Positions 1 to 28,602 of a stretch of 28,602 nt of DNA are shown piece by piece (position 1 is the first letter of the stretch; the number at the start of each line of letters is the position of its first letter). Source of the stretch: a virus; IMG/VR virus record IMGVR_UViG_3300006802_000399, positions 1 through 28,602 of that record. The stretch is one strand, 5' to 3'. Both the position numbers and the translations under genes were made by a program. Below the pieces are notes generated by a model. The model was not told the origin of the DNA. It worked only from the letters and a program-made list of their open reading frames with translations, and made no database searches.

Positions 1-142
1 AACCGCCGGGAGTGGATCGTTTACGGAGACGACGACGCGTCGAATGGTTTGGGATTTGTACATCGACGGTTACGAGTCAACTGCGGGCGGGTCTGGCGGC
101 ATGATCGTCCATCCCGGCATGGCGGGAGGTATGAGAGGTTAG
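1..142 (+). CDS. C-terminal part of small membrane protein (5' end missing; continues from the right edge)
   Basis: An open frame enters at the left edge (first whole codon at base 2) and stops with TAG at 140-142. The 46 visible residues are Gly/Thr/Met-rich, with a YIDGYE segment and a GGMIVHPGMAGGMRG end. If the window is joined end to end, this is in frame with the gene beginning at 28355, giving a protein of 129 residues with an N-terminal signal or membrane segment. I do not recognise the family. It lies directly before the tail-fibre-like gene, with 3 bases between them. Confidence 0.6.
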   Translation, partial: TAGSGSFTETTTRRMVWDLYIDGYESTAGGSGGMIVHPGMAGGMRG

Positions 143-145
143 GCG

Positions 146-2314
146 ATGGCCAAAGAGATAATCAAACGAGGCGCAACCTCAAATATCCTCCGCGTATTTT
201 TGCAGGATTCGACGGTCACGACGGGAGCGGGCAAGACCGGCCTCGGCATCTCGTCCACCGGTCTGATCATCTCGACCATCGCGGACGTCGAGGCCACGGC
301 GACGACATACACGGCCGCAGGCTCCACCATCGAGACCGTGACAACGCTCGGCACCTACGCGGCCCCTACGGCCACCAAATGCCGGTTCCGCGAGGTCGAT
401 GCGACCAACTTCCCCGGCGTGTACGAGATCCAGATCGCGGATGCGCGATTCGCGGTGTCAAACTCCACCCAGCTCCTGATCTCGGTGCAGGCCACCGGCA
501 TTGCGCCGGTATTTGCCGAGTACCAGCTGGTGGCGGTTGACCTTATGGACACGGTGCGCTTCGGGCTCACCGCGCTCCCCAACGTGGCCTCGGGATCGGC
601 TGGCGCGATCATCACCAGCGGCACCGGCACGGCCCAGCTCTCGACCACGAGCGGCAACGTCACGGTCGGCACCAACAACGACAAGACCGGCTACAGCCTG
701 ACGCAGGCATTCCCCGCGAACTTCTCCAGCCTGGCCATTACGGCCGGTGGTGCAGTTACCGCTGGGACGGTTTCGGACAAGACGGGATACTCGCTGACGC
801 AGGCGTTCCCGACGAATTTCTCTTCGTTGGCGATTACCGCCGGTGGCATTGTCACCGCCAACACGACGCAACTCGCTGGTCAGACGGTCACCGCCGCGGC
901 GGGCGTCACGTTCCCCAGCTCGGTCTCGAGCCTCACCGCGGCCAACGTCTGGCAGACCGATATCAGCGGATATACGACGGCGGGCTACGCTGGCACGTAC
1001 CTCAAGGGCGCGGGATCGAGCGGAGACCCGTGGTCCACGGCGATCCCCGGATCGTACGGTGTCGGCACCGCGGGCTACATCGTTGGCAACAATCTCAACG
1101 CCTCGATCACGAGCCGGATGGCGTCGTACACCCAGCCGACCGGCTTCCTGACCGCGACGTTCCCCGCCACGGTGGCAAGTACGACCAACATCACCTCCGC
1201 GACCGGCATCACGCTGGCGGCGGTGACCCATACCGGCGCGACGATCCCGACGGTGACCACGGTCACCAACGCGGTAACGGCTGGCACCGTATCGGACAAG
1301 ACGGGCTACAGCCTCTCCGGTTCGCAGACGTTCTCGACCACAGGATCGGTCGGTAGTGTCACGGGCGCGGTTGGATCGGTAACTGGTGCGGTTGGATCGG
1401 TCACCGGCAATGTCGGAGGCGACGTCTCCGGCAAGGTGCTGGGCGGTGGCGCATCCTCGATCACGGGCGACGGCGTCCGCGCATCGAGCGTGACCGGAGC
1501 GGTCGGATCGGTCACCAGCGCGGTGACGGTCGGGACGATCAACGCCAACGTGATAACCGCGGCCTCCATCGCGACCAATGCGATCGATGCGGACGCGATC
1601 GCCGCGGACGCGGTGACGGAGATCCAGTCCGGTCTCTCGACCCTCACCGCGGCGCAGGCGGAAAACGCGGTTTGGAATGCCACCACTGCGTCTCATACGA
1701 CCGCTGGCACCTATGGTCATTTGATCGTCCGCACCGACGGCACCAACGGCAACGAGGTCAAGCTCACCGCGGCGCACCATATCGCGGCCGATATCCACGA
1801 GGTCCAGCCCGGCACGTTTGCCGACGCCGATTGGGCGGCTGGATCGACCTACGCCAAACTGGCTACTCTCATCGAGGCCGATACGCCCTCCGGCTACCGG
1901 TACACCACGCAAGCCCTCGAGCAAGCCCCGACCGGCGGTGGCGGTGGTGGCGGGTCCACGACGGTCCGCATGGGGCCGTTCACCATCAAGGCCGACGGCG
2001 GTGGGGCTGACCAGCCCCTCGACCTCCAAAAGGGCGCGACGCATGGCATCGACTGCACGTTGGTCGATGGCACCGGGACGGGCGTGGACCTCACCGGAGC
2101 GACCCTCTCGGCCAAGGTGTACAACTCGGCCGGGACGCTTGTGGAGACATTGACCGGCACGGCCACCTACGCGGCGGGTGGATCGCTCACCTGGACGATC
2201 AGCACCACGACGACCAATACGGCCGGGACCTATACCGCGACGATCACCAGGACGACGGGAGCCTCGGATACGCAGGTGTTCGGCCCGCTCCGCATCTACG
2301 TGAGGGACATCTAA
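146..2314 (+). CDS. Repetitive tail-fibre-like structural protein with BppU-like C-terminal domain
   Basis: 722 residues. The start has a GAGAGG Shine-Dalgarno site 7 nt upstream. The N-terminal ~130 residues look like a compact beta domain. Residues ~165-260 hold tandem repeats built on DKTGYSL...AF..NFSSLAITAGG, at 96-nt spacing. Residues ~400-480 are short VGSVTGA heptad-like repeats of the kind found in fibrous trimeric shafts. A Gly run near residue 600 links to a C-terminal beta-sandwich with a DLTGATLSAKVY pattern, like the N-terminal domain of baseplate upper proteins. The next gene carries a similar domain. It sits between the head-tail adaptor and the neck gene, an unusual place for a fibre, so it may decorate the head or neck instead. 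Function is inferred from architecture only. Confidence 0.6.
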   Translation: MAKEIIKRGATSNILRVFLQDSTVTTGAGKTGLGISSTGLIISTIADVEATATTYTAAGSTIETVTTLGTYAAPTATKCRFREVDATNFPGVYEIQIADARFAVSNSTQLLISVQATGIAPVFAEYQLVAVDLMDTVRFGLTALPNVASGSAGAIITSGTGTAQLSTTSGNVTVGTNNDKTGYSLTQAFPANFSSLAITAGGAVTAGTVSDKTGYSLTQAFPTNFSSLAITAGGIVTANTTQLAGQTVTAAAGVTFPSSVSSLTAANVWQTDISGYTTAGYAGTYLKGAGSSGDPWSTAIPGSYGVGTAGYIVGNNLNASITSRMASYTQPTGFLTATFPATVASTTNITSATGITLAAVTHTGATIPTVTTVTNAVTAGTVSDKTGYSLSGSQTFSTTGSVGSVTGAVGSVTGAVGSVTGNVGGDVSGKVLGGGASSITGDGVRASSVTGAVGSVTSAVTVGTINANVITAASIATNAIDADAIAADAVTEIQSGLSTLTAAQAENAVWNATTASHTTAGTYGHLIVRTDGTNGNEVKLTAAHHIAADIHEVQPGTFADADWAAGSTYAKLATLIEADTPSGYRYTTQALEQAPTGGGGGGGSTTVRMGPFTIKADGGGADQPLDLQKGATHGIDCTLVDGTGTGVDLTGATLSAKVYNSAGTLVETLTGTATYAAGGSLTWTISTTTTNTAGTYTATITRTTGASDTQVFGPLRIYVRDI

Positions 2315-2315
2315 C

Positions 2316-2669
2316 ATGGCCTCGATCATCAACCTCTACGAGGACCCGCAACAGGTCCAGTATCAGAGCGCTTGGGTTGGCGATTGGCACGTCTACGTCG
2401 TGCGCCTGGTCGATGAGCTCGGGTCGCCGATCGACATCACGACCGGAACGCTCGGCGCAACCTATACGGACATTGCGACGGGCTCGGCGTACTCGTTTGG
2501 CGGTGGCACGGTCACGCTGACCAAGCAGTACTCCGCTCAAGGCATCGTATCCATCCTCAATCCAGCGGCGTATCCGACGGCTACGACGGTGCGTCTTACG
2601 ATCTCGTTTACCGTCGGCTCGGTCGTGCGCAGGTTCGGGCCAGTCCAGATACAGGTACTGGCACCGTGA
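2316..2669 (+). CDS. Small BppU-like beta-sandwich structural protein
   Basis: 117 residues, starting one base after the preceding stop codon. The sequence has VRLVDELGSPIDITTG early, an alternating beta pattern, and ends with RRFGPVQIQVLAP. This parallels the end of the upstream protein (VFGPLRIYVRDI). Both therefore appear to share a fold resembling the BppU N-terminal domain used to attach fibres to a virion. It probably forms a complex with, or descends from a duplication of, the upstream protein's C-terminus. The following gene overlaps it by 4 bases with a GTG start. Confidence 0.6.
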   Translation: MASIINLYEDPQQVQYQSAWVGDWHVYVVRLVDELGSPIDITTGTLGATYTDIATGSAYSFGGGTVTLTKQYSAQGIVSILNPAAYPTATTVRLTISFTVGSVVRRFGPVQIQVLAP

Positions 2670-3076
2670 AACAGATCGAGGTCAAGGTCGATACGACCAA
2701 TCTGGACAAGTACATCGCTCGTTTCGATCGCGTCAATAAGGCCGTATCAAACGCCGCTGGCAATGTCGAGGCGATCGCCAAACAATCGATACTCACGCGG
2801 AGCACCCAGTACCGCAAATATAAGCGAGGTAGGAGCCGATACCATTGGTCCTCGGAGCCTGGCCATCCACCAAACTCGGATCGCGGACGTCTCGCCAACA
2901 GCATCACGCATCGGCGCACAAGCGACTCCGAGTACGAGGTCAGCGCTGGTGCCAAGTACGCGATCGGATTGGAGATCGGCACCAAGCGGGCCGCGGCGCG
3001 ACCGTTTATGGGCCCAGCGCTGGACGCCGTCAAGCCGACGCTCGTGGCCGCGCTCAAGGCGATACTAGGGGACTGA
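2666..3076 (+). CDS. HK97 gp10-like neck / head-tail joining protein
   Basis: 136 residues, GTG start overlapping the previous stop. The pattern is that of the HK97 gp10 family: an N-terminal helix pair with NLDKYIARFDRV, a basic middle, HPPNSDRGRLANSI near residue 70, a YEVSAGAKYAIGLEIGT strand, then RPFMGPALD and a C-terminal helix. Family members join the head completion ring to the tail terminator. Its position just before the tail terminator gene fits. Assignment rests on motif pattern and gene order. Confidence 0.8.
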   Translation: MKQIEVKVDTTNLDKYIARFDRVNKAVSNAAGNVEAIAKQSILTRSTQYRKYKRGRSRYHWSSEPGHPPNSDRGRLANSITHRRTSDSEYEVSAGAKYAIGLEIGTKRAAARPFMGPALDAVKPTLVAALKAILGD

Positions 3077-3077
3077 T

Positions 3078-3551
3078 ATGGCGATCGAGCTTGCAACCAT
3101 CGACGCGTGGATATACTCCACGCTCAAGGCCGACTCCACATTGTCCGACCTACTTGCGCCAGACAACCTGCCCGCTGGATACCAGCGTGGCATCTACTCG
3201 CTCCTGGCACCGGAGATCGATCAGATATCCGGCAAACAGCCAATGACTCCGTTCGTGGTGTTTGCGCCGACGGGCCAGGAGTCCGATCACGTCCTCTGCG
3301 GTGCCCGTGACATGGTCCGCTCCACCTATAGGGTCACCGTGTGGGATACTCAGAGTGGGAGTCTCTCGCTTGCGAGGGCGCAAACGATCATGGCGCGCAT
3401 CGACACGTTGCTGGACCGAGTCAAGGTCACGACGACGACGCCTCCGATCTGGTGCCAGCGCGAAACGCTCGAGCAATCGGTTGACCTCAACAATGGCGGT
3501 CGGACGGACGTAGCCGTCACCGCGACGTATACGATCACGACCACGGAGTAA
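3078..3551 (+). CDS. Tail terminator / tail completion protein
   Basis: 157 residues. The start ATG is preceded by a GGGGA ribosome site. An N-terminal segment with IDAWIYSTLKADSTLSDLL is followed by PFVVFAPTGQESDHV, then YRVTVWDTQSGSLSLARA and an alpha/beta end. This matches the general layout of HK97 gp10-neighbour 'tail completion' proteins (lambda gpU / SPP1 gp17 class), which cap the tail tube and bind the neck. It is placed between the neck gene and the major tail gene, as expected. The codons for VWDT here contain a chance copy of the TGTGGGATACT element. Confidence 0.72.
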   Translation: MAIELATIDAWIYSTLKADSTLSDLLAPDNLPAGYQRGIYSLLAPEIDQISGKQPMTPFVVFAPTGQESDHVLCGARDMVRSTYRVTVWDTQSGSLSLARAQTIMARIDTLLDRVKVTTTTPPIWCQRETLEQSVDLNNGGRTDVAVTATYTITTTE

Positions 3552-3555
3552 CATC

Positions 3556-4002
3556 ATGCCAGTCCCTCTCATCGCCTCCGACGCCACGCTCAAGGTCTCG
3601 TTTGGGACCGACGCCCAGCTCGGTGCATCGCCGACTCCGGCCGCTCCGACTACGGCCTACGAGTGCCAGGCCAAGTCGGTCCGCGCCACGGTCCAAAGCT
3701 CGACCATCGATATCTCGACACTCTGCTCGACGACCGTTGCGACGCTCGGTACCCGCAAGACGGGCTCGTTGGAGATGGAGGTATACATCGACAAGACCAA
3801 CGGACCCGTGTTCCAACCCAAGGTCGGCTACCTTGCCAAGGTCGAGCTTGACCTCGACGGAGCCGGTGCCGTTGGTGGCAACAAGATCACCTACAACGGG
3901 CTGGTGACGGACGTCGCAATAGCCACCACGCCTGGCGAAGTCTCGACCGAAAACGTCACCATCGCCCTCGGAGCCTTCGGCTTCACCGCGGTTACCTCGT
4001 AA
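3556..4002 (+). CDS. Major tail tube protein
   Basis: 148 residues, with a GGAG Shine-Dalgarno site 7 nt before ATG. It begins MPVPLIASDATLKVSFGT, continues with a beta-rich body (STIDISTLCST, KTGSLEMEVYID), and ends in a TTPGEVSTENVTIALGAFGFTAV segment typical of the tail-tube beta-barrel fold. Major tail proteins polymerise into hexameric rings around the tape measure. The gene lies immediately upstream of the frameshifted chaperone pair, the standard siphovirus order. Confidence 0.8.
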   Translation: MPVPLIASDATLKVSFGTDAQLGASPTPAAPTTAYECQAKSVRATVQSSTIDISTLCSTTVATLGTRKTGSLEMEVYIDKTNGPVFQPKVGYLAKVELDLDGAGAVGGNKITYNGLVTDVAIATTPGEVSTENVTIALGAFGFTAVTS

Positions 4003-4007
4003 TAGGT

Positions 4008-4020
4008 TAGAATCCCTCCA
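4008..4020 (+). promoter_or_regulatory. Leaderless promoter of tail chaperone gene
   Basis: A -10-like box, TAGAAT at 4008-4013, is followed by exactly 6 nt and then the ATG at 4020. No Shine-Dalgarno sequence precedes this ATG. With a standard -10 geometry the transcript would begin at the A of ATG. The spacing is identical to four other genes in the window. Confidence 0.55.
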
Positions 4021-4406
4021 TGGGACTCAAAACATTGGACGGGCTGAAGCGAGAGCGACGGCCCGTCCTCGAGGTGGACATCTCGGCATGGACCGGGACC
4101 AACGAAGTCGTGCGCTTTTCCGAGCCTCGCGCCGCGGATATGTTCCCGAATTGGGAGCTCAAAAAGCAACTCAAGATCGCATATCCGGAGATGCCGTACG
4201 AGATGATCGATCAGGTCATCTTGCTCGGCAAAACCTATATCCTCGACGACACGGACGAGGAGGTCAATCCGACCAAATCGTTCGCGGACCTCGCTCGGAA
4301 TCACCGGGATGTTTTCATTCACATCATGACCGAGCACTTCCAAGCGTTCCAGCGCGGCGACACGGATGCAGGAGTAGTCGAGGCAAAAAACGACTCGTCG
4401 GAGTGA
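4020..4406 (+). CDS. Tail assembly chaperone (lambda G-like, short product)
   Basis: 128 residues: an N-terminal beta part (RRPVLEVDISAWTG) followed by a helical body with SEPRAADMFPNWELKKQLKIAYPEMP and FADLARNHRDVF. It is acidic overall and ends at TGA 4404-4406. Its position between tail tube and tape measure, and a slippery heptamer near its 3' end, identify it as the short member of the frameshifted chaperone pair. These proteins bind the tape measure and recruit tail tube subunits. Transcription is probably from a leaderless start at this ATG. Confidence 0.82.
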   Translation: MGLKTLDGLKRERRPVLEVDISAWTGTNEVVRFSEPRAADMFPNWELKKQLKIAYPEMPYEMIDQVILLGKTYILDDTDEEVNPTKSFADLARNHRDVFIHIMTEHFQAFQRGDTDAGVVEAKNDSSE

Positions 4407-4430
4407 TGGGGGAACTACTCTATCACTCCG
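4385..4430 (+). promoter_or_regulatory. Programmed -1 ribosomal frameshift site (tail chaperones)
   Basis: The slippery heptamer A AAA AAC at 4385-4391 is in the correct phase of the upstream frame. After a 7-nt spacer, a perfect 9-bp stem (4399-4407 with 4422-4430, loop of 14 nt) follows. The zero-frame TGA lies inside the 5' arm. The -1 frame is open through to 4576. This is the textbook layout for lambda G/GT-type recoding. Confidence 0.88.
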
Positions 4431-4576
4431 TCGTCCGACTGGGGCGACATCCGTCCGAGCTCGATCTGACGCTCACGGAAACGTACGACATCATCTGGGC
4501 TGGCCGCGAAGCGGAAAAGCTTGAGAACCAGCGCTGGGAAGCGCTGATCAAATCATTGGCGGGACGTGTGCTATGA
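4391..4576 (+). CDS. Tail assembly chaperone -1 frame extension (GT-like C-terminal domain)
   Basis: Reached by -1 slippage on A AAA AAC, adding 61 residues to the first 124 of the upstream protein for a fusion of 185. The extension reads RLVGVMGELLYHSVVRLGRHPSELDLTLTETYD..., the compact helical domain typical of the 'T' part. An in-frame ATG at 4406 overlaps the zero-frame stop region but has no clear ribosome site, so independent initiation is less likely. The stop overlaps the tape measure start (ATGA at 4573). Confidence 0.82.
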   Translation, partial: RLVGVMGELLYHSVVRLGRHPSELDLTLTETYDIIWAGREAEKLENQRWEALIKSLAGRVL

Positions 4577-6165
4577 CCATCGCAAAACTCATCGTCAAGC
4601 TGGCGGCTGTTGGTGGCGACCAGGTCAAGGCCGAGCTCAAGGGTACCAAGGCCGAGGTCAAGGACACGGCGACCGCCATGACCGTCCTCAAGGATCAGGT
4701 CAACGAGGTCCAGATCGGCGGCAAGGGTCTCGTCGATGTGTACTCCGGCGTCTCCGCGACGTTCGCGCGCATGGGCACCACGCTCGGCGCGGCGGCTGGT
4801 CTCGCCGGTGGAGCCGCCATAGCCGTCATTGGATTTGGGGCCGCGCTTGGTGGCCTGACGCTCGAGGCCTATAAATTCGCTTGGCAGAGCCGCGGAGCCG
4901 GGATCGAATTCGAGTCCATGCAAAGGAGGCTGGAGGGACTCACCGGCTCGGCATCCCGCGCCGCGTCGATCCTTGCGCTTGCCAAGCGCGAGGCCGGGCC
5001 GTCCATGTTTACGACCCAACAGCTCGAGCAAGCCTCGGTCATGCTGGCGGCATATGGGCTCAACGTCGAGCGCATCCTTCCGTTGGTGACGCGACTCGGT
5101 CAGGCGTTTGGCGCGGATCAGGAGCACATGATGATGTACTCCCGCGCATTCGGCCAGATGGCATCCGGCCGGTTGCCGGAGTCCGAGGTCATGGCGCAGA
5201 TGGGCATCAGCAAGCGCGACCTCGCGGCCGAGGGCATCAAATTCGACAAGCAGGGCTCCCTGCTCTCCAGCGCCGAGGCGACGATGACGGCTTTCGAGAG
5301 GATCATCTACACCAAATTCGACGCGGCTTACAAGGCATCTACGACGACGACCGAGGCTATGCAAGCCTCGATCACAGACAGCTTTGAGCAAATCCAGAGG
5401 TCGATGGGCATGGCGGTCAATAATGGCCTCAAGCCGTTTTTGACTACGTTCGGAGACATGATCAAGATCGTCGCGGAGAGCAATTTCGCAAAGCTGTTTG
5501 GCGAGGATTTGATGCGGCCTTTGACCGTATTTACCGGCGCGTTCAAGGATGCACGTGTTGCCGTTATCACATTGATGGCGACGATCGCGACAATGGCATC
5601 GATTATTCCAACAATGGCCGCGAAGATACTCGAGGACTTCAAAACGATTGCTACCGGTTCCGTGAGCGAAAAGATCGCCGCTTTGGGACGTATGGCAGGT
5701 CGCACCAGCCCAATAAATTTGGGATACGAGATGGCGCAGGAATCCGTCAGATTGGGCAATAGATACGCGCTTGGAATGATTGGCGGCGGCGGGCCAAGCG
5801 CGGTGGATGAGGCGATGAAACGCAAGCCGTTCCTCCCAAAAGGCGGCGGTGGCGAATTGCCAGAGGACTCCAAGACCAAAAAGCACAAGGCGACCGTGGA
5901 GCATCACCTCCAGCGCATCAGCAACAACACGAAAAAGTCCGCTGACCTGCTCGACCTTCGAAACCAGACTATTGGCGGGGGGCGTCTCGCGGCGCTGGGC
6001 ATCACCGGCGCTGAGCTGGCCTCCTCAGGGATGCGCGTCCGGACGGAGCTCAACAAGGCGCGACCGGTCAGCGGAGATAGCATGGTGACCCGCGGCATCA
6101 AGCAAATGATCCAAAACAACATGGGATTTGCTGTCAACGGCGGGCGATCGGTCCCGGTGCGCTGA
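4573..6165 (+). CDS. Tail tape measure protein
   Basis: 530 residues, short for the family. Residues ~1-65 are charged and helical. A Gly/Ala-rich hydrophobic segment (~75-100, GAAAGLAGGAAIAVIGFGAALGG) is followed by a helical body with FESMQRRLEGLTGSASRAASILALAKREA and SEVMAQMGISKRDLAAEG, then a second hydrophobic stretch near 320-350 (VAVITLMATIATMASIIPTMAA). The C-terminus is basic and glycine-rich. Tape measures set tail length at about 0.15 nm per residue, so a short tail of about 80 nm is expected (inference). It overlaps both neighbours. Confidence 0.85.
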   Translation: MTIAKLIVKLAAVGGDQVKAELKGTKAEVKDTATAMTVLKDQVNEVQIGGKGLVDVYSGVSATFARMGTTLGAAAGLAGGAAIAVIGFGAALGGLTLEAYKFAWQSRGAGIEFESMQRRLEGLTGSASRAASILALAKREAGPSMFTTQQLEQASVMLAAYGLNVERILPLVTRLGQAFGADQEHMMMYSRAFGQMASGRLPESEVMAQMGISKRDLAAEGIKFDKQGSLLSSAEATMTAFERIIYTKFDAAYKASTTTTEAMQASITDSFEQIQRSMGMAVNNGLKPFLTTFGDMIKIVAESNFAKLFGEDLMRPLTVFTGAFKDARVAVITLMATIATMASIIPTMAAKILEDFKTIATGSVSEKIAALGRMAGRTSPINLGYEMAQESVRLGNRYALGMIGGGGPSAVDEAMKRKPFLPKGGGGELPEDSKTKKHKATVEHHLQRISNNTKKSADLLDLRNQTIGGGRLAALGITGAELASSGMRVRTELNKARPVSGDSMVTRGIKQMIQNNMGFAVNGGRSVPVR

Positions 6166-8915
6166 TGTCGAGGCGTGTACGTGTCCTGATCGATGTACCC
6201 GAGCCGCGCCCGGTCAAAGGCCGTCTTGCGGTTGGCGCGGATGGAACGACATGGGATTACCGTCCCAACATCACGGCGACGAACGTCTGGATAGACCCGT
6301 GCACGTCGACCGCGATGCTGGCACCATTGCCCGTGACGAGCGCCTGGCCAACGACGTTCTCTGGCAATTATGCCCGCCATGCGTACTCCGATTGGACCGG
6401 CACAAGCATCGGCTCCTGGAGCGGTTTCCACGTCGGCACCAATACATCCGATACCGCGATCAGGCTTAATTCGGCCAATAGCGATGCGATCAATTTGACG
6501 ACGGCTTTGCCTCGCAATTGCCCAATGTGGTTTCGGTATTACCGCAACCAGCCGCAGGATTCCGGCGATGGGATTATCCTATCGGCCCGTTTCAATTACG
6601 GAGCCTCCGGATCGGCACCGGATAATTTCTCGGTCGAGGTGAAATTCCGCGCGAACGGGTCCATATCCATTTTCAAAAATGGCAACCTTGAGGCCACGTA
6701 CGACCGGAGCGGATCGAATTTCAGCTCTGCTCGGGCTTACACGTCGATATTCAACCCGGCAAAAAAATGGGTCAACGTGATGATCATCCCGTTTCGGACC
6801 CGCGAATTGCTGGTGTGGACCGACAACGGAACCTGTTTCTCCCATACATTCCAGGGACTGGCCTACCCAAACGATCCCGCGGCAAATCCGATTACTCCAG
6901 CCGGTACTTTTTCCTTCGTTGTCCCGAGCGGCAAGATCGCGATCCAATCGGCTCGGTGCTATTTCGAGCAGAGCGGATCGATCATCGGTGCCAAAAAGAC
7001 CCTCCGTTTCGCTCCGAGCTCCGGCGAATGGGGTACTCCGACTTACCAGACCTATTACGACCTATTCGGCCAGGGCGCGACCAATCCGACCATCACGACC
7101 AGCGTCGTCAAGGATGGCACCTACGCCGCGTTTGTGGCCAACGGCACGGACAAGGATGTCCGTATCAAGGTCGCGTGGTCTGGCGCAAGCGGAGGCACCA
7201 ACGCTGGCGTGTACTGTGCGGATGCGTACAGCGACCCGCCAGGCACGAACACGTATGACGGCACGATCGACATCACTACGGCCATCGAGGCGATGTCTCT
7301 ATCGGTGGGAGACGACGGACGCACGACGCTGGACATGACGACCCGCGTCAAACGGCTGATCGATTTATCCGTACCCAAGCTCGTCAATACCGGCGACCGT
7401 CCGATTGCCATACAAATCGAATCGCCAAAGACGGGCGCTCAATGGGTGGACTTGTTCCGCGGGACGCTAAGCCCTCCCGAGCTGGTGTACGAGCCCGGCG
7501 AAGACCCGTACACCTACGGGACGTTGCGGTTCAGCGGCGTCGATAGATACGGCGACATCGACGTCACCATGTTCCCGGAGTCCGTACCCAACGACGGCCA
7601 GACGATCTCGTCGTTTTTCACGCAGACGTTTCCGGTCGCTGGTTACTCCGCGACGACTTATGTCCAATACAACCACAGCTCGACGTTCGCGATCCCGCAG
7701 AGCGCGGACATCAGCCGAGGCGTCTACTCGATGGTGCCCAAGCGGGGCGACTACGTTGGCGGGTACGTCAACGGCTTTCGCGACGAGTACCTCTCGACTT
7801 GGTATTTCGGCTGGAGGCCGACCTCGGCGACGACTCCGACCGGCGGCTACAAGTACCAGGTCAGCGATCCAGCGTCCGTTGGCACGACGTCCTGCATGAC
7901 GATCTACCAGTCGTTCGCGGACGCGCAGGCTTGGGGAGGCTATCTGCCGTACGAGGCTCCGCAAAAGACGGTACGCAACCTCCGGAGATATTACGAGTCG
8001 CCCGAGGCCAACAACATCGCGGTCATTGGTTTCGACCCCAAGACCAATACGTTCCTATCCTCCTACAGTATCGATACGGCATCGCAAGACCCGACCACGG
8101 CTCCCGCATCGAGGCCGGACAACTGGCGCGGCCGACCGATCCAGTATTTTCTGACGTCCGATAGCCTGGTCTCCCAGTCCGCGGTTGATCAGGCCGTATC
8201 TACGCTCTACAACCGCATCGGCACGGGACGGTATCTGGTCGAATGGGAGTCGGACCTGCTTACCTACTTTTCACCAGCTCCGGTCAAGGCGCTGATGCGC
8301 GATCCCGCGGCGGTCACGATAACGTCCGGCAACAGCACGATCGCGGCTACCAACAATTACGAGGACGGTGTCCGCGTCGTCCTGGCGGCTACGGTCGGCA
8401 ACCTAATCGCTGGCACGACCTACTATGTTGTCTCTCGCACCAGCACGGGATTTGGTCTCGCCACGACCTCCGGAGGCGTGGCGATCGTGCCTACGGCAAG
8501 CGGTACGACGACTGCCAATGCGCCGTGGCTCGAGGGGACCAACACGTACGTTGTCGGCGATACGGTCACAATCGAGCGGAGTGCTGGGGCGTTTGCCAGC
8601 GCAACGACCTACTACGTTGTTGCGACCGCCACGGGCTTGTTCCAGCTCTCGGCAACGTCCGGTGGCGCGGCGATCAATCCAACCGTCTACGGGCGCATCT
8701 ACCTGTTCAACGGCACCCAGCATACCAATGTGGTTTGGATTGGAGACACGGTCGGGATCAGCCTGCCCGAGGTCACGGTCGGCGTTGATCCCGGTCTCCT
8801 TGGCACGTATCAGGTGATCGCTATCCCGCAGATCACGTTCGTGCGCGAGTCCACGTCCTCGGACGATTTCCATGTCCGCTCCTGCACATACCGCGGGTTG
8901 TACAAGGCCGTCTGA
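6165..8915 (+). CDS. Large tail-tip protein with lectin-like N-terminal domain
   Basis: 916 residues, start overlapping the previous stop (TGATG). Residues ~60-270 form a concanavalin/LamG-like beta domain (FKNGNLEATYDRSG, WVNVMIIPFRTRELLVWTDN). The middle (~320-520) contains a Dit/Tal-type segment with TTLDMTTRVKRLIDLSVPKLVNTGDRPIAI and VDLFRGTLSPPE, and may contact the tube end. The C-terminal ~220 residues hold two copies of a GTTYYVVSRTSTGFGLATTSGG-like motif, a repeat often seen in phage receptor-binding or decoration proteins. I assign it to the distal tail/baseplate by position after the tape measure. Exact role is not shown. Confidence 0.65.
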   Translation: MSRRVRVLIDVPEPRPVKGRLAVGADGTTWDYRPNITATNVWIDPCTSTAMLAPLPVTSAWPTTFSGNYARHAYSDWTGTSIGSWSGFHVGTNTSDTAIRLNSANSDAINLTTALPRNCPMWFRYYRNQPQDSGDGIILSARFNYGASGSAPDNFSVEVKFRANGSISIFKNGNLEATYDRSGSNFSSARAYTSIFNPAKKWVNVMIIPFRTRELLVWTDNGTCFSHTFQGLAYPNDPAANPITPAGTFSFVVPSGKIAIQSARCYFEQSGSIIGAKKTLRFAPSSGEWGTPTYQTYYDLFGQGATNPTITTSVVKDGTYAAFVANGTDKDVRIKVAWSGASGGTNAGVYCADAYSDPPGTNTYDGTIDITTAIEAMSLSVGDDGRTTLDMTTRVKRLIDLSVPKLVNTGDRPIAIQIESPKTGAQWVDLFRGTLSPPELVYEPGEDPYTYGTLRFSGVDRYGDIDVTMFPESVPNDGQTISSFFTQTFPVAGYSATTYVQYNHSSTFAIPQSADISRGVYSMVPKRGDYVGGYVNGFRDEYLSTWYFGWRPTSATTPTGGYKYQVSDPASVGTTSCMTIYQSFADAQAWGGYLPYEAPQKTVRNLRRYYESPEANNIAVIGFDPKTNTFLSSYSIDTASQDPTTAPASRPDNWRGRPIQYFLTSDSLVSQSAVDQAVSTLYNRIGTGRYLVEWESDLLTYFSPAPVKALMRDPAAVTITSGNSTIAATNNYEDGVRVVLAATVGNLIAGTTYYVVSRTSTGFGLATTSGGVAIVPTASGTTTANAPWLEGTNTYVVGDTVTIERSAGAFASATTYYVVATATGLFQLSATSGGAAINPTVYGRIYLFNGTQHTNVVWIGDTVGISLPEVTVGVDPGLLGTYQVIAIPQITFVRESTSSDDFHVRSCTYRGLYKAV

Positions 8916-11812
8916 TGGCGACGTACATCGATCGGACCAGGCTTTCGACGTTCACCGCGCTTTGTTCCTTCGACCTCCGCGTCCACGTTTTTCCGGGCGA
9001 CGTTCCTACGCCGGACATCCTCGAGCAATACTTTCCGAGCCCGATTACGTTCGCGAGCAACCAGCAGAGCGGAACCTGCGACACGAGCTGGACCGCATCG
9101 ACCTCAGGTTTCGGGACGACGAGCTGGACGTACACGATCATCGCGGCCATCACGGTCAACAACGGATTCGGGGCGACCACAACGACGAATGTCACGTTGG
9201 CATCCGGTACCGGCACCGCGGCTCAAGCCGCGACCGGAATCAGCGTCAACGTCGGTGCCTGCACGGTCCAATGGGATGCATCGATCGACTACACGACGAT
9301 CAAGTGGGATATCACGCAATCCGCGATGGGCGTGGCCGGGACGGCGTATCCCGACACTACCTACACCATGTACGAGCGGGCCGAGACGGGAGTGACGGCA
9401 CTCGCCAAGATCACGGCAAACGGGACCGCGGTCACGGCGACCGGTAGCGTTGGCACCGCGTCCAACCTCAACCACAAGCTCGACGTCAACTGGACCTATT
9501 ACAGCAACACGACGACGGCCAAGACGTTCACGGTCAGCAATCAGGCGATGAACAGCCTCGGCATGAGCGGGTCCATCCCAACCTACAGCCACACCGGCAA
9601 TGGTCAATCCTGCACGGCCACCCAGAGCATCGTAACCGGGCATGGGATCGGTGCACCGTATTACGGCGTCAACAGCTACGCCACGGTCAACACCTCGGTA
9701 ACCTACAAGCGAGACGTGACGGTCCGCGGGCGCATCCTCGCATTCAACCAGAGCTATCCAGACTCTCTCACCTGCCGCATCACGGGCTTCGATGGCGCAA
9801 CCGGCTACCGTGACGTGACGGCGGTATCGGGCTCTTTCGATGCTTCCGATACGTTTCAAAAATACTCGATCTCGTCCAGCTTCGTCGACCCCGCATACGG
9901 CACGACATCGACGAATTCGGCCTCGGCGAATACCGTGCCTGCATGGGTCTACGCCGACGTCTCGTCCTCGAGTCTATCCAGCCTCGGCGATGATACGGCC
10001 AACACGACGATGTATTTGCGTGGCTGGCATTTCGCCGGCGCATCGGTCCAGCAATCCCAGACCAAGGCGATCAGCACCGGGACGACGACGGCGACGCGGA
10101 CCTTTGCCAGCGAGGGCGTTGGGCTCAACTCCTATAGGTATTTGCGCGTCCAGCTCCGCGTCACGGCTGGCACGACCCAGAGCGCGACGATATCGATCAC
10201 GACGCAACCATCGAGCGTGGTCAAGAGCTGGACGGTCTCGGTCACCGGCGGTACGTTTGGCTACTACTACCTCGACCTGTGCAGTCCGCACAATAAGACG
10301 AGCTCGATAGACGAGACCGATAGCCCATATCCGCGGCTCAATCCGTCCGACCCGACCAATGCCGGCCAGCTCCTCGATGGCGACTACTGGGGGATCACCA
10401 GGGCCACGCAGATCGCCCTCACTGGCACCAGCTTGGAGATGGGCGACATACATCTGAGCTCGTCCAGCGGTGCGGCCGCGTGGTGCACAGGCAACTGGAC
10501 GCCTACACGGACCTGGACCAAGCTTCAAAAGACGGGATTTGGCGGCAACACCTGGACGACAAACCGTCTGTACCAAGGCGATACCGAGGGCAACACGCAG
10601 ACGGAGGAGGGCTGGGCCGTCTGGGAGACCAGCCCGGCCACCAATACGATCTCGACCATCACGGACTTGGTCAACGCGATCAACGCGTCCGACGGCACCG
10701 TCGTGCGGCATCAGGGATACACGGCGACCGCCAGCACCACGAACAGCTCTCCCTCGTACATCAAGAACGGCTACGCCAACAGCGTCAACGGCCACGCGAT
10801 CTGGCTCGGAGGATTGACCAGGCGACGCGGTCAAGGCGACAAATTGTGGATGGGCACGGACCAGTCCGCTGGCGGCGCGGACGTGCAGGTCTACGCGCAG
10901 ACGATGTACCGCAAGATCAACGGCGATTTTGTGCCGGATGCGTTCGACGCGTTCGAGGTCGAGGACTCGGGCTCTCAGTATTTGTCGCTACTCGCGGTCA
11001 ATTATGCTCGAGGCCGGGCTCATGGACTCGTGCTGGGGACGGACTACAACCCGTACACGCTCCAGACCGTGACTCTGCGCTTGGACTCGACAAGCGCAAG
11101 CCGCGGATCGGGTACGAGCAACACGATCGGCGAGTATTTTACTGGCCTCCCGGCGGGTCTCGGCCAAGCAAATCACAACACGGTCTGCAACACGCTGGAC
11201 ACCGGCGATCCCGACCCGCTCTACACCAACAAGCAACAGCGGGCCGTTTTTAAGCTGACGATCGCGTCATCCGGGTTTGTCAGCGCTGACCGCAATGTGC
11301 TCCTCCAGCACTATTACGCCACCATATCCAGCGGCACCGTGAGCCTGTGGCGGGCCGCGAGTCCGCTTGCATCGTCGTATACGCAGACCGTCACGTCGAT
11401 CACGGGAGCCGCCGACCTACACCTACGTTGTCTGTACGCCGATCCCGAGCTTGGCATCGTGCTCTTCGTCCATGCCAGCGCTGGGGGTCTGACGCGGTAT
11501 TACTCGTCTGATGAGGGAGCGACTTGGGTGAGCACAGTCATCAATGCAAGCGGCAACCAGCCCGCATTCGCCGTGGACGATATGGGCATGGAGTACTACA
11601 TCTGGCGCACGAGCGGTGGCAACATCGAAGGCAAGATACTCGATGCCAACGGTAGCACGATCCTTGGTGTTACGACGCTCGTCACAGGTAGCGTCGCCGA
11701 TGCATCGATCGACATCTACGAGCGCCTCGACGATATGTACATCATCTACAGCCACACGACCAATGGCATCACCGTTGTCAGATCGACGGATGGTGGCCGC
11801 ACGTACTCGTAG
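8915..11812 (+). CDS. Large tail-tip / receptor-binding protein with Asp-box C-terminus
   Basis: 965 residues, the longest protein here, with start overlapping the previous stop (TGATG). It opens with RTRLSTFTALCSFDLRVHVFPGD, then an extended Thr/Ser/Ala-rich beta-structured body with paired immunoglobulin- or CBM-like segments. The C-terminal ~250 residues look like beta-propeller blades with two Asp-box motifs, SSDEGATW and STDGGRTY, as in sialidase-type propellers. The second box is the final eight residues or so. Asp boxes suggest glycan binding or cleavage, but no catalytic set is visible. It is probably the host-recognition protein. Confidence 0.6.
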   Translation: MATYIDRTRLSTFTALCSFDLRVHVFPGDVPTPDILEQYFPSPITFASNQQSGTCDTSWTASTSGFGTTSWTYTIIAAITVNNGFGATTTTNVTLASGTGTAAQAATGISVNVGACTVQWDASIDYTTIKWDITQSAMGVAGTAYPDTTYTMYERAETGVTALAKITANGTAVTATGSVGTASNLNHKLDVNWTYYSNTTTAKTFTVSNQAMNSLGMSGSIPTYSHTGNGQSCTATQSIVTGHGIGAPYYGVNSYATVNTSVTYKRDVTVRGRILAFNQSYPDSLTCRITGFDGATGYRDVTAVSGSFDASDTFQKYSISSSFVDPAYGTTSTNSASANTVPAWVYADVSSSSLSSLGDDTANTTMYLRGWHFAGASVQQSQTKAISTGTTTATRTFASEGVGLNSYRYLRVQLRVTAGTTQSATISITTQPSSVVKSWTVSVTGGTFGYYYLDLCSPHNKTSSIDETDSPYPRLNPSDPTNAGQLLDGDYWGITRATQIALTGTSLEMGDIHLSSSSGAAAWCTGNWTPTRTWTKLQKTGFGGNTWTTNRLYQGDTEGNTQTEEGWAVWETSPATNTISTITDLVNAINASDGTVVRHQGYTATASTTNSSPSYIKNGYANSVNGHAIWLGGLTRRRGQGDKLWMGTDQSAGGADVQVYAQTMYRKINGDFVPDAFDAFEVEDSGSQYLSLLAVNYARGRAHGLVLGTDYNPYTLQTVTLRLDSTSASRGSGTSNTIGEYFTGLPAGLGQANHNTVCNTLDTGDPDPLYTNKQQRAVFKLTIASSGFVSADRNVLLQHYYATISSGTVSLWRAASPLASSYTQTVTSITGAADLHLRCLYADPELGIVLFVHASAGGLTRYYSSDEGATWVSTVINASGNQPAFAVDDMGMEYYIWRTSGGNIEGKILDANGSTILGVTTLVTGSVADASIDIYERLDDMYIIYSHTTNGITVVRSTDGGRTYS

Positions 11813-11829
11813 CGGACGGAGGTGCGGAG

Positions 11830-12762
11830 ATGCCGGACTATTGCGACCAGGACACGCTTGACAACAACCTATCGGCCGAGGAGCAACAACGCCTCGTCCA
11901 GGCGCATCGCGATGGTAAGTCCGTCCGAGGCATCTGCCGGGATTATCTATCCGAGGTGCCGTTTGGTACGGCCATGCGATGGATGCGATCCCTCCTCCTG
12001 TACAACAGCGATGATGCCATCCTGCCTCCGCTGGAGCCCGAGATCGCGAGGAGCAACGTCCCGCTGGCGGATCAGATACCCCAGCTCGAGGGAGATATGC
12101 TCATCATGTCCGACCTGCACATTCCGTATCACGATGCGGAGCTGATCGAGGACGCGATGGATCGCGCCCGAGCGCTGGGCATCAAACAATGGCTCGTGGT
12201 CGGCGACATGATGGACGGCAACCAATGGAGCAAGCGCGGCCTCAACATGACCTACCAGCGCCGCTGGCAGGACGATGCGGACATCGCCAAAGCGATCATC
12301 GACCAGCTCGTCGAGTACATCGGTCCAGGCACGGTGCTCATGGGCAACCACGACGCATGGTTTATCAAGCACTTTAGAGGGCAGGCCGACACCGAATGGC
12401 TACTCGCGCGGCTCTTTCGGACGGATGAGAACGTGCTCTGGTCGATGTATGAGCAAGCATTGATTAGATCGGGCGATCGGGAAATTCGAGCGACGCACGG
12501 TGCGAATTATAGTGGGGCTAACCCGCTCGGGATCGGCCAGCGCCTCGCGGCCAAATGGGAGTGTAGCGTCGTCATGGGCCACCAACACCACGCGACGCAT
12601 GGTCTATCCTGGAGCGGTCGACATCAGGTCGTGTGCATGGGCGGGATGCACGACCCGCGCAAGCTCGCGTATCTGCAGGAGGCACCGCGGACCAACCCGG
12701 CCCAAAGCCGATCGTACGTGCTCCTCCGCAATGGTCGGATGGAGCATATCTTTGCATTTTGA
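11830..12762 (+). CDS. Calcineurin-like metallophosphoesterase with HTH N-terminus
   Basis: 310 residues, behind a strong GGAGGTGCGGAG ribosome site. Residues ~14-55 resemble a helix-turn-helix (SAEEQQRLVQAHRDGKSVRG...FGTAMRWM). Residues ~90-265 hold the metallophosphatase motifs in order: DLH (95-97), GDMMD (125-129), GNHD (172-175), HG (223-224) and GHQHH (250-254), which bind two metal ions. Substrate cannot be deduced: candidates are DNA ends, nucleotides or cell-envelope phosphates. It lies between the tail-tip genes and the lysin. Confidence 0.82.
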   Translation: MPDYCDQDTLDNNLSAEEQQRLVQAHRDGKSVRGICRDYLSEVPFGTAMRWMRSLLLYNSDDAILPPLEPEIARSNVPLADQIPQLEGDMLIMSDLHIPYHDAELIEDAMDRARALGIKQWLVVGDMMDGNQWSKRGLNMTYQRRWQDDADIAKAIIDQLVEYIGPGTVLMGNHDAWFIKHFRGQADTEWLLARLFRTDENVLWSMYEQALIRSGDREIRATHGANYSGANPLGIGQRLAAKWECSVVMGHQHHATHGLSWSGRHQVVCMGGMHDPRKLAYLQEAPRTNPAQSRSYVLLRNGRMEHIFAF

Positions 12763-12770
12763 GGGACTAG

Positions 12771-13304
12771 ATGGAAACTAAAAGACCCATTGCAACCAAC
12801 GCCGCGGCGCAAGCCTTGACCAATGTTGGCGTGGTCGAGGAAGGCGAGAACCGCGGGCGCTGGGTGGAGACATACCAAGCCGCGGTCGGCATCCCGCCCG
12901 GATCGCCTTGGTGCGCGGCGTTCGTGAGGTTTCGCTTGGAGCGGGCCGCGGCGATGCTCGGCACCCAGATACCGCCGGGATTCCCGGATTCTGGCTGGAC
13001 TCCCGACTATAGCAATTGGGCCAAGTCCAACGGCTACTGGGTGCCTGTCGCGACCGCGGAGGCCGGTACGATCCTGCCTCGCATCGGCGACCTGGCGTGT
13101 TTTTATTTCGCCGCGAAACAGCGCATCGCCCATATCGGGATCGTCGTTGAATACGCGAAGCTTTGGGGCGTGGTGACGGTCGAGGGCAATACCGGACCCG
13201 ATATCGACGCGGGCGTCAATCGCGATGGCGATGGCGTCTATCGCAAGGTACGCACGTGGTCGGAGCTCGGCGCTGGCGGTGGGTTTGTCAGGATCAACTG
13301 GTAG
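12771..13304 (+). CDS. CHAP-type amidase/endopeptidase (endolysin candidate)
   Basis: 177 residues, GAGGGA ribosome site before ATG. The papain-like CHAP layout is visible: SPWCAAFVRF with Cys48 as nucleophile, a GDLACF strand (~106), His121 in IAHIGIVVE, and Glu138/Asn140 in VTVEGNTG as the third catalytic position. Such enzymes cut peptidoglycan stem peptides or the sugar-peptide amide bond. No signal peptide or cell-wall-binding domain is present, so a holin or a virion route would be needed. It could instead be a virion-associated lysin, given the tail genes upstream. Confidence 0.78.
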   Translation: METKRPIATNAAAQALTNVGVVEEGENRGRWVETYQAAVGIPPGSPWCAAFVRFRLERAAAMLGTQIPPGFPDSGWTPDYSNWAKSNGYWVPVATAEAGTILPRIGDLACFYFAAKQRIAHIGIVVEYAKLWGVVTVEGNTGPDIDAGVNRDGDGVYRKVRTWSELGAGGGFVRINW

Positions 13305-13307
13305 GGC

Positions 13308-14099
13308 ATGATCACGGGCGCAATGGTGCGCGGCACATTGCGTCGCCTCCGGTCGGACAAGCATCGCCTCCTAACGCAGGATGAGGAACAACTGCTTGCC
13401 CGCGCCTATCATGCCGGGATAGAGCGGCAGGAGTGCCTGGATATGCTCGTGTGGCGCAACCTCGGGCTCGCCAAGCACGTCGCCATGACCTACGCCAGGC
13501 CGGAGCACATCGACGATGCGCTCGCCGCGGCGATCCGCGGGCTGATTCGCGCGGTCGAGGGATTCGATCCCGACCGCGGGCTCAAATTTGCCACGTACGC
13601 TATGTATTGGTGCCGTCAATGCGCGAGGCGTTACGTCTCCTCGCATCAGGAGACGATCAGGGTACCGGAGTACATGGTGTACAAGACGCACAAGGTCCGC
13701 AGGGCTTGGGCGACACTTTGTCAGGCCAACGGCACACCGCCAAGCATGGCCGACATGGAGACGTACACGGGCCTCGATGCGGAGACGATCGCCCTCGCTA
13801 GGCGCACGATGCGGCTTGAGCCCAAGAGCCTCGATGATCCCGAGGATACATCGATCGCGCAAGCGCTCACGGAATCCGCGGAGGATATCTCCCAGCGCCT
13901 ACACGAGCACGACGACCTGCACGAGGCTCTGATGCAATTGGATGGCGATGCAAGGTCCATCCTGATCAGGCACTTTGGCCTGGACGGCCGGACCCCAGAG
14001 ACACTCCAGTCGATCGCAATGACCTATGGCGTCACGAGGCAACGCATCGAGCAACGGGTCGCAAGCGCCTGCAAAAAACTGCACAAGATTTTGGCCTGA
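13308..14099 (+). CDS. Phage-encoded RNA polymerase sigma-70 family factor
   Basis: 263 residues. Region 2 spans ~47-115 (NLGLAKHVAMTYA..., AAAIRGLIRAVEGFDPDRGLKFATYAMYWCRQCARRYV), region 3 ~120-165 (VYKTHKVRRAWATL), and region 4 ~203-262 (ARSILIRHFGLDGRTPETLQSIA, VTRQRIEQRVASACKKL). It would direct host RNA polymerase to phage promoters. The conserved TGTGGGATACT promoters of the head genes are candidate targets (inference). A second in-frame ATG at 13323 is a possible alternative start. It lies at the end of the tail/lysis run, just before the early promoter region. Confidence 0.88.
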   Translation: MITGAMVRGTLRRLRSDKHRLLTQDEEQLLARAYHAGIERQECLDMLVWRNLGLAKHVAMTYARPEHIDDALAAAIRGLIRAVEGFDPDRGLKFATYAMYWCRQCARRYVSSHQETIRVPEYMVYKTHKVRRAWATLCQANGTPPSMADMETYTGLDAETIALARRTMRLEPKSLDDPEDTSIAQALTESAEDISQRLHEHDDLHEALMQLDGDARSILIRHFGLDGRTPETLQSIAMTYGVTRQRIEQRVASACKKLHKILA

Positions 14100-14109
14100 T
14101 TGGTGCAAA

Positions 14110-14131
14110 TCGTGAGAAGTGTAGTACACTA
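14110..14131 (+). promoter_or_regulatory. Early promoter with palindromic operator
   Basis: TCGTG, four bases, then GTGTAGTACACTA. The 13-bp palindrome AGTGTAGTACACT (14118-14130, one unpaired central base) includes a TACACT -10 candidate. The first half-site plus TCGTG recurs, with the same spacing, before recT at 16848-16869. The distance from palindrome to start codon is nearly the same at both (33 and 32 nt). It is probably bound by the ribbon-helix-helix regulator encoded at 16855-16652. Confidence 0.6.
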
Positions 14132-14162
14132 GTGCATCGGGATTACCGATAGGAGAAACAAG

Positions 14163-14453
14163 ATGCAAACGACGACGATAAATCAATTGGCGACGATGAT
14201 CCACGAGTACAAGGCGGTGGATCGCAAACTGCAACAAGCCTATCGCAAGCGGGACACCTACGGATACGACGAGTATCTGGAGGAGGCACTTAGTGCGCGG
14301 TCCGAGGAACTTTTTAATTCGATTCGCGAGGCCGTTCCCGGTCAATCTTGGGATCAGGTTTCCGCGATGATCGACGCGTGGGAGATCAAGCCTCAAGCCA
14401 TCGTGGTGCCCGCCGTAGACGACGAAGATTTCTCAGACCCATTTGCTGAATAA
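14163..14453 (+). CDS. Small acidic helical protein, unknown function
   Basis: 96 residues, AGGAG site 7 nt before the ATG. The N-terminal two thirds is predicted helical (TINQLATMIHEYKAVDRKLQQAYRKRD...). The C-terminus is very acidic and ends DDEDFSDPFAE, similar to the EADTEEIADPFA end of RecT in this window. I do not recognise a family. As first gene after the early promoter, it is probably expressed soon after infection. Confidence 0.7.
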   Translation: MQTTTINQLATMIHEYKAVDRKLQQAYRKRDTYGYDEYLEEALSARSEELFNSIREAVPGQSWDQVSAMIDAWEIKPQAIVVPAVDDEDFSDPFAE

Positions 14454-14457
14454 CCCA

Positions 14458-14477
14458 AGGCCCGGACAACCGGGCCT
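14458..14477 (+). other. RNA hairpin abutting the hammerhead ribozyme
   Basis: An 8-bp perfect stem (14458-14465 with 14470-14477) with an ACAA loop, starting 4 bases after the stop codon of the preceding gene. There is no T-run, so it is not a standard terminator. Its last base, T14477, is also the outer base of ribozyme stem III, so the two helices could stack. After ribozyme cleavage it would sit 5 nt from the 3' end of the upstream mRNA and could protect it. Confidence 0.6.
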
Positions 14478-14524
14478 CCGTCCACCGGTAGGCCGGTGCT
14501 GATGAGCCCAGAGGGCGAAACGGA
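14477..14524 (+). ncRNA. Type III hammerhead self-cleaving ribozyme
   Basis: All conserved hammerhead elements are present in order. Stem III 5' arm is TCCG (14477-14480), followed by TC, with cleavage expected after C14482. Stem I is CACCGG with CCGGTG (14483-14488 and 14493-14498, loop TAGG). Then comes CTGATGA (14499-14505). Stem II is GCCC with GGGC (14506-14509 and 14513-14516, loop AGA). Then GAAA (14517-14520) and stem III 3' arm CGGA (14521-14524). Stems I and II are closed and stem III is open, which is the type III permutation. It lies in the leader of the gene at 14541, 16 nt before its ATG. Confidence 0.88.
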
Positions 14525-14540
14525 ACCAAGGAGAACCAAG

Positions 14541-14930
14541 ATGCAAACGATTATGGCGGGAAATTTGCCAGCGATGCCCGCGATCAAGTGGAGCCGGGAT
14601 GGATGGCAGACCCAAGAGGAATCGACCTACAGGACGTTCGTCGAGATCGATTGGCGCAAGGGTACGATCGAGGTCTACAAGCTCGGATGCGATGAGCGAT
14701 GGTTCGTCCCGACTCGTTTCACCAACAACCACGCCGCTCGTATGATGGTTGCGCCTGGAACACCCAAGGTCGAGATCGTCAACATTCTCGAAATCTACTG
14801 GGATCAAATCTCGGAGATCATGGCATCCTACGAGCAAGGTATTCACGTTTCGCAACCTGCTCAATTCGGCGAAGCGTCCGAGCTCTTGCGGTTCGCGGTG
14901 CGAGGAATCGCATGGGCCTTGGAAGCCTGA
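14541..14930 (+). CDS. Unknown protein behind hammerhead ribozyme
   Basis: 129 residues. I start at the ATG at 14541 because AGGAG lies 7 nt upstream and the surrounding sequence copies the initiation region of the gene at 14163. The upstream in-frame ATG at 14496 lies inside the ribozyme and is rejected. The sequence has a beta segment (YRTFVEIDWRKGTIEVYKLG) and a helical C-terminus (SELLRFAVRGIAWALEA). No family is recognised. Ribozyme cleavage would leave its mRNA with a 58-nt leader and a 5'-hydroxyl end. Confidence 0.72.
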   Translation: MQTIMAGNLPAMPAIKWSRDGWQTQEESTYRTFVEIDWRKGTIEVYKLGCDERWFVPTRFTNNHAARMMVAPGTPKVEIVNILEIYWDQISEIMASYEQGIHVSQPAQFGEASELLRFAVRGIAWALEA

Positions 14931-14939
14931 CAAAAAGAC

Positions 14940-14965
14940 GGCCCGGCTGGACAACCAGCCGGGCC
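14940..14965 (+). other. Intergenic RNA hairpin
   Basis: An 11-bp perfect stem (14940-14950 with 14955-14965) with the same ACAA loop and flanking GG/CC as the hairpin at 14458. Only TTGT follows, and a ribosome binding site starts 5 bases later. It is therefore more likely a processing or stabilising element, or a weak terminator, than a strong terminator. Confidence 0.6.
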
Positions 14966-14981
14966 TTGTAGGAGAAATATG

Positions 14982-15161
14982 ATGCAAAGAAATCGTATCA
15001 CGCGGAAGCCGGTCGGCGAGAGGCCGATCGACGTCATCTCGATTATCCTGCTCGGGATGGCCTTTGGATGGTGGGCATTGCAGGGATTTGCCGAACGCCG
15101 GGAGCTCGAGGCCGAGCAACGCGCCGCGATCATTCGCGCGGAGGGAGGGATGACCCAATGA
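14982..15161 (+). CDS. Small single-pass membrane protein
   Basis: 59 residues from ATG 14982, which has AGGAG 7 nt upstream exactly as in the two preceding genes. The ATG at 14979 is only 4 nt from that site. A basic N-terminus (RNRITRKPVGERP) is followed by one hydrophobic segment (VISIILLGMAFGWWALQGFA) and a charged helical tail. Function unknown. The stop overlaps the next start. Confidence 0.6.
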   Translation: MQRNRITRKPVGERPIDVISIILLGMAFGWWALQGFAERRELEAEQRAAIIRAEGGMTQ

Positions 15162-15595
15162 CCGAATTCGACGACCTCATGGATAGCTACCGCTTGCAGG
15201 AGGATCAGGAGCGGCATTGGGAGGCCGGTGCCGTCAAGCCTGCCATCAAGCGCCAATATGGCGGCTGGATTCGCCCGACGCTCAACGCGATGGCAATCGA
15301 GCTCCGCCAGGACGGAAACCGGCTCTGGAAGGTGATCCACATCGAAAACCCGGAGGAGTGCGTCGTCGAGCGCGACGGTCGCCAGATCGCCTTGCACGTC
15401 AACGACGAGACGGACGAATGGTGGCATCTCGGTCGCCACGGCAAGCCGAATGCGATGTTCGTCCTCGGTCCGTTCCGCGCCGACACGCTGTTCGCATTCG
15501 CGGACATCATGACCGAGACCTGGCACTACGCCAACGCCGATCCGACCCATTACCGCGACCTCGACCATTACGCATCGTGGAGGTACACGCAATGA
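15158..15595 (+). CDS. Unknown early protein
   Basis: 145 residues, starting by ATGA overlap with the previous gene. It is rich in Trp, His and acidic residues (LQEDQERHWEAGAVKPAIKRQYGGWIRP, DETDEWWHLGRHGKPN), mixed alpha/beta. No family is recognised. It is flanked on both sides by small membrane proteins and is probably co-translated with them. Confidence 0.65.
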   Translation: MTEFDDLMDSYRLQEDQERHWEAGAVKPAIKRQYGGWIRPTLNAMAIELRQDGNRLWKVIHIENPEECVVERDGRQIALHVNDETDEWWHLGRHGKPNAMFVLGPFRADTLFAFADIMTETWHYANADPTHYRDLDHYASWRYTQ

Positions 15596-15717
15596 TCATC
15601 GTCGTCGTGCTGGCGCTCGTCCTGAGCGCCAGCATGGTCCTGCTGTTTGCTTGGTTGATCGACGTCGTGTGCCGGTACCAGGACCGGATCGACCGCGAGA
15701 CGGAGGAGATACTATGA
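15592..15717 (+). CDS. Very small membrane protein
   Basis: 41 residues beginning MIIVVVLALVLSASMVLLFAW, a single transmembrane helix, followed by a charged cytoplasmic-type tail (YQDRIDRETEEIL). It starts by ATGA overlap with the preceding stop. It could be a lysis accessory or membrane anchor, but nothing in the sequence decides this. Confidence 0.6.
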   Translation: MIIVVVLALVLSASMVLLFAWLIDVVCRYQDRIDRETEEIL

Positions 15718-16067
15718 CTGCTTGGATACGGCTACACAACGCTACGAGCGCTACAAGCGATGCGCTCCTCCGCCTGATTGGACGGACGAGGACGAGGCCG
15801 AATTCCACGCGATCTGGCAACGAGAGATCGCAAGCGAATTCGCCCGAGCCCGAGATCGGGCCACGGATGCCAGACGCCGTCGAGCTCGTGCTCGAGACCG
15901 TGACGCTGGGCGACATGGCGCAACTTCCGACGGACGTATCGAGCCGGGCGATGGTGGCATTCCTGAGGTTGATTCGCAACCCCTACGCCTTGACCTCGGA
16001 GGCTGATGCCCGTTTCATTTTGTTCGCGGTTCGACTTGCGGAGCAAGACGTCGATGCCGTAGATTGA
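15714..16067 (+). CDS. Unknown protein; only the C-terminal half is convincing
   Basis: 117 residues from ATG 15714, which has GGAGGAG 5 nt upstream and an ATGA overlap with the previous stop. The first ~50 residues (Thr/Ser/Asn/Arg-rich) look like an out-of-frame translation. From Met at 15867 the sequence (MPDAVELVLETVTLGDMAQLP..., MVAFLRLIRNPYAL) looks like a genuine helical domain. Either the real gene starts at 15867, or the N-terminal half is read in another frame (see 15722-16006). Confidence 0.5.
   Translation: MTAWIRLHNATSATSDALLRLIGRTRTRPNSTRSGNERSQANSPEPEIGPRMPDAVELVLETVTLGDMAQLPTDVSSRAMVAFLRLIRNPYALTSEADARFILFAVRLAEQDVDAVD
15722..16006 (+). CDS. Competing reading frame, possible small protein with TTG start
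   Basis: 94 residues from TTG 15722. The first ~50 residues (TQRYERYKRCAPPPDWTDED, then FHAIWQREIASEFARARDRA) look more like real protein than the overlapping frame: acidic, aromatic and amphipathic. The C-terminal ~35 residues look out of frame. The start has a GGAGGAG site 13 nt upstream, which is far. This may be an independent overlapping gene, or the true N-terminal half of the gene ending at 16067, with an indel or +1 shift near 15860. Confidence 0.35.
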   Translation: MDTATQRYERYKRCAPPPDWTDEDEAEFHAIWQREIASEFARARDRATDARRRRARARDRDAGRHGATSDGRIEPGDGGIPEVDSQPLRLDLGG

Positions 16068-16093
16068 CGTCGCCACGTCACCTTGTGGATACG

Positions 16094-16128
16094 ACAACGC
16101 CCCAGCGAGGCCTATGCTGGGGCGTTGT
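16094..16128 (+). terminator. Rho-independent-type terminator hairpin
   Basis: A perfect 13-bp stem (16094-16106 with 16116-16128) and a 9-nt loop, GC-rich, ending TTGTTG. It lies between the early block and the leaderless VRR-NUC gene, so it should separate the two transcription units. Confidence 0.7.
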
Positions 16129-16133
16129 TGCGT

Positions 16134-16146
16134 TATGATGCCGTCA
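16134..16146 (+). promoter_or_regulatory. Leaderless promoter of VRR-NUC gene
   Basis: A -10-like box, TATGAT at 16134-16139, lies exactly 6 nt before the ATG at 16146 and directly after a terminator hairpin. There is no Shine-Dalgarno site. This also decides the start: the upstream in-frame ATG at 16083 lies before the terminator and is rejected. Confidence 0.6.
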
Positions 16147-16565
16147 TGGGCACCGAGACCGAGTCATCCATACAGCAGTCGATCGTGTCGATCCTCGGGA
16201 TGTTTGGTTACACCGTGATCGAGATCGGCCGGACCAGGCGCATGGTGCCGTGCAAGCGATGCGGGATGCACACACCAGCGATCGGATGGCAGGGCAACAC
16301 TCCTGGCGCGCCTGACGTAATGGTGACCTCCCAGCGCTGGGGGACGCTATGGCTCGGTATCGAGGTCAAGCGCCCAGGAGGCCGGGTCCGTCCAGCTCAG
16401 AAAGCGCTCCTCGACGAGGGCTCGATAACCATCGTCCGTAGCGTCAGGGATGCCATAAGTGCCGTCATCGAGACGGAGCATCGCTTCGGGGTGGATACAG
16501 CCCATCTGCGACGGGTCCGAGACCAGCTCGAGGATAATCGGGAACGGCCTACCGCCAGCGGATAG
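16146..16565 (+). CDS. VRR-NUC domain nuclease
   Basis: 139 residues. The fold's catalytic residues are visible: Glu in TESSIQQSI near residue 6-8, the GAPD motif (Asp57), GIEVK (Glu73, Lys75) and PAQKALL (Gln85). A CKRCGMH segment (residues ~36-42) may bind zinc. VRR-NUC enzymes of this stand-alone viral type act on branched DNA such as Holliday junctions or on flaps. With RecT two genes away, a role in recombination or replication-fork processing is likely (inference). The 3' half overlaps a convergent gene on the other strand. Confidence 0.85.
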   Translation: MGTETESSIQQSIVSILGMFGYTVIEIGRTRRMVPCKRCGMHTPAIGWQGNTPGAPDVMVTSQRWGTLWLGIEVKRPGGRVRPAQKALLDEGSITIVRSVRDAISAVIETEHRFGVDTAHLRRVRDQLEDNRERPTASG

Positions 16566-16655
16566 CTCCGCGACGATCTCGCTCGATATGCGGACGATGG
16601 CATCCGCGATGTCGTTGGTGGACATCCTGCGGACCATCGTCGATCGGCGTCTCAT
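16347..16655 (-). CDS. Unknown minus-strand protein following the RHH regulator
   Basis: 102 residues. Its ATG (16655-16653) overlaps the stop of the regulator gene upstream on the same strand (ATGA), the coupling used across this genome. The sequence (TNDIADAIVRISSEIVAELS, PFPIILELVSDPSQMGC, DDGYRALVEERFLSW) reads like a folded protein. It overlaps the 3' half of the VRR-NUC gene by 219 bases in antisense, which is unusual. No family is recognised. It may form a two-gene unit with the regulator, possibly of toxin-antitoxin layout, but nothing proves this. Confidence 0.5.
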   Translation of the reverse strand: MRRRSTMVRRMSTNDIADAIVRISSEIVAELSAGGRPFPIILELVSDPSQMGCIHPEAMLRLDDGTYGIPDATDDGYRALVEERFLSWTDPASWALDLDTEP

Positions 16656-16855
16656 TGGTCTCGGTTGCGGTCCAGATGAGCGCGATACAGAGCGATCGCC
16701 TCGGCGATGATCTGCGTCTTGCTCTTGCCCGTATCCGAGCGCAAGCGGTCAAGCTCGATGCGCTCCTCCAAGCTCAGTCGTATGGATGTCACGGCGTCGC
16801 CGCGCCCTCGGCTAAGGTCTCCGCGTTGCAGTGGTGTGGTTGTATTGTCGTGCAT
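16652..16855 (-). CDS. Ribbon-helix-helix (CopG/Arc-like) transcriptional regulator
   Basis: 67 residues from ATG 16855. A GTG at 16867 would add four residues but would fall inside the operator. The RHH core is VTSIRLSLEERIELDRLRSDTGKS..IIAEAIALYRAHL: one strand for the DNA groove and two helices for the dimer. An extended -10, TGGTATAGT on the minus strand (TATAGT at 16871-16866), lies 10 nt before the ATG, so the transcript would have almost no leader. The palindrome at 16857-16867 overlaps this start and the recT promoter, so the protein probably represses both. Confidence 0.78.
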   Translation of the reverse strand: MHDNTTTPLQRGDLSRGRGDAVTSIRLSLEERIELDRLRSDTGKSKTQIIAEAIALYRAHLDRNRDQ

Positions 16856-16869
16856 GGTGTAGTACACTA
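16848..16869 (+). promoter_or_regulatory. Divergent operator/promoter between RHH gene and recT
   Basis: TCGTG, four bases, GTGTAGTACACTA: the same composite element as at 14110-14131. The inner palindrome GTGTA-G-TACAC is at 16857-16867. On the + strand TACACT (16863-16868) is a -10 candidate, with TTGTAT (16840-16845) 17 bp upstream as -35. On the minus strand it covers the regulator's own start. Binding there would silence both directions. Confidence 0.62.
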
Positions 16870-16899
16870 TACCACCAGCGAGGCTGGCAAGGAGACAAT

Positions 16900-17781
16900 A
16901 TGAGCGATCTGGTTGCGATGGCGTCCGTTGCGGACGTGATGACGATGGCCGACGTGGTCGTCAAGAGCGGGCTCTTCCCAATGTTCAAGACGCGCGAGAG
17001 CGCGGCCGCGATGATGCTCCTGTGCAGGAGCAAGGGTCTCGATCCCATGACCGCGATCGAGCGGTACCACGTTGTCCAGGGACGGCCCGTGATGCGGGCA
17101 GACGCGATGCTTGGCGAGTTTCTCCGCATGGGCGGCAAGGTCGAGTGGGTCCAGCGCGACGACAAGGCCGCGGAGGCGACCTTCTCCCATCCCCAGGGAG
17201 GCTCGGTCACGGTCCGTTGGACGATCGAGCAAGCCCGCGCGGCAAAGCTCACGGGCAAGGATGTCTGGTCGCAGTACCCGCGCCAGATGCTCCATGCCCG
17301 GTGCGTCAGCGAGGGCGTCCGCTCCGTTTTGCCCGGTGCGACCAACGGGCTCTATACGCCGGAGGAAGCGGCCAACATGGAGCCGATATCCACCAATGTG
17401 CCTATCGCCCGTGTACGGGCCGTAGAAGTGCCTCAAAATGCCATTCCTGCGATAGAGGCTCCGCGCCAGCATCACGACGAGGAACGCGAATCGGACGCAA
17501 AGGTGCGCGAGAGGGCTCTGCGGATCGCAATGCAGGACTTTGCGAGCGCCGCGGAAGACCATGGGATTACGGTATCCGGGCCATCCGGCAAGCCGTCCAA
17601 GTCGCGGATGCTCGACGCGGCGAAGACGCTCCTGGCGCTGGATGATCAGAGCTTCGACGGCGACGATCCAGCCAGCTGGTACCGCGCGATAGATGTGATG
17701 CAGGACGAGGGCGCGGCTTGCTCGGACACGGACGACGAGCCCGAGGCCGACACGGAGGAGATCGCCGATCCGTTCGCCTAA
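16900..17781 (+). CDS. recT: RecT family single-strand annealing protein
   Basis: 293 residues from ATG 16900, with AAGGAG 5 nt upstream. The RecT core spans ~20-160: AAAMMLLCRSKGLDPMTAI, the conserved GRPVMRADAML, and the family signature W..YPRQMLHARCVSEGVR...PG...GLYTPEEA (123-156). The protein anneals complementary single strands during phage recombination and replication. The C-terminal ~130 residues are variable and end in an acidic EADTEEIADPFA tail, which may contact a host partner. No RecE or YqaJ exonuclease is seen beside it. Confidence 0.88.
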   Translation: MSDLVAMASVADVMTMADVVVKSGLFPMFKTRESAAAMMLLCRSKGLDPMTAIERYHVVQGRPVMRADAMLGEFLRMGGKVEWVQRDDKAAEATFSHPQGGSVTVRWTIEQARAAKLTGKDVWSQYPRQMLHARCVSEGVRSVLPGATNGLYTPEEAANMEPISTNVPIARVRAVEVPQNAIPAIEAPRQHHDEERESDAKVRERALRIAMQDFASAAEDHGITVSGPSGKPSKSRMLDAAKTLLALDDQSFDGDDPASWYRAIDVMQDEGAACSDTDDEPEADTEEIADPFA

Positions 17782-17787
17782 CAAGCA

Positions 17788-17818
17788 ATTGGGCCCAGGC
17801 AAATCGCCTGGGCCCAAT
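17788..17818 (+). terminator. Strong hairpin after recT
   Basis: A perfect 13-bp stem (17788-17800 with 17806-17818) with loop AAATC, 7 bases after the recT stop. It lacks a T-run, so it may act as attenuator, RNA-stability element or partial terminator between recT and the initiator gene. Confidence 0.55.
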
Positions 17819-17835
17819 CGGAAAGGAAAACCTAT

Positions 17836-17874
17836 TTGAACGAACCGGAAACAACCCAGTATACGACCCCATGA
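17836..17874 (+). CDS. Possible 12-residue leader peptide
   Basis: TTG start 8 nt after AAGGA, reading NEPETTQYTTP after the initiator and stopping with TGA that overlaps the ATG of the next gene (ATGA). The next gene has no Shine-Dalgarno site of its own, so translation through this short frame could deliver ribosomes to it. No other support. Confidence 0.25.
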   Translation: MNEPETTQYTTP

Positions 17875-18464
17875 GCATCCAAGCAATGAACTGGGCCCGC
17901 AAGGTCGTCACCGGCTCCGCGTCGCGGAAGTCCGTGCTGATGGCGCTTGCCAATTATGCAGGCGAATCGGGCGAGGCCTATCCGTCGATCGAGACCATCT
18001 GCCGTGACACGGAGCTCAACCGCAAGACGGTCATGGTCGTCCTGGCCAATCTCGCCAGCGCTGGGCTGATCGAGGACACGGGACGACGCGTTGGGACGAC
18101 CAACAGCGTCCGTGTTTGGGCCTTATCGGTCGACGTCGAAGCGGTACCAAAATTGGAGCAGTCCCAAAAACGGAGCAGTCCCGATTTTGTCATCGAAGCA
18201 GTGCCAAAAACGGACAAGAAGCAGTACCAAAAACGGTACACAGAACCATCAGAGGAACAGGTTATGGAACCAAGTGTATTAGATACCCTTGGTAGTAGAT
18301 ATAGACCGCGTGCGCGAGGCGCGGAAACCGGTCGCCCAGAGTCGGCACCGGAGCGCCGAGCCCGCGAAGCGCGGGAGGCCGCGGAGGACTATTTCGGAGC
18401 CGCGGATCGCGAGGAGGAGCGACGCATCCGGTCGCTCAACAATCAACGGAGGATGATGCAATGA
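17871..18464 (+). CDS. Winged-helix replication initiator (lambda O-like)
   Basis: 197 residues. Residues 1-85 form a helix-turn-helix of the replisome-organiser type: SRKSVLMALANYAGESGEAYPSIETICRDTELNRKTVMVVLANLASAGLIEDTG. The middle (~88-125) is low-complexity and Lys/Gln-rich because the DNA there consists of iterons. The C-terminus is Arg/Glu-rich and helical. An initiator with its origin inside its own gene is the lambda O arrangement, so this protein probably binds the repeats at 18141-18236 and recruits a loader. The start at 17871 has no ribosome site (see the leader at 17836). Confidence 0.72.
   Translation: MSIQAMNWARKVVTGSASRKSVLMALANYAGESGEAYPSIETICRDTELNRKTVMVVLANLASAGLIEDTGRRVGTTNSVRVWALSVDVEAVPKLEQSQKRSSPDFVIEAVPKTDKKQYQKRYTEPSEEQVMEPSVLDTLGSRYRPRARGAETGRPESAPERRAREAREAAEDYFGAADREEERRIRSLNNQRRMMQ
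18141..18305 (+). repeat. Five-iteron array and AT-rich tract: candidate replication origin
   Basis: Five 16-bp units close to GCAGTNCCAAAAACGG start at 18141, 18158, 18175, 18198 and 18221, spaced 17, 17, 23 and 23 bp. Units 2, 4 and 5 match this consensus fully, unit 1 differs at three bases and unit 3 keeps only the first half. The spacings are not multiples of three, so different codons encode each unit and the repetition is at DNA level. From about 18260 to 18305 follows a tract clearly richer in A/T than its surroundings. Iterons plus an AT-rich unwinding region inside the initiator gene match the lambda origin design. Confidence 0.72.
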
Positions 18465-19183
18465 CACAGATGACAAACGACGAGGCGATGTGGATCAGAC
18501 ACGCGTTCGTCGAGTATCGGACCCTGCTCGTGTCGGAGATGGCGAGGCACCCAGGCGCACCGCTCGACGAGCTCGACATGGACTCCATCGACGAGATCAT
18601 GCGTAAGATCAAGCGCCACGGATATACCGGGCTTCGCATCGCGCATTACGAGCTCGGATACAAGCCGGGCGATCGCATCTACTGGATCAACGGCGCGCAA
18701 AATCTCCTGCGATGGATCAGGGACCAACGGTTTCGGCCCAAGTACCACGAGGTCGAGGCCGAGGCCGAGCGGCTCGGGATGATGGCCGAGACCGTGATAC
18801 TCACCGGTGAGTCCGCCCAGCAACGCCGCATCGTCGAGGCTCCGCGCGACTACAAGGAGCTGGCCGCGAAAGCATCCGACGGCCTGCTCGGGATGCCAGA
18901 GGCTCCAATGCCGGAGGATACTCCGTCCTGGCTATCGCGTTTCCCCGCGACGGGCGACGCCGGGTACGATGCCGTGATCATGAATTGCCTGCTCCATTGC
19001 ACGGAGGGCAAAGCACACGCCACCATCGACCAGATGCTCCGCGACAACGAGGCAAAGGCACGGCGATCAGATGATCGCGCCAAAGCCGCGGCGCGACGCG
19101 AGACCATCAAGCTCGAGAGCAAGAGCACCAGCTCGGCCGCGGCGCGGATGCTGGCCGTCTACCGCAAGGAGTACTCCAAGTGA
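18461..19183 (+). CDS. Unknown protein in helicase-loader position
   Basis: 240 residues, ATGA overlap with the initiator gene. Mostly helical: an N-terminal segment with WIRHAFVEYRTLLVSEMARHPGAPLDELDMD, then LRIAHYELGYKPGDRIYWINGAQNLLRWI, and a long charged C-terminal helix rich in Ala/Arg/Lys. No Walker motif is seen. Size and position directly after an O-like initiator resemble lambda P, but sequence similarity is not evident to me, so the role is inference. Confidence 0.62.
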   Translation: MTQMTNDEAMWIRHAFVEYRTLLVSEMARHPGAPLDELDMDSIDEIMRKIKRHGYTGLRIAHYELGYKPGDRIYWINGAQNLLRWIRDQRFRPKYHEVEAEAERLGMMAETVILTGESAQQRRIVEAPRDYKELAAKASDGLLGMPEAPMPEDTPSWLSRFPATGDAGYDAVIMNCLLHCTEGKAHATIDQMLRDNEAKARRSDDRAKAAARRETIKLESKSTSSAAARMLAVYRKEYSK

Positions 19184-19428
19184 CAGGCAAGCAGGCATAC
19201 GACGAGCTGGCGTACGGCACCGCGGTGCGGGTCAAATACTGGACTCCTGGCAACCGCATCTGGATGCAATGGCATGACGAGATGGGAGAGCACGTGGTGA
19301 TGGGCGATGGCACCGACCTGTTCCGAGAGGACGTCAATTGCGGAGGAGCGCTCTGGATACTCGATGCGCTCTTGTCCAGGGACGACATCTGGGAGGCGTA
19401 TAACGAGCCGGAGGCCGTCGCATCATGA
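19180..19428 (+). CDS. Small unknown protein
   Basis: 82 residues, GTG start overlapping the previous stop (GTGA). Contents: a strand-rich YGTAVRVKYWTPGNRIWMQWHDEMG segment and a helical LWILDALLSRDDIWEAYNEPE end. This may be a small SH3-like fold. No family recognised. It is overlapped at its stop by the next gene. Confidence 0.6.
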   Translation: MTGKQAYDELAYGTAVRVKYWTPGNRIWMQWHDEMGEHVVMGDGTDLFREDVNCGGALWILDALLSRDDIWEAYNEPEAVAS

Positions 19429-20045
19429 GCAATGGACGACCTGTCGCGCAATGGTCGATACGGCAATGCAAGATATGCAAGGTATGCAAGCCGCGATCCG
19501 AGTACGAATGGGCGAAAAAGGGCGCAAAAACGGGCGTCAGCACCATGCGAACGTGCAGGGAATGCAAACGTCGATGGGACCGGATACGCAAGCTCAACGA
19601 CTACTACACCGTGCCTGGCGAACGCGAGGCGATCATCGAGCGCAACAAGCAATACCAGGTATACCCGCACAACGATCCAGAGCGGCTCGAGCGCATCCGC
19701 AATTACTCCGCAAGGTGGGTCTGGGCCAATCGACGGGCTAATGATCTGCTCGATCTCGACGGCAAGGCGCTGGTATGCATCAGGCCGGCAACAGACACGC
19801 CGATTCACAATGAGCGCCGGGATGAGCGATACGGTATGGATATCGGACTCGTTTTCGTCGATCTCAAGCAACAAATACCGATCGGATGGCGACCGATAAT
19901 GTGGATCGACAATGGCATCGTCGATGTCCATCTCGGATGTCCGCAGGAGTGGTATTGGTTTTTCCGCTACGTCGATCGACGAGCGCAAAAACGGAGGCAG
20001 GAGGCATACAATGGCAAGGCCAAGCAAGCGTTCCAAGGAGCGTGA
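19425..20045 (+). CDS. Zinc-finger protein related to HNH/endonuclease VII N-termini
   Basis: 206 residues, ATGA overlap with the gene before. An N-terminal treble-clef-like zinc site, CKICKVCKPRSEYEW...MRTCRECKRRWDR (residues ~14-52), resembles the first part of many phage HNH and endonuclease VII proteins. The rest (WIDNGIVDVHLGCPQEWYWFFRYVDRRAQKRRQEA) shows no HNH triad, so nuclease activity is not supported. It may bind DNA near the packaging genes. The next gene starts inside its 3' end. Confidence 0.6.
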   Translation: MSNGRPVAQWSIRQCKICKVCKPRSEYEWAKKGAKTGVSTMRTCRECKRRWDRIRKLNDYYTVPGEREAIIERNKQYQVYPHNDPERLERIRNYSARWVWANRRANDLLDLDGKALVCIRPATDTPIHNERRDERYGMDIGLVFVDLKQQIPIGWRPIMWIDNGIVDVHLGCPQEWYWFFRYVDRRAQKRRQEAYNGKAKQAFQGA

Positions 20046-20373
20046 TGAGCGACTCGCGTTCGCACTCGCCGGCGGCAACACGCGCCGCGCATCGTGCATC
20101 TACGCAGGCATCAGCGAGTCCACGCTTGCGGACTGGATCGAGCGATATCCCGATTTTCGGGAACTCGTAGAAAAAGCCGAGGCCGACGCAGAGATGCGGA
20201 TGGTGTCCATTATCCAGAGCACAGCGCAGACGACATGGACGGCCGCGGCATGGTGGCTCGAGCGCAAGCGCAAGGTCGACTGGGCACAACGGACGGAGAC
20301 GACGGGCGACTCTGGAGGCGCGGTCCGCGTCATCGTCGAGTACGCCCAGGACGCGCCAGAGCTCGATGCCTGA
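20011..20373 (+). CDS. Terminase small subunit
   Basis: 120 residues from ATG 20011 (GGAGGCAGGAGG upstream), overlapping the previous gene by 35 bases. The N-terminus is basic, then a helix-turn-helix of the terminase small subunit type follows: RDERLAFALAGGNTRRASCIYAGISESTLADWIERYPDFRELVEKAEAD. A helical oligomerisation part with TAAAWWLERKRKVDWAQRTE, typical of these proteins, follows. It recognises the packaging site and hands DNA to the large subunit, whose gene overlaps its end by 8 bases. Confidence 0.82.
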   Translation: MARPSKRSKERDERLAFALAGGNTRRASCIYAGISESTLADWIERYPDFRELVEKAEADAEMRMVSIIQSTAQTTWTAAAWWLERKRKVDWAQRTETTGDSGGAVRVIVEYAQDAPELDA

Positions 20374-21532
20374 CATCAAGCTGGTCCTGCCTCGGCCGCA
20401 CGACGCACAACAACGCATCCTCAACGAGGCCAAGCGTTACAACGTGGTCGCCTGCGGCCGTAGGTTTGGCAAGACCGTGCTAGGTGGCAACCTGGTCGCA
20501 GACCCTACACTCCGGCACGGCAAGTCGGTTGGATGGTTTGCGCCGACATACCGTCTACTGGAGGAGGCGTATTACGATCATCGGCGCATCTATGCTCCGG
20601 TCACGGTGCGGTCCGTACACTCCAGGCGCATCGAGCTGATCAACGGATCGGCGATCGACTACTGGACGCTCGACGACCCAAGCACGGTCGCTCGCGGTCG
20701 ACGTTACCAGAGGGTCATCATCGACGAAGCCGCGATGGCGCGGCACCTTGAGAAGGCGTGGACCGAGGCGATCCGTCCAACGCTCACGGACTGGCTCGGC
20801 GATGCCTACTTCCTATCGACCCCAAAAGGACGCAACTACTTCGCGACTCTCTTTGGGAGGCACAAGGAAGAGCCAGACTGGATGGCATGGCAGATGCCGA
20901 CGACCGCAAACCCGTGGATAGACCCGAGCGAGGTCGAGGCCGCGCGGCTCTCGATGCCAAGCATCGCCTACCGCCAGGAGTACCTTGCGGAATTCGTCGA
21001 CCTCGCCGGTGCGCGGATTCGCCGGGAATGGCTCCGGCATGGCGAAGCGCCAGACGGTCTCCCATGCACGATCGGTGTGGACCTAGCGATATCGACCAAG
21101 TCCGAGGCCGACTGGACCGCGGCCGTCGTGATGTCTCGTGGAGAGGATGGCACCATTTACGTTCGCGACGCCGCGCGGATTCGCGCCCCGTTCGACGGCG
21201 TCCTCCGTTTCGTCCGCGACATGGCGGCGAAGTGGTCGCCAACGCTGATCGGCATCGAGCAGGTCCAATACCAGGCCGCGGTCGTGCAGGGGCTACTGCG
21301 GACAACGCGGCTCCCGGTCCGCGGTATTCGTCCCGACAAGGACAAGGTCACGCGGTTTCTGCCGCTCGAGGCGCGGTACGAGCAGGGCATGGTCGTGCAT
21401 TCGGCCAAGCTCCCAGCGTGGTACGAGGAGGAGATGTTGACATTCCCGGTTGGCGATCACGACGACGTCGTCGATGCGACGGCCTACGCTTTCGCTCTGA
21501 CATCGATGCGCCGAGCGCTGGCGGCTGTATGA
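20366..21532 (+). CDS. terL: Terminase large subunit (packaging ATPase/nuclease)
   Basis: 388 residues. ATPase: Walker A GRRFGKT (31-37), Walker B VIIDEA with Asp120-Glu121, coupling motif STPKG (151-155). RNase H-like nuclease: GVDLA (Asp239), IGIEQVQ (Glu298) and GDHDDVVDA (Asp366-Asp370). It pumps DNA into the prohead and cuts it. It is shorter than many relatives (about 400-550), but all motifs are intact. The stop overlaps the next start (ATGA). Confidence 0.93.
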   Translation: MPDIKLVLPRPHDAQQRILNEAKRYNVVACGRRFGKTVLGGNLVADPTLRHGKSVGWFAPTYRLLEEAYYDHRRIYAPVTVRSVHSRRIELINGSAIDYWTLDDPSTVARGRRYQRVIIDEAAMARHLEKAWTEAIRPTLTDWLGDAYFLSTPKGRNYFATLFGRHKEEPDWMAWQMPTTANPWIDPSEVEAARLSMPSIAYRQEYLAEFVDLAGARIRREWLRHGEAPDGLPCTIGVDLAISTKSEADWTAAVVMSRGEDGTIYVRDAARIRAPFDGVLRFVRDMAAKWSPTLIGIEQVQYQAAVVQGLLRTTRLPVRGIRPDKDKVTRFLPLEARYEQGMVVHSAKLPAWYEEEMLTFPVGDHDDVVDATAYAFALTSMRRALAAV

Positions 21533-21804
21533 GGGCTTGCAAGGTCTGCGGACAACGACCGGCGGATCACCGCTCGATCTGGTGCATGGACTGCTACCGG
21601 GCGCACAAGGCCAGCGAGATGGCGGATCGTGCATCGAGCGACGAGGACCGTCTCGCGCAATGCACCGACACGCACCAGACCTGCCGCGGTTGCGGGATCG
21701 CTCTTTACCGCGTGGTGGACTGGGTGGCCGAGGCCAAGCGATGCAACCGCAAATGGTTTTGCTCGGCCGGTTGTTTCGATGCCTGGCACGACCGCACTTT
21801 CTGA
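21529..21804 (+). CDS. Small double zinc-ribbon protein
   Basis: 91 residues from ATG 21529, overlapping the terminase stop. Two cysteine clusters: CKVCGQRPADHRSIWCMDC (residues ~4-22) and CRGCG...CNRKWFCSAGCFDAW (~52-86), each suited to bind zinc. The second resembles the ribbon with a C-terminal FCS.GCFD seen in small phage DNA- or RNA-binding proteins. Function unknown. It ends the packaging run before a promoter/terminator region. Confidence 0.68.
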   Translation: MRACKVCGQRPADHRSIWCMDCYRAHKASEMADRASSDEDRLAQCTDTHQTCRGCGIALYRVVDWVAEAKRCNRKWFCSAGCFDAWHDRTF

Positions 21805-21812
21805 CGGACGTT

Positions 21813-21893
21813 TGGTACAATGCATCGACGGACGAGTTCAACCGTCGCTTGTGTGCTTCACCAGGAGGGCCTCGGCAATAGCCGAGGCTCTTT
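21813..21893 (+). ncRNA. Candidate small RNA unit (promoter, hairpin, terminator)
   Basis: An extended -10, TGGTACAAT (21813-21821), would start a transcript near 21828. It covers most of a stem-loop (CGACGG/CCGTCG, 21826-21831 with 21842-21847), a ribosome-site-like AGGAGGG (21863-21869) and ends in the terminator hairpin at 21866-21891. No open frame of useful length is present. It could equally be a leader remnant or unused promoter. Confidence 0.35.
21866..21893 (+). terminator. Terminator between packaging and head genes
   Basis: An 11-bp stem with one G-U pair (21866-21876 with 21881-21891), AATA loop, ending in TCTTT. It is immediately followed by the leaderless portal promoter, so packaging and head genes form separate transcription units. 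Confidence 0.72.
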
Positions 21894-21897
21894 GGTT

Positions 21898-21915
21898 TGT
21901 GGGATACTCAAGGCA
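21898..21915 (+). promoter_or_regulatory. Leaderless promoter of portal gene (TGTGGGATACT class)
   Basis: TGTGGGATACT at 21898-21908: an extended -10 with TGG before GATACT, followed by exactly 6 nt and ATG. The same 11 bases with the same spacing stand before the protease and connector genes. It decides the start at 21915 over the upstream in-frame TTG. Confidence 0.7.
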
Positions 21916-23738
21916 TGGGCATCATCGATCGCCTCCTAGGGCGCAAGGCCGCGGCTAATCCGACCGCATCGCTACCATTGCCGCTCGGCCAGTCACGTGA
22001 TCTCTACTTGACGGGATACGGGTCTGGCCAGCTGGTCTCGATGCTTCGCCGATCGCTCCCAAACAGCAACCGCGACTGGGCCAAGGTCGCCGGTGATCTC
22101 GGTCTCAACAGCGTCGTTGCGACCGCGATCGACTGGTATGTCCGCAACTGGCCGCAGGCCATCCCGCGTGTCATGCGATCGGTCGATGCCCATCAGAGTG
22201 AGCCCGTAGAGGATCACCCGATCCTCGCATTGATCAAGTCTCCGGGCGATAGCCTCACGGGCTCCGTCTTCTGGGGCCTCGTCGTCCAGGACTACAAGCT
22301 GTTTGGCAATGCGTACGTCCGCAAGGTCCGTGGATCGAGGACGGGCCAGCCCGTAGCGCTCCAGTATCTCCCGCAGGATATGGTCCGACCGGTCGGCAAT
22401 GGCACCAATCCGCTGACGCATTACGTCTACACGACGGATGGACGGACGTTCGACGTCGCGCTCGAGGACATAATCCATATCCGGTACGGTCGCGAACCTA
22501 CCGATTTCCGCCTCGGTCGAGCACCTGTGCAATCCGTGCTCCGCGAGATCGCCTCCGACAACGTCGCGAGCTCCGCGGCGTACGGTCTCCTATCCAACGG
22601 CGCGATGCCGAGTCTCATCGTCGGACCCGACGCCAAAAGCGACGTGGTCGATATGTCCATCGACGATCTGCGCCAGGTCAAGCGCCAGCTCCACGACGAC
22701 CTCACGGGCGACAACGCCGGTGGCATCGTCGTCATGTCCGGCCCGTACAAGATGGACAAGGTGAGCCTGACGCCATCCGAGCTAGCGCTGGATTCCGTGC
22801 GCCGTGTGCCGGAGGAGCGCATTTGCTCGACGCTCGGCCTCAATCCAATGGTCCTCGGCCTCGGCTCCGGGCTCGATCGCTCGACCTACAGCAACTACGA
22901 GCGGGCCCAGCAAGCCGCATGGGAGGACGGGATGATCCCGCTCCTCCGCGCGATCGCCGATAGCCTGACGCTCTCCCTGCTCCCTGACTTCCTCGAAACG
23001 CAAGAAGGCGACGTCGTCGAATTCGACGTGTCGGGCGTCCGAGCGCTGGCCGACGATCTCCAAGCGGAATCCGAGCGGGCCGAGCGCCTCTACAAGGCGG
23101 GCATCGCGGATCGTGCCGAGGCCAAGCGCATCGCCGGGCTCCAAGCCGCTCCAGAGGACGAGGGATTGATCCATCCATCCGCGGCGACCAGTAGCGCCAG
23201 CCTCGATGTGCCCGACGCCGCCAACGCGGCCGGTATCCTCATTCGCTCCGGTTACGAGCCGGGATCGGTTACGCAGTACCTTGGACTACCGGTCCAACAT
23301 ACCGGCGCGGCTCCGGTGACGCTCCGCGAGGATGTAAAGGCGACATCGCTCAAGTATCACCCAAACCAAGCGATGGTCGATGCGGCGCGCCGAGCGCTGG
23401 CATGGAAGGAAGAAGGCCGAGCTGGCGGGACGCGTGTCGGACTCGCCCGCGCCAACCAGATCGTCAGCGGTGACCTCATCAGCGAGGACACCATATTGCG
23501 GATGTACTCGTTTTTCGCCAGGCATGAGGTCGACAAGGAGGCCGAGGGATTCGCCGAAGGCGAGGACGGCTTCCCATCGCCGGGCCGCGTGGCTTGGGAT
23601 TTGTGGGGAGGCGACGCCGGACAAGCCTGGGCGACGCGGCTCCGCGACCAGATCATGGACACCGGCAAATCATGCGACCATGACGGCCTCGAGGTGCCGT
23701 ACAAGGCGTCCCCTTTTTCCGATCCAGCCGCGGTGTAA
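21915..23738 (+). CDS. Portal protein with C-terminal WGGDAG domain
   Basis: 607 residues. Residues ~1-430 are an HK97-type portal: VATAIDWYVRNWPQAIPRV, LTGSVFWGLVVQDYKLFGNAYVRKV, VPEERICSTLGLNPMVLGLGSGL, and a crown helix. Residues ~475-590 carry a separate domain, MVDAARRALAWKEEGR, ARANQIVSGDLISEDTILRMYSFFARHEVD and AWDLWGGDAGQAWA, known from phage head proteases and head proteins. It forms the dodecameric DNA gate. A slippery site near its end allows a -1 fusion to the MuF protein (601 + 354 residues). No Shine-Dalgarno site; leaderless promoter. Confidence 0.9.
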   Translation: MGIIDRLLGRKAAANPTASLPLPLGQSRDLYLTGYGSGQLVSMLRRSLPNSNRDWAKVAGDLGLNSVVATAIDWYVRNWPQAIPRVMRSVDAHQSEPVEDHPILALIKSPGDSLTGSVFWGLVVQDYKLFGNAYVRKVRGSRTGQPVALQYLPQDMVRPVGNGTNPLTHYVYTTDGRTFDVALEDIIHIRYGREPTDFRLGRAPVQSVLREIASDNVASSAAYGLLSNGAMPSLIVGPDAKSDVVDMSIDDLRQVKRQLHDDLTGDNAGGIVVMSGPYKMDKVSLTPSELALDSVRRVPEERICSTLGLNPMVLGLGSGLDRSTYSNYERAQQAAWEDGMIPLLRAIADSLTLSLLPDFLETQEGDVVEFDVSGVRALADDLQAESERAERLYKAGIADRAEAKRIAGLQAAPEDEGLIHPSAATSSASLDVPDAANAAGILIRSGYEPGSVTQYLGLPVQHTGAAPVTLREDVKATSLKYHPNQAMVDAARRALAWKEEGRAGGTRVGLARANQIVSGDLISEDTILRMYSFFARHEVDKEAEGFAEGEDGFPSPGRVAWDLWGGDAGQAWATRLRDQIMDTGKSCDHDGLEVPYKASPFSDPAAV

Positions 23739-23747
23739 AGGCCGCGG
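23711..23747 (+). promoter_or_regulatory. Candidate -1 frameshift site fusing portal to MuF
   Basis: Slippery heptamer C CCT TTT at 23711-23717, in phase with the portal frame. After 10 nt comes a GC-only 6-bp stem (CCGCGG 23728-23733 with 23742-23747). The portal stop TAA (23736-23738) lies in its 8-nt loop. The -1 frame continues open to 24781 and has no ATG, GTG or TTG between 23684 and 23929. Confidence 0.72.
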
Positions 23748-24781
23748 ATGATCTCGGCGCGATCTACAACGCCGGTATCAGGTACCGCAACGATCTGATC
23801 GACCTCGAGGCCAAGGCGGTCAAGCGGCTACAGCGCATCTACGGCCAAGCCGAGCGGAGCAACCGACGCGAGCTCGTCAAGATCGAGCGCGAGATCGAGC
23901 GATCCATCGCGCAGGGCAATCCTCCCGAGATGGAGCTGGTCATGCTCCGCGACCGGTACGCTTCGGCCCTTGACGAGATCGCGATGCGCCTCAAGTCCAT
24001 CGCGATGGACGCGGCGTCCGTGACCGAGGATGGCCAGCTACAGATGGCGCGGCTGACCAACGACATGACCGGCCCGCTTGCGGTGACGGCGATCGGAGAG
24101 ATGCCACGGCCCGGCCTCGACATCAACTGGGCAAAACTGCCGGAGGGCGACCTGCAAGCGTTCGCCGGGCTCGCTGGCGACGGGTCTCCGCTTGCGGACC
24201 TGTTCGCCGCGATACCAGGAGCGACGCGCGACCAGATGGAGCGCGTCCTCGTCGATGGCATCGCGCTCGGCCTAGACCCGCTGACGGTCGCGCGAAAGAT
24301 GCGTCATATCGCGACGGCGATGCCTGCCTATCGAGCGGAGACGATCGCCAGGACGGAGATGATCCGTGCATCCCGCGAGGCATCGCGGCGCGTCTACGAG
24401 GACAATCCCGCGGTGACGGGCTACGTCCGCATGGCGACGCAGGATGTCCGCGTTTGTCCTGGATGCCTCGCGCTCTCGGGCACGTATCACAAGACCAACG
24501 AGATCATGCCATCGCATCCCAATTGCCGGTGCGTCATGATCCCAAAGACGCTCTCATGGGCCGAGATCACTGGCGATGCATCGCTTCCTGACACGCGCCC
24601 GTCGATACCGGATGCGGATGGTCTGTTCGATGGTTTGTCCGACGCCGAAAAACGCATCGTGCTCGGACCATCGAGGTACGAGGCGTGGCAAACGGGCACA
24701 CCGCTGAGGGACATGGCCGAGGTGACGCAGGATGCGGCATGGGGTCCATCGGTACGGGTACGGCCCGTATCGAGGCTCTAG
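23717..24781 (+). CDS. MuF-like head morphogenesis protein (read by -1 frameshift)
   Basis: 354 residues in the -1 frame from the portal slippery site. An N-terminal helical part (AIYNAGIRYRNDLIDLEAKAVKRL, ELVKIEREIERSI) is the usual MuF/SPP1 gp7 start, but lies upstream of the first ATG (23930), so initiation at 23930 would lose it. The conserved core is RAETIARTEMIRASREAS, then VRVCPGCLALSGTYHK and MPSHPNCRCVMIPK, with a Cys/His metal site. These proteins enter the prohead with the portal and may be ejected. A single-base sequencing error in the T-run would also explain the split. Confidence 0.8.
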   Translation, partial: FRSSRGVKAADDLGAIYNAGIRYRNDLIDLEAKAVKRLQRIYGQAERSNRRELVKIEREIERSIAQGNPPEMELVMLRDRYASALDEIAMRLKSIAMDAASVTEDGQLQMARLTNDMTGPLAVTAIGEMPRPGLDINWAKLPEGDLQAFAGLAGDGSPLADLFAAIPGATRDQMERVLVDGIALGLDPLTVARKMRHIATAMPAYRAETIARTEMIRASREASRRVYEDNPAVTGYVRMATQDVRVCPGCLALSGTYHKTNEIMPSHPNCRCVMIPKTLSWAEITGDASLPDTRPSIPDADGLFDGLSDAEKRIVLGPSRYEAWQTGTPLRDMAEVTQDAAWGPSVRVRPVSRL

Positions 24782-24788
24782 TCGGCCT

Positions 24789-24806
24789 TGTGGGATACTA
24801 ACAATA
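24789..24806 (+). promoter_or_regulatory. Leaderless promoter of protease gene (TGTGGGATACT class)
   Basis: TGTGGGATACT at 24789-24799, 6 nt before ATG 24806, in the 24 bases after the MuF stop. It decides the start at 24806. No terminator separates it from the gene upstream. Confidence 0.68.
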
Positions 24807-25819
24807 TGGACATGGCGACAATCATGGCTGGCGCGATCAAGAGCGATCGCCTGGGACACGTCAAGGGCTATCTGGTGCGCTTCGGTTCGCCGGATGCGGT
24901 CGACCTCGAGGGCGAGTATTTCACCCCTTCGACCGACTTCGGCTTCCCGATCAAGGCGGGCCAGCGTGTCCCTCTCAACGTCTACTATCACCACGGCATG
25001 GATTCGGTGATAGGTCGCAAGAGCATCGGGACCGGATACGTCAAGATGACCGACGAGGGACTCTGGTACGAGGCGCAGATCGACATGGCGGACGACTACG
25101 CCGCCATGGTCGCCAAGCTCTGCAAAGAGGGCAAGATGGGCTACTCCAGCGGAGCCGCTGGACACCTTGTCGAGCGCAAGAGCGTTGGCGGTGCATCCGA
25201 GATCACGCGGTGGCCAATCGCAGAGGCGTCCATCACGCCGACGCCCGCGGAGTGGCGCAACAACGTCAAGAGCCTACCGGAGATGTATGGGGAGATGCCT
25301 GACATGGGCGACATGGGCGAGATGGACGACATGGGCGAGGGCGAAATGCCGGAACCTCCAATGGTAGGCGAAGACCCTGCGGTGTTCGCGGCGGAGGCGT
25401 TTGCCGATAGCCCAGACGCGATCCTGCACGAGGGTCTCGAGTCCATGTATGAGATGCTTTGCGCGGGCATCATGTCCGTAGCCGAGCTCGAGGGCGACAA
25501 GGCTCCCTACATCGCGGCGCTCATCGACGAATTTTCCGCTCGGGCTAAGGGCCTGCTGAGCGGGGTCAACATCGACGCAAAGAGCCTGCGCCAGGTCAAG
25601 CCTGACACGCTCCGCGCGACGGAACGCCGGTTGCGGGATGCAATCGGCCTTAGCCGGTCCGAGGCCAAGCGGCTGGCACCTGAGGTCTGGGAGTCCCTGC
25701 GGGAGGCAGGCCAGATCGATGGCGCGGACACCATCGACAATGCACCGGAGGTCAAGACCTCCGACGACGAACGCCGGGCGATCCTAGAGCGATTGCTCTG
25801 GCTGGAGACTATGAGATGA
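24806..25819 (+). CDS. Prohead protease with acidic scaffold-like C-terminal half
   Basis: 337 residues. Residues ~1-165 form the maturation protease: AGAIKSDRLGHVKGYLVRFGSPDAVDLEGEYF, the catalytic His in YYHHGMD (62/63), and the Ser in KMGYSSGAAGH (114/115), followed by WPIAEASITPTPAEW. A Met/Asp/Gly/Glu repeat tract follows (PDMGDMGEMDDMGEGEM, ~168-190). The remaining helical half is acidic and Ala-rich, resembling a scaffold, as in protease-scaffold fusions. It trims the capsid protein during maturation. The stop overlaps the capsid gene start. Confidence 0.85.
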   Translation: MDMATIMAGAIKSDRLGHVKGYLVRFGSPDAVDLEGEYFTPSTDFGFPIKAGQRVPLNVYYHHGMDSVIGRKSIGTGYVKMTDEGLWYEAQIDMADDYAAMVAKLCKEGKMGYSSGAAGHLVERKSVGGASEITRWPIAEASITPTPAEWRNNVKSLPEMYGEMPDMGDMGEMDDMGEGEMPEPPMVGEDPAVFAAEAFADSPDAILHEGLESMYEMLCAGIMSVAELEGDKAPYIAALIDEFSARAKGLLSGVNIDAKSLRQVKPDTLRATERRLRDAIGLSRSEAKRLAPEVWESLREAGQIDGADTIDNAPEVKTSDDERRAILERLLWLETMR

Positions 25820-27099
25820 CGATCGAACAGCTGTCCGAGAAGCGACAATCGCTCCTCGCGACCGCTCGCGAAATTGCGAGCAATCCCGACGGAGACCTGG
25901 CGCAGGTCAAGTCCATCATGGCCGAGGCCGACAAGGCCGCGGAACGCATCGAAGCCCTCAAGGCGATCGGCGAAACCGCGCCCGTGGCCGCGAAGCCGCA
26001 GGTCGAAGATCAGCCGTGGAAGTCCGGCGGCGTTGTCCGTAACCCGTTCTCGGGCTCCCGAGAAGAGGCCAATTACAAAGCCTACGCCTTTGGGCAATGG
26101 GCCCGCTCGATCATGGGCAACCGCAAAGCGGCCGACTGGGTCAAGTCCAACCTCAAGGCGCAGTCTGAGGGCACGACGACCGCTGGTGGTTTCACGGTCC
26201 CGGACCCGTTGTCGAGCGACCTGATCTACCTGCGTGAGTCGTACGGCATCGCGCGGCAAAACTGCAAGGTCTACCCCATGACCTCGGACATCCTCAATGT
26301 CCCCAACGCGACGGCCTCCACGAGCGTGTACTACCCCGGTGAAAACACCGCGATCACCGCGTCCGACCTCACGTTCGCCCAGGTCCAGCTCGTTGCCAAG
26401 AAACTCGCCGTGCTGACGCAGGTTTCCAAGGAACTGGCCGAGGACTCGGTGATTGATTTCGGCGCGACCCTCGCCCGCGACATGGCATTCGTCATGGCCA
26501 AAGAAGAGGACCGCGTGGTGTTCAACTCCGCGACGGACGCGACCTCTGGGATCGACGGCATCCTCTGGGCCGTGTACAACCTCAACGCTACCAAGGCCAA
26601 CATCGCCTCGTTGGTGTTGTTCGATGCGGGCTCCGTGGCAGGTCAGCCGACCCTCGCCAACATCCGCGCGATGGTGCAAAAACTCCCGACCTACGCGGCC
26701 AACGCCAAGTGGTATATGCATCGCGAGTTCTTCTTCAACAACATCGGCACGAGGCTGGACGCGCTCGGCGGGAACTCGATCATGGACATCCAGAATGCCT
26801 ATGGTCCGTCTCCGACGCTGTACGGCTACCCCGTGGTGTTCGTCCAAAATATGCCAAAGGTCAACACCTTGTCGAGCCCGGCGGTCCTCCTTGGAGACCT
26901 CTCGGCCGGTACGGTGTTTGGGGATCGCCGCGGCGTAACCATCGAGGTCAGCGACCAGCGGTACTTTGTTGAGGACGCCTTGGCGTTCAAGGGCACCGAG
27001 CGCTACGGCTTCAACGCCTTCGACCTCGGCAACGTGTCCGCGACGGCTTCGGCCCGCGTTCCCGGCTCCCTCATCGTTGGTGCGTTCCAGGCTACCTGA
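25816..27099 (+). CDS. Major capsid protein (HK97 fold)
   Basis: 427 residues, GGAG 8 nt before the ATG and ATGA overlap with the protease. Residues ~1-65 form a helical delta domain (EQLSEKRQSLLATAREIASN, AEADKAAERIEALKAI), expected to be cut off by the protease. The mature part has LKAQSEGTTTAGGFTVPDPLSSDLIYL, TASTSVYYPGE, LAVLTQVSKELAEDSVIDFGATLARDMA and a P-loop/A-domain with YPVVFVQNMPK. It builds the icosahedral shell. A terminator follows. Confidence 0.93.
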   Translation: MTIEQLSEKRQSLLATAREIASNPDGDLAQVKSIMAEADKAAERIEALKAIGETAPVAAKPQVEDQPWKSGGVVRNPFSGSREEANYKAYAFGQWARSIMGNRKAADWVKSNLKAQSEGTTTAGGFTVPDPLSSDLIYLRESYGIARQNCKVYPMTSDILNVPNATASTSVYYPGENTAITASDLTFAQVQLVAKKLAVLTQVSKELAEDSVIDFGATLARDMAFVMAKEEDRVVFNSATDATSGIDGILWAVYNLNATKANIASLVLFDAGSVAGQPTLANIRAMVQKLPTYAANAKWYMHREFFFNNIGTRLDALGGNSIMDIQNAYGPSPTLYGYPVVFVQNMPKVNTLSSPAVLLGDLSAGTVFGDRRGVTIEVSDQRYFVEDALAFKGTERYGFNAFDLGNVSATASARVPGSLIVGAFQAT

Positions 27100-27121
27100 T
27101 ACGGGCTCTGGGTTTCGATCG

Positions 27122-27150
27122 CAGGCCTCGGCGCAAGCCGGGGCCTGTTT
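27122..27150 (+). terminator. Terminator after major capsid gene
   Basis: An 11-bp stem with one G-U pair (27122-27132 with 27137-27147), GCAA tetraloop, followed by TTT. The connector promoter begins 4 bases later, the same order of terminator then leaderless promoter as at 21866 and 16094. Confidence 0.75.
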
Positions 27151-27153
27151 GTA

Positions 27154-27171
27154 TGTGGGATACTTGATACA
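27154..27171 (+). promoter_or_regulatory. Leaderless promoter of connector gene (TGTGGGATACT class)
   Basis: TGTGGGATACT at 27154-27164, 6 nt before ATG 27171, with no Shine-Dalgarno site. Third identical copy in the head module. Confidence 0.7.
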
Positions 27172-27668
27172 TGAGCCTGACGAGAGCCTCCGCGATCGCA
27201 CGTGTCTCGATGTATTGCGACGCCCAGTCCTATCCTCAATTGTCGACGACGGACATTGGCCAGGTACTCGACGATACCGTCCGGTTCGGCGGCATTTGGA
27301 CGGCGAGCACAGCCTATGCCGTTGGCGATCGCATCGTCCCGGTTACACCCAATGGCCGCGTCTACGAGTGTCGGACTGCTGGCACGAGCGGTACGACCGA
27401 GCCTGGCTGGCCGCGCTACGGATCGTACATCTACTGGTGGACCGAGGATGGCACCAGCGATCCACGGCTCCGCTGGATCGACATGGGACCAGCCAACGTC
27501 GAGCAGTACGACGTCCGCACGGCAACGCAACGATGCTGGCTGATCAAGGCGTCCCGCGTGGCTGGAGAGATTGATGCCAAGGATGGCACGAGCGACGTCA
27601 AGCTCTCCCAGCTCCGTGACCATTGCGTCAAGATGGCCGAGCGGTACCGGCCAATGGTCATCGCCTGA
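27171..27668 (+). CDS. Head-tail connector with carbohydrate-binding-like insertion
   Basis: 165 residues. Two halves of an HK97 gp6-like connector (SAIARVSMYCDAQSYPQLSTTDIGQVLDDTVRF at 8-39 and CWLIKASRVAGEI...LRDHCVKMAERYRP at 122-163) flank an inserted beta module at ~40-105. The insert has the pattern W.ASTAYAVGDRIVP...GRVYECRTAGTSGTTEPGWP...RLRWID, found in small carbohydrate-binding-like modules of phage virion proteins. The connector attaches under the portal; the insert would project outward. The stop overlaps the next start (TGATG). Confidence 0.75.
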   Translation: MSLTRASAIARVSMYCDAQSYPQLSTTDIGQVLDDTVRFGGIWTASTAYAVGDRIVPVTPNGRVYECRTAGTSGTTEPGWPRYGSYIYWWTEDGTSDPRLRWIDMGPANVEQYDVRTATQRCWLIKASRVAGEIDAKDGTSDVKLSQLRDHCVKMAERYRPMVIA

Positions 27669-28033
27669 TGGACGCACTCCTCCGCGATCGCCTCTCCGCG
27701 CGGTTCGTCTCGCGCCTCTGCCCAGACACGGTCGAGGTGCGACGGCTGACCATGACGGACGATGGACGCGGAGGCAACACCTTGTCCTGGCGCACGATAT
27801 GCACGCAAAAGGGCCGGATGAGTGTAGGTGCCGGTGACGAGTCCCAGCCTGGAGGCGGGATCGAGGTGACTGGACGATGGCGTCTACTGATCCATCGATC
27901 GGTCGATGTCAGAGCTCAAGACCGCATCTACGTACCTGGCAACACGACGCAGTACTGGGAGGTTGTCGGATCGGATATCGGCACGACCGACCTGCTCATA
28001 CAACACATCGACTTGGAGGAGCGGGCGCAATGA
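27668..28033 (+). CDS. Head-tail adaptor / head closure protein (SPP1 gp16-like)
   Basis: 121 residues. Beta-rich with the adaptor pattern: TVEVRRLTMTDDGRGGNTLSW early, a GRWRLLIHRSVDVRAQDRIYVPG core and a WEVVGSDIG...LIQHIDL end. This matches the phage head-tail joining family that closes the head after packaging. It overlaps both neighbours by start-stop codons. Confidence 0.78.
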   Translation: MDALLRDRLSARFVSRLCPDTVEVRRLTMTDDGRGGNTLSWRTICTQKGRMSVGAGDESQPGGGIEVTGRWRLLIHRSVDVRAQDRIYVPGNTTQYWEVVGSDIGTTDLLIQHIDLEERAQ

Positions 28034-28242
28034 CTGTGGACGCGGGCTGGGCCGCTGTTGTCATGATGGGCATCATCGCCATTGGTGGCGGTGTCGGCAA
28101 GCTAATCCATATGGTCTACCGTATGGAGCAGGAGATCACCGGCACGGCCGCGACACTCAAGGATCATTCGCGCCGCCTGGACTCCCTCGAAGCCGAGGTT
28201 CGCAATATCCTGCAACTCATCCTAAGGCACGGTCAACAATGA
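28030..28242 (+). CDS. Small membrane protein with coiled coil
   Basis: 70 residues, ATGA overlap. One N-terminal hydrophobic helix (GWAAVVMMGIIAIGGGVGKLIHMVY) is followed by a heptad-like charged helix (ATLKDHSRRLDSLEAEVRNILQLIL). This is the layout of hemolysin XhlA-type lysis proteins. With the next small membrane gene it may form a holin pair for the CHAP lysin, but this is inferred from topology only. Confidence 0.65.
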   Translation: MTVDAGWAAVVMMGIIAIGGGVGKLIHMVYRMEQEITGTAATLKDHSRRLDSLEAEVRNILQLILRHGQQ

Positions 28243-28352
28243 ACCAGGACAAGATCATCGCCTTCGTGATCAAGGTATTCGTCGTCGTCGGATGCGTGGC
28301 GATGGCCTACCAGTTCATGTCGGTTCTCGGCGGCTTTTCGGAGGCATGGTGA
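28239..28352 (+). CDS. 37-residue membrane protein
   Basis: ATGA overlap with the gene upstream. Nearly the whole protein is one transmembrane segment (IIAFVIKVFVVVGCVAMAYQFM) with a short polar start and a GGFSEAW end. A candidate small holin or holin partner. No family can be assigned from so short a sequence. Confidence 0.55.
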   Translation: MNQDKIIAFVIKVFVVVGCVAMAYQFMSVLGGFSEAW

Positions 28353-28354
28353 AA

Positions 28355-28602
28355 ATGCGTAACGTATCGATCAGGAGGCTGGTCACGGTGATGCTGGCTA
28401 CCAGTATCGCGGTGGTGTCTCCGGCCATGCAACAGGCGTTCGCAACTCCCATGCCGCAGGAGGCAGTGCTGGAGGAGATCGCCGCGCGGATCAAGTTCGC
28501 CGGGATGATGAGCGTCAATGCTTTAATCCCCGCGATGGTCGGTGCGCTGATGGGCTTTTTCACCCGCGCAGACAAGACTGAGCCGGTGTTCGCGCTGACC
28601 AA
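28355..28602 (+). CDS. N-terminal part of small membrane protein (3' end missing; continues at base 1)
   Basis: I take the ATG at 28355 because GGAGG (28340-28344) lies 10 nt upstream; the ATG at 28346 is too close. The visible 82 residues have a basic start (RNVSIRRL), a hydrophobic segment (VTVMLATSIAVVSPAM) like a signal peptide, and a second hydrophobic stretch (MSVNALIPAMVGALMGFF). The frame runs off the edge with two bases of a codon, completed by base 1 if the molecule is circular. It could belong to the lysis or virion-membrane group; unknown. Confidence 0.6.
   Translation, partial: MRNVSIRRLVTVMLATSIAVVSPAMQQAFATPMPQEAVLEEIAARIKFAGMMSVNALIPAMVGALMGFFTRADKTEPVFALT

What the first reader, a model, noticed from the sequence alone, without database searches (positions are those of the whole stretch)
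14477..14524. Complete type III hammerhead ribozyme in a phage early operon
Seen: every conserved core element (TC before the cleavage site, CTGATGA, GAAA) and three perfect helices of 4, 6 and 4 bp in the right order. Known: hammerhead ribozymes cleave themselves after NUH and have been reported in some phage genomes. Inference: here it separates the first two early genes, leaving the upstream mRNA capped by an 8-bp hairpin 5 nt from its 3' end and the downstream mRNA with a 58-nt, 5'-OH leader. This could set unequal stability for the two genes. A clear ribozyme so close to a Shine-Dalgarno site could also control initiation.
Basis: partly seen in the sequence, partly recalled or inferred. 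Interest (0 to 1): 0.9.

Follow-up and report, generated by a model that had tools for sequence, protein, structure and literature searches.

The report
Self-cutting RNA between phage genes
Between two neighbouring genes of an uncultured bacterial virus lies a textbook self-cutting RNA (a hammerhead ribozyme) with a small hairpin directly in front of it; a survey of several hundred phage hammerheads suggests these elements cut long phage messages into pieces whose cut upper end is always closed by a hairpin, which gives a testable answer to what they are for.

Summary
Window 14478-14523 (+) holds a canonical type III hammerhead: every core nucleotide, helices of 4 (5), 6 and 4 bp, predicted cut between C14482 and C14483. 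Rfam's type III model matches full length (37.1 bits, below its cut-off of 48.5, which other clear phage hammerheads also miss); a model built from 24 other phage hammerheads scores 51.9 bits (E about 1e-16). Four other contigs carry it before the same gene although the gene upstream differs between arrangements; a close relative without that gene lacks the ribozyme. Cleavage itself is untested. Hammerheads cutting phage transcripts between genes were proposed in 2011, so this is a new member of a known kind. What I add is a rule I did not find described. Type III hammerheads leave the upstream RNA without a terminal hairpin, and 78 of 142 dereplicated phage examples (113 by a looser test) have a separate hairpin abutting their 5' side, as here, against 4 of 80 type I and 6 of 108 type II, whose own closed stem III does that job. 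The likeliest function is a processing site giving the upstream mRNA a hairpin-capped 3' end and the downstream mRNA a uniform 5'-OH leader. Control of initiation has no support.

The parts
14163..14453 (+). gene A, 96 aa, no family match; upstream cistron
   Evidence: ORF list, no PHROG or Pfam match; replaced by unrelated genes in relatives
14458..14477 (+). 8-bp hairpin abutting stem III; predicted to cap the 3' end of the upstream cleavage product
   Evidence: pairing kept while the sequence differs in relatives L126 and L128; general in type III
14478..14523 (+). type III hammerhead ribozyme (14477-14524 with one more pair)
14482..14483 (+). predicted cleavage site, after H17 = C14482
   Evidence: position of U16.1 (T14481) and H17 in the hammerhead core, read; cleavage not tested
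14483..14498 (+). stem-loop I, which becomes the 5'-OH terminal hairpin of the downstream mRNA
   Evidence: covarying in the wider family
14499..14520 (+). catalytic core CTGATGA (14499-14505), stem-loop II (14506-14516) and GAAA (14517-14520)
14528..14533 (+). Shine-Dalgarno AAGGAG of gene B, outside the ribozyme helices
14541..14930 (+). gene B, 129 aa, unknown function; travels with the ribozyme in relatives
   Evidence: AlphaFold model uninformative (pLDDT 48.5)
14940..14965 (+). 11-bp hairpin between genes B and C, no ribozyme
14979..15161 (+). gene C, 60 aa, moves with B in relatives

Best explanation
A self-cleaving intercistronic processing site made of two joined parts, a hairpin and a type III hammerhead. 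A transcript covering genes A and B folds the hammerhead and cuts itself between C14482 and C14483. The A message then ends in an 8-bp hairpin with a 5-nt tail and (by hammerhead chemistry) a 2',3'-cyclic phosphate, an end that 3' exonucleases should find hard to attack. The B message starts with a 5'-OH, stem-loop I at its very first base and a fixed 58-nt leader, independent of whichever gene lies upstream. Shown here: the structure, its conservation, its linkage to gene B in this phage group, and the rule that phage hammerheads leave a hairpin at the upstream 3' end. Inferred: cleavage in the cell and protection of the ends.
For: Complete core and helices. Wider family of 24 phage type III hammerheads: 99.7% of cells paired, 102 two-sided changes versus 28 in shuffles (stems I and III were used in choosing these sequences and stem II in the search pattern, so part of this is by construction, though 140 of 143 raw core matches folded as type I or III). 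HHR plus leader 63/63 and 62/63 identical in L126 and L128 while gene B is 90-91% identical. Hairpin within 3 nt of the ribozyme: type III 78/142 and 20/34, type I 4/80, type II 6/108; Fisher 2e-15 (III vs I) and 7e-18 (III vs II). Looser test: 113/142 and 30/34, versus 17/80 and 27/108. Stop-to-ribozyme distance: median 32 nt in type III, 0 in type I, 2 in type II; ribozyme to next ATG 22-24 nt in all three. Stem III, the hairpin that ends the upstream product in types I and II, has GNRA or UNCG loops in 47/91 and 48/108. Literature: tandem prophage hammerheads cut during in vitro transcription, one set also cut in E. coli, and a halovirus hammerhead cleavage site lies within 3 nt of a mapped 5' end (PMC3088659).
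Against: No transcript data; cleavage of this sequence is untested. Loops I (UAGG) and II (AGA) are short, with no obvious Watson-Crick kissing contact, so it could be slow. Nearest-neighbour folding ranks the hammerhead fold slightly below the best fold (about 13-16% of the ensemble with the hairpin present), although such models ignore tertiary contacts. In some other phage families the ribozyme is shared with the upstream rather than the downstream gene. Close relative L129 does without it. 29 of 142 type III examples lack even a hairpin by the looser test.
Confidence: 0.7

Rival explanations
1. Mainly a 5' insulator for gene B, a natural counterpart of the synthetic part RiboJ: cutting removes whatever upstream sequence a mosaic genome has placed there, so that B always has the same structured 5' end and stable mRNA. 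The hairpin would be secondary.
For: In this phage group the ribozyme is inherited with B across three different upstream genes and two genome positions. RiboJ, built from the sTRSV hammerhead, standardises 5' ends and raises mRNA about twofold (PMC6206723).
Against: Does not explain why type III, and not types I or II, carries an extra hairpin on the upstream side; type I hammerheads leave no 5' hairpin on the downstream RNA; other families link the ribozyme to the upstream gene.
Confidence: 0.2
2. The abutting hairpin serves the ribozyme itself: it stacks on the short open stem III or keeps neighbouring sequence from misfolding the core.
For: In this window and its relatives, leaving only the last bases of the hairpin lowers the predicted share of the hammerhead fold from 0.11-0.16 to 0.0001-0.0015.
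Against: Removing the hairpin altogether costs little (0.07). Over 142 type III ribozymes, 45 nt of upstream sequence does not help predicted folding compared with 10 nt (median difference -0.5 kcal/mol, against the idea). The type II set also has a short open helix yet no abutting hairpin. Coaxial stacking was not modelled.
Confidence: 0.15
3. A control element: cleavage or refolding of the ribozyme switches translation of B on or off.
For: Stem III ends 4 nt before the Shine-Dalgarno, so a ribosome and an uncut ribozyme could compete for space (sequence).
Against: Shine-Dalgarno accessibility is predicted similar or slightly lower after cleavage; no ligand-like extension; loops are minimal.
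Confidence: 0.07
4. A degenerate, inactive relic carried along with gene B.
For: Below Rfam's gathering score; one close relative lacks it.
Against: Not one mismatch in 63 nt against L126, where gene B differs at 37 of 381 sites, 26 of them third positions; the hairpin keeps pairing while its sequence changes.
Confidence: 0.05

Closest known systems
Type III hammerhead ribozyme (Rfam RF00008; Perreault et al. 2011, PMC3088659)
   Same: All invariant core nucleotides, helix order, closing pairs and topology; intergenic, same strand as the genes, close to the next start codon; hammerheads flanking phage or prophage genes and cutting polycistronic RNA were reported there
   Different: Scores under Rfam's gathering cut-off; loops I and II shorter than usual; carries an abutting 5' hairpin, which I did not find mentioned in that paper
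HHphage hammerhead of haloviruses HF1/HF2 (PMC3088659)
   Same: Hammerhead just upstream of the first gene of an early transcript; mapped 5' end within 3 nt of the cleavage site
   Different: Variant hammerhead in an archaeal virus; here the core is canonical and a gene precedes the ribozyme
RiboJ insulator (synthetic, sTRSV hammerhead plus hairpin; PMC6206723)
   Same: Self-cleaving leader that gives the gene a fixed 5' end
   Different: RiboJ's added hairpin is downstream of the ribozyme; here it is upstream, on the other cleavage product
RNase III processing sites of T7-like phage early mRNA (own knowledge)
   Same: Cuts a polycistronic phage transcript between genes and leaves structured ends
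   Different: RNA catalyst in cis, no host enzyme, 5'-OH and cyclic-phosphate ends

Membership tests
Hammerhead ribozyme, type III | Core C3 U4 G5 A6 N7 G8 A9, G12 A13 A14, A15.1-U16.1, H17 | tested here: met
   All present at 14499-14505, 14517-14520, 14481-14482
Hammerhead ribozyme, type III | Three helices with paired closing positions 1.1-2.1, 10.1-11.1, 15.1-16.1 | tested here: met
   C14483-G14498, G14506-C14516, A14520-U14481; helices of 6, 4, 4(5) bp without mismatch
Hammerhead ribozyme, type III | Stem III open, stems I and II closed by loops | tested here: met
   Order III-I-core-II-III
Hammerhead ribozyme, type III | Significant full-length match to a hammerhead covariance model | tested here: met
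   RF00008 positions 1-54, 37.1 bits, E 7.2e-7 in 201 bases; own model R1 built without this sequence 51.9 bits
Hammerhead ribozyme, type III | Rfam inclusion score of 48.5 bits (a database cut-off, not a biochemical criterion) | tested here: not met
   37.1 bits. Loci with complete phage hammerheads also miss it: none reach it in 7 loci, 3 of 12 reach it
Hammerhead ribozyme, type III | Covariation of the helices among homologues | tested here: met
   Wider family: all six stem I pairs, two stem III pairs and one stem II pair change on both sides, partly by choice of sequences; close relatives are identical and so uninformative
Hammerhead ribozyme, type III | Mg2+-dependent self-cleavage 3' of H17, lost on core mutation | not testable with these tools
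   Needs in vitro transcription
Hammerhead ribozyme, type III | Loop I-loop II tertiary contact for fast cleavage | tested here: inconclusive
   Loops UAGG and AGA have no Watson-Crick pairing by eye; non-canonical contact cannot be judged
RiboJ-like 5' insulator | Makes downstream expression independent of upstream sequence | not testable with these tools
   Only the genetic pattern that would call for it was seen

The most novel reading that the evidence does not exclude
Phage hammerheads of all three topologies are one functional class of 'ribozyme terminators': RNA-catalysed 3'-end makers that always leave a hairpin at or within a few bases of the upstream 3' end. Where the topology does not supply the hairpin (type III), a separate one is added next to stem III. 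The window element is a complete example, moving as a cassette with its downstream gene.
Probability: 0.55. Interest if true: 0.7.

Novelty: new member of a known kind. Interest (0 to 1): 0.55.

Why it matters
The role of the many hammerheads in phage genomes was left open when they were described in 2011. The cross-topology rule found here (a hairpin at the upstream cut end in types I, II and III, supplied by different parts) points to 3'-end formation and predicts what to measure: half-lives and 3' ends of the upstream product. If right, phages use an RNA catalyst, independent of host enzymes, to divide operons into separately stable messages, and the hairpin plus hammerhead unit would be a compact part for building operons.

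Tried and rejected
Hairpin as a general folding aid for the ribozyme: true only for a half-deleted hairpin in this family, not for 142 others. Shine-Dalgarno sequestration: none. Hammerhead always inherited with the downstream gene: holds here, not in other families. Spacer to keep terminating ribosomes off the ribozyme: types I and II start at the stop codon. Upstream hairpin as intrinsic terminator: no T-run follows, and it was not among the terminator-like sites. Plain folding of the 63-nt piece did not show the hammerhead; that piece started inside the hairpin. Named phages with similar DNA around it: none; no named phage in the collection has gene B. Structure of gene B: model too poor to use. 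The other weak Rfam matches here (L17 leader, asX2, sR39) are far below their cut-offs and taken as chance.

Full report
What was checked. The window is a 28.6-kb IMG/VR virus record of a tailed phage: metallophosphoesterase (11830), endolysin (12771), sigma-70-like factor (13308-14099), then small genes A (14163-14453), B (14541-14930), C (14979-15161), nuclease, RecT, replication initiator, terminase, portal and head genes, all on +.

Is it real? Rfam's type III model matches end to end at 37.1 bits, E 7e-7 in 201 bases, under its gathering score of 48.5. That cut-off is strict for phage examples: of 19 loci scanned, among them several with complete hammerheads, only three reached it. A model built from 24 other viral type III hammerheads, none from this phage group, scores the window 51.9 bits, E 1.7e-16 in 75.5 kb, with nothing else in the window. 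A strict core pattern in viral contigs gave 143 parsed matches, of which 140 had the remaining helices of a type I or III hammerhead. Hammerheads are therefore common in phages, and this is one.

Relatives. Four other contigs carry gene B (90-92% protein identity) and the ribozyme. Ribozyme plus leader are identical at 63/63 and 62/63 positions, while gene B differs at 37 of 381 and 36 of 387 positions, mostly third codon positions. The gene upstream is unrelated in each of three arrangements, and the A-B-C cluster sits after the sigma gene in the window but between terminase and portal genes in L126 and L128. The hairpin before the ribozyme is present in all, with different but still paired sequence. 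L129, 86-91% identical to the window on both sides, has other genes in place of A and B and no ribozyme; only the leader GGAACCAAGGAGAANCAAGATGCAAACGA remains. So here the ribozyme goes with gene B. That is not a general law: in other families it is shared with the upstream side.

The hairpin rule. In type III the cut lies near the 5' edge, so the upstream product keeps only one strand of stem III; in types I and II the closed stem III stays at its 3' end. If the purpose is a protected upstream 3' end, type III should carry an extra hairpin and types I and II should not. Dereplicated counts of a hairpin of at least 6 bp ending within 3 nt of the ribozyme: type III 20/34 (first scan) and 78/142 (independent scans), control windows 0 and 3-4; type I 4/80 (controls 1-4); type II 6/108 (controls 1-5). 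The prediction for type II was noted before the type II matches were analysed. A folding-based looser test gives 113/142 against 17/80 and 27/108. In bacterial genomes the same holds: type III 25/55, type I 0/19. The stop codon of the upstream gene lies 32 nt (median) before type III ribozymes, leaving room for the hairpin, and 0 and 2 nt before types I and II; the next ATG follows at 22-24 nt in all. The hairpin most often ends 0-1 nt from the 4-bp stem III, so the product's tail after the hairpin is about 5-6 nt, as in the window. Stem III loops of types I and II are GNRA or UNCG in about half the cases, whereas stem I loops of type III almost never are (1 of 142).

How it most likely works. 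Shown: structure, conservation, linkage, rule. Inferred: the A-B transcript cuts itself at 14482/14483; A's message ends in hairpin plus 5 nt; B's message begins with 5'-OH and stem-loop I. From general knowledge, 3' exonucleases need a longer single-stranded tail than 5 nt to start on a stable hairpin, and 5'-OH ends are not substrates for the pyrophosphohydrolase/RNase E 5'-end pathway; both ends should then be slow to decay. The Shine-Dalgarno is outside the helices and is not predicted to be freed by cleavage, so the initiation-control idea has no support.

What is known. Perreault et al. 2011 reported hammerheads of all types in phages and prophages, often flanking genes, proposed that they cut phage transcripts into operon- or gene-length mRNAs, showed cleavage in vitro and, for one triple set, in E. 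coli, and noted a halovirus ribozyme at a mapped 5' end (PMC3088659). I searched that paper for hairpins, terminators and stem-loops next to the ribozyme and found none mentioned, and found no other paper on it in the held library; subscription papers were not searchable. Hence: the ribozyme is a new member of a known kind; the hairpin rule may be new.

Noticed in passing
L130-L209 (genome contigs): About half of the first 80 bacterial-genome hammerhead loci listed are from Candidate Phyla Radiation (Patescibacteria) genomes, mostly with a short stem II; a text search found no paper naming both hammerhead ribozymes and Patescibacteria.
   Followed up: partly
L133, L144, L160, L164, L169, L179, L188, L219, L221, L230, L247 and others, a few to about 35 nt after the ribozyme: A boxA-like motif GTTCTTTNAA (known from transcription antitermination) follows 18 of 64 type III hammerheads in bacterial genomes and none of the viral ones; an Rfam scan of 12 such loci found tRNAs in three but no rRNA.
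   Followed up: partly
L471 about 979-1034 (Streptomyces phage Rooney) and L472 about 995-1050 (Cellulophaga phage phi18:3): Cultivated phages with unannotated hammerheads: a type II right after a stop codon and overlapping the next Shine-Dalgarno, and a type I with core CTGAAGA about 1 kb upstream of an ardA gene.
   Followed up: partly
L092, L066, L548, L058, L073, L312: Three to five hammerheads at successive sites of one phage contig, as if a whole operon were divided.
   Followed up: no
types I and II generally: The upstream gene's stop codon lies at or inside the ribozyme's first bases, so translation of the upstream gene could delay cleavage.
   Followed up: no
window 14152-14165, 14530-14543, 14971-14984: The starts of genes A, B and C share the leader GGAGAANNAAGATG, also kept in relatives whose genes differ; a possible recombination joint.
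   Followed up: partly
L126 about 255-305; L128 about 13380-13425 (reverse strand): An 11-bp inverted repeat GCCACACATAT...ATATGTGTGGC with paired changes between relatives lies before gene A and looks like an operator over a promoter.
   Followed up: no
window 17788-17818: A perfect 13-bp hairpin ATTGGGCCCAGGC..GCCTGGGCCCAAT just after the RecT gene.
   Followed up: no
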